Origin: a bacterium CG_4_9_14_3_um_filter_65_15
Lineage (GTDB): Bacteria; Krumholzibacteriota; Krumholzibacteriia; LZORAL124-64-63
Assembly (NCBI GenBank): GCA_002790835.1
Contig: PFVX01000026.1
Location: 1-52,732 of the forward strand
DNA: 52,732 nucleotides
Reading direction: 5' to 3'
Shown: positions 1-52,732 of the stretch, piece by piece
How positions within the stretch are numbered: position 1 is the stretch's first letter
How the letters are laid out: every line of letters starts with the position of its first letter
Program-made: the position numbers and the translations under genes
The notes under the pieces: model-generated
The model's input: the letters and a program-made list of their open reading frames with translations, nothing else
Database searches by the model: none
Told to the model about the DNA's origin: nothing

Positions 1-1840
1 ACACCGAGCCAAGGAAGGCCAGATGTTCCGCGCCCGCTCCCCCCAGCGCAGCCTCCTGGAGTCCCAGTACCTCGTCCCTCCGGCCAAAGCCAAGCTGCTT
101 CGCAGTAGTTGGGCGGAGGCCTTCCAACAGCACGCTCTGCCCTTGATCCGTGAGGAGAGCTTCGCTCATCTGTACTGCCCGAACAACGGCCGCCCGAACG
201 CGCCCGTACAGGTGGTCCTGGGAGTGCTGCTGCTGAAGGAGATCTTCAACCTGACGGACGCCGAAGCGTTGGAGCAGTTGGAGTTCAACCTGCTGTGGCA
301 GCACGCGCTGGCCGTATCTGCGGACGAGTCGCACCTTTGCCAGAAGACGCTGCACAATTTCCGGACCCGGCTTTTGACGCAGGACACGCAGCGCCTGGTT
401 TTCGAGGAGACGACCGATCGGATGATCCAGGCCCTGGGCGTGCATGTGGATCGTCAGCGTCTGGACTCGACGCACATCGTCAGCAACATCGCGGTGTTGA
501 CGCGGCTGGGCTTGTTCTGCGAGACGGTGCGGGTGTTCCTGTCGCAGCTTCGGCGGCAGCATCCGCGGTTGAACGGGCGGGTGCCCGAGGGGTTGCGGCG
601 GCGGTACCTGAAGGATGACGGGACGGCGAGCAGCTACGGTGACGTGCGGCGGGACCGGGCTCGGCGTCGGCTGGCGGTGTGTGCCCGGGACGTGTACCGG
701 CTGCATCAGCTGTTCGCCGGGACGGTGGCCGGCCAACTGGCTGAGTACAGCCTGCTGGCGCGTCTGTTGATGGAGCAGTGCGAGATCACGGTGACGGAGC
801 AGCCGCCGCAGGACGACGATGACGACATCGATGACGGCGGCTGTCCGGTGGCGCTGAAGGAGCCGAAGGAAGTCGCGAGCAGCTCGCTGCAGACGCCCCA
901 CGACGCGGACGTGACGTACAGCGGCCACAAGGGCAAGGGCTACGAGGTGCAGGTCGCGGAGACGTGTCACGACGACAACGCGGTGGAGTTGATCACGCAC
1001 GTGGCGGTGACGGACTCCTGCGGGAGCGACGCCGACGCGACGCTGCCGACCTTGGAGTCGCTGTGGGATCGGGACCTGCAGCCGGCCGAGTTGGTCGCTG
1101 ACACGACGTATGGGTCGGCGGAGAACGCGGTGGCGGCCGCGACGCTGGGGACGGAGCTGATCAGCCCGGTCGGTGGCGGCAAGGCTGGGGTGCAGGCCGC
1201 CGCGGAAGTTGAGGCCACGGATGAACCGGGCCCGCCCTCGCCGGCGGACTTCACGGTACCGGTGGTTGCGCAGGAGGAAGCGATGTGTCCAGCGGGACAT
1301 GCGGCGGTGGAGCGGTTCGAGGTGGACGGGAAGCGGGAGCGCGTCGGGCTGGTGTTCGCGGCGGAGCGTTGCGAGGGCTGCCCCCACTACGAACGCTGTC
1401 CCGCCCGACTCGACGAGGAAGCCGGCGGCTACGTCCTGGTGGTCGACTTGGCCGCGCACAACCTGGAAGTGCGTCGGCGCCAGGAGGCGTCGGGTGAGTT
1501 CCGAAAGCGGTACGCGATCCGCGCGGGGATCGAGGGGACGAACTCGGAGCTGAAACGAAGACACGGGTTGGGCAAACTGCGAGTACGTGGCCGACGGCGA
1601 GTGGTGCTGTCTGTGTGCCTGAAGGCCGCAGCCTGCAATCTGAAGCGGTTGACGCGGGCGATCCTGACGAGGAAAGCAGCGGGACCGACCGCGTCAGGGC
1701 CTGAAGGCGGGCCCCGCGCCGTTATGAGGCGAGTTGTGCGTTTGTCAGGCCGCGTGATCGCGTTTTTGGTCGATGAACGGGGAGATCGGCGCCCGGACCG
1801 CGTGCCGACGCCGACCGCCAATCTGGTTGGGCAGTGTCCC
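1..1840 (+). mobile_element. IS1182-type insertion sequence, left end outside the window
   Basis: The element consists of one transposase gene, and only 22 bases precede that gene in the window, so the left terminal repeat is not visible. The right end is probably close to 1830-1840, where the minus strand reads gggacactgccc, a plausible terminal inverted repeat. If so, the transposase stop codon at 1841-1843 sits on the junction. Directly after it the sequence continues in frame as LVIVD-type protein (see the gene at 1892), which suggests the element interrupted that gene. The exact ends and the target duplication cannot be fixed without the missing left flank. Confidence 0.7.
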
Positions 1841-1843
1841 TGA
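23..1843 (+). CDS. IS1182-family DDE transposase
   Basis: This is a full-length (606 aa) transposase that cuts and joins DNA during movement of its element. The N-terminal 100 residues match the DUF772-type domain (NGRPNAPVQVVLGVLLLKE). A DDE catalytic core follows, with likely acidic residues D148 (RLDSTHI), D360 (VADTTYGS) and E504 (GIEGTNSELKRRHG). A cysteine-rich insert (CPAGH...CEGCPHYERCPA) lies around residues 424-460, as is usual in IS1182-type enzymes. The frame is intact, so the copy may be active. The start ATG has AAGGAAGG upstream. The final residues depend on where the element ends, because the stop codon may be supplied by the target DNA. Confidence 0.9.
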   Translation: MFRARSPQRSLLESQYLVPPAKAKLLRSSWAEAFQQHALPLIREESFAHLYCPNNGRPNAPVQVVLGVLLLKEIFNLTDAEALEQLEFNLLWQHALAVSADESHLCQKTLHNFRTRLLTQDTQRLVFEETTDRMIQALGVHVDRQRLDSTHIVSNIAVLTRLGLFCETVRVFLSQLRRQHPRLNGRVPEGLRRRYLKDDGTASSYGDVRRDRARRRLAVCARDVYRLHQLFAGTVAGQLAEYSLLARLLMEQCEITVTEQPPQDDDDDIDDGGCPVALKEPKEVASSSLQTPHDADVTYSGHKGKGYEVQVAETCHDDNAVELITHVAVTDSCGSDADATLPTLESLWDRDLQPAELVADTTYGSAENAVAAATLGTELISPVGGGKAGVQAAAEVEATDEPGPPSPADFTVPVVAQEEAMCPAGHAAVERFEVDGKRERVGLVFAAERCEGCPHYERCPARLDEEAGGYVLVVDLAAHNLEVRRRQEASGEFRKRYAIRAGIEGTNSELKRRHGLGKLRVRGRRRVVLSVCLKAAACNLKRLTRAILTRKAAGPTASGPEGGPRAVMRRVVRLSGRVIAFLVDERGDRRPDRVPTPTANLVGQCP

Positions 1844-1891
1844 GTACCTGGTTTTTACCGCAGAATCAATTATGGATATTACCCGGGCCGC

Positions 1892-4483
1892 ATGTGGGTC
1901 TTCGACGTCACCAACCCGGCAGCCGGAATCAATATCGCCGATGCCGCCGTGGGGCTGGCCCCCACCAGCATTCATGATATGAAGGTCTACGGCAATGTCG
2001 CCTACGCCACCGACCAGGGAGCCCTGGTCACGATCGACATCACTAATCCCGCAACGCCCACGTACCTTGGTAGACTGGAGATGTTAGTGCCCAGCAGCCT
2101 GCTGGTCGATCCCAACGCCGGCCTCCTGTACGTCAACCGCTGGTTCAACAGTACTGCGGGCATGGACTGGCACCTGAAAGTCCTCGACATCAGCGACCCC
2201 TTCGCGCCGGCCGAACTGAGTTCCTACTTCCAGGAAGCGGGATTCGAAACGACGGCCGGCGAGATGGTCATCCGGGGTAATCTGCTCTACACGAACACGC
2301 CGGACGGGGTGACGGTGGCCGACGTCTCCAATCCCCTGGACGTGCACGTGATCGGTCGGGCCGAGGCGAGTGGCTACGGCAACTACTTCGGCATCGACAT
2401 CGACGGCGACCACGCCTTCGGCATCGGCGGTGCAAAGGGTCTACAGGTCGTGGACATTTCCGTGCCCGAGTCGCCGCCGGTCTACGGCAACGTCCCGAAC
2501 TCCACCGGCAGTGTCAAAGTGAAGGGGAACCTGCTTGTCTCCGGCAGCGGCCAGGTGTTCGACATCAGCGACCCGATGACGCCCGTCGAACTGTCGACCA
2601 TCTCGGGCCACGGCGATGCGGCGCTGGTTGACCAGTACGCCTTCGTGTCGAACACCTCGACGATCAAGGTCTGGGACCTGGCCGACCCCGCGGCGCCCGT
2701 GCTTCTGGCCGACGTGGCCGGCGGGAGTTGGAATGCCCAGATCGAGGCCTACCACCCGGCCGGCTCGTCGACCATCGAGGTCTGGGTCCCTGGCAACCAG
2801 GGCAACGGCCGGTTCTACACCTTCGACCCGCAGGATCCGGGCGCGTTCGGCTTCTCCTACTTCGGCATCGGCGGCCGGTCCCGCGATCTGCTGGTCGATT
2901 GCGGGCGCTGGTACTTCGGCTCGGATAGCAACCGTCTCAACGTTGCGAGTTCCCCAACCGCTTCATCGTACGGGACTCTCGTCCTGTCCGGCTGGTGGGC
3001 CACTTCCCTGTGCGCCAGTGGTGACTTCGTCTTTTGCGCAATGGGCAATGGCCATGTCATTGTCGCAGACTTCTCGAATCTCCTGGCGCCGGTCCAGATC
3101 GCCGAGTTTGCGGTGCAGGAGACCGAGGCCTATCCCTTCATGACCCTGTCCGACGGCATCCTCTACGTGACGCAAGGCGATGGCGGGCTGTATGTGGTCG
3201 ACGTGACCGATCCGTACAATCCCCTTCCCCTCGGCGGCATCAATCCGTCCGGGCCCCTCTATGGCACGACAGGTGTCCGGTCGGTGCGTGACGTGGCGGT
3301 AGGCCAGGGCGTCGTCTACATGGCCGACCTTGGCAATGGCCTGCAAGTCCTGCCGATCCAGTGCTATCAGGCCCAATTCACCGACCACGTCGCGATCACC
3401 GCGTCCGCGGGCGCGGGCGGGTCGATCTCGCCGGCCGGCATCGTCGACGTGCCGTTCGGTTGTGGACTGCACAACTTCAGGATCACGCCGGACGCCGGCT
3501 ACACCATTGCGGACGTACTTGTCGATGGCACTACGGTAGGCCCCGTCGGCGAGTACGATTTCCTCGATGTGGTGGCGGACCGCACCATCGAGGCGGTCTT
3601 CGCTCCCGAATCCGTTCTGACATGCACAGTGCTGTCGCCCAACGGCGGTGAATCCCTCACCGTGGACGACCCCTACGAGTTGACCTGGCAGGTGAGCGGC
3701 GGCACGGTCGCCTGCGTCGACCTGCTGTTGTCGCGTGACGGTGCCGCCGGCACCTTCGAGACCATCGCCACCTGCGTCCCGAACACTGGTAGCTACTTCT
3801 GGACGACGACCGGGCCGGGGACGGTTCATGCCATCCTGCGGGTCGACGCCGACGACGGCGGCGGCAACACGGCGACGGACATCAGCGATGCCGAGTTCAC
3901 CATCGACGATGTGGTCGCCAACGTGCTCCAGCGTTTCGACGCTGCGGCCGATGTCGACGGGATCCACTTGACCTGGACCTGGAACGATCCGGACGGGATC
4001 GTGGCCTCAACGGTAGAGAGGGGCGAAAGCTCTGCCGGGCCGTGGGTCGTCCTGGACGTTCCGGTCCGGGTTGAGGGGGAGAATCTGATTGCCATCGACA
4101 CCGAAGCGGAATCGGGCCGCACCCATTGGTACCATCTGAAGGCAACCACGTCCGGAGGGCAGACCGTGATTCTCGGCCTGGTGTCGGCCGAAGCAGCGAG
4201 TGGGACGATCATCTTCGGATTGGCGGCCCCGGCCCCGAACCCGACCACGGCGTCATCGAGCGTGCAGTTGTCCCTGCCGCAGACGGAGATGGTGAGGGTT
4301 TCGGTGTACAATATCCGCGGGCAGGAAGTGGCGGTCCTGGCCGACGGCGTGATGCAGGCCGGCCGCCACGAGTTCGCCTGGGGCGGCAGGACGCAGAACG
4401 GGCCGGCGGCCTCGGGTGTCTACTTCATTCGAGCGCGCGGCAACAGCCGTGAGGCGACCCGACGCCTGGTTTTGACACGGTAG
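1892..4483 (+). CDS. LVIVD-repeat secreted protein with C-terminal sorting-like domain, 5'-truncated by the IS
   Basis: The protein has about ten LVIVD-type beta-propeller repeats (VxxxYAYVTD...LxIVDISNPxxP pattern) up to about residue 500. Next come an InlB/Flg_new-like repeat (ITASAGAGGSISPAG), an Ig-like PNGGE domain (about 575-670), a fibronectin-like stretch, and a C-terminal FlgD-like sorting domain (APNPTTASSS...GVYFIRARG...LVLTR). No signal peptide is present. The reading frame is open upstream from 1889 back to the transposase stop at 1841 and reads as more LVIVD-like protein, so the true N-terminus was lost to the IS. The ATG at 1892 is only the first available start. The surviving product would be unlikely to be exported. 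It is probably a pseudogene in practice; its original function is unknown. Confidence 0.75.
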   Translation: MWVFDVTNPAAGINIADAAVGLAPTSIHDMKVYGNVAYATDQGALVTIDITNPATPTYLGRLEMLVPSSLLVDPNAGLLYVNRWFNSTAGMDWHLKVLDISDPFAPAELSSYFQEAGFETTAGEMVIRGNLLYTNTPDGVTVADVSNPLDVHVIGRAEASGYGNYFGIDIDGDHAFGIGGAKGLQVVDISVPESPPVYGNVPNSTGSVKVKGNLLVSGSGQVFDISDPMTPVELSTISGHGDAALVDQYAFVSNTSTIKVWDLADPAAPVLLADVAGGSWNAQIEAYHPAGSSTIEVWVPGNQGNGRFYTFDPQDPGAFGFSYFGIGGRSRDLLVDCGRWYFGSDSNRLNVASSPTASSYGTLVLSGWWATSLCASGDFVFCAMGNGHVIVADFSNLLAPVQIAEFAVQETEAYPFMTLSDGILYVTQGDGGLYVVDVTDPYNPLPLGGINPSGPLYGTTGVRSVRDVAVGQGVVYMADLGNGLQVLPIQCYQAQFTDHVAITASAGAGGSISPAGIVDVPFGCGLHNFRITPDAGYTIADVLVDGTTVGPVGEYDFLDVVADRTIEAVFAPESVLTCTVLSPNGGESLTVDDPYELTWQVSGGTVACVDLLLSRDGAAGTFETIATCVPNTGSYFWTTTGPGTVHAILRVDADDGGGNTATDISDAEFTIDDVVANVLQRFDAAADVDGIHLTWTWNDPDGIVASTVERGESSAGPWVVLDVPVRVEGENLIAIDTEAESGRTHWYHLKATTSGGQTVILGLVSAEAASGTIIFGLAAPAPNPTTASSSVQLSLPQTEMVRVSVYNIRGQEVAVLADGVMQAGRHEFAWGGRTQNGPAASGVYFIRARGNSREATRRLVLTR

Positions 4484-4530
4484 GAGGCCATCAAAACAGT
4501 CGGCAAGTTGGGATCATCATCGTTGGCCTG

Positions 4531-4573
4531 GGTGGGGAGTGGCGGGACCTGCAAATATCCCGCCGCCTCACCC
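4531..4573 (+). terminator. Candidate hairpin downstream of the first LVIVD gene
   Basis: A 7-bp perfect stem (4541-4547 with 4558-4564, 10-nt loop) is extended by an outer GGGTG/CACCC pairing (4531-4535 with 4569-4573). No U-run follows directly; the nearest is TTTTT at 4583-4587. It could be a weak terminator or only GC-rich noise. Confidence 0.3.
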
Positions 4574-4665
4574 GGCCGGCGATTTTTGACAAGGTCATGG
4601 TGCCGGACAGCCATCCCCATCCAAATCCTCAAAGGAGTAAATCGGTGGGGAATCTTGCCGACTTT

Positions 4666-4674
4666 TGCTATACT
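4666..4674 (+). promoter_or_regulatory. Extended -10 promoter candidate for the second LVIVD gene
   Basis: TGCTATACT fits a TGN-TATAMT extended -10 box about 70 nt before the ATG at 4744. No good -35 is seen. Similar TGN-TATxAT boxes occur before two other secreted-protein genes in this window (20677 and 25612). Confidence 0.4.
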
Positions 4675-4743
4675 CAATTGGTGGGGTACGTTTTTGGAAA
4701 TTGATTTGGTCAGAATTGGTGGTTGTTTGGGGGATGTTTCCCC

Positions 4744-6020
4744 ATGTCGCGCTTCATTTCCCTTCTCGTCCTTTTCATGCTGGGTGCTGCCTCCTTGGCC
4801 GGAGCAGCGGAATTTTTGCCACTCATTTCCCATGGTACGGGATATATCACAGACATCGACCAATCCGGAACGCTGGTGGCTGTGGCCAACGGCGAAGGCG
4901 TGGACCTGTTCGATTCCACGGCTTCCGGATTTGTGCCGTTATCCCACCTGGATTTCGACTCGCGGGTCGACCAAGTGGTGATCAGTGGCAATTCCCTGTA
5001 CATCGGAGTCGCATGGGATGGTCTGCACGCCGTGGATATTTCCGATCCGGCCGCACCCGTGATGGGCGGCCATGTCCCGACCACCGGCGAATGGCAAGAA
5101 CTGGAAGTGACAGGCGACGTGATACTTCTACTACGTGTCCCAGTCGGACGCTCTGCAGACCTGGTCCGTAGTCGACCCCTCCAACGTCCACCGCACGAAC
5201 CAGTATCTGACCGGCAGCCCACGTTGGACCGATGTCACCGTCAGCGGCGATCTGCTCTGGGCGATGGGCTCCGATACCGCCGTCTTCTCGCTCGCTGATC
5301 CTGCGGTGCCTGCGCTGCTATCTCGCTCGCCCATCCCCAGATTTTTTTGCTCTGAGACCGGTTTCGGCTCCTATCTGTACCGCAGCCTGGGTTATTCGTC
5401 GTTTGATCTGTTCGTATTCGACTACTCCATTCCCACCGCGCCGGTTGCGGTCGACACCCTGTACGGTGTTTCCGGCGAGCTGCAATCCGGCGCCGGAGAA
5501 CTCCAGGTGGGATCGGACATGCATTTGCGCCGCTTCGATTTGTCCGACCCGGCGGCGCCCGTGGAAGATGCGGGGCATACCATGGAGCGGATACTGGATC
5601 TGGCCGGCGACGCGGGCCGCGGTTCGCCACTGTCGAGGCGACGACCTGGGCTGACCGGTGGCATCCGGTGACCGGCTATTACGGGGGGTCAATCTGTTCG
5701 GCATGGACGTGAGCGGGCTCAGCGGAGTATCGACCCCGGCAGTGCGAAGCTTGGATCTGACCCTGGCGCCCAACCCGGCGAATCCGCGCGTGGTGATCTC
5801 CTGGAACCTGCCCCAAGCGGGCCATCTGCAGACCGATGTCTTCGACCTGGCCGGCCGCCGAGTCGACCGCCTGGTGGACGGGTACCGTGAAGCCGGCCCG
5901 GGGGCGGTCGCCTGGAACGGGAAAGACGCGAGCGGTCGCGCCATGTCGTCGGGCGTCTACCTGGTCCGCGTGGAATCCGCGGGATTGAGTGAAAATCGTT
6001 CGGTCACCTTGGTTCGCTAG
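4744..6020 (+). pseudogene. Second LVIVD-repeat secreted protein, broken by at least two frameshifts
   Basis: The product starts with a clear signal peptide (MSRFISLLVLFMLGAASLAGA), with GGGGG spaced 8 nt before the ATG. LVIVD-like repeats follow (LHAVDISDPAAPVMGG) and it ends in an FlgD-like sorting domain (APNPANPRVVISWNL...GVYLVRVESAG...LVR). The frame is broken. Near 5123 one base appears missing: adding one base after GTGAT restores GDVIYFYYVSQSDALQTW into the next frame. The frame changes again somewhere in 5600-5660, before GVNLFGMDVSGLS. Three partial ORFs therefore cover it (4744-5298, 5135-5671, 5658-6020). It is a neighbour and probable paralogue of the IS-truncated gene upstream. 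The breaks could be real decay or assembly indels. Confidence 0.8.
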
Positions 6021-6166
6021 GTCGGGGTGTCGGGCGATACCCTGAACATACGCTTGCACCTGAAGCCTGCGAAATCATTGCTGCCAAATGGGCAGGTGTT
6101 CCGTTATTCTGGCCGATAGCGTCGGATTCAAGCACAAGGCTTCCTGGGCCTGAGTTGGAGGGGAAC

Positions 6167-6628
6167 ATGAGGACTCTGGGCAATATATTGTGGCACTTTC
6201 CGTTCTTTGGTTTCGTCCAGGCCGGGTTGACCTGGCTCCTGGGGCTGATTCTCACCATCACGGTGATTGCCGCACCGATCGGGCGAGGCCTGATGGAATA
6301 CGGCAAGTTCCTTTTTGCTCCGTTTTCAAACGCCATGGTTAGCCGCAGTGCGTTGAATGAGAAGCAGAACGAGGTCTGGAAGGCCTATTCGATGGTCGTA
6401 ACCGTGATCTACATCCCCTTGGGACTCGTTCTCGCCGTTATCTGCATATTTCAAATCGCGGGCCTGTTTGTCACCATTGCCGGGATTCCCGTGGCGATTG
6501 TGCTGGCCAAGTCACTGGGAACATTCTTCAACCCGGTGAAGAAGAAGTGCGTGCCGCGGGCCGTGGCCGAGGAGATCGAACGCCGATCTTCCGCTGCCGA
6601 AGTCAGCCGCCATCTTTCTACCGGTTGA
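6167..6628 (+). CDS. YccF-domain inner-membrane protein
   Basis: This is a small (153 aa) membrane protein of the YccF/DUF307 family, whose role is not established. It opens with the family signature NILWHFPFFGFVQAGLTWLLGLILTIT and has a second hydrophobic pair around residues 80-125 (VVTVIYIPLGLVLAVICIFQIAGLFVTIAGIPVAIVLAKSL), giving about four membrane passes in two YccF repeats. The ATG at 6167 is preceded by GGAGGGG; the frame also has a TTG at 6155, but that lacks a ribosome site. The C-terminus is basic and polar and lies in the cytoplasm or periplasm. No functional clue comes from the neighbours. Confidence 0.85.
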   Translation: MRTLGNILWHFPFFGFVQAGLTWLLGLILTITVIAAPIGRGLMEYGKFLFAPFSNAMVSRSALNEKQNEVWKAYSMVVTVIYIPLGLVLAVICIFQIAGLFVTIAGIPVAIVLAKSLGTFFNPVKKKCVPRAVAEEIERRSSAAEVSRHLSTG

Positions 6629-6697
6629 ACGCGCTTTCAGCGAGAGCCGGCGTTTGGCCAGCGAAGATAAATCCCGAGGAAAGGCGACGCCGAGCAC

Positions 6698-6931
6698 ATG
6701 GATGAACAGCATGACAATGATCCGCTGCACGGGATGACCCTCGAGATGATCCTGAATAGTCTCGTGGACCATTTCGGTTGGGACGAGCTGGGCCGACGCA
6801 TCAAAATCCGGTGTTTTGATAGCGATCCGTCGGTGCAGTCGAGCTTGAAATTCCTGCGCAAGACTCCGTGGGCGAGGACAAAAGTGGAGAACCTGTACAT
6901 CGCCGCCCAAAGGCGCAACCGCAGGCGATAG
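6698..6931 (+). CDS. VF530-family (DUF2132) small DNA-binding-like protein
   Basis: This 77-aa protein carries the family core almost end to end: [20 protein letters not shown], then [26 protein letters not shown], then KVENLY. A VF530 structure from Vibrio has been described and the family is annotated as putative DNA-binding; no cellular role is settled. The length is typical. The basic tail (AQRRNRRR) would suit nucleic-acid binding. It sits 69 nt after yccF and 54 nt before the VOC gene and may be transcribed with them. Confidence 0.85.
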
Positions 6932-6985
6932 GCCAAGTTGTGGGTGGATCACCAGGTTTGGCGGCTGATAAATGGGAGGGCAACG

Positions 6986-7366
6986 ATGGCGAAGATTACG
7001 GGAATCGGCGGCGTCTTCTTTAAGAGCAAGGGCGACAATGCGGCCCTGGCGGCGTGGTATGAGAAGCACCTGGGCCTGGTGCTGGAAGACTTCGGCGGCG
7101 CCATCCTCAAATGGCCGGATGACAAGGCGGATGACCGAGGCCTCACGGTTTGGCATGTCGCGGAGAAAGACAGCCAATGGTTCAGCCCCAGCCAATCTTC
7201 CTTCATGATCAACTACCGGGTCGACAACCTCGACGAGATGCTGGAGCAATTGCGCGCGGGAGGTGTGGATGTCATCCAGGGACCCGAAGCGCATGAAAAC
7301 GGAAAGTTTGCCTGGATCATGGACCCGGACGAAAACAAGATCGAGCTCTGGGAACCGAAGGCCTGA
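6986..7366 (+). CDS. VOC-family (glyoxalase/bleomycin-resistance-like) protein
   Basis: This is a 126-aa single-domain vicinal oxygen chelate fold protein. The two beta-alpha-beta-beta-beta halves are visible: FFKSKGDNAALAAWYEKHLGL near the start, and INYRVDNLDEMLEQLRAGGVDV followed by WIMDPDENKIELWEP at the end. The glutamate in IELWEP is the usual metal-ligand position. Members act as small-molecule lyases, isomerases, dioxygenases or drug-binding proteins, so the substrate cannot be named. The start at 6986 has GGGAGGG 6 nt upstream. Confidence 0.85.
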   Translation: MAKITGIGGVFFKSKGDNAALAAWYEKHLGLVLEDFGGAILKWPDDKADDRGLTVWHVAEKDSQWFSPSQSSFMINYRVDNLDEMLEQLRAGGVDVIQGPEAHENGKFAWIMDPDENKIELWEPKA

Positions 7367-7460
7367 AAGGTCACGGAGATTGGCGGCATGTCGGCTGCCA
7401 CAAAACCAGGCATCCCCCCAATGCCGCCAAATTCAAGGATTGGACAGCAGAAAGACCGTC

Positions 7461-8120
7461 ATGACCCGCACGAAGATCTGCTGCATTGCCACTGTTGCTG
7501 AAGCCCGGGTTGCCGTGCGCCATGGCGCGTCTGCGATCGGGCTCGTCTCCGCAATGCCAAGCGGGCCAGGGGTCATACCTGAATCACGCATCCATGAGAT
7601 TGCGGCTTCTGTTCCGCCGCCGGTGGCGACCGTTCTTCTGACGAGCTTGGCGTTGCCCGAGGACATGATCGCGCAGCAGAAGCGATGCCGGGTCAATACG
7701 CTGCAAATCTGCGATCGAGTCGATCCTGGTGCGTATGCTGAACTGCGCAAGGCACTTCCGGGGGTCGCGCTTGTGCAGGTGGTCCATGTTTCCGGGGAAG
7801 ATTCCGTATCGGAGGCGCTTGATGTCGGTTCTCGAGTCGACGCACTTCTCTTGGATTCGGGCAACCAATCGCTTCCCGTTAAGGAGCTTGGCGGAACAGG
7901 TCGCACACATGATTGGGCTTTGAGTGCGAGAATCGTTGCCGAGTCGAGGGTTCCGGTTTTCCTGGCGGGTGGGCTGAATTCCGACAATGTCAAGGAAGCC
8001 ATCCGAATGGTCCGGCCGTTCGGGGTAGACGTTTGCAGTGGGGTGCGGACGGCGGACGCCTTGGACGAGGAGAAACTCGAGAAGTTCATGAGCCAGGTGC
8101 GACAAACGTCGTGCGGATGA
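7461..8120 (+). CDS. trpF: Phosphoribosylanthranilate isomerase (TrpF-like)
   Basis: The predicted reaction is isomerisation of N-(5-phosphoribosyl)anthranilate to CdRP in tryptophan synthesis, in the cytoplasm. The 219-aa product has the TrpF signatures: an N-terminal KIC motif with Cys7 in the general-base position, LLLDS with the likely general-acid aspartate, GTGRTHDW, FLAGGLNSDNVKEAI (phosphate loop) and GVDVCSGVRT. The usual KICGI is KICCI here, and the sequence after it is more divergent than in typical TrpF, so a related activity is possible. No other trp gene is adjacent. The start is ATG 7461, and the next gene follows after 16 nt. Confidence 0.8.
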   Translation: MTRTKICCIATVAEARVAVRHGASAIGLVSAMPSGPGVIPESRIHEIAASVPPPVATVLLTSLALPEDMIAQQKRCRVNTLQICDRVDPGAYAELRKALPGVALVQVVHVSGEDSVSEALDVGSRVDALLLDSGNQSLPVKELGGTGRTHDWALSARIVAESRVPVFLAGGLNSDNVKEAIRMVRPFGVDVCSGVRTADALDEEKLEKFMSQVRQTSCG

Positions 8121-8136
8121 GATCGAAGGACGACTC

Positions 8137-8603
8137 GTGACACATGATCGCAAACCGTCGTGGTTCCTTCTCCCGCTGGGGCTGCTGTCCGGCCTCGCCA
8201 CCCTCGTCTACTTCGCCTTCGTCGTCTACCAGCCGGACCGTCCGGTCGCCACCATCGTTCCGGGGTCCTCGTCGGGCCCGGGGGCATCGAACTCGGCGCT
8301 GACGGCTGGGATCTGGTCCTCGTTGTCGACGCCGACGGGCGGGTGATTCGCGAGACCCAGGTGACCTTCGAACTCAAACTCCAGGAGCGCCTCCGGAGGG
8401 TGCGCTGCCGGCCCGGCGACCCGGTCGTCGGCACGTTCATCACCACTGCGCCGCCCGAATCCGGTGAACTCAGCGGCAGCTTCGACATCGAGCTCGCCCG
8501 TTGCGAGGATGCCGACACGGGGAAACCCCTCAATTGGCCGCCGAAACCCCTTGTCATCCATGGAAGCTTCGCCCGACTCCCGCTGGACGGCGAAACGAAG
8601 TGA
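8137..8603 (+). pseudogene. Small membrane-anchored protein of unknown function, frameshifted
   Basis: A GTG start at 8137, with AAGGA six nt upstream, opens a short protein with one N-terminal membrane segment (FLLPLGLLSGLATLVYFAFVV). After VATIVPG, near 8260-8280, the sensible reading moves to another frame: GPGGIELGADGWDLVLVVDADGRVIRETQVTFEL... to 8603. The second part looks like a conserved soluble beta domain and fits a single ancestral gene of about 155 codons. The break lies in a GGGCCCGGGGG stretch, so an indel in a homopolymer is likely. I do not recognise the family. Confidence 0.55.
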
Positions 8604-8652
8604 CGCAGATTTGTTCGGCCACCCCAAGCCGCAACCGGCTACCCCGATGTGA

Positions 8653-8679
8653 CGGCGTTACCCCGACGCCGCCCTTTTT
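8653..8679 (+). terminator. Intrinsic terminator
   Basis: A 7-bp stem (8653-8659 with 8665-8671, the last pair T-G) with a 5-nt ACCCC loop is followed by CCC and a TTTTT run. It ends the transcript of the frameshifted gene at 8137 and isolates the helicase group. Confidence 0.75.
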
Positions 8680-8843
8680 GAAATAAACCTTGCGCAATCC
8701 TGTTTTGCGGCTACCTTGCCACCAAGCCGGGAGCAATTTCCGGCGGCGGCGAACAACAGAGCCGAGTCCCCAAGACGGGCTACGCCGCAATTTCGATTCC
8801 CCCCTCTTTCCCTTCGCTGTTGTTTGGGTCAGAAAGTGCGGCC

Positions 8844-8872
8844 GTTCCGTACCAGCCCGGGCTATACGGAAA
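8844..8872 (+). promoter_or_regulatory. Leader hairpin just upstream of the DEAD-box helicase RBS
   Basis: An 8-bp stem (8844-8851 with 8865-8872) encloses the palindrome AGCCCGGGCT. It ends only 4 nt before the GGAG at 8877-8880 that serves the ATG at 8892. A possible weak promoter (TTGCGC at 8690, TACCTT at 8712) would give a leader of about 170 nt. A role in temperature- or helicase-dependent translation is inference. Confidence 0.45.
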
Positions 8873-8891
8873 CGGCGGAGACCAATTAAAC

Positions 8892-10124
8892 ATGACAAGA
8901 ACAAAATCCGAGATTTCTACCGGCTTCGATCGGTTTCGCCTTCATCCGTCCTTGATGCGCGGGATCGAGGCTTTAGGCTTCACGAACCCCCGCTCCATCC
9001 AGGATGAGACCATTCCCGCCGGACTGGCGGGCCGCGACGTGCTGGGCCTGGCCCAGACGGGCACGGGCAAGACCGCGGCGTTCGCGCTGCCCCTGCTGCA
9101 ACGCATCCTGGAACAACCCGGCAGCGGGCCGCGGGCACTCGTGCTGGCGCCCACGCGGGAGCTCGCCAACCAGATCGCGGCCGAGATCCGCGCGCTGTCC
9201 AAGTTCACCCGCATCAAGGGTGTCACCATCTACGGCGGGGTTTCGGCGTACGGCCAGGCCAGCGCCCTGCGGGGTCGTCCCGAGATCGTCGTCGGTTGCC
9301 CCGGTCGCGTGCTCGACCTGCTCCAACAGAATATCCTGAAGCTGGACCGCATCGAGACCCTCGTGCTGGACGAGGCCGACCACATGTTCGACATGGGATT
9401 CTTGCCGGACATCCGGGAGATCATCGCGGCGTTGCCCAAGGTCAGGCAGAACCTGCTCTTCTCGGCCACCATGCCGCGGGAGATCCGTCATCTGGCCGAC
9501 AAGATGCTGATCGATCCCCAGGTCGTCGAGCTGGCTGATTCCGCTCCGGCGGCGACCATCGACCACGATCTGGTCCTGGTCTCCGAGGGGGACAAGAAGG
9601 ACCTGCTGGAGCGCCTGCTGGCCGGCGATGATTGCCGCACGGCCATCGTTTTTACCCGCACCAAGCACCGGGCGCGTCGTCTGGCTGAGCAGCTCAGCAA
9701 GAGCGGCCACCGGGCCGTGGGTCTGCAGGGCAACATGTCCCAGGCCAAGCGTGATCTGGCCATGCAGGGATTCCGCACCAACCGGTTCGACATCTTGGTC
9801 GCCACGGACATCGCCGCGCGGGGTATTGACGTCAGCAACGTTTCGTACGTGATCAATTTCGACGTGCCGAACACGCCGGAAGCCTACACTCACCGCATCG
9901 GGCGCACGGGCCGCGCCGAGACCGCAGGCGCCGCGTGCACCTTCGTGACCGGTTCGGACCACGCCTGGTTGCGGGCCACCGAGCGAATGATCGGCGAGTC
10001 GATCCGGCGGCGCCAGGTCGATGGCTTCTTTGCCGATACCGAGGTTGCGCCCGCCCGGTCGCGCCGTCCCTTCCGCGGTCGTCCGCCGCGCAGTGGACGT
10101 TCCGATTCCCGGCAACGGCGGTAA
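8892..10124 (+). CDS. DEAD-box ATP-dependent RNA helicase
   Basis: This helicase unwinds short RNA duplexes using ATP; relatives act in ribosome assembly, mRNA decay and cold adaptation. The 410-aa product has the full motif set: Q-motif phenylalanine region FRLHPSLMRGIEALGFTNP, AQTGTGKT (Walker A), PTRELANQ, GGV, DEAD, SAT, ARGIDVSNVSYVINFD and HRIGRTGR. A short basic tail (RSRRPFRGRPPRSGRS) follows. This is the RhlE-like core length without a long extension. ATG 8892 was chosen over in-frame upstream starts because it fits the family N-terminus. The stop lies 8 nt before the desaturase start, so the two are probably co-transcribed. Confidence 0.93.
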   Translation: MTRTKSEISTGFDRFRLHPSLMRGIEALGFTNPRSIQDETIPAGLAGRDVLGLAQTGTGKTAAFALPLLQRILEQPGSGPRALVLAPTRELANQIAAEIRALSKFTRIKGVTIYGGVSAYGQASALRGRPEIVVGCPGRVLDLLQQNILKLDRIETLVLDEADHMFDMGFLPDIREIIAALPKVRQNLLFSATMPREIRHLADKMLIDPQVVELADSAPAATIDHDLVLVSEGDKKDLLERLLAGDDCRTAIVFTRTKHRARRLAEQLSKSGHRAVGLQGNMSQAKRDLAMQGFRTNRFDILVATDIAARGIDVSNVSYVINFDVPNTPEAYTHRIGRTGRAETAGAACTFVTGSDHAWLRATERMIGESIRRRQVDGFFADTEVAPARSRRPFRGRPPRSGRSDSRQRR

Positions 10125-10132
10125 GGGGCTTC

Positions 10133-11161
10133 ATGTCGAATCTGGTGTCCACAAAAGGTATCGGCCGGCCGGATTGGATCCGGTCGGTCGCCGAATTCAA
10201 CCGGTCCGATACCCGCAAGGCCGTCTGGCAGCTGATCAACACCGTGGTGCCCTATCTGGCGGCCATGGGACTGATGGTCTTCAGCGTCCTGCGCGGGTGG
10301 CCGTACCCGGTGACCCTCGCCCTGGCGGTGCCGGCGGCGGGACTGGCCATCCGGCTCTTCATCCTGTTCCACGACTGCTGCCACGATTCGTTTTTCACCT
10401 CCCGGCGGGCCAACCGCATCATGGGGTACATCACGGGGATTTTGACCTTCACCCCGTACGACTCCTGGCGCAACGCCCACAATACCCACCATGCGACCGC
10501 CGGCAACCTCGACAGCCGCGGCACGGGTGACGTCTGGACCATGACGGTGAGCGAATATCTGGCCTCGTCGCGCCTGAAGCGGCTGGGCTACCGACTGGTG
10601 CGCAACCCGTTCTTCCTGCTGCTGGTGGTGCCGTTCTGGCTGTCGATGATCGCCTACCGCATTCCCCAGCGGAATGGGGGGCCGAATGCCGCGGCCAGCG
10701 TGTGGATCACCAACCTGGGGCTGGCTGTGATCTTCGGCGTCGCCGCGTTGACGGTGGGCTGGCAGACCTATGTGCTGGTGCAGGTGCCGGTGGTTCTTCT
10801 GGCCTGGTCCGCGGGAGTCTGGCTCTTCTATGTCCAGCACCAGCACGAGGACGCCTACTGGGAGGCGGAGGACCGCTGCGACCCCCTGAAGGCGGCGTTG
10901 CAGGGCAGTTCCTACTACAAGCTGCCGCGGGTGCTGCAGTGGGTCAGCGGCAACATCGGCCTGCACCATATCCATCACCTGAGGCCCCGCATCCCCAACT
11001 ACCACCTGCAGCGGTGCCAGGACGCGGTCCCGGCCCTGCAGAAGGTCCGCCCGCTGACCCTGCGCCGGAGTCTGAAGTCGGTGGCCATGAACCTGTGGGA
11101 TGAGGAGACGAGACAGATGGTCAGCTTCGGCGCCATCGGAAGCCGGGCCCGGACCGGCTGA
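10133..11161 (+). CDS. Membrane fatty acid desaturase
   Basis: The enzyme is a di-iron, oxygen-dependent desaturase that introduces a double bond into acyl chains of membrane lipids. The 342-aa product shows the three histidine boxes: HDCCH (H80-H84), HNTHH (H116-H120) and HHIHH near residue 280. Hydrophobic pairs lie at about 35-75 and 195-235. This layout matches DesA/omega-6-type enzymes, but the bond position cannot be read from sequence. The start ATG 10133 has AAGGGG upstream. It follows the DEAD-box helicase by 8 nt. Coupling of a helicase and a desaturase suggests a shared low-temperature response. Confidence 0.92.
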   Translation: MSNLVSTKGIGRPDWIRSVAEFNRSDTRKAVWQLINTVVPYLAAMGLMVFSVLRGWPYPVTLALAVPAAGLAIRLFILFHDCCHDSFFTSRRANRIMGYITGILTFTPYDSWRNAHNTHHATAGNLDSRGTGDVWTMTVSEYLASSRLKRLGYRLVRNPFFLLLVVPFWLSMIAYRIPQRNGGPNAAASVWITNLGLAVIFGVAALTVGWQTYVLVQVPVVLLAWSAGVWLFYVQHQHEDAYWEAEDRCDPLKAALQGSSYYKLPRVLQWVSGNIGLHHIHHLRPRIPNYHLQRCQDAVPALQKVRPLTLRRSLKSVAMNLWDEETRQMVSFGAIGSRARTG

Positions 11162-11210
11162 CACGGAATTTTGACCGCGGGAGGGTGCGCCTTCTTGCCG
11201 GTCGTTGAGT

Positions 11211-11331
11211 TTCCCCGATTGTCGGGGAATTCGGTTCGGGGCCACCGTGGCTACCGAACCCGGAGAAGCTCCGAATATCATGCCGGAAATAGCCGGCGAT
11301 GCGAGGGGCTTGGTTTAGCCGGTAAGCCGGC
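11211..11331 (+). promoter_or_regulatory. Five-hairpin leader of the RRM gene
   Basis: Five consecutive inverted repeats fill this stretch. They are 11211-11218/11222-11229 (8 bp, 3-nt loop), 11233-11239/11254-11260 (7 bp, with inner GCCA/TGGC), 11261-11265/11269-11273, 11282-11286/11293-11297 and 11318-11322/11327-11331. The last ends 4 nt before the GGAG at 11336 that serves the TTG start at 11348. Such dense local pairing is unlikely to be chance and points to RNA-level control of the downstream RNA-binding protein, possibly autoregulation or thermosensing. Confidence 0.6.
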
Positions 11332-11347
11332 ACATGGAGAAAAGATC

Positions 11348-11641
11348 TTGAAGAAAATCTACGTGGGCAACCTGCCTTTCACCGCGACCGAGGACGAAAT
11401 CAAAGAGATGTTCGGCCAGCACGGCACGGTCCACTCCGTCGCTCTGATCAATGATCGGGAGACGGGTCGCCCTCGGGGCTTCGGCTTCATCGAGGTGGAC
11501 GACGACGCCCTGCCCGGCATGATCTCGGCCTTGGACGGCAAGGAAGTGGGCGGTCGGGCCCTGCGTGTGAACGAAGCCCAGGATCGTCCCCGCAGTGGCG
11601 GCGGCGGTGGTGGTGGCGGCGGCGGCGGCGGACGCTGGTAA
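11348..11641 (+). CDS. Glycine-tailed RRM RNA-binding protein
   Basis: This is a single RNA recognition motif of about 80 residues with RNP2 (IYVGNL) and RNP1 (RGFGFIEV), then a tail of 12 consecutive glycines before RW. Such small bacterial RRM proteins bind single-stranded RNA; in cyanobacteria, family members with glycine-rich tails are induced by cold. The best start is TTG 11348 (GGAG eight nt upstream, MKKIYVGN). The ATG at 11334 is out of frame and soon meets a stop. It is monocistronic, between a structured leader and a strong terminator. Total length is 97 aa. Confidence 0.9.
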   Translation: MKKIYVGNLPFTATEDEIKEMFGQHGTVHSVALINDRETGRPRGFGFIEVDDDALPGMISALDGKEVGGRALRVNEAQDRPRSGGGGGGGGGGGGRW

Positions 11642-11671
11642 GCGCGCCCAGCCAACCCCTCAGTTGACTGG

Positions 11672-11704
11672 AACCCCCGTCGCTCCTGGAGCGGCGGGGG
11701 TTTT
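11672..11704 (+). terminator. Strong intrinsic terminator after the RRM gene
   Basis: A long GC-rich stem pairs 11672-11684 with 11690-11702 (CCCCC/GGGGG core, small loop) and runs into TTTT at 11701-11704. It lies between the convergent RRM and TauE/SafE genes. Confidence 0.8.
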
Positions 11705-11725
11705 GGGTGTCACGGCCGGTCAGGC

Positions 11726-12367
11726 TCAGGGGGGAGAGGAGGCGGAGGTACGACGCGCCGTCAGGGTGGAACCCGGGTTCGTGTCGGCCAACCGGCCCCT
11801 GCGAGTCGAGCCTTTCCAGCCCAACCAGATGAACAGGGTCGAACCGGTGGCGAACGTCGCGCACCCCAGCGTGAACATCTTCAGGCTGAAGGGCAGGATG
11901 ATGACGGCACCGAGGAACTGGGTCCCGATGCACGCATACAGCAGGCGCCGGATGACGGCGCTCGAACGGTCCCGGATGAACCACGCCCCCAGGGGAGCCC
12001 CGACGACTACGACGGGCACGCACACGTACCAGAACGACCAGGCCTGTGGCTGGATCATCGCCACGGACGCCGCGGTCATGCCGACGGCCTGAATCAGGAG
12101 GGCGAAATCACGGGCGACGGCGGGAGCCACCCCGAACACCAGGGTCAGGACCGGGAACGCCACGGCTCCGCCACCCTCGCTGGTGGCGCCGGCGATAAAG
12201 GACCCGACCACCATGGTCAGGGTCATCATGGGGTAATCCACGAGGAAATCCGCCCAGCGCCCTTGCCCGGTGATCAGGGGCAGCCACCAGCCCCAGATCA
12301 GGACGGCGACAAACCCCACGGGCGAGGTCCGGTTTCCTGCGATCATGGCCCGAATCATTTTGGCCAT
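11726..12367 (-). CDS. TauE/SafE-family membrane protein, apparently half-length
   Basis: The product is a 213-aa membrane protein of the sulfite-exporter/anion permease family. The family signature is clear: MTLTMVVGSFIAGATSEGGGAVAFPVLTLVFGVAPAVARDFALLIQAVGMT. Four or five hydrophobic segments are visible up to residue 185. Relatives usually have two such halves and 250 or more residues; here the second half is missing and the C-terminus (STRRGRLADTNPGSTLTARRTSASSPP) looks non-native. The gene is therefore probably 3'-truncated. The start ATG has GGGAG upstream. It is divergent from arsR-arsM and shares the operator region, which suggests a role in export of an arsenic species or another anion, but that is inference. 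Confidence 0.7.
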   Translation of the reverse strand: MAKMIRAMIAGNRTSPVGFVAVLIWGWWLPLITGQGRWADFLVDYPMMTLTMVVGSFIAGATSEGGGAVAFPVLTLVFGVAPAVARDFALLIQAVGMTAASVAMIQPQAWSFWYVCVPVVVVGAPLGAWFIRDRSSAVIRRLLYACIGTQFLGAVIILPFSLKMFTLGCATFATGSTLFIWLGWKGSTRRGRLADTNPGSTLTARRTSASSPP

Positions 12368-12396
12368 CTGATCTCCCTACTCGTTAAAGAAGACTC

Positions 12397-12423
12397 AATG
12401 TATCGAATTTGAGATTCGTTCAA
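12397..12423 (-). promoter_or_regulatory. Candidate promoter for the TauE/SafE gene
   Basis: On the minus strand TTGAAC (12418-12423) and TACATT (12397-12402) are separated by 15 nt. A CGAAT-TTGAG-ATTCG inverted repeat (12404-12418) fills the spacer and could be a regulator site. The short spacer keeps confidence low. Confidence 0.3.
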
Positions 12424-12454
12424 TCGGGAACCGCGAGAATGGGGGCTGGATTTT

Positions 12455-12486
12455 TATATTGACAAATATCAATATAGTGCTATTCT
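12455..12486 (+). promoter_or_regulatory. ArsR operator and promoter of arsR-arsM
   Basis: A perfect 8-bp inverted repeat, TATATTGA (12455-12462) and TCAATATA (12469-12476), spans a consensus -35 box TTGACA (12459-12464). TATTCT (12481-12486) is the -10, with a 16-nt spacer. ArsR/SmtB repressors bind such AT-rich imperfect palindromes, so binding here would block the promoter until arsenite is present. Transcription would begin at or next to the ATG at 12493. Confidence 0.75.
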
Positions 12487-12492
12487 AACCCT

Positions 12493-12870
12493 ATGGACCT
12501 CAAGAACACCAATCACCCCGTTTCCCGCGCCTGCTGCCAGACGCCGGTTCCCTTGACGGAGGCGGTCAGGGAGTCGGTTGGCGAGCTGGCGCCCATCTGC
12601 AAGGCCCTGGGCGATTCCACGCGCCTGCTCATGGCCGCCGTGCTGGTTGGGGCGGGCCGTCCGCTCTGTGTGTGTGAGCTGGAGACCTACTTCGACCTTT
12701 CCCAACCCACCATCTCCCATCACCTCGCCGTGCTGCGCAAGGCCAAGGTCGTGTGCACCGAACGGCGGGGAACCTGGGTGTATTACGCCATCGATCCCGG
12801 CGCCGTCCAGGGCGTCCGCAATCTCGCGGGCCTCGTCCTGGGAGACTGCTGCCGGGATCCGAAAGGATAA
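12493..12870 (+). CDS. arsR: ArsR-family arsenite-responsive repressor
   Basis: This is a winged-helix repressor that leaves its operator on binding As(III) or Sb(III). The 125-aa product has the ArsR core: KALGDSTRLLMAAVL, CVCELETYFDLSQPTISHHLAVLRKAKVV and GTWVYYAIDP. The CVC pair (C59, C61) at the start of the recognition region is the classical arsenic-binding position; extra cysteine pairs occur at the N-terminus (RACCQ) and C-terminus (GDCCRD). No Shine-Dalgarno precedes ATG 12493, and the -10 box ends 6 nt before it, so the mRNA is probably leaderless. arsM follows after 10 nt. Confidence 0.92.
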   Translation: MDLKNTNHPVSRACCQTPVPLTEAVRESVGELAPICKALGDSTRLLMAAVLVGAGRPLCVCELETYFDLSQPTISHHLAVLRKAKVVCTERRGTWVYYAIDPGAVQGVRNLAGLVLGDCCRDPKG

Positions 12871-12880
12871 GGAGAGAACC

Positions 12881-13720
12881 ATGAACGAACACGACATCAA
12901 GGACATCGTCCGCGAGCGCTACGGCAAAGCCGCCGAGCAGGTGCTGACCGGGAGTCGGGCCTCGTGCTGCGGGGGGTCATCCTGTGGCCCGCTGGGCTCG
13001 GTCGAACCCATCACCCGCGACCTCTACGCGGGCGACCAGCTGGAGGGGTTGCCCCAAAAGGCATTCCTGGCCTCCCTCGGTTGCGGCAATCCCACCGCGC
13101 TGGCCGATCTGAAATCCGGCGAGACCGTTCTGGACCTGGGTTCGGGCGGCGGCATTGACGTGCTGCTGTCCGCCAAGCGGGTGGGACCCACGGGCAAGGC
13201 CATCGGCCTGGACATGACCGACGAGATGCTGTTGGTGGCGCGTCAGAACCAGGCCCGGGCCGGAGCGACCAACGTGGAGTTCCTCAAGGGTTCCATCGAG
13301 GACATTCCGCTACCGGACGAGGCCGTCGACGTGATCATTTCCAACTGCGTCATCAACCTGAGCGGGGACAAGGACCGGGTGTTGCAGGAGGCATTCCGCG
13401 TGCTGAAGCCGGGTGGGCGCTTTGCGGTTTCGGACATCGTGCTGCAACGGGAACTGCCGGCGGATGTGCAGCGGTCGGTGGCTTTGTGGACCGGTTGCGT
13501 GGCCGGCGCCCTGGTCAGGGACGACTATCGCGCCCGCCTGGAAGCAGCCGGATTCACCGAGGTGTCGTTCGAAGTGACGCGAACGTACGCTCGGGAGGCC
13601 GTCATCGAAGTGGCCGGCGGCATGCCCGCGTCCGAAGGAGGACCTTCCGCCGTGCTCGACCATCTCGACGAACTGGACGGCGCCGTGGTCAGTGCGTTTA
13701 TCCGGGCCCGGAAACCCTGA
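12881..13720 (+). CDS. arsM: Arsenite S-adenosylmethionine methyltransferase
   Basis: ArsM transfers methyl groups from SAM to trivalent arsenic, giving methylated and volatile arsenicals. The 279-aa product has the SAM site [20 protein letters not shown] (about 83-102), LDMTDEML, and the three cysteines expected to bind As(III): C68 (SLGCGNP), C156 (ISNCVINL) and C206 (WTGCVAGA). The N-terminus has the cysteine-rich [10 protein letters not shown] found in many bacterial ArsM proteins. The start ATG 12881 has a GGAG that overlaps the arsR stop region, so the two are one operon under the ArsR operator. No arsenate reductase or ArsB/Acr3 pump is nearby. Confidence 0.95.
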
Positions 13721-13728
13721 CGAAAAAA

Positions 13729-13754
13729 GGGAGACCCCCGTGTGGGGGTCTCCC
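13729..13754 (-). terminator. Terminator between arsM and the M16 peptidase
   Basis: A perfect 11-bp stem (13729-13739 with 13744-13754) has a GTGT loop. On the minus strand it runs into TTTTTT (complement of 13723-13728), so it ends the M16 transcript well. On the plus strand the U-run is poor, but the stem may also stop arsM transcription. Confidence 0.85.
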
Positions 13755-13777
13755 TTCCGCAATCTCCCTGCGAGGGG

Positions 13778-16472
13778 CTACTTCACCGGCCGGTTTTCCT
13801 CATCCACGAGCGTGGGTGCGGGGAAGCCGGCCTCCTTCAGCTGGGGAACGACCGTTTCCTTGTCGCCGACCAGCACGATCAGCAGCTTGTCCCAGTCGTA
13901 GATACCCGATTGGGCCAGGCCGTTGATTCCGGCCAGGTCCACGCTCGGGAGCGCGGCCAGGTCCTGCCGCAGGGCATCGGTGGACCGACCGTTGCGGACG
14001 AATCCTCCGATCACCTGAGCCGTTTGACCCGTGGTAGCCTGGGCGGTTTCGAGGTCGAAGCGGGTGGTCCGCATGGCCTTCTCCAGTTCCCCGGGAACCA
14101 CGTTCCCGCCGGCCAGGCCGTTGAATTCGTTGCGGAATTCAGCCAGGGCCGGACCGGTGACCTGGGTCTGCACGGCGGATCCGGCGCCGAGCACCCATTG
14201 GGGGCCGTCCTCGATGAAAGAGGATCGCGCCCCGTAGGAGTAACCGTTCTTTTCGCGGATGTTCTGCATCAGTCGGCTGGTGAAGGTGCCGCCGAACAGG
14301 GTGTTCACGCAGCTGCGCAGGGCGCGGTCGGTCTCGTCGGGGGCGCTGACCGGCCGGGCGATGCTGATCACCGTCTGGGGGGCGCCGGGGCGGTCGACCA
14401 GCAGCAGGCCGGGCCGCGGTTCCACGATCGGCTTCAGCGAGGGCACGACATCCGATTTCTTGCCCTTCCAGCCGCGTAACAAGTCATCCAGGGCGGACTT
14501 GATCTGCTCGGGGGTGAAGTCCCCGGCAAACACGAACGAGGCGTGGGCGGGGTCGAACAGGCGGGGCGCCCAGGTGGTCACGTCGTCCCGCGTCAGAGGG
14601 TCCACCGTGGCCTGGAAACCATCCCCGGGGCGTCCGCGAGGATCGGCCGGGCCGAACAGCGCGAGCGAGGTGACGACCTGGGCCAGTTGCCGGGCATCCT
14701 CGCTGCGGGAACTGATCTTGCCCAGGGCCAGGTCCTTCTCCCGATCGAAGTCCTCCTGGGTCAGGTTGGGACTGCTCAAGGCGTCCGCCCAGAGGGACAG
14801 GGTGGGCTTGAGGCGCGAGGTCAGGCCGGAAACGTCCATGGTCATGGAACCGGTGCTGGAAAACGCCCGGACCTGGCCGCCCAGGGCGGAGACGGCGTTG
14901 GCGAAAGCGGTGGCATCGAGGTCGCCCGCTCCCTTGGTCGCCAGGGTGGCGCACAGCGAGGCCAAGCCCGCCTGGTCGCCCGGCAAGAGGGTTTCACCGC
15001 CGCTGATGATCGCCCGGCCGCTGAACAGCCCGGTTCCCGGCATGCTGACCACGTAGAGGGGCTGGCCGTTCTTCAGCTTCATGACGGTGGGCACGGCGGG
15101 GGAAGAGGGCCGCTCGGACAGGTTGTCGGGTCGCTGGTCGAGGTCGGCGTCGGCGACTGCGGCGCCCCCGGGCAGGATGCGCAGGTCGAGGCGACCGTCG
15201 CCCAGAACGTCCTTGCTCCAGGCCATGACCGAAGCGGCGGTGGGGGCCAGACGGCGGGCGAGATCGCGGTCGAAACTGTCGGCCTCGCCGAAGGCTTTCC
15301 GGTAGGAGTTCAACATGTCGGCGCGTCGGCGCAGGCTCTCCTTTTGACGCAGGAAATTGGCCTCGGTGGCGGCCTTGACCCGGTCCAACTCGTCGGCGCC
15401 GGGGCCGTCGGCCTGCAGCCGGGCGATTTCCTCGAGGACGACCTGCTTGATCTGTTCGAGGTCCTGGCCCTCGGCCGCGGTGACCTCGATGTGGAACTCG
15501 GAGCCGAGTTCCTGGCTGCCCTGATAGACGGTGACGTCCTGGGCCAGCTTGTCCTGACGGATCAGGCGCTCGACCAGGCGTCCGGTGGAGCGGTCGGCCA
15601 GCAGGGAGGCGATGACGTCCATGTCGGCGTCACCGTTGCGGAAATGCGGCGGAGAAGGCCAGACCAGGAAGAGCCGGGGATACCGCACCCGGTCGGTGGC
15701 CATGCGGAAAACCTCGCGCTCCAAGACCACCGGCTCGGCGGTGCGGTGCTGGGGCAGGGGGCGGGCCGGCACGGCGCCGAAGGTCTTGTTCACCAGATCC
15801 AGGGCCTCGCCGCGGTCGAAATCGCCGGCCACCACCAGGGTGGCGTTGCCGGGCACGTAGTAGGTGTCGAAGAAGCCCACGACGTCTTCCAGGGTGGCAG
15901 CCTCGAGATCCTCGTGGCTGCCGATGACCGAGTGGTGGTAGGGGTGCCCGGCGGGATAGAGCGCGTCGGGGATAATGATTTCGGCCTTGCCGTAGGGCTG
16001 GTTGTCCACGCCCTGCCTGCGCTTGTTGCGCACGACCTTACGCTGGAGGTCGAGCTTCTCGGTGGTCATGGCTTTGCCCAGCCCTTCGAGGCGGTCGGCG
16101 TCCAGCCACATTAAGGTCGGCAACAGGGAGCTTGGCCCCCAGCTGTAGTAGTTGGTGCGGTCGGTGCTGGTCGAGGCGTTGTTGGGCCCCGCCGCCGCTT
16201 TCCATCATCACGTCGAACTGGTTTCCGGGCACGCGGTCGGTACCCATAAACATGAGGTGCTCGAACAGGTGGGCGAACCCGGAGCGGCCCGGGGCCTCGT
16301 CCTTGGAGCCGACGTGGAACCAGGTGTTGATGGTCACCATGGGCTGGGTGTGGTCCGGGTGCAGGATCACCGTCAGGCCGTTGGGCAGGGTGACGGTTTC
16401 GACGTCGAAGGGTGCGGCGACTGCGGCGGTCGCGACGGCGACAAGCAGCAGAGATAGGATCACGGGACGCAT
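13778..16472 (-). pseudogene. M16-family zinc peptidase, secreted, with one frameshift
   Basis: This is a two-unit pitrilysin-like peptidase of about 897 codons with a signal peptide (MRPVILSLLLVAVATAAVAA). The active N-terminal unit has the inverted zinc motif HLFEH (H68, E71, H72). Two further M16 units follow, including GHPYHHSVIGSHEDLEAATLEDVVGFFDTYYVPGN and, in the C-terminal half, NGYSYGARSSF. Two ORFs cover it: 16472 down to 16038, and 16123 down to 13778. Near 16187, removing one base from the GGGGCCC run restores GGANNASTSTDRTNYYSWGPSSLLPTLMWL in frame. That is the conserved M16 sequence, so an assembly or sequencing indel is as likely as a true mutation. The start ATG has GGAGG upstream. 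Confidence 0.85.
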
Positions 16473-16546
16473 GACAGCCTCCAGGTAAGTGCGGTGGCCT
16501 CCGGGGTGGGTAGAGGCTGCAAATCAGGGCGCGGGGGTATCGGGAC

Positions 16547-16575
16547 ATGATAGGCCAGAAGTAACGCCGTGTCGA
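16547..16575 (-). promoter_or_regulatory. Promoter of the M16 peptidase
   Basis: On the minus strand TCGACA (16570-16575) and TATCAT (16547-16552) are separated by exactly 17 nt, about 75 nt before the start codon. Both boxes are five of six matches to sigma70 consensus. Confidence 0.6.
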
Positions 16576-16654
16576 TTGCCCTTCTCGCCGGGGGCGGACG
16601 GAGCTACATTGAAGCAAACGGCCGGATGCCCACTTCCCCGTCAAGGAGCACGCC

Positions 16655-17467
16655 ATGATCACCGATCCCCAAGCGAAAAGCCAATCCGGAGAATACCTGA
16701 TGGCCTTCGAGGACAGCTGCGATCGGGTGCCCGTGCTCCTGATCCACGGATTTCCCCTCAGCAGTTCCCTGTGGGATTTCCAGGTCGACGACCTGGCGGA
16801 CATCGCCCGGCTGATCGCGCCGGATCTGCGGGGCCACGGACTGTCCGAATCCACGCCGCCGCCCCTGAGTGTCGGGGATTACGCCGACGACTGCGCCCGG
16901 TTGCTCGATCATCTGGGCATGGATGGCCCGGTGGTCGTCGCCGGCTTGTCCATGGGCGGCTACGTCGCCTTCGAGTTCTGTCGCCGCTTCCCCGAGCGGG
17001 TGGGCGGGCTCATCCTGGTTTCCACCCGGGCGGGAACCGATTCCGCAGCCGGGAAGGAAGGCCGGGACAAGGCGGCCGGCGTGGCCATCGCCGGCGGAGC
17101 GGCCGCCATCACCGCCGACATGCTGCCCAAACTTCTGGCGCCCGCGGCCTACGAGGCCGAGCCCGATCTCGTCGAGTTCGTGCGGGAAATGATGCTCGAA
17201 ACCTCCACCGACGGAATCGTGGGCGCCTTGTCCGCCATGCGCGACCGGCCCGACTCCACGCCCGACCTGCCGGCCCTGGAGGTCCCCACCCTGATCCTTC
17301 ACGGGCAGGACGACCAGTTGATCCCCGTCTCCGAAGCCGAGGTGATGCGGGACGGGATCCCCGGCTCCGAGCTGGTGATCGTGCCGGGAGCGGGGCATCT
17401 GCCGAATCTCGAGCAGCCGGACATCTTCAACGATGCGATGCGCGAGTTCCTGGAAGGCTTCTATTGA
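16655..17467 (+). CDS. Alpha/beta hydrolase
   Basis: This 270-aa soluble serine hydrolase has the fold landmarks HGFPLSSSLW (oxyanion loop), GLSMGG with nucleophile S99, an acid in HGQDDQLIP (D219 or D220) and H248 in GAGHLPNLEQP. Family members hydrolyse esters, lactones, epoxides or C-C bonds, and the substrate is not deducible. The N-terminal DLRGHGLSE motif is typical of the 3-oxoadipate enol-lactonase / esterase branch. The start ATG has AAGGAG upstream. The type III polyketide synthase gene follows after 72 nt, so a role in processing its thioester or lactone products is possible. Confidence 0.88.
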   Translation: MITDPQAKSQSGEYLMAFEDSCDRVPVLLIHGFPLSSSLWDFQVDDLADIARLIAPDLRGHGLSESTPPPLSVGDYADDCARLLDHLGMDGPVVVAGLSMGGYVAFEFCRRFPERVGGLILVSTRAGTDSAAGKEGRDKAAGVAIAGGAAAITADMLPKLLAPAAYEAEPDLVEFVREMMLETSTDGIVGALSAMRDRPDSTPDLPALEVPTLILHGQDDQLIPVSEAEVMRDGIPGSELVIVPGAGHLPNLEQPDIFNDAMREFLEGFY

Positions 17468-17490
17468 TCGCTTCGCGGTGGCGCGTGCGG

Positions 17491-17545
17491 GCTCATGGGG
17501 CGACCTTGTCGGGATAAACGAATCCCCCGAGGAGGCCCCATGAGC
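17491..17545 (+). promoter_or_regulatory. RNA hairpin that would sequester the start codon of the type III PKS gene
   Basis: GCTCATGGGGC (17491-17501) is a perfect 11-nt reverse complement of GCCCCATGAGC (17535-17545), which contains the ATG at 17540. An inner TCGGG/CCCGA pairing (17508-17512 with 17526-17530) would stabilise the fold and cover part of the GAGGAGG ribosome site. In the folded mRNA the start is hidden, so translation may depend on ribosomes arriving from the upstream hydrolase or on another opening signal. Confidence 0.6.
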
Positions 17546-18592
17546 AAGATCCTGACTGTCGCCACGGCCGTGCCGGCCAACCCCATCGAGCAGGAAGAGG
17601 CCATGGCCTTCGCCCGGATCCAGTTCGGGGGGCGCATCCCCGACCTGGAGCGGCTGATGCCCCTGTTCGGCAACTCCGGCATCCGCACGCGCTATTTCGC
17701 CGCATCGAGGGAGTGGTTCTCCTCGCCGCACGACCTGGCCGAGAAAAGCGCCCTGTACGTCCGCGAGGCCACGCGGCTGGCCGCCGAGGCGTCGGAAAAG
17801 GCCCTGGCCCAGGCCGGGCTCGCGCCCACCGACATCGACTACGTCATCTACGTGAACACCACCGGCCTGGCCACGCCCTCCATCGACGCCCGCCTGATCA
17901 ACGTGCTTGGGCTGCGGACGGATGTGCGGCGCACGCCGATATGGGGTCTGGGCTGCGCCGGGGGCGCGGCGGGTCTCTCCCACGCCCATCACTACGTCCT
18001 GGGTCACCCCAAGGATCGCGTCCTAGTGGTCGCGGTGGAACTGTGCGGCCTGACTTTTCTGCCGGACGACGTGTCCAAATCCAACTTGGTGGCCACCGCG
18101 CTTTTTGCCGACGGGGCCGGCGCGGTCATCGTCGGCGGGGACGAAACCGAGGGGCCGGGCCTGGAACTGCTCGACACCCGTAGCCGCTTCTACCCCGACT
18201 CCCTGGAGGTCATGGGCTGGACCGTGCTCCAGGAAGGGTTGCAGGTGGTTTTCGCCACGCGCATTCCCGACATCGTGATCGAGACCGCGGCCGAGGATTT
18301 CGGTTCGTTCCTGGCCGGACACGCCCTGCGGATCACGGACATCGAGGCGTACCTGCTGCATCCCGGCGGGAGCAAGGTGCTGGAGGCGTACGGCCAGGCC
18401 CTGGACCTGACGCCCGAACAGCTGTCCATTCCCCAGAGTGTCCTGCGAGACTACGGCAACATGTCTTCGGCCACGGTCTTGTTCGTCCTGGAAAGGTACC
18501 TGAAGGAATTCGGGACGGGCCGGGGCGGCCACGGTCTGATCTCTTCGCTGGGTCCGGGCTTCTGTTCGGAATCCCTGCTGGTGGGGTTGTAG
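17540..18592 (+). CDS. Type III polyketide synthase (chalcone/alkylpyrone synthase-like)
   Basis: This homodimeric enzyme extends an acyl-CoA starter with malonyl-CoA and cyclises the chain, typically to alkylpyrones or alkylresorcinols in bacteria. The 350-aa product has the complete triad: C139 (GLGCAGGAAGL), H274 (LLHPGG) and N307 (YGNMSSATV), and the C-terminal GPGFCSESLLV. The motif order and SKSNLVATALFADGAGAVIVG are typical of bacterial type III PKS rather than of FabH or HMG-CoA synthase. The ATG at 17540 has GAGGAGG upstream. The adjacent genes encode a hydrolase and, on the other strand, a patatin lipase, so a lipid-derived product is plausible. Confidence 0.93.
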   Translation: MSKILTVATAVPANPIEQEEAMAFARIQFGGRIPDLERLMPLFGNSGIRTRYFAASREWFSSPHDLAEKSALYVREATRLAAEASEKALAQAGLAPTDIDYVIYVNTTGLATPSIDARLINVLGLRTDVRRTPIWGLGCAGGAAGLSHAHHYVLGHPKDRVLVVAVELCGLTFLPDDVSKSNLVATALFADGAGAVIVGGDETEGPGLELLDTRSRFYPDSLEVMGWTVLQEGLQVVFATRIPDIVIETAAEDFGSFLAGHALRITDIEAYLLHPGGSKVLEAYGQALDLTPEQLSIPQSVLRDYGNMSSATVLFVLERYLKEFGTGRGGHGLISSLGPGFCSESLLVGL

Positions 18593-18598
18593 TCGGCC

Positions 18599-19537
18599 TC
18601 AGTCCAGGTGCATCCGCAGCATCCGCTTCGTCGCCATCTTCAAGTGGTAACGGGGATTGCGGCGCCAGCGCATCAACCCCAGCAGGTGCTTGATCTCCTT
18701 GCGCGCCTCTTCCGCCCCGCGTGCGCGGCAGGCTTCCCCGGCGCCGAAATCGGCCCAGTGGAACTCGGTGACCTGGGGCCGGATCACGTAGTCGGCGGTA
18801 TCGCACACGAACCGGTTCAGCCGCTGGCGGGCGATGGTGTTGCTGCGCAGGATCATGTCCAGGCCGGTGTTGAAGGTGGATTCCTCGAAGGCGGGAATAT
18901 CCACGGCGATGACGAAATCCGCACCCATCTCGCGACAGGCCTCCACCGGCACCCGGAACGGCCCGCCTCCGTCGACGATGATTTTTCCGTCGCGGCGCAC
19001 GGGCGGGAAGATGGCGGGGATGGCGCAACTGCTGTACAGACCCTCGACGAGGGGGCCGCTGGTGGTCACGATCTGCTCGCCGGAGACCAGGTCCAGGGCC
19101 ACGGCGGCCATGGGTATGGGCAGATCCTCGAAGCTCAAGGGGCCGAACGCGCTGCCCAGGGGGTTGAGCAGCTTTTCCCGCTCCTGGATCCACGGTCGGG
19201 TGACGGTCTTGACCGCGATCATCTTGCGCTGCATGAAGTCGAAGACGCCCGAGATCCGGGATTGGGACGACTGGGGATCCAGCCCGTCCTTGGGCACGAA
19301 CGGCGCCCAGTAGTCCGCGAAATCCCTGTTGGTGACGTAGGTCTTCAGCTTTTCCCAGATCCAATCCGGATCGGGATTCTGGGCGTAGAGCGCCCCGACG
19401 ATGGAGCCCATGCTTGTGCCGGCGACGATGTCGGCGCGAATACCGGCCTCTTCGAGTACCTGCAGCACGCCGGCATGGGCCAGGCCGCGTGCGCCGCCGC
19501 TACCCAGGGCGATCCCGATCTTGGGTTTTCGGAACAT
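18599..19537 (-). CDS. Patatin-like phospholipase
   Basis: This 312-aa lipid acyl hydrolase has a Ser-Asp dyad. GSGGARGLAHAGVLQVLEEAG forms the oxyanion loop, GTSMGS carries nucleophile S42 and VDGGGPF carries D189. The order and spacing fit the NTE/RssA-like bacterial patatins. There is no signal peptide, so it is likely cytoplasmic or membrane-associated. ATG 19537 was preferred to an upstream in-frame start because it has GGAGGG at ideal spacing and a conserved MFRKPKIGIALGSGGARG start. It is convergent with the type III PKS and has a good promoter at 19565-19593. Confidence 0.92.
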   Translation of the reverse strand: MFRKPKIGIALGSGGARGLAHAGVLQVLEEAGIRADIVAGTSMGSIVGALYAQNPDPDWIWEKLKTYVTNRDFADYWAPFVPKDGLDPQSSQSRISGVFDFMQRKMIAVKTVTRPWIQEREKLLNPLGSAFGPLSFEDLPIPMAAVALDLVSGEQIVTTSGPLVEGLYSSCAIPAIFPPVRRDGKIIVDGGGPFRVPVEACREMGADFVIAVDIPAFEESTFNTGLDMILRSNTIARQRLNRFVCDTADYVIRPQVTEFHWADFGAGEACRARGAEEARKEIKHLLGLMRWRRNPRYHLKMATKRMLRMHLD

Positions 19538-19564
19538 GACACCCTCCATGATGTGTAGATGGGC

Positions 19565-19593
19565 AAGATAGCAGAGCCCCGGCGGAGGTCCAA
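19565..19593 (-). promoter_or_regulatory. Promoter of the patatin gene
   Basis: On the minus strand TTGGAC (19588-19593), a 17-nt spacer and TATCTT (19565-19570) precede the start by about 28 nt. A TGC just before the -10 gives an extended -10 element. Confidence 0.6.
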
Positions 19594-19600
19594 TGAGTCT

Positions 19601-19629
19601 TTGACCCGGCGCCACCGGGGCAGTAGCGT
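19601..19629 (+). promoter_or_regulatory. Promoter of the TPR gene
   Basis: TTGACC (19601-19606) and TAGCGT (19624-19629) with a 17-nt spacer lie about 47 nt before ATG 19676. They sit back to back with the patatin promoter. Confidence 0.5.
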
Positions 19630-19675
19630 TGGACCGGTCCAATGGTCGAAGATCGGCAACGGAAAGGACGGGCGC

Positions 19676-20644
19676 ATGGACCCCTCAACGGTGAATCTGG
19701 ATCCCCAATCCCCGTTTATGATCGAGCGCATGCTGCGGCTTTGGCGACTGGGCATGGACGAGGCGGAAACCTTCGCATCCGAAGACGAGTTCCGGGTCGT
19801 GCTCCAGGAAGTCGAGCACGCTGAACTGGCCAAGAACTATTCCGCCCTGGTCCGCAAGCGGCCCGGCGAGATGGCCCAGGAATTGGCCTTCCAGGCCTAC
19901 GACGCGCTGTCGGGCGAAGAGGCTCTCGCTTTCGCCGAGCAGGCCCTCGAGGGCGATCCGCGCTGCGTGGACGCGCTGGTCATCCGGGCCTTCCTGACCG
20001 CCGAGGACATGGGCGAATTGATTCCCCTGCTCCAGCACGCCGCCACCTGCGGGGAAGAGGATCTGGGCGAGGATTTCTTCGCCGAATTCATGGGCGACTT
20101 CTGGCCCATGGTCGAGGCCCGGCCCTACATGCGCTGCATCAAGCAACTGGCCGAAGTGCTGTGGAACGTGGGGCGCCGCCTGGATGCCGTGGCCCACTAC
20201 GAAAACCTCATGGACCTGGATCCCGAGGACCACATGGGCAACGGAGCCCTGCTGCTGGGCAACTACCTGGCCATGGGCGAGGTGCAGCGGACCTGGGATC
20301 TCCTCGAGGAAATCGACGACGAGGAGGGCGCGGTCTACAACTGGGCCTGGGTGCTCGTGTTCCTGCTGGTGGGTGACGAAGAGGGCGCCCGCGAAGCCGT
20401 GGATCATGCCCTGGACGTGAACGCCTACGTCGCGCCCCTGCTCATCGGCATGGGTGAGGATGAGGATGCCGAGCTCGTCACTCCCGCCGAGGCCCTGACC
20501 GGCACCAAGGAAGAGGCGCGATACTGCCTCCAGGTGCTGGGAGAAGCCTGGTCCGTCCATCCCACCGCCCACTGGTGGTTGCTGGATGTTTTGCGCGCAA
20601 TGGGCCTGGTCACCGATGCCGACGCCCCCGGAGAGATTGAATAA
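19676..20644 (+). CDS. TPR-repeat protein (ST7-like)
   Basis: This is an acidic 322-aa helical protein with no signal peptide. Repeats of TPR type can be read around QELAFQAYDALSGEEALAFAEQALEGDPRCVDALVIRAFL and AEVLWNVGRRLDAVAHYENLMDLDPEDHMGNGALLLGNYL. The pattern of a long helical array with an acidic loop recalls the ST7/SEC-C-associated TPR proteins, which are thought to be scaffolds; no enzymatic motif is seen. The start ATG 19676 has AAAGGA upstream. It is transcribed from its own promoter, divergent from patatin. Function unknown. Confidence 0.8.
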   Translation: MDPSTVNLDPQSPFMIERMLRLWRLGMDEAETFASEDEFRVVLQEVEHAELAKNYSALVRKRPGEMAQELAFQAYDALSGEEALAFAEQALEGDPRCVDALVIRAFLTAEDMGELIPLLQHAATCGEEDLGEDFFAEFMGDFWPMVEARPYMRCIKQLAEVLWNVGRRLDAVAHYENLMDLDPEDHMGNGALLLGNYLAMGEVQRTWDLLEEIDDEEGAVYNWAWVLVFLLVGDEEGAREAVDHALDVNAYVAPLLIGMGEDEDAELVTPAEALTGTKEEARYCLQVLGEAWSVHPTAHWWLLDVLRAMGLVTDADAPGEIE

Positions 20645-20676
20645 CCTCCCGGGGTCTCCCCGTGAACGGCATTTTG

Positions 20677-20685
20677 TGGTATAAT
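20677..20685 (+). promoter_or_regulatory. Extended -10 promoter of the first subtilase gene
   Basis: TGGTATAAT is a perfect extended -10 box, preceded by TTTTG. Transcription would start near 20692, which excludes the ATG at 20687 as the translation start. No good -35 is present. Confidence 0.55.
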
Positions 20686-20758
20686 CATGCAGCGGTCGGG
20701 GCATATCCGCTCCCGACCGCCTGTGTATCGGTTTCCCCTCATGCCGGAGACGACACCC

Positions 20759-23269
20759 GTGCGCTTGTCCGTTGCCCATGTCCGTGGAGTGACGATCGGC
20801 CTGGCCGCTCTGGCCGTGGCCCTGATCGGCACCCTTCCCGCCAGCGGATCCGGGGATACCCCTGATGGCCTCGTGTCGCCCCTGTTGCAGGCGGCGATGG
20901 ACCATCCCCTGGATCTGGGTTTGGCGGCCGACGAGCCGTTGACCGTGTGGGTGTATTTTCGCGACAAGGGCGTGGCCAAGAGCGGCCTGGACGCCGCCGT
21001 GCGCCGGGCCGAGGAGAAGTTGAGCCCACGCACCCTCGCCCGCCGTCGCCGGGCCATGGCCCCGGATCGACCGGTGGTCGACGGCCGGGACCTCCCGGTG
21101 GCCTCGGCTTACCTGGGCGCGGTGGAGGAGGTGGGCGGCCGGCTGCGGCACACCAGTCGTTGGCTCAACGCGGCCAGCTTCAGGCTGCGGGCCACGGACG
21201 TCGCGCGCGTCTCGACCTTGCCCATGGTGGAGCGGGTGGATCTGGTGCGGCGGTTCCGGAATCCCCTGACTCCAAAGATGCAACCTGCCTCCCGGTTGGC
21301 CAGTGACGGCGTCGACAAGGCGGCCCAGTGGACCCTGGATTACGGCCTGAATCTTTCCCCGTTGCAGCAGGTCCAGGTGCCCGCTGTGCACGAGATGGGC
21401 GTGACCGGTCGCGGTATCGTGGTGGGCATGCTGGACACGGGATTCCGCACCACCCATGAGGCCCTGGCCGGAGTGACGGTGCTGGACGCCTACGATTTCG
21501 TGGGCAACGACTCCATCGTGGGCTACCAGGCGGGTGACGCCACCTCGGCGATCAACCACGGCACCATGACCCTTTCGACCCTGGCCGGTTACATGCCCGG
21601 GAGACTCATCTCGCCGGCCTACGGCGTATCGGTGCTGCTTGCGCGCACCGAAGATGTCTCCCAGGAGGTTCCCGCCGAGGAGGACAACTGGGTGGCCGGC
21701 CTGGAGTGGGCCGAGGCCCGGGGCGCGGACATCATCTCGTCCTCGCTGGGCTACATCGATTGGTACACCTTCGCCGACCTGGACGGGAACACGGCCGTGA
21801 CCACCATCGCCGCCGACCTGGCCGCGGGCCGAGGACTCGTGGTGGTCAACAGCGCCGGCAACAACCGGGTCTCCACCAACTCGCTCATCGCCCCGGCCGA
21901 CGCCGACAGCGTGATCACCGTGGGCGCGGTGGATCTGTCCGGCACCTACACCTCCTTTTCCTCGCCGGGGCCGACGGCCGACGGCCGCATCAAACCCGAC
22001 GTCATGGCCTTGGGGCTCGGCAACCCCGTGGCCAACCCCACCGATGATCACGGCTACGGCTTCGTCAACGGGACCTCATTCAGTTGCCCGCTGACCGCCG
22101 GGGTGGCGGCTCTGATGTTGTCGCGTGTGCCGGGGTTGACACCCCTGCAGGTGCTCGAGGCGTTGCGCGAGACCGCCTCGCAGGCGGGTGCGCCGGATAA
22201 CAACTACGGCTGGGGCGTGGTGGATGCCCTGGCGGCGGTGACCTATTTCGGCCCGATGTTCCAGACGTCTCCCCTGGGTGACACCGACGACACTTTTGGA
22301 CCCTATCCGGTGACGGCTGTGGTCACCGACCGGGTCGGGGTCGACCCGGCCAGCGTCGTGCTGAATTATCGTGTCAACGAGGGGAGCTGGAACGCCCTGG
22401 CCATGTCCCCGACCGGTAACAGTGATGAGTTCGGCGCCGCCATTCCGGGTCAGGGCCTGGGGTCGACCATCGAGTACTCCGTCACCGCCACCGGCACCAA
22501 CGGTTTCACCACCACCTGGCCGGCCTACGGCACGGATCTTCCCCGGCGGTTCCAGGTCACCACCATCGTGAACCTGCCGGTCTCCGTCGTACCGGACCTG
22601 GTCATCCCCATGGATGATCCCGCGGGCGTTTCCAGCGTGATCACCCTGTCGGGCGCCCAGTCCGGAATCGTCGTGGATGTCTCGGTGGACGTGCACATCA
22701 CCCATCCGGACATCGGCGAACTGACCCTGCTGCTGACCAGCCCCTCGGGAACCGAGGTGACCCTGCATCTGCGGACCGACGCAGGCACGGTCGACCTGGT
22801 GGGCAACTATCCCCAGAGCTTGACCGTGGACGGGCCGGGCAGCCTGTCCTGGTTCCACGACGAGACCAGCATCGGACCCTGGACCCTGACCGCCATCGAC
22901 GCCCTGCCGGGCAGTAACGGGGTGATCGACAGCTGGGGTCTGAATTTCGTGCTCAAGGATTTCGTGTCCGCCGGCGGTCGCGCTCCCGCCGCCATGGCCG
23001 TGCTGCACCCCAACAGCCCCAATCCCTTCAACCCCAAGACGAGGATTGCCTTCGACCTTGCGGTTGCCTGCCGGACGCAGCTTTCCATTTTCGATCTGCG
23101 TGGTATGGTTGTGCGCAGGTTGCTGGGTGAAGTCCTGGACGCCGGCCCGCACAGCGTGGTCTGGGACGGCCGGGACGGTTCCGGCCGCGAGGTGGGCAGC
23201 GGCGTCTATCTGTACCTGCTCGAGACGCCATTCGAGATCCGGGAACGCAAGATGCTCCTGGTGCGCTGA
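20759..23269 (+). CDS. Secreted S8 subtilisin-like peptidase with P-domain and sorting-like tail
   Basis: This is an extracellular serine protease of about 836 aa. A signal peptide (LAALAVALIGTLPASGSG) and a pro-region of about 190 residues precede the catalytic domain with D226 (GMLDTGF), H267 (NHGTM), the oxyanion Asn (NSAGNN) and S440 (GTSFS). It is followed by a linker, a proprotein-convertase P-type domain (THPDIGELTLLLTSPSGTEVTLH) and an FlgD-like C-terminal sorting domain (NPFNPKTRIAFDL...GVYLYLLE...MLLVR). GTG 20759 has GGAG nine nt upstream; ATG 20741 is the alternative, without a ribosome site. RadA follows after 41 nt. Confidence 0.9.
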   Translation: MRLSVAHVRGVTIGLAALAVALIGTLPASGSGDTPDGLVSPLLQAAMDHPLDLGLAADEPLTVWVYFRDKGVAKSGLDAAVRRAEEKLSPRTLARRRRAMAPDRPVVDGRDLPVASAYLGAVEEVGGRLRHTSRWLNAASFRLRATDVARVSTLPMVERVDLVRRFRNPLTPKMQPASRLASDGVDKAAQWTLDYGLNLSPLQQVQVPAVHEMGVTGRGIVVGMLDTGFRTTHEALAGVTVLDAYDFVGNDSIVGYQAGDATSAINHGTMTLSTLAGYMPGRLISPAYGVSVLLARTEDVSQEVPAEEDNWVAGLEWAEARGADIISSSLGYIDWYTFADLDGNTAVTTIAADLAAGRGLVVVNSAGNNRVSTNSLIAPADADSVITVGAVDLSGTYTSFSSPGPTADGRIKPDVMALGLGNPVANPTDDHGYGFVNGTSFSCPLTAGVAALMLSRVPGLTPLQVLEALRETASQAGAPDNNYGWGVVDALAAVTYFGPMFQTSPLGDTDDTFGPYPVTAVVTDRVGVDPASVVLNYRVNEGSWNALAMSPTGNSDEFGAAIPGQGLGSTIEYSVTATGTNGFTTTWPAYGTDLPRRFQVTTIVNLPVSVVPDLVIPMDDPAGVSSVITLSGAQSGIVVDVSVDVHITHPDIGELTLLLTSPSGTEVTLHLRTDAGTVDLVGNYPQSLTVDGPGSLSWFHDETSIGPWTLTAIDALPGSNGVIDSWGLNFVLKDFVSAGGRAPAAMAVLHPNSPNPFNPKTRIAFDLAVACRTQLSIFDLRGMVVRRLLGEVLDAGPHSVVWDGRDGSGREVGSGVYLYLLETPFEIRERKMLLVR

Positions 23270-23310
23270 CCCTCCCGCCCAATCACGATCCGCAAGGGGA
23301 TGGGACCTCC

Positions 23311-24825
23311 ATGGCCAAATCCACCACCAGGTTTTTCTGCACCGACTGCGGCCACGAGGAACTGCGCTGGCTGGGCAGGTGTCCCGGCTGCGGACAGTGG
23401 AACACCTTCAAGGAAATGAAGCTCGCCCCGGAAGGGGGCAAGAAGGGCTCGCGGGGCTTCGGGTCGCGTTCCGGCAAGGAGCGTGAGGCCGGCGCTCCGG
23501 GATTCGCCGGGAACCGCCGTGGTCCCGGCGGAGTGCTGGAGGCGGTTCCGCTGGCGGAAATCGGCTCCGCCGAGCACGAGCGTCTGCCCGTCGCGCCGAC
23601 CGAAGTTGCCCGGGTGCTGGGCGGGGGCCTGGTGGCCGGGTCGGTGGTGCTGCTGGGCGGCGAACCGGGCGTGGGAAAATCCACCCTATTGACCGGGCTG
23701 GCCCTGTGGTGGGCAGCCCAGGGGGTCCGGGTGCTCTACGTGGCGGGAGAGGAATCCCCCACCCAGATCCGGATGCGGGCCGAACGTCTCGGATTCGCCG
23801 CCGACCGCAGCCCCGGTTTCTCCATCCTGCCGGAAGTGCACCTGGAAACCCTGTTGTCCGCCTTGGACCGGGAGTGTCAATCCTTGGAGACGTCAACCGA
23901 AGGGGACGCTCCGGGAGCCGGGAAGTGCATCGTCATCGTCGATTCCATCCAGACCCTGCACAGCGAGCACATCGACGCCTTCCCGGGCAGCCCCACCCAG
24001 ATCAAGTACTGCGGCGGCGTGATGGCCGATTTCGCCCGCCGCACGGGCTTTCCCGTCTTTCTGGTGGGGCACGTGACCAAGAGTGGCGACCTGGCCGGTC
24101 CCAAGCTGCTCGAGCACATGGTGGACACCGTGCTGTACTTCGAAGGCAGCGACGGCGGCCCCATCCGCATGGTGCGCGCGGTGAAGAACCGCTTCGGGAA
24201 CACGGGCGAACTGGCGGTGCTGGAAATGCGTGGCGACGGGCTGGTGCCGGTGGATCAGGCCGGGGTCTTGTTTCTCAGCGGACGCCGCGGCAACGAACCG
24301 GGAGCCGCCGTGTGTGCCATACGCAACGGTTCGCGCACCTTCTTGGTGGAGATCCAGGCCCTGGTGTCACCCTCGCGTTACGGTACCCCCCAGCGGGTGG
24401 TGCAGGGGGTTGACAGCAAGCGGGTGGCCTTGCTGGCGGCCATCCTGGAAAAGCGCGCGGGGATGGACCTGGCCGGTTGCGACATCTTCGTCAAGGTGGC
24501 CGGAGGCGGGCGTATCGACGATCCCGCGGCCGATCTGGCCATCATGGCCGCCCTGGCTTCATCCCTGCGGGAGCGGCCGGTGCCCGCGAGCACCCTGGTC
24601 CTGGGCGAGGCCGGTTTGACGGGGGAGGTGCGCCGGGTCACGGACCTGGACGCCCGCCTGCTGGAAGCCGGCCGCCACGGATTCGCCCGGGTCGTGATGG
24701 CTCCGGCGGCGGGAAAGAGCAAGAAACGCACCCAGGGGCTGGAGATCGCCACCTGCACCAGCGTGGAAGAGGGCGTGGCCCTGGCTCTGGAACCGGCGGC
24801 AAATCGGGCCCTGGGAGGGTGTTGA
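23311..24825 (+). CDS. radA: DNA repair protein RadA
   Basis: RadA is a RecA-like ATPase that drives branch migration of recombination intermediates in the cytoplasm. The 504-aa product has the C4 zinc finger (C10, C13, C24, C27), Walker A GGEPGVGKST (about 117-125), a GEES region, the RadA-specific KNRFGNTGE motif, and the C-terminal Lon-like domain (LAGCDIFVKVAGGGRIDDPAADLAIMAALASS). The linker after the finger is longer than usual (GGKKGSRGFGSRSGKE). It overlaps closely with ispD (1 nt gap), the same order as in Firmicutes radA loci. Confidence 0.95.
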   Translation: MAKSTTRFFCTDCGHEELRWLGRCPGCGQWNTFKEMKLAPEGGKKGSRGFGSRSGKEREAGAPGFAGNRRGPGGVLEAVPLAEIGSAEHERLPVAPTEVARVLGGGLVAGSVVLLGGEPGVGKSTLLTGLALWWAAQGVRVLYVAGEESPTQIRMRAERLGFAADRSPGFSILPEVHLETLLSALDRECQSLETSTEGDAPGAGKCIVIVDSIQTLHSEHIDAFPGSPTQIKYCGGVMADFARRTGFPVFLVGHVTKSGDLAGPKLLEHMVDTVLYFEGSDGGPIRMVRAVKNRFGNTGELAVLEMRGDGLVPVDQAGVLFLSGRRGNEPGAAVCAIRNGSRTFLVEIQALVSPSRYGTPQRVVQGVDSKRVALLAAILEKRAGMDLAGCDIFVKVAGGGRIDDPAADLAIMAALASSLRERPVPASTLVLGEAGLTGEVRRVTDLDARLLEAGRHGFARVVMAPAAGKSKKRTQGLEIATCTSVEEGVALALEPAANRALGGC

Positions 24826-24826
24826 G

Positions 24827-25567
24827 ATGACGGCACCGAGGCGCCCGGAACTGAGTCGCCCGATACCCCTGGTTCACCTGGTCCACCTGGCCGGGGGACG
24901 GGGATTGCGCGCCGGCGGCAACCAGCCCAAACAGTTCCTCATGACGGCGCGCGGGCCGTTGTTTTCGGTCAGCCTGCAGACCTTCCTGGCCGGGGAGGGG
25001 GGGCACGGCTATCGCCTGGGCGCCGTGGTGGTGACCGCACCGGTTGCCGGCCGGGGGGGCGTGGAGACCGAACTGGCCCGCCTGCGGCCGGATGGCCCGT
25101 TGCGGGTGGCCGAGCCCGGGCCCACGCGCACCGCTTCGACCTGGCAGGCCTTGACGAAGCTGGCGGAGCTGGAACCTGCGCCCGATGATCTGGTCGCCGT
25201 TCACGACGCGGCGCGTCCTTTCGCGTCGGCGGATCTCCTGGCCGCACTGGTCGTCCAGGCCGCCGCTTCCGGAGGGGCAGTGCCGGGGTTGCCGGTGACC
25301 GACACCATCGTGTGGACCGGTGATCCGCAGGTTGAGTACCTGGAGCGCGACGCCCTGCGCGCGGTCCAGACGCCCCAGGTGTTCCGCTGGGACCTCCTGC
25401 ATGCCGCCCACCGCTGGGCCGCGGAAAACGGCAGGGATTTCACCGACGACGGGGGCCTCCTGGCGGTCCGGGGCCACCCGCCGGTTCTGGTGCCGGGTGA
25501 ACCGGGCAACTGGAAGGTCACCTCCCAGCAGGACTGCCTGCGTGCCGTAGATCTCCTCGCTGAATAG
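24827..25567 (+). CDS. ispD: 2-C-methyl-D-erythritol 4-phosphate cytidylyltransferase
   Basis: IspD makes CDP-methylerythritol from MEP and CTP in the non-mevalonate isoprenoid pathway. The 246-aa product has an N-terminal nucleotide-binding loop LAGGRGLRAGGNQPKQFL (usually AAGxGxRM...PKQF), VHDAARPF for the metal and substrate site, TDTI, RAVQTPQVFRWDLL and FTDDGGLL. The loop begins LAGGRG instead of AAGxGx, a small deviation. ATG 24827 lies one nucleotide after the radA stop, so translation is probably coupled. No ispF is seen downstream. Confidence 0.9.
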   Translation: MTAPRRPELSRPIPLVHLVHLAGGRGLRAGGNQPKQFLMTARGPLFSVSLQTFLAGEGGHGYRLGAVVVTAPVAGRGGVETELARLRPDGPLRVAEPGPTRTASTWQALTKLAELEPAPDDLVAVHDAARPFASADLLAALVVQAAASGGAVPGLPVTDTIVWTGDPQVEYLERDALRAVQTPQVFRWDLLHAAHRWAAENGRDFTDDGGLLAVRGHPPVLVPGEPGNWKVTSQQDCLRAVDLLAE

Positions 25568-25611
25568 CGGTCCGTTCCCTCTTTAATCGTGATTCTTCCG
25601 CTATCCTTTTG

Positions 25612-25620
25612 TGGTATCAT
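25612..25620 (+). promoter_or_regulatory. Extended -10 promoter of the lipoprotein subtilase gene
   Basis: TGGTATCAT lies 45 nt before the start codon. The surrounding TTTTGTGGTATxATC is identical to the box at 20672-20686 apart from one base, suggesting a shared promoter type for these secreted peptidases. Confidence 0.5.
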
Positions 25621-25665
25621 CCTGCTTTGGTCGCCACTTCATCGCCTGCACCGGAGGAATCGCGC

Positions 25666-27405
25666 ATGTCGTCCCGAAACCGAGGAATTTTCCTGATTCT
25701 GAGCAGTCTCTTCACCTTGGCCTTGGCCGGGTGTTCCAGCGATAGCCCCACCAATCCGCTGACGGCCCCCGGGATTGATGCCGTTTCGCGGGCGGCGGAC
25801 AAGGGCCTGCCCCCCGGGGCCGGTGAGGTGTTGCCCGGGCGTTACATCGTGCGGCTGGAACCGGGCAAGAGACCGGTCGCGGCCCTGGCGACGGATCTGG
25901 CCAAGCGCAACGGCTTTGCCGTCCAACACCTGTACAGTTCCGCGCTGCGCGGATTTTCCGCCGGGATGACCGCCGAACAAGCCGCCGCGTTGGCCGCCGA
26001 AAACGGGGTCTTGGGCGTGGAACCGGACCGGCCCATGCAGGCGTTCGCCGAGTTTCTGCCCACGGGTGTGGATCGGGAGGACGTGGAGCGGAACCCGTAT
26101 TCCGGCATCGACGGGGTTTCGGCGGCGGTTGACGTGGACATCGCCATCATCGATACGGGCATCGATCCGGATCACCCCGATCTGAACGTGGTCGGCGGCG
26201 TGAAACTGTTGGGCGGCACCAGTGATCCCGACTTCCGCGACGGCTTCGGCCACGGCACCCACTGCGCCGGCATCGCCGCAGCGCGCAACGACGGCCAGGG
26301 CGTGGTGGGCGTGGCGCCCGGCGCCCGGCTGTGGGCCGTCAAGGTCCTCAACGACAGCGGCAGCGGCAGCATGTCCGACATCATCGCGGGGGTCGACTGG
26401 GTTGCCGCCCGCGCCGATGAGATCGAGGTCATCAACATGAGCCTGGGCGGGTTCGGCTGGTCCGATGCCCTGCGCAGTGCCATCCAGGGCTGCGTGGGCC
26501 AGGGCGTTGTGGTGGCCGTGGCGGCCGGCAACTACGGCATGGACGTGTACGGCTTCGACCGGACCATCGGCAACTGGGATGATCAGGTGCCGGCGGCCAT
26601 CCCCGAGGCCATGACCGTCAGCGCGTTGGCCGACGGCGACGGTCTGCCCGGCGGTCTGGGCGCGGCGACTTCCTCCGGGGCCGATGATTCCTTTGCCTCG
26701 TTCTCCAACACATCCCACAACGTCGTGGCGGGCAACCCGGTGAACTCGCCGGGGGCGGCCATCGACCTGATGCTGCCGGGCGTGGACATCATCTCCTCGG
26801 TGCCCGGAGGCGGCTACGCGGCGCTGTCGGGTACCAGCATGGCCTCGCCCCACGCGGCGGGCCTGGCAGCCCTGTATATCGCCCAACACGGCCGGGCCGC
26901 CGACGCGGCGGGGGTGTACGCCATCCGGCAGGCCCTGATCGACCAGGGCGCGCCTCAGAACAGCCCCTGGGGTCTGGCCGCCGGCGGCGACCGCGACGGG
27001 AACATCGAGCCCATCGGCATGGCGGCGCCCCTGGCCGCGTTCTCGGATCTCGGTTTCCGGTCTTTCCGCGCCCAGGCCAGCATCCACCCCGGTGACACCG
27101 TTCACGCCAAGGTCGCCCTGGGCAATCGCGGCACCAGCGCCGTGACCGGGCCGGTGACCCTGCGCATGTTCGAATCCGGCTCGGGGACAGAGGTGACCAC
27201 GCCGCGGGTGTTGTCCTCGGGATTGGCCGTGGGCCAGTCCATCACCAGCGCGCCGCACATTCGCACCCCGGCCGACCTGGCGCCGGGGACCTACACCCTG
27301 GTGGTGCAGCACGATCTGGGCGACGACGTTGGTTTCAACGACAGCATGTCCCTGGAAATCGAGGTTCTGCCGCCGGCTATGCGGCGGCCCGTGGTCCAGG
27401 ACTGA
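25666..27405 (+). CDS. S8 subtilisin-like peptidase lipoprotein
   Basis: This is a predicted membrane-anchored serine protease of 579 aa. The N-terminus is a lipoprotein signal peptide with lipobox LALAGC. An inhibitor-I9-type propeptide (RYIVRLEPGKRPVAALATDLAKRNGF...GVLGVEPDRPMQAF) follows, then the catalytic domain with D163 (AIIDTGID), H196 (GHGTHCAG), the Asn in AAGN and S391 (SGTSMASPHAAG). A C-terminal CARDB-like beta domain (VHAKVALGNRGTSAVTGPVTL) ends the protein; it has no sorting domain, unlike the other subtilase. The start ATG has GGAGGA upstream. It converges on the selenoprotein candidate. Confidence 0.92.
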   Translation: MSSRNRGIFLILSSLFTLALAGCSSDSPTNPLTAPGIDAVSRAADKGLPPGAGEVLPGRYIVRLEPGKRPVAALATDLAKRNGFAVQHLYSSALRGFSAGMTAEQAAALAAENGVLGVEPDRPMQAFAEFLPTGVDREDVERNPYSGIDGVSAAVDVDIAIIDTGIDPDHPDLNVVGGVKLLGGTSDPDFRDGFGHGTHCAGIAAARNDGQGVVGVAPGARLWAVKVLNDSGSGSMSDIIAGVDWVAARADEIEVINMSLGGFGWSDALRSAIQGCVGQGVVVAVAAGNYGMDVYGFDRTIGNWDDQVPAAIPEAMTVSALADGDGLPGGLGAATSSGADDSFASFSNTSHNVVAGNPVNSPGAAIDLMLPGVDIISSVPGGGYAALSGTSMASPHAAGLAALYIAQHGRAADAAGVYAIRQALIDQGAPQNSPWGLAAGGDRDGNIEPIGMAAPLAAFSDLGFRSFRAQASIHPGDTVHAKVALGNRGTSAVTGPVTLRMFESGSGTEVTTPRVLSSGLAVGQSITSAPHIRTPADLAPGTYTLVVQHDLGDDVGFNDSMSLEIEVLPPAMRRPVVQD

Positions 27406-27431
27406 CCCGTCGGCTCACCCCGCGGGGGCGG

Positions 27432-28250
27432 TCACTTCACCAAGGTCAGGGTGCGGATCCGGTCGGTGGCGCCGGCGTGCAGCTGCACAAAATATATCCC
27501 GCTGGGTTGACGTCGCCCGGCGTTGTCGGTCCCGTCCCAGGTGACTTCGTACCGCCGCCCGGGCTGATGGAAGCGGTCGTCAATCAACGTGGACACGATG
27601 CGTCCCCTGAGATCCAGGATCTGCAGGGTCACGGGGATGTCGCCGTCTCCCAAGGCCAGCTCGAAGGGAATGCGGGTCAGTGGATTGAAGGGGTTGGGAT
27701 AATTCGGCAGAAGCAGATTTTCGCCGAAGGGAATCACCGGAGTCGGTGAGACAAGACTTTCGAGTCCCTGGTCGATGGCATCACGGATGGCCGCGTCGTT
27801 GTAGTTGCCGCGCCAGATGACGATCCCATCGCCCCCGATGACGAACAGGTAGTCGTAGGTGCAGGCGTAAGCGGCCGGAATCCCGGCGGCGGAGCCTTTC
27901 ATGAGGATGGGGTAGGTCACTCCGGAGGCGCTGGCGAAGACCTGGACCTGGGCCTGATTGCCGTCCCACAGATCGATGGCCAGGGCTTGGAAGGGTTGGT
28001 CGCCGTAGGTCTGGTTGATGGCCTCCGTACCGGAGCCGAAGCCGATGCAGGAGCTTCAGCCATATCCAACCATGAAAAGCAACACCACTTCACCATGGTG
28101 TTGGCTCAGGGTATGAATGGGCCCGGCGGGAAATTCCTGCAGGGCGAAATCCGCAGCCGGGGTGCCGGGATCCCCGGGCCCTGCGAAGGCGATTGCAGCG
28201 TTGGCCGCCAAGCAGGCGACCAGGAGCAGGCGCAATAATAGTCTCGGCAT
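27432..28250 (-). CDS. Candidate selenoprotein: secreted thioredoxin-fold protein with in-frame TGA (UxxC) and sorting-like tail
   Basis: A single minus-strand frame of 273 codons (28250 to 27432) contains one in-frame TGA at 28056-28058 and is otherwise open. It encodes a signal peptide (MPRLLLRLLLVACLAANAAIAFA), then a redoxin domain: TPAADFALQEF, GEVVLLFMVGYG, the TGA, SSCIGFGSGTEAINQ, YPILMKGSAAGIPAAY and VIGGDGIVIWRG. It ends in an FlgD-like sorting domain (YPNPFNPLTRIPFEL...GIYFVQL...LTLVK). The TGA is codon 65 and C68 follows three codons later, so the motif reads UxxC at the thioredoxin CxxC position. A bSECIS-like hairpin lies 18 nt downstream. An ordinary gene caller would split it into a 64-aa and a 162-aa ORF. 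A nonsense mutation is the alternative. Confidence 0.75.
28020..28058 (-). other. bSECIS-like hairpin after the in-frame TGA
   Basis: Reading the minus strand, the TGA (28058-28056) is followed by 18 nt and then a stem GGCTCCG (28037-28031) with CGGAG-G-CC (28027-28020, one bulged G) and a 3-nt loop GTA (28030-28028). The loop begins 25 nt after the TGA and its first base is G. Both features fit the known bacterial SECIS rules (16-37 nt to the apical loop, a G in its first two bases, a 4-16 bp upper stem). Confidence 0.6.
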
Positions 28251-28317
28251 TGCGATTCTCTTCTCTCTTCAGGCCGGCCGCGGCCGGGCCGCTGCCCTGT
28301 CCCCATACCGTAATTTA

Positions 28318-28345
28318 ATTGTATGAAGCTGCAACCGGCCCGCAA
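28318..28345 (-). promoter_or_regulatory. Promoter of the selenoprotein candidate
   Basis: On the minus strand TTGCGG (28340-28345) and TACAAT (28318-28323) with a 16-nt spacer lie about 68 nt before the start. The leader between them contains GC-rich GGCCGG-type palindromes. Confidence 0.5.
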
Positions 28346-28360
28346 GCGTGTTGACGGTCC

Positions 28361-28389
28361 TTGGCACGATCCGGTGTCTGGGCTATGAT
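28361..28389 (+). promoter_or_regulatory. Promoter of the MBL hydrolase operon
   Basis: TTGGCA (28361-28366), a 17-nt spacer and TATGAT (28384-28389) form one of the best sigma70-like promoters in the window, 22 nt before ATG 28411. Confidence 0.65.
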
Positions 28390-28410
28390 CCGCCCCGGGA
28401 GGGATTGCCC

Positions 28411-29100
28411 ATGATTGTCAACGACCACAGCCGGGACCATGTGAGGTTCCTCCAGTTGCACCTGGGGGGGGACCGCAATTTCCAGTACCTGATCGGCGAT
28501 GCGCGCACGGGGGATGCGGCCGCGGTGGATCCGGGGTTCGGCGCGGGGACCTTCGCCGCCATCGCCCAGGACCAGGGATTGTCCATCAAGACCATCCTGA
28601 TCACCCACGGCCATTGCGATCACACCGGCGAGGCGGCCGCCCTGGCGGAGCTCACCGGAGCGGAAATATTCGCCGGGAATCCCGAGGTGGTCGCCGGGGC
28701 CCAGCCCCTGGTCGATGATCAACTCGTGCGGGTGGGCGGTCTGGTCGTGCGGGCCTTGGCCACCCCCGGACACGCTCCCGACCATTTCTGCTTCCTTTAC
28801 GAGGACTTCCTGGTGACGGGGGATCTGCTGTTCTGTGGCAAGGTCGGGGGGACCGGGTCCTTTTTTCCCGGCTCCAGCTCCCAGGAGGAGTGGGATTCCC
28901 TGCAGCGGATCCTCTTGTTCTCGCCGGAAACCCGGGTTTACCCCGGCCATGACTACTACGGGGGACCGGGGGAGATGAAAGTGTCAACCCTGGGTCACGA
29001 GCGGGACCACAACCCCTTCCTCAACGGTACGGGATTCGCGGCGTTCTGCGCCTTGAAGGAAAACTGGGCCACCTTCAAACAGGAAAATGGTATCCGTTGA
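28411..29100 (+). CDS. Metallo-beta-lactamase-fold hydrolase (glyoxalase II-like)
   Basis: This 229-aa metallohydrolase has the full metal set: THGHCDHTG (HxHxDH), ATPGHAPDH, GDLLFCGKVG and YPGHDYYG. The order and the C-terminal region resemble hydroxyacylglutathione hydrolases and persulfide dioxygenase-like proteins; the substrate is uncertain. The ATG at 28411 has GGGAGG upstream. Its stop codon overlaps the TTG start of the phosphatase gene by 4 nt (TTGA), which indicates translational coupling. Confidence 0.88.
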   Translation: MIVNDHSRDHVRFLQLHLGGDRNFQYLIGDARTGDAAAVDPGFGAGTFAAIAQDQGLSIKTILITHGHCDHTGEAAALAELTGAEIFAGNPEVVAGAQPLVDDQLVRVGGLVVRALATPGHAPDHFCFLYEDFLVTGDLLFCGKVGGTGSFFPGSSSQEEWDSLQRILLFSPETRVYPGHDYYGGPGEMKVSTLGHERDHNPFLNGTGFAAFCALKENWATFKQENGIR

Positions 29101-31433
29101 AGCTGCTCGCGCCCTCCCGGGAAAGCAAATCCGTATTCGCCTGGCGACAGATTCTCTTCAGTTGTCTCCTGGTGTTGGCGACAACCGCCGTTGTCAGCCT
29201 CGATCGCGACCTGCACATCCTGCCGTCGATTGTGGCGATCACCCTGGCCGGATTCCTGCTGGCGAGCGCGTGGATCCTGGTCCTGGGCTTTCTGCTGCTC
29301 GATTGCTGGGGAACCCGCCTGTGGATCCTGGCCCACGGCTTCTCCCTGGTCCTGATCCTGGTCACGGGCAAGGTGGGCATGGTCCTGGGCCTGGTGATGT
29401 CGGGGTTCTTCTTGACGTTCCGCTGGTATCGCCCCTGGCGGCTGGTATCGCCGCGGAACCGGGCCATCGGTTTCGGCCTGGGGTTCGTCATGTTCGCGGC
29501 CTTGATCCTGGGCCGGAGATTCTGGAACGGCGAGGCGTCCGGCTTCCTGTTGCGCATGCAGGCCCTGGGTGGCTGGGCTCTCGGCAGTCTGATCCTCTTC
29601 TGGTTCTGGTCCCAGCTGCACCTGGTCCTGCGCATGCGGCTGCACTTCCTGCGGTTGCGCCCCAAATTGGCGGTCAACGCCATCCTCATCGGATTCATTC
29701 CCCTGGTCCTGATCTCGGCGCTGGGCTTGACCATCCTGTACACCGGGTTGGGCGGCAGCCGCGCCGTGCGCGCGCGCGATACCCTGGATTCGTGGCGCAC
29801 CCTGACCGACGCCGGGGCGGATTTTTCCGGCGCTCTCTTCGATACGACCTTCACGTGGCCGGATGACGGAACCGCAGGCGCCGTGCGCATCCCCGCGCCG
29901 GAAGCCATGCAAGCTCTGGCCAGGAACCTCAGAGGGTTCCTGATTGCGGAAGCCGATTCCGTCGGGGCGCCGGCCCGGGCCGACACCACGTGCTGGTTCG
30001 TTTTCGAGGGTTCGGTCTGGCTCATGCGCTGGCGCGGGCTGGATACGGAGAGCCCCCGGGCCGAGGCCTGGAAGCTGGGACAACGTCCTCTGAAGGCCCT
30101 GTCCCGGATCCTGGGCGCCGCCATCGAGTTTTCCAGCATCAGCGCCCACCGTTCCGATAGCGGCATCGTGATCGGCACGACCGACAGCCCGGATGACAGG
30201 GACGTTCTCGACGCCATGGCTTTTCCCGGCATCAGGGCCAGCTATCGGGACATCGATTCCGATTCGCCTTTCTGGAACCGGTTCCTGTATTTCGGCGGGA
30301 CCCTGTTCCCTGTGTTGACCCACCATGCGGACGGCCTGAACCACAACATGGTCTTCATCAACCTGAAGGTCGGCTGGCCCGAGATCACCGCCGACTTCTT
30401 CAAGGGCGAATCCAACCTCAACATCGCGGTGATGGTGGTGCTGGGTCTGCTGATCGTGTTGTTCCTGGTGCTGGAACTGTTCGCCGTGTTCTTCGGGGTG
30501 CGCATCACCGAGGGCATCGTGACCGCCGTCCACTCCCTGCACCGGGGGATGACCGCGGTGGCGGGCGGGGAACTGAACACCCGCGTCACCCTGCCCAACG
30601 AAGACGAGTTCGGCGACCTGGCCGCCGGGTTCAACGACATGACCATGTCCCTGCTCAAGGGCCGGGAGATCGCCCTGGCCAACGACCGGCTCAAGCAGGA
30701 ACTGTCCATGGCGCGGTCCATTCAGGAGCGCCTGCTGCCGGGAGTGTATCCGACCATCGAGGGCTTCGAGGTGGTCGGCACCAGCATCCCCAGCCGGGAG
30801 ATCGGCGGGGACTACTACGACTTCATGGCCCAGGGCGAGGATCTCATCGGCATCGCCATCGGGGACGTCTCGGGCAAGGGAATGCCCGCGGCCCTGCTGA
30901 TGTCCAACCTGCAGGCGAGCCTGCACGGCCAGGTCCTGCACCCGGGATCGGTGTCCTCGGTGGTGACCAGCGTGAACGATCTGCTGGTGCGCTCCACCGA
31001 TCCGCACATGTTCGCCACCTTCTTCTATGGCCTGCTCGATACGGGCACCGGCCATTTCACCTGCACCAACGCGGGTCACAATCCCCCGCTGGTCGTGCGC
31101 AGCGACGGCGCCATTGAACATCTCAGCCGCGGCGGCCTGCTGCTGGGCATGCTCGAGGACCAGGTCTACCAGCAGGACGAGGTGGACCTCGGCCCCGGCG
31201 ACGTGATCGTGATGTACACCGACGGCATCACCGAGGCGGTGGGGCCGGGCGTGGAGGAGGACGATCCCGAAGCCATGTTCGGTGAGGACGCCCTGGAAAA
31301 GGTGATTCTGGAGAACCGTCACCTACCCGCGGCGGGGATCCAGGAGGCGATCCTGGCGGCGGTCGGGGCGCATACGGCCGAGGTGCCGCAGTCCGATGAT
31401 ATCACCCTCGTCGTGATTCGACGGCGAGATTAG
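29097..31433 (+). CDS. SpoIIE/RsbU-type PP2C phosphatase with membrane sensor region
   Basis: This is a 778-aa membrane signal protein. The N-terminal 200 residues hold about six hydrophobic segments and a second pair surrounds a large extracytoplasmic region. A HAMP domain follows (around 480-530: ELNTRVTLPNEDEFGDLAAGFNDM). The C-terminal PP2C domain has ARSIQERLLPG, REIGGDYYDF, GDVSGKGMPAALLMSNLQ, YTDGITEA and SDDITLVVI with the usual aspartates. Such enzymes dephosphorylate anti-anti-sigma factors in partner-switching systems; no such partner is in the window. The start is TTG 29097, overlapping the upstream stop. The last codons lie in the left arm of a 35-bp inverted repeat. Confidence 0.9.
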   Translation: MKLLAPSRESKSVFAWRQILFSCLLVLATTAVVSLDRDLHILPSIVAITLAGFLLASAWILVLGFLLLDCWGTRLWILAHGFSLVLILVTGKVGMVLGLVMSGFFLTFRWYRPWRLVSPRNRAIGFGLGFVMFAALILGRRFWNGEASGFLLRMQALGGWALGSLILFWFWSQLHLVLRMRLHFLRLRPKLAVNAILIGFIPLVLISALGLTILYTGLGGSRAVRARDTLDSWRTLTDAGADFSGALFDTTFTWPDDGTAGAVRIPAPEAMQALARNLRGFLIAEADSVGAPARADTTCWFVFEGSVWLMRWRGLDTESPRAEAWKLGQRPLKALSRILGAAIEFSSISAHRSDSGIVIGTTDSPDDRDVLDAMAFPGIRASYRDIDSDSPFWNRFLYFGGTLFPVLTHHADGLNHNMVFINLKVGWPEITADFFKGESNLNIAVMVVLGLLIVLFLVLELFAVFFGVRITEGIVTAVHSLHRGMTAVAGGELNTRVTLPNEDEFGDLAAGFNDMTMSLLKGREIALANDRLKQELSMARSIQERLLPGVYPTIEGFEVVGTSIPSREIGGDYYDFMAQGEDLIGIAIGDVSGKGMPAALLMSNLQASLHGQVLHPGSVSSVVTSVNDLLVRSTDPHMFATFFYGLLDTGTGHFTCTNAGHNPPLVVRSDGAIEHLSRGGLLLGMLEDQVYQQDEVDLGPGDVIVMYTDGITEAVGPGVEEDDPEAMFGEDALEKVILENRHLPAAGIQEAILAAVGAHTAEVPQSDDITLVVIRRRD

Positions 31434-31581
31434 GGGATCGCGATTCCTTTTCGGGGACGCCCGATCATGACTTCCTGTCATGATCGGGCTCGACTTTCCG
31501 GGCCTCGCGCCGTCCGTGGCTCCCGGGCCTGCAAGACGCCCCGGCCAGGAATCGCGATCCCCTAATCTCGCCGTCGAATCA
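31414..31581. repeat. Perfect 35-bp inverted repeat with internal hairpin
   Basis: Left arm 31414-31448 and right arm 31547-31581 are perfect reverse complements. The left arm includes the last seven codons and stop of the phosphatase gene, so the right arm is an inverted copy of its 3' end. Inside lies a second perfect palindrome, 31459-31471 with 31477-31489 (13 bp, 5-nt loop). The element could act as a bidirectional terminator or a structured RNA. It could also be a trace of template switching or a mobile-element scar. It is also a place where an assembly might go wrong. Confidence 0.85.
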
Positions 31582-31668
31582 TGGCGAGGGAAATTGTGGA
31601 TCATGCGGTCGCGCGGGGGTATCATCCCGTAACCGCTTTCCATCCCCCGAAATCAGGAGTGAACTCTC

Positions 31669-33171
31669 ATGTTCGACTGGTTCCACGCTTTCCACGACTC
31701 GTTGCCGCAGTGGCTGCAGGAATTCTCCCCCGTGGTGATCCTGCTGGTCATCGTCGGACTGATTTTCTATCGCCTGCCGACGGTGGAAGTGGGCCACGAC
31801 AAGGGATTCAAGCGGCGGCGGCTGATGAACTGGCTGCCCCTGGGTCTGACTTACGCCTTCCTGTACATGGGGCGCTACAACCTGAAGATCAGCAAGTTCG
31901 CCTTCGAGGAGATGAAGGCCCTGGACGACAGCCCGCTGATGGGCAACGCGGACTTCGGCGTGATCTTCATGTGGGGGACCATCGTCTATGGGGTCTCCTT
32001 CCTGATCAACGGCCCGCTGACCGACCGGCTGGGCGGACGCTTCTCCATCCTGATGGGCGCGGGCGGCGCGATGGTCCTGAACGCGCTCATGGGACTGGCC
32101 TCGTGGTCGTTGCTCCACCACGGGCCCATGTTCGATTCGCTGTCGGCCCACTTCGTGGTGATCTTCTCGCTGCTCTACTCCGTGAACATGTACTTCCAGA
32201 GCTTCGGCGCCGTGGCCATCGTCAAGGTCAACGCCCCGTGGTTCCACGTGCGCGAGCGCGGGGTGTTCGGGGCGATCTTCGGCATCCTCATCTCGCTGGG
32301 CATCTACTTCGCCTTCGATCTGGGCGACATGATCCTCACGGGCATGGGCCTGGTGTGGGTCTTCTTCATGCCCGCGATCCTGCTGGGCATCTTCTGGCTC
32401 CTGGATTTCTTCATCGTGCGCAATCGGCCGTCCCTGGCCGGCCAGGAGGACTTCAACACCGGCGACGCGACTTCCGGCCAGGAGGGTCCGCGCATGCCCG
32501 CGCTGAAGGTCTTCATGATGATGGCGCGCAACCCGATCATCATGACCATCGCGGCCATCGAGTTCTGCAGCGGTTTCCTGCGGCAGTCCATCATGCAGTG
32601 GTTCCGCACCTTCGCCAAGCAGACCGACGTTGCGCTGGGGCTCAAGTCGAGCTTCGTGTACGACAACTGGGGGCTGCTGCTGTGCATCGCCGGGATCACC
32701 GGCGGCGTGATCGCCGGTTCCATCAGCGACCACGCCTTCCAGTCGCGGCGCGGGCCGGTGGCGGGCCTGCTGTACGGCGTGATGCTCGCCGGCGCGGTGC
32801 TGCTGGTGTTCACCTACCAGATGCCGTGGGTGGGCTGGCTGGTGGTCCTGATGTCCATGGCGGTGATTGGTGTGCACGGCATGCTGTCGGGCACCGCGAG
32901 CATGGATTTCGGGGGCGCGCGCAACGCGGGAATCGCGGTGGGAATCATCGACGGTTTCGTCTATCTTGGCACCGCGGTCATGTCGGGCACCTACGCCCTG
33001 ATCCTGCCCGACGAGGAGCTGGACGCCGCCGGACGCATCACCGGGGCGGCCGCCGATCCCGCCAACTGGCGGGCGTGGCCGCTGGCCATGATCCCGATGG
33101 CAATCATCGGCCTGGTGCTGGCCTTCCGGCTGTGGAACGCCAAGCCCAAACCGAAAACCGGGTCCGCCTGA
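31669..33171 (+). CDS. MFS transporter, organophosphate/phosphate antiporter-like
   Basis: This 500-aa integral membrane transporter has 12 or so segments. The signature TDRLGGRFSILMGAGGAMV after segment three and the early LMNWLPLGLTYAFLYMGRYNLKISKF resemble the GlpT/UhpT (OPA) branch, where exchange of phosphate against sugar or glycerol phosphates is known. An N-terminal extra segment (VVILLVIVGLIFYRL) precedes the usual fold. The start ATG has AGGAG upstream. A TonB-dependent receptor follows after 26 nt, so the pair may import one nutrient across both membranes. A weak TATCAT box lies at 31620. Confidence 0.85.
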   Translation: MFDWFHAFHDSLPQWLQEFSPVVILLVIVGLIFYRLPTVEVGHDKGFKRRRLMNWLPLGLTYAFLYMGRYNLKISKFAFEEMKALDDSPLMGNADFGVIFMWGTIVYGVSFLINGPLTDRLGGRFSILMGAGGAMVLNALMGLASWSLLHHGPMFDSLSAHFVVIFSLLYSVNMYFQSFGAVAIVKVNAPWFHVRERGVFGAIFGILISLGIYFAFDLGDMILTGMGLVWVFFMPAILLGIFWLLDFFIVRNRPSLAGQEDFNTGDATSGQEGPRMPALKVFMMMARNPIIMTIAAIEFCSGFLRQSIMQWFRTFAKQTDVALGLKSSFVYDNWGLLLCIAGITGGVIAGSISDHAFQSRRGPVAGLLYGVMLAGAVLLVFTYQMPWVGWLVVLMSMAVIGVHGMLSGTASMDFGGARNAGIAVGIIDGFVYLGTAVMSGTYALILPDEELDAAGRITGAAADPANWRAWPLAMIPMAIIGLVLAFRLWNAKPKPKTGSA

Positions 33172-33197
33172 CCCGAAGCCTGCCGAGGTTAATCATC

Positions 33198-35132
33198 ATG
33201 CTACGCATGTTTCGCGTGGGCTGTGCGCTCATGCTTTTGTCGTTCGTCCGTGCGCCGGTCCTGGCGCAGGAAACGGTCCTGCCCGATTCGTCGGCCTCGT
33301 TCATCGTCGCCGCCGGCGACACCTTGTGGCTGGCCGCGCCCCTGGAGGTCGTGGGCTCGCGCGTGCCGGCGGCCTTGCCGGGCACCCTGCGCTCGGTGGG
33401 GGTCGTCACCTCGGATGACCTGGACCACGGCGCCGCCGATGGGGTGGCGGCCGCCCTGGCCGTCGAACCCGGCGTGGTCACAGGGCAGCGCCGCGCCTTC
33501 GGCGTGCAGTCGGATCTGAGCATCCGCGGCTCGGGCTTTGACCAGGTGCAGGTGCTGCTGGACGGCTACGACCTGAGCGACCCGCAGACGGGCCATCACC
33601 TGCTGGATCTGCCGCTGGCATTGCAGGACATCTCGCGCCTGGAGGTCCTGCCCGGCCACGGGGCGGCCCTGTACGGCTCGGGCGCCTTCGGCGGCACCCT
33701 GAACGTGGTGGCCAAGCGTCCCGCCGATGAATCGGGCGGCGAGCTGGCCGTCAGCGGCGGGGGCCAGGGCACGCGCGGGGCGCGGGGCGTGGCGAACATG
33801 CGGCTGGATGGTTTGACGGGCGTGCGGCTTTCGGGTTCGGCCCTGGGCACCGACGGCTACGCCGCGCCCGCCACCGGCGGCGGTGAGAAGTGGCTGGGCA
33901 ACGACGCCGAGGTCTACACGGCCACCGCGCGGGTGGTGCGCGAGACCGGCAGCGGCGACTGGGACGCGTTCGCCGGCTTCGCCTCGCGCGATTTCGGCGC
34001 GCTGGACTTCTACGCCCCTTATCCCTCGCGGGAGCGCACGAAATCCTTCTTCGGCGCGGTGATGCGCACCATATCCACCGGCGGCCGCCTGACCCTGGAG
34101 CCGCGCCTGCATTTTCGCCGGCATCGCGACGAATTCGTCCTGTTCAAGGACGCCCCCGACGTTTTCACCAACGACCACGTGAGCCGGCGCGCCGGAGGCG
34201 AACTGTGCGGCATCGTGGACCTGGGTCGCGACCACGCCCTGGCCTGGGGGCTGGAGGGCCTGTACGAGGACATCGACAGCCGGGGGCTGAGGTCGGGCGT
34301 GTGGGGCGAGGCCCTGGGCTTCCACGTGCGTCGTCGCGCCTCCTTGGCCGTGGAGGTGGATCGCGATCTGGGACGTTTGCGCTGGCAGGTGGGCGGCCGC
34401 CTGGATGCCCGCAACCGGTACGCGCCCCGCACCACCGGCACCGCGGCGGTGGCCTTCGACCTGGACGACGCCTGGACCGTGCGCGGCAGCCTAGGCGGCG
34501 TATACCGCGTGCCTACGTTCACCGACCTGTACTACGTGAGCCCGGCCAACCTGGGCAACCCCGACCTGGTGCCCGAGCACGGCTGGACCTGGGACGCGGG
34601 TCTGGGCCGACGCCTCGGTGCGGTGGCCGTGCGGGCGACGTATTTCGAACGCTACGAGCACGATCGCATCGAGTGGGCGCGGCCCGCCGACGCTCTGGCC
34701 ACCGACCCCTGGCAGGTTCTGAACGTGGCCACCGGCAAGACGCGCGGCACCGAGACGCGCCTGGACTGGACCACGGCCCGCGGGCACACCCTGGGCGTGT
34801 CGTGGTCGTGGCTGGAGCAGACGAGCGCTCTGGATCCCGGCTACGCGGGCAAGTACACCCTGCTGGCGCCGCGCCAGGTGCTGGCCGCCGGTGGCGTGCT
34901 GGTGCTGCCGGCGGGGCTGACCGCGGGTGCGACCGCGCGGTACATCGAGCGCACCGGCGGTCCCGAGGAATTCAAGACGGCCTTCGTGCTGGACGGGAGG
35001 CTCAGTTGGCAGCGCGGCCGGTGGTTCGCCCATCTGACGGGTTCGAACCTGCTGGACCGCACCTACCAGGAGGTCCCGGGGGTTCCCATGTCCGGACCGC
35101 TGGCGGTGCTGGAGGTGGGCAGGGGGTTCTGA
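33198..35132 (+). CDS. TonB-dependent outer-membrane receptor (BtuB-like)
   Basis: This 644-aa receptor imports a ligand through the outer membrane with energy from TonB. The signal peptide is MLRMFRVGCALMLLSFVRAPVLA. A TonB-box-like segment (LEVVGSRV), a plug domain (about 60-165: SIRGSGFDQVQVLLDGYDLSDPQTG, LPGHGAALYGSGAFGGTLNVVAKRP) and a beta barrel of 22-type strands follow, ending in SNLLDRTYQEVPG...GRGF. The plug resembles cobalamin and siderophore receptors, but the ligand is unknown; no riboswitch fits in the 26-nt gap. The terminal F is the expected Bam signal. The 3' end overlaps a minus-strand remnant by 70 bp. Confidence 0.9.
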   Translation: MLRMFRVGCALMLLSFVRAPVLAQETVLPDSSASFIVAAGDTLWLAAPLEVVGSRVPAALPGTLRSVGVVTSDDLDHGAADGVAAALAVEPGVVTGQRRAFGVQSDLSIRGSGFDQVQVLLDGYDLSDPQTGHHLLDLPLALQDISRLEVLPGHGAALYGSGAFGGTLNVVAKRPADESGGELAVSGGGQGTRGARGVANMRLDGLTGVRLSGSALGTDGYAAPATGGGEKWLGNDAEVYTATARVVRETGSGDWDAFAGFASRDFGALDFYAPYPSRERTKSFFGAVMRTISTGGRLTLEPRLHFRRHRDEFVLFKDAPDVFTNDHVSRRAGGELCGIVDLGRDHALAWGLEGLYEDIDSRGLRSGVWGEALGFHVRRRASLAVEVDRDLGRLRWQVGGRLDARNRYAPRTTGTAAVAFDLDDAWTVRGSLGGVYRVPTFTDLYYVSPANLGNPDLVPEHGWTWDAGLGRRLGAVAVRATYFERYEHDRIEWARPADALATDPWQVLNVATGKTRGTETRLDWTTARGHTLGVSWSWLEQTSALDPGYAGKYTLLAPRQVLAAGGVLVLPAGLTAGATARYIERTGGPEEFKTAFVLDGRLSWQRGRWFAHLTGSNLLDRTYQEVPGVPMSGPLAVLEVGRGF

Positions 35133-35707
35133 GGACCTCCCGACTTCACCAGCTTTACCCGTCCCGTCCGGACGGTCTTTCCGGCCGTCAGGCGGGTGAA
35201 ATACACCCCGGACTCCACCGCGCGTCCCTGATCATCCGTTCCATCCCAGGCGACCTTGTGGGTTCGGGCCGCGAATTGCCCCTCGGCCAGGGTGCGCACT
35301 TTGATCCCGGCGACGTTGTAGACGCTCAGGGTTCCGGTGGTCGGTGAGGGGGCCGTGAACTCGATCGTCGTCGTTCCGTTGAGCGGGTTCGGATAGGCCG
35401 GGTGCAGGATGATTCCGGGTGCCGGTGCGCCCTCACCGGGTGAGGTCACCCCCGACGGCGCCGACCGCGTGAACGAGTCGATGACCTCGCCGGTGGGCGT
35501 CAGGGCGGTGAGGGTCAGCGAGGTGCCGTCGATTTCCACCTTGCAGTAGTGGTTCGCCTGGGCCGTCGCCAACACGTACGGATAGCCGGGGTCGGGGGCA
35601 TCGAGGCCCGCATGCGGGTGCAGATCCTGGGCACCGAGCCTCAGGGATCGGTCGGCGACCTGATGATCCCCTCTCCCCGGTCGCCGGCAGTTCCCTGGTG
35701 GTCGCCC
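35063..35707 (-). pseudogene. Remnant of a secreted phosphatase-like gene with sorting-like tail
   Basis: The frame has no start codon and is open from just after the MATE stop down to 35063. It reads GDHQVADRSLRLGAQDLHPHAG, then NHYCKVEIDGTSLTLTALTPTGEVIDSFT, which resembles the end of a purple-acid-phosphatase-like domain. An FlgD-like sorting domain follows (AYPNPLNGTTTIEFTAP...GVYFTRLTAGKTVRTGRVKLVK). After KLVK there is no stop: the frame runs on into the antisense of the TonB receptor. This suggests that both ends of the original gene are lost. It is in frame with the upstream MATE gene across its stop codon. Confidence 0.6.
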
Positions 35708-37123
35708 CTACCGAAAAATATCGATCTTATGCCACCGCCCCGACGCAAACCGCCGGTACAGCGCCAGTCCCTGCAGCAGGTAACACACGGTGGCGCCCAC
35801 CCAGGCGGCCTGCACGTCGCCGCCGCGCTGGACGATGAGGAACCATGTCAGCGGGATGAACATGCCCCACATCAGTGCCAGGGTCACCAGCATGGTGTAG
35901 CGGGTGTCGCCGGCGCCGGTCAGAACGCCGCTGCTGAGCATGCGCAGGCCGTCGAAGATCTGGAATATCGCCGCGGTCACCGCCAGGCCCGCGCCCAGAG
36001 CCAGCACCGCCGGGTCGTGGGTGAAGATGCCGAAAATGTGGTGCCGCAGCAGGATGATGACCAGCGCCAGCAACACCGAGTAATACAACCCCAGCTTGTA
36101 GGTCTGGCGGCTGTAGCGGGCGGCGGTCAGCGGCTCGCCCCTGCCGATCCAGTTGCCCGTCAGCACGCCGGCCGCGGTCGTCAGCCCCCACATGGGCATG
36201 AAGCTGAACGAGATCAGCTGGATGGTGATCTGGCTGGCGGCCAGGGGCACGGCCCCGGTGGTGCCCACGAAGATCGTGAACATCAGAAAGCCTTCCACGT
36301 CGATGAACCCTTCCCACGCCGACGGCAGGCCCACGCGGATCATGCGCCGGATGGCGGTCAGCTGCGGCGGCCGCACCCGGTGCAGGCTGTAGCGCTGCCG
36401 CAGACCGGGGGCCAGGGCCCACCACGCCAGGGCCACCGTGTTGACGAAGACGCCGATGCTGGTGGCGATGGCGGCGCCCTTGATCCCCATCGGCGCCATC
36501 GCAAACCAGGTGTGCCCGCCCACCGTGACCCCGGCCCAGCCGAAGATCAGCCACACATCCAGCACGAAGTTCACCAGGTTGCCGATCACCCCGGCGTACA
36601 TGGGCACCATGACGTCGCGGCGGCCCTGGTAGAAACCCATGAGGGCGAACCCGGCCTGGGTGAACACCGCGCTCATGCTGCGCCACTTGATGTAGGTGTA
36701 GGTCAAAGCCTGCACGTCGGGCGGGTTGTGCGTCCACGGCATCACCACATAGCTGTAGTAACCGAACACCTGCAGCACCAACCCCGAGGCCACCGCGATG
36801 TACAGCCCCTGCCAGGCGTAATGCGCAACGCCCTCGTCGTCGCCCCTGCCGTGAGACTGGCTGACGAAGGTGCCGGTGATGCGGCTGAGGTTGTTGAACA
36901 GGGAGTACGACGCCCAGGTCAACATGCCGCCCAGGCCGGCGGCGGCCAGCGACACGCTGTTGACCCGACCGAGCATGGCGGTGTCCACCGTCCACATCAG
37001 CGTCTGCGAAAGCATGGCCAGGATGGTGGGCGTGGCCAGGGCCATGATCTCGCGCCCGTGATGCACCGTCAGCTTTCCCGGCAGGGGATTCCAGTGGCGT
37101 TTGCTGGTGTTCAGGGTCATCAT
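35708..37123 (-). CDS. MATE-family multidrug/metabolite efflux transporter
   Basis: This 471-aa, 12-segment Na+ or H+ coupled exporter has the family's two-half fold. LSQTLMWTVDTAMLGRV near the start and the second-half counterpart around the MWGLTTAAGVLTGNWIG region are typical MATE motifs. The drug or metabolite is unknown. Two adjacent ATG codons (37123 and 37120) can start the protein. It is divergent from aroA and is followed immediately by the remnant gene. Confidence 0.9.
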   Translation of the reverse strand: MMTLNTSKRHWNPLPGKLTVHHGREIMALATPTILAMLSQTLMWTVDTAMLGRVNSVSLAAAGLGGMLTWASYSLFNNLSRITGTFVSQSHGRGDDEGVAHYAWQGLYIAVASGLVLQVFGYYSYVVMPWTHNPPDVQALTYTYIKWRSMSAVFTQAGFALMGFYQGRRDVMVPMYAGVIGNLVNFVLDVWLIFGWAGVTVGGHTWFAMAPMGIKGAAIATSIGVFVNTVALAWWALAPGLRQRYSLHRVRPPQLTAIRRMIRVGLPSAWEGFIDVEGFLMFTIFVGTTGAVPLAASQITIQLISFSFMPMWGLTTAAGVLTGNWIGRGEPLTAARYSRQTYKLGLYYSVLLALVIILLRHHIFGIFTHDPAVLALGAGLAVTAAIFQIFDGLRMLSSGVLTGAGDTRYTMLVTLALMWGMFIPLTWFLIVQRGGDVQAAWVGATVCYLLQGLALYRRFASGRWHKIDIFR

Positions 37124-37196
37124 CCCTATCTTTGGAGGTGGAAATCCGATCGGAACAATATCGCTTCCTGACTGCAAACCGGACAGGAGATCCCGC

Positions 37197-38534
37197 GTGT
37201 CGAGCCTCTTGCCAACCTCCACGGGCCCGTTGCAGGGTACCCTTCGCGTTCCCGGCGACAAATCGATTTCCCATCGGGCGGCGCTTTTCGGGCTGATCGC
37301 CGGCGCCCCCTGTCGGGCCACGAACTGGCTCGACGCCGCCGACACGCGCTGCAGTCTGGCCGCCGTTCGGGACCTGGGATGCGCGGCCGAATTCGGCGAT
37401 TCGACGCTCCAGGTTGCCCCCGGACCCTGGCCCAAGGCCCTGGCCGGCGGCGGCAAACCCCGGACCCTCGATTGCGGCAACAGCGGCACCACGGCGCGTC
37501 TGCTGCTGGGTTTGCTGGCCGCCCGGCTGCCCCAGGGCGGGCCGGGCGTGCTCCTGACCGGCGACGTGTCCCTGCGCGGCCGGCCCATGGGGCGGGTTAT
37601 CGATCCCTTGCGCGCCATGGGCGCCGACATCCAGCACATGGCCACCGAGGGCCGCTTGCCGGTGCTGCTGCGCGGGGCCGACCTCCAGGGGATTGTGCAC
37701 CGGATGAAGGTGCCCTCGGCCCAGGCGAAATCGGCCCTGCTGCTGGCGGGGTTGCAGGCCTCGGGCCGCACCGAGGTGCACGGTGGCGGCTCCTCGCGCG
37801 ACCACACCGAGCGCCTGCTGCGGACCATGGGGGTGGAGCTGGAAGACCTGCCGCAGGGCGGAGTGGCCGTCACCGGGGGCCAAAACGTGGGCGGTTTCGA
37901 TATTGCCGTGCCGGGCGATCCTTCCTCGGCGGCGTTCTTCTGGACCGCCGCCGCCATGCTGCCCGGCTCGAGCGTGACCGTCACCGGCTGCGGCCTCAAC
38001 GAGGGCCGCGTGGGCGCGTTGCGGGTGCTGCGCCGGGCGGGCGTCCAGGTGACCATCGACCGCGCCCGGGGGCCGCGCGAAGGCGAAATGCTGGGCGATG
38101 TGACCGTTGCCTACGGCACGCCCCAGCCCTTCACCATCGACGCGGTGGAAATGCCCACCCTGGTGGACGAGATCCCCGTGCTGGCGGTGCTGGCGACTTC
38201 CCTGCCGGGGCAGAGCGTCATCACCGGCGCGGCCGAGCTGCGCCTCAAGGAATCGGACCGCCTGGCGCTGGTGGCGGCCAACCTGCAGCGTCTGGGCGCC
38301 CAGGTCGAGGAGCAGGCCGAAGGGCTGGTCATTTCCGGCCCGGTGCGGTTGAAAGGCGGCACCAAATCCGCCCCCCTGGTGTTGGAAACCGGCGGCGATC
38401 ACCGCCTGGCCATGGCCTTGGCCATCGCCGCGCTGGGGGCCGAGGGCCGCTGCGCGCTGGACGCCCCCGGCTGTGTCGATGTATCTTATCCGGACTTTTT
38501 CACCGCCCTGGACGGCCTGCTGGCCGGGGACTGA
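37197..38534 (+). CDS. aroA: 3-phosphoshikimate 1-carboxyvinyltransferase
   Basis: EPSP synthase joins shikimate-3-phosphate and phosphoenolpyruvate in aromatic amino acid synthesis. The 445-aa product has PGDKSISHRAALFG at the N-terminus, the NSGTTARLLLGLL motif, LTGDVSLRGRPMGRVIDPLRAMGA, and the C-terminal ELRLKESDRL. These catalytic motifs are all intact. The start GTG 37197 has CAGGAGA upstream. aroC follows after 17 nt. Confidence 0.95.
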   Translation: MSSLLPTSTGPLQGTLRVPGDKSISHRAALFGLIAGAPCRATNWLDAADTRCSLAAVRDLGCAAEFGDSTLQVAPGPWPKALAGGGKPRTLDCGNSGTTARLLLGLLAARLPQGGPGVLLTGDVSLRGRPMGRVIDPLRAMGADIQHMATEGRLPVLLRGADLQGIVHRMKVPSAQAKSALLLAGLQASGRTEVHGGGSSRDHTERLLRTMGVELEDLPQGGVAVTGGQNVGGFDIAVPGDPSSAAFFWTAAAMLPGSSVTVTGCGLNEGRVGALRVLRRAGVQVTIDRARGPREGEMLGDVTVAYGTPQPFTIDAVEMPTLVDEIPVLAVLATSLPGQSVITGAAELRLKESDRLALVAANLQRLGAQVEEQAEGLVISGPVRLKGGTKSAPLVLETGGDHRLAMALAIAALGAEGRCALDAPGCVDVSYPDFFTALDGLLAGD

Positions 38535-38551
38535 CTGAACGAAACGAGATC

Positions 38552-39700
38552 GTGGTGCGCTACCTGCTGGCCGGCGAAAGCCACGGCCCCGCCCTGGTGG
38601 GCATCCTGGAGGGATTTCCCGCCGGGCTGGCCATCGCCGAGAAGTTCGTCAACGCCGAGCTGGATCTGCGCCGGCAGGGCTATGGCCGCGGCCTGCGCGT
38701 CACCGGCATCGAACTGGACCAGGTGGAGTTCCTGGCGGGGTTCTGGAAGGGCAAGACCCTGGGGTCGCCCATCGCCTTCACCATCGCCAACCGGGACTTT
38801 GAACTGCGCAAGGGCAAGCCGGCCCAGCGCTGGCGGGTGCCGCGGCCGGGTCACGCCGACCTGCCCGGGCTGATCCGCTACGGGTACGACGACTGCGCCC
38901 CGGTGGCCGAACGCGCCAGCGCCCGCTCCACCGCCGCCTACACCGCTGCGGGCGCCTGCGCCAAGGCCCTGCTGGCCCGCTTCGGGATCACCGTGCTGTC
39001 CCACGTGACGGCGGTCGGCGGGGTGCAGGCCTATCCGGTGGAGCCCTCGCCGGCGCAGCTGAGGCGGGTGCGCAAGGGGCAGGTGGGTAAGACCCGGCCG
39101 TTGCGCTGCCTGGATGTGCAGACGGAAAAGGCCATGGTCGCGGCCGTGGACCAGGCCATGGGCGAGGGCGTGACCCTGGGCGGCGTGTTCGAAGTGGTGG
39201 CGTTCGGGGTTCCGGCGGGGCTGGGCACCTACGCCCACCCGGACCGGCGCCTGGACGCCCGCCTGGCGGCCGAGATCATGGGCATTCCTGCGCTCAAGGC
39301 GATAGAGATCGGCGACGGGATCACGGTGGCCGGTGAGACCGGCCGCACCGCTCACGACGAGATCCTGCCCGCGGGACGCAAGGGCTATCGCCGCGAGACC
39401 AACCGCGCCGGCGGCCTCGAGGGCGGCGTGACCAACGGCGAACCGCTGACCGTGCGCGGCTTCGTCAAGCCCATCAGCAGCCAAAGACGCCGGCTCAACA
39501 GCGTCGACGTGCGCACGGGCAAGGCCGCCAAGGCGGCCTACGTGCGGTCCGACACCTGCGTGGTGCCGGCCGCAGGGATCATCGCCGAAGCGGCCGTGGC
39601 CTGGTGTCTGGCCGATGCGTTGACCAGTTTTCTGGGCGGCGACAACCTGGATGTCATGCTGCGGCGCAGCAAAGAGCTCGAGGGATGGAAGAAGGCATGA
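38552..39700 (+). CDS. aroC: Chorismate synthase
   Basis: This enzyme makes chorismate from EPSP with reduced flavin, in the cytoplasm. The 382-aa product has LLAGESHGPALVGILEGFPAG, the RPGHADLPGLIRYGYDD region, ERASARSTAAYTAAGACAKAL (usually ASARETA) and NRAGGLEGGVTNGEPLTVR, so it belongs to the compact bacterial type. The start is one of two adjacent GTG codons (38552 or 38555). Its stop overlaps the tyrS start by 4 nt (ATGA). Confidence 0.95.
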   Translation: MVRYLLAGESHGPALVGILEGFPAGLAIAEKFVNAELDLRRQGYGRGLRVTGIELDQVEFLAGFWKGKTLGSPIAFTIANRDFELRKGKPAQRWRVPRPGHADLPGLIRYGYDDCAPVAERASARSTAAYTAAGACAKALLARFGITVLSHVTAVGGVQAYPVEPSPAQLRRVRKGQVGKTRPLRCLDVQTEKAMVAAVDQAMGEGVTLGGVFEVVAFGVPAGLGTYAHPDRRLDARLAAEIMGIPALKAIEIGDGITVAGETGRTAHDEILPAGRKGYRRETNRAGGLEGGVTNGEPLTVRGFVKPISSQRRRLNSVDVRTGKAAKAAYVRSDTCVVPAAGIIAEAAVAWCLADALTSFLGGDNLDVMLRRSKELEGWKKA

Positions 39701-40980
39701 ACCAAAACGGCATGAGAAGCGAGACCGGATTCACGACGTTCCTGGACGAGATGAAGTGGCGCGGGTTCTTCGAGCAGTGCAGCGACGAGGACGCCCTGTA
39801 CGACCTGCTGTCCGCCGAGACGGTGACTGGGTACATCGGTTTCGACCCCACGGCCGACAGCCTGCACGTCGGCAGCCTGCTGCCCATCATGGGGCTGGTC
39901 CACCTGCAGCGCCACGGCCACCGGCCCATCGCCATCGTGGGTGGGGCCACGGCCATGGTGGGCGACCCCACCGGCCGCACCGAGCTGCGCCGGATGCTCA
40001 CCCTGGAAAAAATCGAAGAGAACCTGCTGGGCATCAAGGGCCAGTTGGGCCACTACCTGCGCTTCGGGGACGGCCTGCAGGACGGCCTGATGCTCAACAA
40101 CGCCGACTGGCTCAAGGATTTCGGCTACCTCGAGTTCTTGCGCGAGTTCGGCCACCACTTCAGCGTGAACCAGATGCTGGCGCGCGATTCGGTCAAGTCG
40201 CGCATGGAACACGGCCTGTCGTTCATCGAGTTCAACTACATGCTGCTGCAGGCCTTCGATTTCATGGTGCTCAACCGCGACCACGGCTGCAAGCTGCAGA
40301 TGGGCGGCAGCGACCAGTGGGGGAACATCTGCTCGGGCATCGATCTCGCGCGCCGGGTGAACCGGCAGGAGGTCTTCGGCCTGACCTTCCCCCTGATGAT
40401 GACCGCCGCGGGCACCAAGATGGGCAAGTCCGCCGGCGGGGCGGTGTGGCTGGCCGCCGAGCGCACCAGCGTGCACGACTTCTACCAGTACTGGATCAAC
40501 GTGGACGACCGCGACGTCGCCCGCTTCCTGCGCCTGTACACCTTGTTGCCGCCCGAGAGCATCGAGAAACTGGAGAGCCTGACCGGCGCGGACATCCGCG
40601 AGGCCAAGCGCGTGCTGGCCCACGAGGTCACCGCCATGCTGCACGGGGATGCGGCCGCGACCGAAGCCGCCGAGGCTGCCCAGGCCCTGTTCGGCGGCGG
40701 TGGCGGGGGCGACGCCGAGGGGATCCCCGGCAGCGAACGGCCTCTGGCCGATTTCGACGGCGACGGCGTGACCCTGATCGACACCCTGGTCGACAGCGGC
40801 CTGCTCGGGAGCAAAGGCGAAGCGCGACGCATGATCCGCCAGAAGGCGGTGCGGATCAACGGCGAGGTCATCGTCGACGAGATGCGCAGCCTGACCGCCG
40901 ACGACATCAGCGACGGGCGCATCGCCCTGCAGGTGGGCAAGAAACGACATCATCACCTCATCATCACCGGGGCGGGCTGA
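39697..40980 (+). CDS. tyrS: Tyrosyl-tRNA synthetase
   Basis: TyrS charges tRNA-Tyr with tyrosine. The 427-aa class I enzyme has the HIGH-type motif as HVGS (FDPTADSLHVGSLLP), the tyrosine-specific region QMGGSDQWGNI, the KMSKS-type motif as KMGKS, and a C-terminal S4 RNA-binding domain (VTLIDTLVDSGLLGSKGEARRMIRQKAVRINGEVI). A Gly-rich spacer (FGGGGGGDAEG) separates core and S4 domain. ATG 39697 overlaps the aroC stop, so translation is coupled to the chorismate pathway that makes its amino acid. Confidence 0.95.
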   Translation: MNQNGMRSETGFTTFLDEMKWRGFFEQCSDEDALYDLLSAETVTGYIGFDPTADSLHVGSLLPIMGLVHLQRHGHRPIAIVGGATAMVGDPTGRTELRRMLTLEKIEENLLGIKGQLGHYLRFGDGLQDGLMLNNADWLKDFGYLEFLREFGHHFSVNQMLARDSVKSRMEHGLSFIEFNYMLLQAFDFMVLNRDHGCKLQMGGSDQWGNICSGIDLARRVNRQEVFGLTFPLMMTAAGTKMGKSAGGAVWLAAERTSVHDFYQYWINVDDRDVARFLRLYTLLPPESIEKLESLTGADIREAKRVLAHEVTAMLHGDAAATEAAEAAQALFGGGGGGDAEGIPGSERPLADFDGDGVTLIDTLVDSGLLGSKGEARRMIRQKAVRINGEVIVDEMRSLTADDISDGRIALQVGKKRHHHLIITGAG

Positions 40981-41016
40981 TCACCCGCCCCCCATCCCAC
41001 CCGAGGACGGTTCCAC

Positions 41017-42207
41017 ATGACCCGCAAGACCCTGACCCTTTCTCTTCTGCTGTTGATCTGCATCGCCACGGTGGCCGCGGCCAACCCCGACTACGAGGCC
41101 GCGATGGAGCGCACCGCCGTCCTCACCGCGGACCTGCAGTCCTACGAACTGCACGGAACCATGCTCCTGAAAACCGAAGCCCGGGGCCAGGACGGCGGCA
41201 CGGGGATTTCCATCGAGGTCTTCGCGGCCGCGCGCTATCCCGACCGTCTGGCGAGCCGGCAGGAGGGCGGGATCTACAACGTGAATCTGGGCGTGGGGGC
41301 GGAGCATTCCTGGTTCTATCTCAGCCGGCAGAACGCCTGCTTCGTGGGGGATCCCTATCCTCTGTCGCGCGACCTGGACACCGAACCGGGCATGGCCCTG
41401 GTGCCGGAGAAGGTCTTCAACTTCTACTCGGGCCTGGGCCAGGCGATCCTGCCGGACTTCCTGCCCGTGGCGGCTGAGACCGGCCACGAGATCTTCCATC
41501 TGGACGGCCGGGATGTTCCCTGTCAGGTCTTTCGCACCGCGGAGGACGTGGAGGCCGGCCTGGGGCCGCGCGAGTACTGGTACGATCCGCAGTCGGGCCT
41601 GGTCCTCAAGGCGGCCCTTTGCGTTTACGGGGATCGCGGCGGGATGCCCATGCAGCAGACCATGGTCTACGAGACCGTCTCCATTTCGGTCAACGCCCCG
41701 GTGGACGAGAAGCTGTTCGCCTACACCCCGCCCGAGGGTGTGACCGTGGTCAACCGGCTGGAAAAGGTGGTCAACCCCGAGTCCCTGACCGGCGACCCGG
41801 CTCCCGACGTCACCTTCACCGACCTGGACGGCAACCCGGTCCGGCTGGCAGATTTTCGAGGCAAGGTGGTGTTCCTGGATATCTGGGCCACGTGGTGCGG
41901 TCCCTGCAAGATGGAGATGCCGCACATCGAGGCCCTGCACAAGGAGCTGTCCCCCGGCGGCGATGTGGTCTTTCTGGCCGCCAGCAGCGAGCCCGCCGAG
42001 ACCATCAAGCCCTTCATCAAGAAGGCCGGCTACACGTTCCAGGTGGTGCGGATTTCCCAGAACGATGCCGTCAGCCTCTTCAATGCGTCCAACATCCCCG
42101 CGGGCTTCGTCATCGACCGCAACGGCATGATCCGGGCGCACATGGTGGGGGTGCAGTCGGAGCAGAGCCTGCGCGAGGCGCTGGGCCGGTCCGGTGTCGG
42201 CGATTAA
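41017..42207 (+). CDS. Secreted LolA-like plus TlpA-type thioredoxin protein
   Basis: This is a 396-aa exported protein with a signal peptide (LTLSLLLLICIATVAAA). The N-terminal 230 residues look like an outer-membrane lipoprotein-carrier-type (LolA/DUF2092-like) beta fold. The C-terminal third is a TlpA/ResA-like redoxin: GDPAPDVTFTDLDGNPVRLADFRGKVVFLDIWATWCGPC with the redox pair C294 and C297, then a cis-proline region IPAGFVIDRNGM. The redox step is likely thiol reduction in the periplasm. The gene lies 36 nt after tyrS. Unlike the candidate selenoprotein at 27432, the active site here is plain CxxC. Confidence 0.88.
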   Translation: MTRKTLTLSLLLLICIATVAAANPDYEAAMERTAVLTADLQSYELHGTMLLKTEARGQDGGTGISIEVFAAARYPDRLASRQEGGIYNVNLGVGAEHSWFYLSRQNACFVGDPYPLSRDLDTEPGMALVPEKVFNFYSGLGQAILPDFLPVAAETGHEIFHLDGRDVPCQVFRTAEDVEAGLGPREYWYDPQSGLVLKAALCVYGDRGGMPMQQTMVYETVSISVNAPVDEKLFAYTPPEGVTVVNRLEKVVNPESLTGDPAPDVTFTDLDGNPVRLADFRGKVVFLDIWATWCGPCKMEMPHIEALHKELSPGGDVVFLAASSEPAETIKPFIKKAGYTFQVVRISQNDAVSLFNASNIPAGFVIDRNGMIRAHMVGVQSEQSLREALGRSGVGD

Positions 42208-42222
42208 CGCCGGCCGACCGGG

Positions 42223-43350
42223 TCAGCGCCCGGCGCCGCTGAGCGGACAGCCGTCGGCGTCCACCGGCGTTCCCCGCTGGGTGAACGGGCACTTGTCCCG
42301 GACATCGGGCACGCCGTCCTGGTCGTTGTCCGGATCGGGACATCCGTCCTGATCCTCGAAACCGTCCAGATCCTCGGCCTCGTCGGGGCAGCGGTCGTTG
42401 CCGTCGCGGATGCCGTCGCCGTCGTTGTCCAGGTCGGGGCAGCCGTCCTCATCCTGGTAACCATCGAAATCCTCGGGTAGCCGGGGACAGGCGTCGTCCG
42501 CGTCCAGGATGCCGTCACCGTCGTTGTCCGGATCGGGGCAACCGTCCAGGTCGTTGAACCCGTCCCGATCTTCGGCTTGATCGGGGCAGAGATCCTGGTC
42601 GTCGGGAACCCCGTCGCCGTCGCCGTCGCGATCGCCCACCCACCAGGTCAGCCCCATTAGGGCGGTGGCGGCGGCCCGGTTGGCGTCCACGTGATCGGAC
42701 CCCCAGATGCTGCTCAATCCTATATCGTCGCGGTCGTTGCCCTGCATGACCTGGTAGGCCGCCCGTGCGCCCAGCTCGAAGCGCGAACTCAGGCGCCAGG
42801 CCACGCCGAGACTCACTTCCAGGGTCAGCTCGGTGCCGGAAAGGGCCGCGGCCTGGCCGTCGATGTCGTAACCGGTTATCGCCTCACCGGTTGCGAACCA
42901 GCCGGGCTCACCGTCGGGGCTGGAGACGACCGTCCAGGCGGTCAGGCCCAGCCCGGCGCCCACGTAGGGCGAAACCGCCCGCGTGGGGGAAAACCGGTAG
43001 TCCACCCCCACCATGGGCTGGGTCAAGATGGTGGTGAAGGGCTGCTTGCTGTCGCGGGTCCAGCCCGCGTCCTGGCCCGGTTCGGCCACCCCGGCGCTCA
43101 CCCGTCCGTTGCGCAAAGCCAACTGCAGACGCCAGTTCGGGTTCAGTTCGCGGACCAGGGACAGACCGGCCAAGCGGTCGACGGTGCTGTAGTCCCATTC
43201 TCCCTCATGCAGCTTGATCATGCCGCCGGCCAGCCCGTAACCCGTGCGTGCGCCGGGCAGGACGGCTCCGGCCGAGGCGGCCATCAGCAGGAGCGCGCAG
43301 CCCGCCAGCGCAGGGACGAACAGTTTCGGGAGGGAAGGCGACGTCGGCAT
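42223..43350 (-). CDS. Outer-membrane barrel with TSP3 calcium repeats
   Basis: This 375-aa surface protein has a signal peptide (LPKLFVPALAGCALLLMAASAGA) and a beta-barrel domain of about 200 residues (GYGLAGGMIKLHEGEWDYS..., VGVDYRFSPTRAVSPYVGAGLGL). A run of thrombospondin type 3 repeats then has the pattern DxDxDGVPDDxDxCPDxxED, repeated about six times, expected to bind calcium. The C-terminus ends at CPLSGAGR. Many relatives carry an OmpA peptidoglycan-binding domain after this point, and it is absent here. ATG 43350 has GGAG at good spacing; a TTG at 43356 is in frame but has no ribosome site. Confidence 0.88.
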   Translation of the reverse strand: MPTSPSLPKLFVPALAGCALLLMAASAGAVLPGARTGYGLAGGMIKLHEGEWDYSTVDRLAGLSLVRELNPNWRLQLALRNGRVSAGVAEPGQDAGWTRDSKQPFTTILTQPMVGVDYRFSPTRAVSPYVGAGLGLTAWTVVSSPDGEPGWFATGEAITGYDIDGQAAALSGTELTLEVSLGVAWRLSSRFELGARAAYQVMQGNDRDDIGLSSIWGSDHVDANRAAATALMGLTWWVGDRDGDGDGVPDDQDLCPDQAEDRDGFNDLDGCPDPDNDGDGILDADDACPRLPEDFDGYQDEDGCPDLDNDGDGIRDGNDRCPDEAEDLDGFEDQDGCPDPDNDQDGVPDVRDKCPFTQRGTPVDADGCPLSGAGR

Positions 43351-43475
43351 GGGCAATCTCCACTGTGGCGGGTGATCGGGAGGACAAATCGAGGTCCTGC
43401 CCCGGGATCTTAGGCATTGCGGGGAAATTTGGCAATCCCCCTGAATTCAAGCCCCTTAGAACCCCGAAAAACCAA

Positions 43476-43510
43476 TATTGCATTGCAATACCAGTTAATG
43501 TTGCTACTAT
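43476..43510 (+). promoter_or_regulatory. Promoter and putative operator of the GumC gene
   Basis: TTGCAA (43483-43488), a 16-nt spacer and TACTAT (43505-43510), which a TGC precedes, form an extended -10 promoter. TATTGCA-T-TGCAATA (43476-43490), a perfect 15-nt palindrome, lies across the -35 box. A repressor binding there would block polymerase. The leader is about 120 nt, since the predicted start is TTG 43636. Confidence 0.55.
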
Positions 43511-43635
43511 ATCCTGCCGATGTGGATTGTCCAGGGTCCGCATTCCCGCCAATCGGTCCTGAAATCGCGAAATCGAGCAGGATTGAGGTCGACCCTGGGT
43601 GGGGAGAATCAACCGCCAAACAAAAGAGAACCGTT

Positions 43636-45417
43636 TTGATTATTCAGCATTACCTCCAGTTGCTGATCCATTACCGCCGGATGGTGATCAAGATCATCTT
43701 GACCACCACCATCGCCACCGCGGTCCTGAGTCTCCTGCTGCTGTACCTTCTGCCGAAGTACACCGGCGTGGCCAGCGTCGTCATGCTGCCCACCGACCCC
43801 GAATTGACCTTCACCAAGGGGTGGACCGGGTCGAGCCAGTACAATCCCACCGCTTTCATGGCCCAGACCCAGGTGGAATACCTGATCAGCCGACCCGTGG
43901 CCGAGCGGACCCTGCAGAAGCTGGCCAAGGAGATGTCCGAGAAGGCCAAGCCGGCCGGGTTGCGCGGCGCGATCATTTCGGGGGTCAAATCCCTCAAGTT
44001 GGCCTATTACTGGACCTACAACATGCTCAACTACGGCACATATGTGCCGTTGACCGCCTACGAATCGAACCTGAACCTCCTGCGCCGAGGCCTGAAGATC
44101 GAGGTGGTCGAGGGTTCTTTCGTGATGGAGATTTCCGTCACTCTGCCCGATGCCAAGCTGGCCGCACGGGCGGCCAACGCCGTCGCCCAGTCCTATCAGG
44201 AGGCGGTGGCGGACCAGTTCTCCCTGGCGGGCACCAAGTTGGAGGGATTCCTGAACGAGGAAATCGCCCGGCGCGAGGCGGTGGTGGACAGCCTGGTGAA
44301 CGAGGAGATCCTCCTGGGCAAGAAGCTGGGCATTCTGTCCCTGGAGCAGCAGAAATCCTTCCTGCAGACCTCTCTCGACGCCGAGCAGGCGGCCCTGATG
44401 TCGGACCAGGTGGCCCTGGCCCAGATGGAGGCCAAGATCACCGCCCTGAAGGGGCAGGCGGGGTCCATCACCAGTCAGGACGTCTTGTCGGGAATGGACG
44501 AGGACTTGGCCCTGGAGGGTGTGCACCGCGAGGTGGCGAGCAAGAGCATTGCCCTGCATCGGGACAACATCGCCGATTTCACGCGGCAGCTGGAGGATCT
44601 GGCAGCTCGCGAACAGCCCCTGGTGCAGGTCACCAATAAGCGGGAGAATGCGGAGTCCGACCTGCAGGAGCTGGTGGCGCGGAAGCTGGACGTCTACCTG
44701 TCCACGTATTCGGCCCTTTCCCAGGTCCAGGAAATCGACCCGGCGATTCCGCCCAAGTATCCGAGCTCGCCGATGGTCTTGGTCTACACCGTGCTGGGAT
44801 TCATCGCCGGCCTGTTCATCTCGATCTTCGCTCTCATCGCCCTGGATTCGACCACCGAGTCGGTCAAGACCTTCCCGGACCTGGTCCGGGTGGTCGGCCA
44901 GAAGGCGATGGGTCTGGTGGATCCGGCCATGGCCGCCCAGGCCCGTGGGCGCCCCCCGCGCTTTTTGGGTCGCTACGATTTCGTGACCGGACGGATTCCC
45001 GATCTGGTGCACCGGCTTTCCGGTCGTGGCGTTTCACCCGCCGCTCCGTTGGACATCGTCTGCTTCGGCGAGCCCGAGGTGGGTGCCGATGCCGCGGTGA
45101 CGTTGGGCGCAGCCCTGGCCCTTGAGGGCAAGCAGGTCGTCTGCACCCTGCCCGATGATGTGCCCACGCCTTCGCTGCCGGCGGATGTCGCCGAACGCGT
45201 CATGTTCGGAGAGGGAGGCGCTGCGGCGCCGGGCGCGATCCACCTGAGGCTGGATACGGCGACCTCTCCCTGGGACCGCCTGCACGGGTCGGCGGACCAG
45301 GGCTTCATCTGCGCGCTCAAGACCGGACTGTTCTCCGAGGACCGCCTGGCCGGATTCCGCGCCGAGGCCGAGAAGGCCGGTCAGGACCGGGTGGAGTACC
45401 TGCTGGTCTCGGAGTAG
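43636..45417 (+). CDS. Wzz/GumC-type polysaccharide chain-length protein with degenerate kinase-like tail
   Basis: This 593-aa inner-membrane polysaccharide co-polymerase controls the length of exported glycans. The Wzz domain begins with TM1 (residues about 18-38) followed by a long coiled-coil periplasmic loop (QMEAKITALKG, DNIADFTRQLEDLAAREQPL) and TM2 at about 380-403 (MVLVYTVLGFIAGLFISIFALIAL). The tail (about 471-593) resembles a bacterial tyrosine kinase fold (DIVCFGEPEVGADAAVTLGAALALEGKQVV), but the P-loop lysine-threonine of GxxGxGKT is replaced by GADAAV. It is probably not a kinase. The start is TTG 43636; ATG 43498 is upstream of the likely transcript start. It precedes the PKS gene by 86 nt. 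Confidence 0.82.
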   Translation: MIIQHYLQLLIHYRRMVIKIILTTTIATAVLSLLLLYLLPKYTGVASVVMLPTDPELTFTKGWTGSSQYNPTAFMAQTQVEYLISRPVAERTLQKLAKEMSEKAKPAGLRGAIISGVKSLKLAYYWTYNMLNYGTYVPLTAYESNLNLLRRGLKIEVVEGSFVMEISVTLPDAKLAARAANAVAQSYQEAVADQFSLAGTKLEGFLNEEIARREAVVDSLVNEEILLGKKLGILSLEQQKSFLQTSLDAEQAALMSDQVALAQMEAKITALKGQAGSITSQDVLSGMDEDLALEGVHREVASKSIALHRDNIADFTRQLEDLAAREQPLVQVTNKRENAESDLQELVARKLDVYLSTYSALSQVQEIDPAIPPKYPSSPMVLVYTVLGFIAGLFISIFALIALDSTTESVKTFPDLVRVVGQKAMGLVDPAMAAQARGRPPRFLGRYDFVTGRIPDLVHRLSGRGVSPAAPLDIVCFGEPEVGADAAVTLGAALALEGKQVVCTLPDDVPTPSLPADVAERVMFGEGGAAAPGAIHLRLDTATSPWDRLHGSADQGFICALKTGLFSEDRLAGFRAEAEKAGQDRVEYLLVSE

Positions 45418-45503
45418 CACCACGCACCGGGAAATCCCGCGCCGCGGGGGGATATGGCATGTGGAGCGGCGCCGGATGCGCCGCCCATGGGGGAGGCATT
45501 CGG

Positions 45504-48500
45504 TTGAAGAACGGCAAGTACCAGGGGCCCCTACCGATCGATTACGACAATCCTGATTTCTTCCAGCGCTACACCAGCGTTCTGGAATGCCTGCGTTACT
45601 GGTCGGAGACCTCCGGGAACCGCACCTGCCACATCTACCTCGCCGAGGGGGAGATGGAGTCGGACCGCCTGACCTTTGCCACCCTGGATCATGACGCACG
45701 CCGGATCGGCGCCTGGATCCAGGAAAAGGGTATGCAGGGCCGGCCCATCCTGCTCATGCATCCGGCCGGGCTGGATTTCATCCGCGCCTTCTACGGGTGC
45801 ATGTACGGCGGGGCCATCGCCGTGCCCGCATTCCCCCCGCGCTCGCGCCGGGTGGACACGCGCATCGAGTCCATCGTGTCCGACTGCAATGCCGCCGCGG
45901 TGTTCACCAACAGCACCGCGTTCGACGTGACCGCCACCCAGTTGAACACCGACCAGCGGCCGGTGGTGGATACCGAGGCCATCAAAACCGACCCCGCCCT
46001 GTGGCGCGATCCGGGCCTGACCCACGACAGCATCGCCCTTCTGCAGTACACCTCCGGCTCGACCAAAGCCCCCAAGGGGGTCATGGTCTCCCACGGGAAC
46101 CTGCTGCACAACCTGGGCGACATCGTCCGGCACGGCGGGATGACCCCGGATACCCGCCTGGGGCTCTGGATCCCTTTCTTCCACGACATGGGCCTGGTCT
46201 CGGGCGTGGCGCTGCCGGTCATCGTGGGCTGCGACGCGGTCGTCATGTCGCCGGCCTCGTTCCTGAAGAAGCCCAGCCGCTGGCTGCGGGCCATCTCCGA
46301 GTTCAGGGTGGAATCCTCGCCGGCGCCCAACTTCGCCTTTGAGCTGTGCGCCACCATGGTCTCGGAAAAGGAATGCGAGGGGCTGGACCTGAGCTCGTGG
46401 CGCATGGCCTGGAACGGGGCCGAGCCGGTGCGCGCCGAGACCCTCAACGCCTTCCAGGAGAAGTTCGCGCCCTACGGCCTGGGGCCGGGCACCCTGTCGC
46501 CGTGCTTCGGCATGGCCGAGACCACCCTGTGCGCCACCGCCACCTCCTACAAGCACCCTTTCCGCACCACCCTGGTGGACAAGGCGGCCCTGGAGAAGAA
46601 CCGCATCGTGCGCCGGGACGACCCCGGCGAGGACACCTTCGAACTGGTCAGCTCGGGCGTGCCCAGCTACGGCTTCGACATCCGCATCGTCGATCCGCTC
46701 ACCCTGGAGGAATGCTCCCCGGACGTGATCGGGGAGATCTGGTGCCGGGCCGAGAGCGTGGCCAAGGGTTACTGGAAACGGCCGGAGGAGACCGAGGAGA
46801 ACTTCGGTGGCCGCATCGCCACAACCGGCGAGGGACCGTACCTGCGCACCGGCGACCTGGGGTGCTTCCAGAACGGGGAGCTGTACGTCACCGGCCGGTT
46901 CAAGGACCTGATCATCGTCGGCGGGCGCAACATCTACCCGCAGGACGTGGAATACGTCGTCACCGAGTGCCATCCCGCGCTGCAGGCCAACAGCTGCGCC
47001 GCGGTGGCCCTGGACGTGAACGGCCGCGAGGTCCTGGGGGTCTTCCCCGAGATCACCCGCACCGACCGCAAGGATTTCGACGCCGAGGAGATCTTCCAGG
47101 CCATCCGCGAGGCGATCGCCGACAACTTCGAACTGTCGGTGCAGACCATCGCCCTGGTGGCTCCGTTCGCCGTGCCCAAGACTTCCAGCGGCAAGATCGC
47201 GCGCCAGATCGCCAAGCGCATGTACCTGGCCGGCGAGCTGCAGCTGCTGGGCGAGTGGAAGGCCGAGGCTCCGGGCGAGGACACCGCGGTCGAGGCCACC
47301 GGGGCCTTTGCCGACCTGGCGGCCCACATGGATAAGCGCAACGAGCGCGAGCGGCAGCGCCTGCTGATCGGGTTCCTCCAGGACATCCTGGTTCAGGTGG
47401 CCGGGTTGCACGAGAGGCCCGACCCCACCCAGGGTTTTGCGGCCATGGGCATCGACTCCATGATGGCGGTCAAGCTGGCGCGCCGTCTGCAGGCCGAGCT
47501 GGGCGAGGGGATCGACCTGCCGGCCACCCTGTTGTTCGACCGGCCCAATCTCGCCGAACTGGCGGGATACCTGGCCGGGCAAATGACCCACACCGAGTTG
47601 CGGGCGACGGCCGGCCCGGTGGACGGGGGCGAACACGCCCACGCGCCCATCGCGGTGGTCGGTCTGAGCTGCCGGTTTCCCGGCGCCGAGACGCCTGCGG
47701 AATACTGGGACCTGCTGACCAACGGTCGCGACGCCATCACCGAGACGCCCGCGGACCGCTGGGACAACGAACTGTTCTACGACGCGGATCCCGACGCGCC
47801 GGGCAAGACATCCACGCGCTGGGGCGGATTCATCCGGAACATCGACAAGTTCGACGCCGCGTTCTTCGGCATCAGCCCGCGCGAGGCCGAGAGCCTCGAC
47901 CCGCAGCAGCGCCTGTTGTTGGAGCAGACCTGGCTGGCCCTGGAAGACGCCGGTCTGAGCGCCGAGGCCGTGCGCGGCTCGCGCACCGGCGTGTTCGTCG
48001 GGATCAGCACCAAGGACTACTACGACATGGTCAAGTGGCGGGGGCGCGAGAAGATCGACGCCTACCAGGCCACGGGCGCCGCTTCCAGCGCGGCCGCCGG
48101 TCGTCTGTCCTACTTCTTCGGTTTCAAGGGACCGTGCCTGGCCCTGGACACGGCGTGCAGTTCGTCCCTGGTGGCGGTCCACGAGGCGGTCCAGAGCCTG
48201 CGCCGCGGCGAGAGTTCGCTGGCGGTGGCCGGCGGCGTGAACGCCATCCTGACCCCCGATGTGACCATCAGCTTCTCGCGGGCGCGCATGATGGCCCCGG
48301 ACGGCCGCTGCAAGACCTTCGACGCGTCGGCCGACGGCTACGTGCGCGGCGAGGGTTGCGGCATCGTCGTGCTCAAGCTCCTGGACGCCGCCCAGCGCGA
48401 CGGCGACCGCATCCTGGGCGTGATCCGCGGCAGCGCGGTGAACCAGGACGGCGACAGCTCGGGCCTGACGGTGCCCAACGGCCCCAGCCAGGAAGCCGTC

Positions 48501-51500
48501 ATCGGCGATGCGTTGCAGGACGCGGGCCTCGGTCCGGAGTCGATCACCTACCTGGAGGCCCACGGCACGGGCACGACCCTGGGCGATCCCATCGAGGTGC
48601 AATCGGCCGCGGCCGCCCTCGGCGCCGGACACGACAAGGAACGGCCGCTGCTGCTGGGTTCGGTCAAGACCAACATCGGCCACCTGGAATCGGCGGCCGG
48701 TGTGGCGGGGCTGTGCAAGGCCCTGCTGGCGGTGAGCCACGGCCGCATTCCGGCCACGCTGCACTTCCGGGAACCCAACCCCTACATCCCCTGGGACAAG
48801 CTGCCCATCCGGGTCGTGGACGAGACCCAGGACTGGCCGGCGGACCGGCCGCGCATCGCCGGGGTCAGCTCCTTCGGCTTCGCGGGGACCAATTCCCACA
48901 TCATCGTCGAGGCCGCGCCTGCGGCGGAAGTCCCGGCCGTCGGCGAGGAGTCCGCGGGCGGGCTGCTGGCCTTGTCGGCCCGCACGCCCCAGGACTTGGC
49001 CCAGTTGGCGAAATCCTACGGGGCGCATCTGGCCGGCCTGTCCGGGGCCGACCTGCGCGACGCCATGTTCACCGCCAACACCGCGCGCAGCCGCTTCGAG
49101 CACCGGGCGGCGGTGGCCTTCACCTGCGCCGAGGAGTTGGCCGCGGGCCTTGACGCCTTGGCCGCCGACCGGACCGCCGATGGAGTGGCCACCGGTTCGT
49201 TCGGGGGCGGGCTGGAGCCCATGGCCGCCTTCCTGTTCACGGGGCAGGGCGCCCAGTACCCGGGCATGGGCCGGGAGCTCTACGATAGCCAGTCGGTGTT
49301 CCGCGACATGCTGGACCGCTGCGCCTCGGTCTTCGACCGTTTGCAGGATCCCGAGGCCCCGGGTCTGCTGGACGTGATGTTCGGCGACGATCCCGATATC
49401 CTGAAACAGACGGTCTACACGCAACCCGCCCTGTTCGCGATCGAATTGGCCCTGGCCTCGCTCTGGACCACCTGGGGCATACGGCCGGAGATCCTGCTGG
49501 GCCACAGCGTGGGCGAGATCGCCGCGGTGTGCGTGGCGGGCGGCTACACCCCCGAGGACGGCATGCGGCTGATCGCCGCGCGCGCGCGTTTGATGGACGG
49601 CTTGCCCGAGGGCGGAGCCATGGCTTCGGTCCAGGCCCCCTCCGCGGAAGTGGAAAAGATCGCCGCCGAGGCCGATCTGGATATCGCCGCCTACAACGGC
49701 CGTGATACCGTGGTCAGCGGTGCGGCCCAGAACATCGAAAAGCTGTGCGCCCGCCTGAAGGATTCGGGTGTGCGCTGCACGGTCCTGAAGACCTCCCACG
49801 CTTTCCACAGCCGTCTGATGGAACCCATCCTGACCGAATTCGGCGCGGTCGCGGCCGGGCTGCCGGCGGCGCCGCTGCAGATGCCCGTGGTCAGCAACCT
49901 GACGGGCGAGGTTCTTCCCACCGGCCACATCATCGAGCCGGGTTACTGGTCCGACCACATCCGCAACCCGGTGCGCTTCGCCGGCGGGGTGGCGATCCTG
50001 GCGGCCCAGGGTGTCGCGGCGGTGCTGGAGATCGGCCCCCATCCCGTCCTGGCGACCATGGGTCAGCAGTGCTGGCCGGATGAGCTCGAATCCGGTGAGG
50101 TTCCGTCCTCGCCGCTGTGGGTGGGATCCCTGCGCCGCGACCGGCGGTCGGACCGTCAGGTCTTCAAGGCCGCAGGCGCCCTGTTCACCGCCTGGATCGA
50201 ACCGGATTTTTCCGTCATGGAAGGGCCCGCCCGCGGCCGTCGCCGCAAGGTGGACGTGCCGCACTATCCCTTCGCCCGCAAGCGGTTCTGGCTCGAGGTC
50301 CCCGAGGACCAGCGCAGTCCGCGCACCCTGCTCAACCCCTATCTCTACCGGACCGCCTGGCAGGAAGCGCCGCTGCCGACCGCTGCGGCGAGCCCTGCGG
50401 GCCGCTGGATGCTGGTGGGCGCTGGCGCCGGCCTGGGCGCCGCGCTGGCCGACCGGTTGCAAGCGGCCGGGGCGCAGTGCGTGCAGGTCGATGAAGTCGG
50501 AGCAGAAGCGCTGGCGGGCATCGATCACGTGGTGTTTTTGGGCGGGCTGGGTCAGGAGCCGGCTGACGGTCTGGCGGACTTGCATGCGGCGCAGCAGACC
50601 GGTGTGGGTCGCGCCCTGTCCGTGGTGCAAAGCCTGATCGCCGCGGGAGGTGCGACGCGGCTGTGGCTGGTGACCCGTGGCGCGCAGGGCGTGCTGCCGG
50701 GCGAGCCGGTGGCGGCGGACCAGGCTCCCTTGTGGGGGCTGGGGAAGGTCGTCGAATCCGAGTATCCCGCGTCGTGGGGCGGACTGGTCGACCTCGACTC
50801 TCAAGCGGGGGCGGACGATGCGGCGAATCTGCTCGCGGTCCTGACCGCCGGCGACGGCGAAGACCTGGTTGCCCTGCGCGGCGGAAGGCGCCTGATGGCG
50901 CGGCTGGAACCGCAGGATGTGCGGGAACTGCCGGCGCGGCTGGATGTCACCGAGTCGGGCACGGTTCTGGTGACCGGGGGTCTGGGCGCCCTGGGCCTGC
51001 AGGCGGCGCGCCGGTTGGCCGAACGCGGCGTGCCGGCGCTGGTGCTGACGAGCCGCCGCGAGCCGAGCCCCGAGGCGGAAGCGGCCATCGCCGAGCTGCG
51101 CGAATTGGGCTGCCGTGTGGAGGTGCAATGCGCCGACGTGGGCAGAGAAGCGGGCGTGGCGAAGCTGCTGGACGAGATTGCGGCGCTGGATGTTCCGGTG
51201 CTGACGGGTGTGGTGCACGCAGCGGGCGTGGCCGACGCCAAGCCCCTTTACGAGATCGAGGCATCGGACCTGGAGGCGGTTTTCACCGGCAAGGTCTACG
51301 GCGCGTGGCTGCTGGACCGGATGACGCGGGAGCGCGGCCTGGAGCTGTCGCTGTTCGTGTGCTTCTCGTCCATCGCGGCGGTGTGGGGCGGTCACAGTCA
51401 GGGTCATTATGCGGCGGCCAACGCGTTCCTGGATTCCCTGATGGCGGCGCGCCGGGCGGAGGGTCTGCCGGGCGTCGCGGTGAACTTCGGTCCCATCGCG

Positions 51501-52732
51501 GGCGGCGGCATGGTCGCCGGCGAGGACGCCGGCGCTTGGCTCGAACGGCGCGGCTTGCGCCTGGTCCCGCCACGGCTGGCCCTGGACGGTCTGGAAGCCC
51601 TGACGGCGGCCGACCTTTCGGGCGTCATCGCGGGCGTGAATTGGCCCGTGTTCCTCCCCCTCATGGAGAGCAGGGGGCCGCGCCCCTTGCTGGAGCATGT
51701 CCGCGTGGCCGAGGGATCCGCGTTGGCCGGGTCCGTCCCTGCCGAGGAATCGGCCCTGGCGGCTTCCCTGGCCCAGGCGGAACCCTCGGCGCGTCACGAC
51801 CTGCTGGTGAAAGCGGCCATCGGGATCCTGTCCGATGTCCTGAAGCAACCGGCAAACGAAATCAGTGCGCAGACCGGCCTCTTCGATCTGGGCATGGATT
51901 CGTTGTTGGCCGTGGAGTTCCGCAACCGCCTGGAGAAGGTCCTGGGCTGCCGCCTGCCGGCGACCCTGGTCATGGATTACCCGACCCTCGACGCTGTGGC
52001 GGAGCACGTTCTGGCCGAAATCCTGGAACTCGCCGAGTCGCGGCACAAATCGGTGATCATCACCGGGAGCGTGGCCGAACCCGTGGCGGTGGTGGGCCTG
52101 AGTTGCCGCTTCCCCGGTGCGCCGGATTCCGCCGCGTTCTGGCGGATGCTGGAAGCCGGCGTCGACGCCACCTGCGAGATTCCCGACGATCGCTGGGATG
52201 TGGACGCCTACTACGACCCCGACCCCGGCACCCCGGGCATGATGTACGCCCGGCGGGGTGGATTCCTGAGCGACATCGACCGGTTCGATTCCCGCTTCTT
52301 CGGCATCAGCCCGCGCGAAGCGGTGAGCATGGATCCCCAGCACCGGTTGCTGCTGGAGCAGTCGTGGTTGGCGCTGGAGCACGCGGGCATGGTGCCCGAA
52401 TCGCTGGCCGGTTCGCGGACCGGGGTTTTCGTCGGCATCACATCGCCCGAATACGCGAATTACATCCGGGCCAACTCCGGGGAAATCGATTCCTACTTCG
52501 TGACCGGCAACTCGCCCAACAGCGCGGCCGGACGGGTCTCCTACTTTCTGGGCCTCGAAGGGCCGGCCATCGCCCTCGATACGGCCTGCAGTTCGTCGCT
52601 GGTGGCGGTCCACCAGGCCATCTTGAACCTGCGTAACGGCGACACGGACCTGGCTTTGGCCGGTGGCGTGAACCTGATCCTGGATCCGGTGGGGATGATC
52701 GCGACGTCGCGGGCGCGGATGCTCGCTCCGGA
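45504..52732 (+). CDS. Modular polyketide synthase FAAL-ACP-KS-AT-KR-ACP-KS (partial, continues past window)
   Basis: An assembly line of at least 2409 aa. An N-terminal fatty acyl-AMP ligase ([19 protein letters not shown] at about residue 182; [13 protein letters not shown]) loads a fatty acid onto the first ACP (GIDSM, S652). KS1 (C885, H1020, H1060) condenses, AT (S1335 in GHSVGE; HAFHS indicates malonyl-CoA) supplies the extender, and KR ([22 protein letters not shown]) reduces to a hydroxyl. The second ACP has S2133 (GMDSLL). KS2 begins at about 2193 (active site C2362) and is cut by the window edge. No DH, ER or methyltransferase is seen. The start is TTG 45504 (GGGAGG 8 nt upstream) or ATG 45459. 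The opposite-strand ORF at 45531-52613 is its shadow. Confidence 0.93.

Follow-up and report, generated by a model that had tools for sequence, protein, structure and literature searches.

The question raised by this locus is whether an in-frame TGA codon in the gene for an exported redoxin is a stop or is read as selenocysteine (Sec), and what kind of enzyme the gene encodes. Direct reading of the minus strand of the window, the whole 52,732-nucleotide stretch analysed here, gives a frame from 28250 to 27432 with an ATG start, 272 sense codons, a terminal TGA, and a single internal TGA (28058-28056). The latter corresponds to residue 65 (context GEVVLLFMVGYG-U-SSC) and yields the motif U65-S-S-C68, so that the coordinates and the lone TGA at the first redox position given in an earlier note on this DNA proved exact on re-reading (Table 1). 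We consider it very probable that the gene encodes a selenoprotein with Sec65. This claim is computational, drawing on the selenocysteine machinery, the conserved TGA, a Cys counterpart, the predicted fold, and the type IX secretion components, from which we infer Sec insertion itself. A search of a plasmid collection gave no match.

Table 1. Features of the redoxin locus and its neighbours, in order of position in the window.
Feature	Position	Strand	Basis
Subtilisin-like S8 protease	25609..27405	+	
Probable selenoprotein gene: signal peptide, Sec-redoxin domain, and type IX sorting tail; 272 residues, TGA stop	27432..28250	-	
C-terminal sorting domain (FlgD_ig / Por_Secre_tail-like), putative type IX secretion signal	27435..27713	-	
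Redoxin (AhpC/TSA, ResA/TlpA-like) domain, residues 28-167	27750..28169	-	AlphaFold model, pLDDT 94
Candidate bacterial SECIS hairpin GGCUCC-GGUAC-GGAGGCC, loop G ~25 nt after UGA	28020..28037	-	
Putative resolving Cys68 of UxxC, codon TGC (TGA in homologue L053)	28047..28049	-	
In-frame TGA, putatively selenocysteine, residue 65	28056..28058	-	Reading and homologue alignment
Probable signal peptide MPRLLLRLLLVACLAANAAIAFA, inferred cleavage site	28182..28250	-	Sequence
Purine-rich, ribosome-binding-like stretch AGAGAAGAG, 7 nt 5' of ATG	about 28258-28266	-	Direct reading; function inferred
MBL-fold hydrolase (glyoxalase II / persulfide dioxygenase-like), divergent neighbour	28411..29100	+	

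The AlphaFold model of the redoxin domain has DsbE and ResA as its top Foldseek matches, with 3kcm and ResA the best matches by sequence profile, and in the predicted structure U65 lies directly N-terminal to helix 66-82, placing the [C/U]xxC pair where the active-site helix begins. The prediction of a ResA/TlpA-like thioredoxin fold, with Sec leading into this helix, is of high confidence and agrees, at the level of the model, with the earlier description of UxxC in a thioredoxin fold. The cis-proline region described alongside it does not stand, as the ResA/TlpA cis-Pro position before the following strand is occupied by D in the window protein (YDYLFVI) and mostly by Asp in the family, with Pro in no member, and the conserved Pro114 (TYPILM) is a distinct residue. 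A cis-Pro is typical of thioredoxin-fold oxidoreductases. The window protein does not reach the curated family cut-offs, with a best NCBIfam score of 19.9 bits against 170, and a Pfam AhpC-TSA score of 21.3 against 26.

The main activity of the protein is probably that of a disulfide oxidoreductase. It is also conceivable, if rather unlikely, that the selenoprotein serves mainly as a surface peroxidase of the peroxiredoxin/GPx-like kind, a reading with which the missing cis-Pro, the Pfam matches of the family (AhpC/TSA in all members, Redoxin in nearly all), and the lower-ranked Foldseek matches Bcp, GPX8, and AhpE are all compatible. Selenols, moreover, react fast with peroxides. However, the motif is GYGUxxC and the peroxiredoxin peroxidatic motif PxxxT/SxxC is not present, whilst ResA, DsbE, and TlpA-like proteins rank first among the matches by profile and by fold.

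A protein search recovered full-length relatives at the levels of genus, family, and class, almost every one with a single TGA, the closest named relative being a 'Candidatus Krumholzibacteriia' MAG (L071). Matches of the full-length protein against genome contigs were drawn off by the sorting tail and were informative for the phylum only. A redoxin-domain profile (alignment A2) matched, at E < 1e-40, 36 proteins from 29 genomes, distinct from ordinary TlpA/Prx proteins. The in-frame TGA is found in 35 of these 36 members, and the 29 genomes are independent assemblies. Wherever members were aligned the TGA falls in the identical column, occupying every row of a 34-row alignment except that of the single Cys member (G042, L064), which carries a TGT codon in GYACAPC. 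The earlier proposal that homologues should carry Sec or Cys at position 65 is thus borne out, with one Cys and never Arg, Trp, or Gly, and related species have TGA there and not the sense codons TGC or TGG. C68 is invariant after the TGA position apart from L053 (G034:C164), where both redox codons are TGA (UWRU, a UxxU motif, about 399-410). As the Cys member pairs with a Sec member in the tree (support 100/99), Sec is most simply read as ancestral in the subfamily, with the Sec-to-Cys change having occurred inside a Sec family. In a comparison of four congeners, the third codon position is the most variable both 5' and 3' of the TGA, the pattern expected of a frame translated throughout. 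One homologue outside the class (G136, L180; L180:1441-2157) keeps GYGUGFC, and a dockerin-like C-terminus, assigned by eye, replaces the sorting tail.

The earlier note had named selA, selB, selC, and selD as the genes to look for, and all four were found in the source genome (3.39 Mb, 95% complete). A genome search revealed one tRNA-Sec with a TCA anticodon (69.6 bits, above the Rfam cut-off), together with matches to SelA (446 bits), SelD (361 bits), and SelB (308 bits, with a C-terminal match in the same frame). The co-occurrence of selA adds little as evidence, since nearly all of the class has selA. The SelD gene (G000:C8:31606-32523, L018) likewise contains a TGA, which falls in the active-site motif AGUAAK; the genome's SelD is a selenoprotein in its own right and an internal control for Sec decoding, and the genome therefore appears to decode UGA as Sec elsewhere. 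It is very improbable that the TGA of the redoxin gene is instead decoded as Trp or Cys, through an altered code or near-cognate read-through. Read-through of UGA as Trp is established in bacteria in general, and when selenium is scarce the Sec system may insert some Cys, but TGA serves as an ordinary stop in 5 of 7 genes checked in this genome, the redoxin gene included, the tRNA-Sec with its TCA anticodon is accompanied by the whole pathway, and alignment with other members shows Cys at this position and never Trp or Gly. We therefore reject an altered genetic code. Least credible of all is that the TGA is a real stop, left by a pseudogene or sequencing error, or separating a 64-residue exported peptide from a second protein begun at GTG 27920, for although a downstream 162-codon frame with a GTG start does exist and annotation under table 11 would split the gene at the TGA, the codon is kept across independent assemblies at a redox position where the sole exception has Cys, a break there would fall immediately N-terminal to the active-site helix bearing C68, and the position-3 variation points to selection on both sides, so that a pseudogene is rejected, as the earlier note had also judged.

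Sec insertion in bacteria also calls on a hairpin downstream of the UGA, for which a published model specifies a loop of 3-9 nt with a G in its first two bases, 16-37 nt from the UGA, and an energy of -7.5 kcal/mol or lower (PMC13188914). The window hairpin fits this model, with the loop G at 25 nt and an energy of -9.4 kcal/mol, and a hairpin with its loop G 16-37 nt from the UGA occurs in every TGA row with a full flank, at ~25 nt in most members and 17-21 nt in others. Against synonymous recodings the hairpin shows excess stability in 43 TGA rows (mean z -1.32) but not in 7 Cys rows (mean z -0.19), the rows being related and the mean no formal test. Paired changes in alignment A1 affect one stem position and the loop-closing pair, and the consensus structure, at -2.37 kcal/mol with 5 pairs (double changes in two of them), is weak. 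Taken alone, the hairpin in the window does not exceed its synonymous variants in stability (z +0.07), simple folding of 56 nt spanning the UGA and the sequence 3' of it does not reach significance (z -0.75), and an Rfam scan for a SECIS family returned a chance match only. Support for the candidate hairpin is accordingly moderate, and comes from the comparative view only.

The redoxin is probably a cargo of type IX secretion, with a predicted surface or extracellular location. The exported protein with an FlgD-like tail proposed previously agrees with the signal peptide-like N-terminus and with a tail pattern (NYPNPFNP...SGIYFVQL) that corresponds to a sorting domain, the Pfam scores of which lie below the curated cut-offs (FlgD_ig 25.8 against 27, Por_Secre_tail 17.1 against 27). 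The genome encodes homologues of the PorU sortase (473 bits) and of the translocon protein SprA (about 500 bits), and dozens of type IX-like sorting tails, two further examples lying within the window at 23009-23224 (+) and 35180-35401 (-).

The divergent MBL-fold hydrolase adjoins the selenoprotein gene in 12 genomes of 4 genera, which suggests a possible functional link through thiol, persulfide, or glyoxalase chemistry, with general conservation of gene order as the alternative. The S8 protease is probably unrelated to the selenoprotein gene, and a link was rejected, as this adjacency recurs in one other congener only. Several relatives (L047, L055, L058, L059, L061, L069, and L070) possess a second exported Sec-redoxin family, in which beta-propeller-like repeats are joined to a redoxin with FFANWUPVC and an FlgD-type tail. 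Members of this family are about 640-790 aa in most cases, and 18 of 18 close members have one TGA; the family was not found in the window's genome, where the best match is without TGA.

We propose that SelB, with Sec-tRNA, would insert selenocysteine at the UGA (28058-28056) under the direction of the hairpin starting ~20 nt downstream, and that the product would leave the cytoplasm by way of its Sec-type signal peptide and, through its C-terminal domain, be displayed on the surface or released by type IX secretion. The selenol of Sec65 would attack and the thiol of Cys68 would resolve in a selenenylsulfide cycle, by which the redoxin may reduce or exchange disulfides, and possibly reduce peroxides, outside the cytoplasm, its substrate and the direction of the reaction being presumed. 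The cycle would depend on an electron donor outside the cell, and this external electron source is a real difficulty and the weakest part of the catalytic model; no reductase partner was identified.

Selenoprotein families with UxxC are already known, among them the 'Prx-like thiol:disulfide oxidoreductase' (PF00578) and the 'Redoxin family protein' (PF08534), and the finding is consequently less exceptional than the earlier note implied (PMC13188914). Compared by description, the window subfamily shares with these the AhpC/TSA-redoxin domain and the UxxC redox pair, and differs in its signal peptide and type IX tail, its GYGUxxC motif, the lack of cis-Pro, and the near absence of Cys counterparts. 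ResA, TlpA, and DsbE (PDB 1st9, 3kcm, and 3gl3) resemble the predicted fold (TMt about 0.8-0.87, about 20% identity), also with a redox pair that starts the helix; unlike them, the window subfamily has Sec for the first Cys, mostly Asp for the cis-Pro, a type IX tail, and no membrane anchor. The NCBIfam selenoprotein model NF041054 ('ResA-like WAxxUGC motif') weakly matches 6 of 34 members (best 5e-7), whereas its motif differs and the window protein has no match at E 0.01; none of the NCBIfam selenoprotein models covers the window protein above cut-off. The C-terminal sorting domain, together with PorU and SprA in the genome, is as for other type IX cargo, the difference being that the cargo is a putative selenoprotein. 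In a literature search that had most subscription journals outside its range, we found no work linking selenoproteins with type IX secretion or with Krumholzibacteriota, the one paper that mentions both selenoproteins and type IX secretion being unrelated. What is new, then, is a Krumholzibacteriia subfamily in which nearly every member has Sec, which is predicted to be exported by type IX secretion and scores above none of the curated cut-offs, within a kind of redoxin already known.

It is about an even chance that the Krumholzibacteriia have a lineage-wide extracellular redox system, in which Sec-redoxins reach the surface via type IX secretion in at least two exported families (GYGUxxC and the propeller-fused FFANWUPVC), with Sec ancestral and dominant over Cys. 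This raises the questions of why selenium is spent on an extracellular enzyme, and what supplies its electrons. As standard annotation splits such genes, a nearly all-Sec selenoprotein family would be overlooked, and its recognition here would extend selenocysteine to the surface cargo of type IX secretion and to the Krumholzibacteriia.
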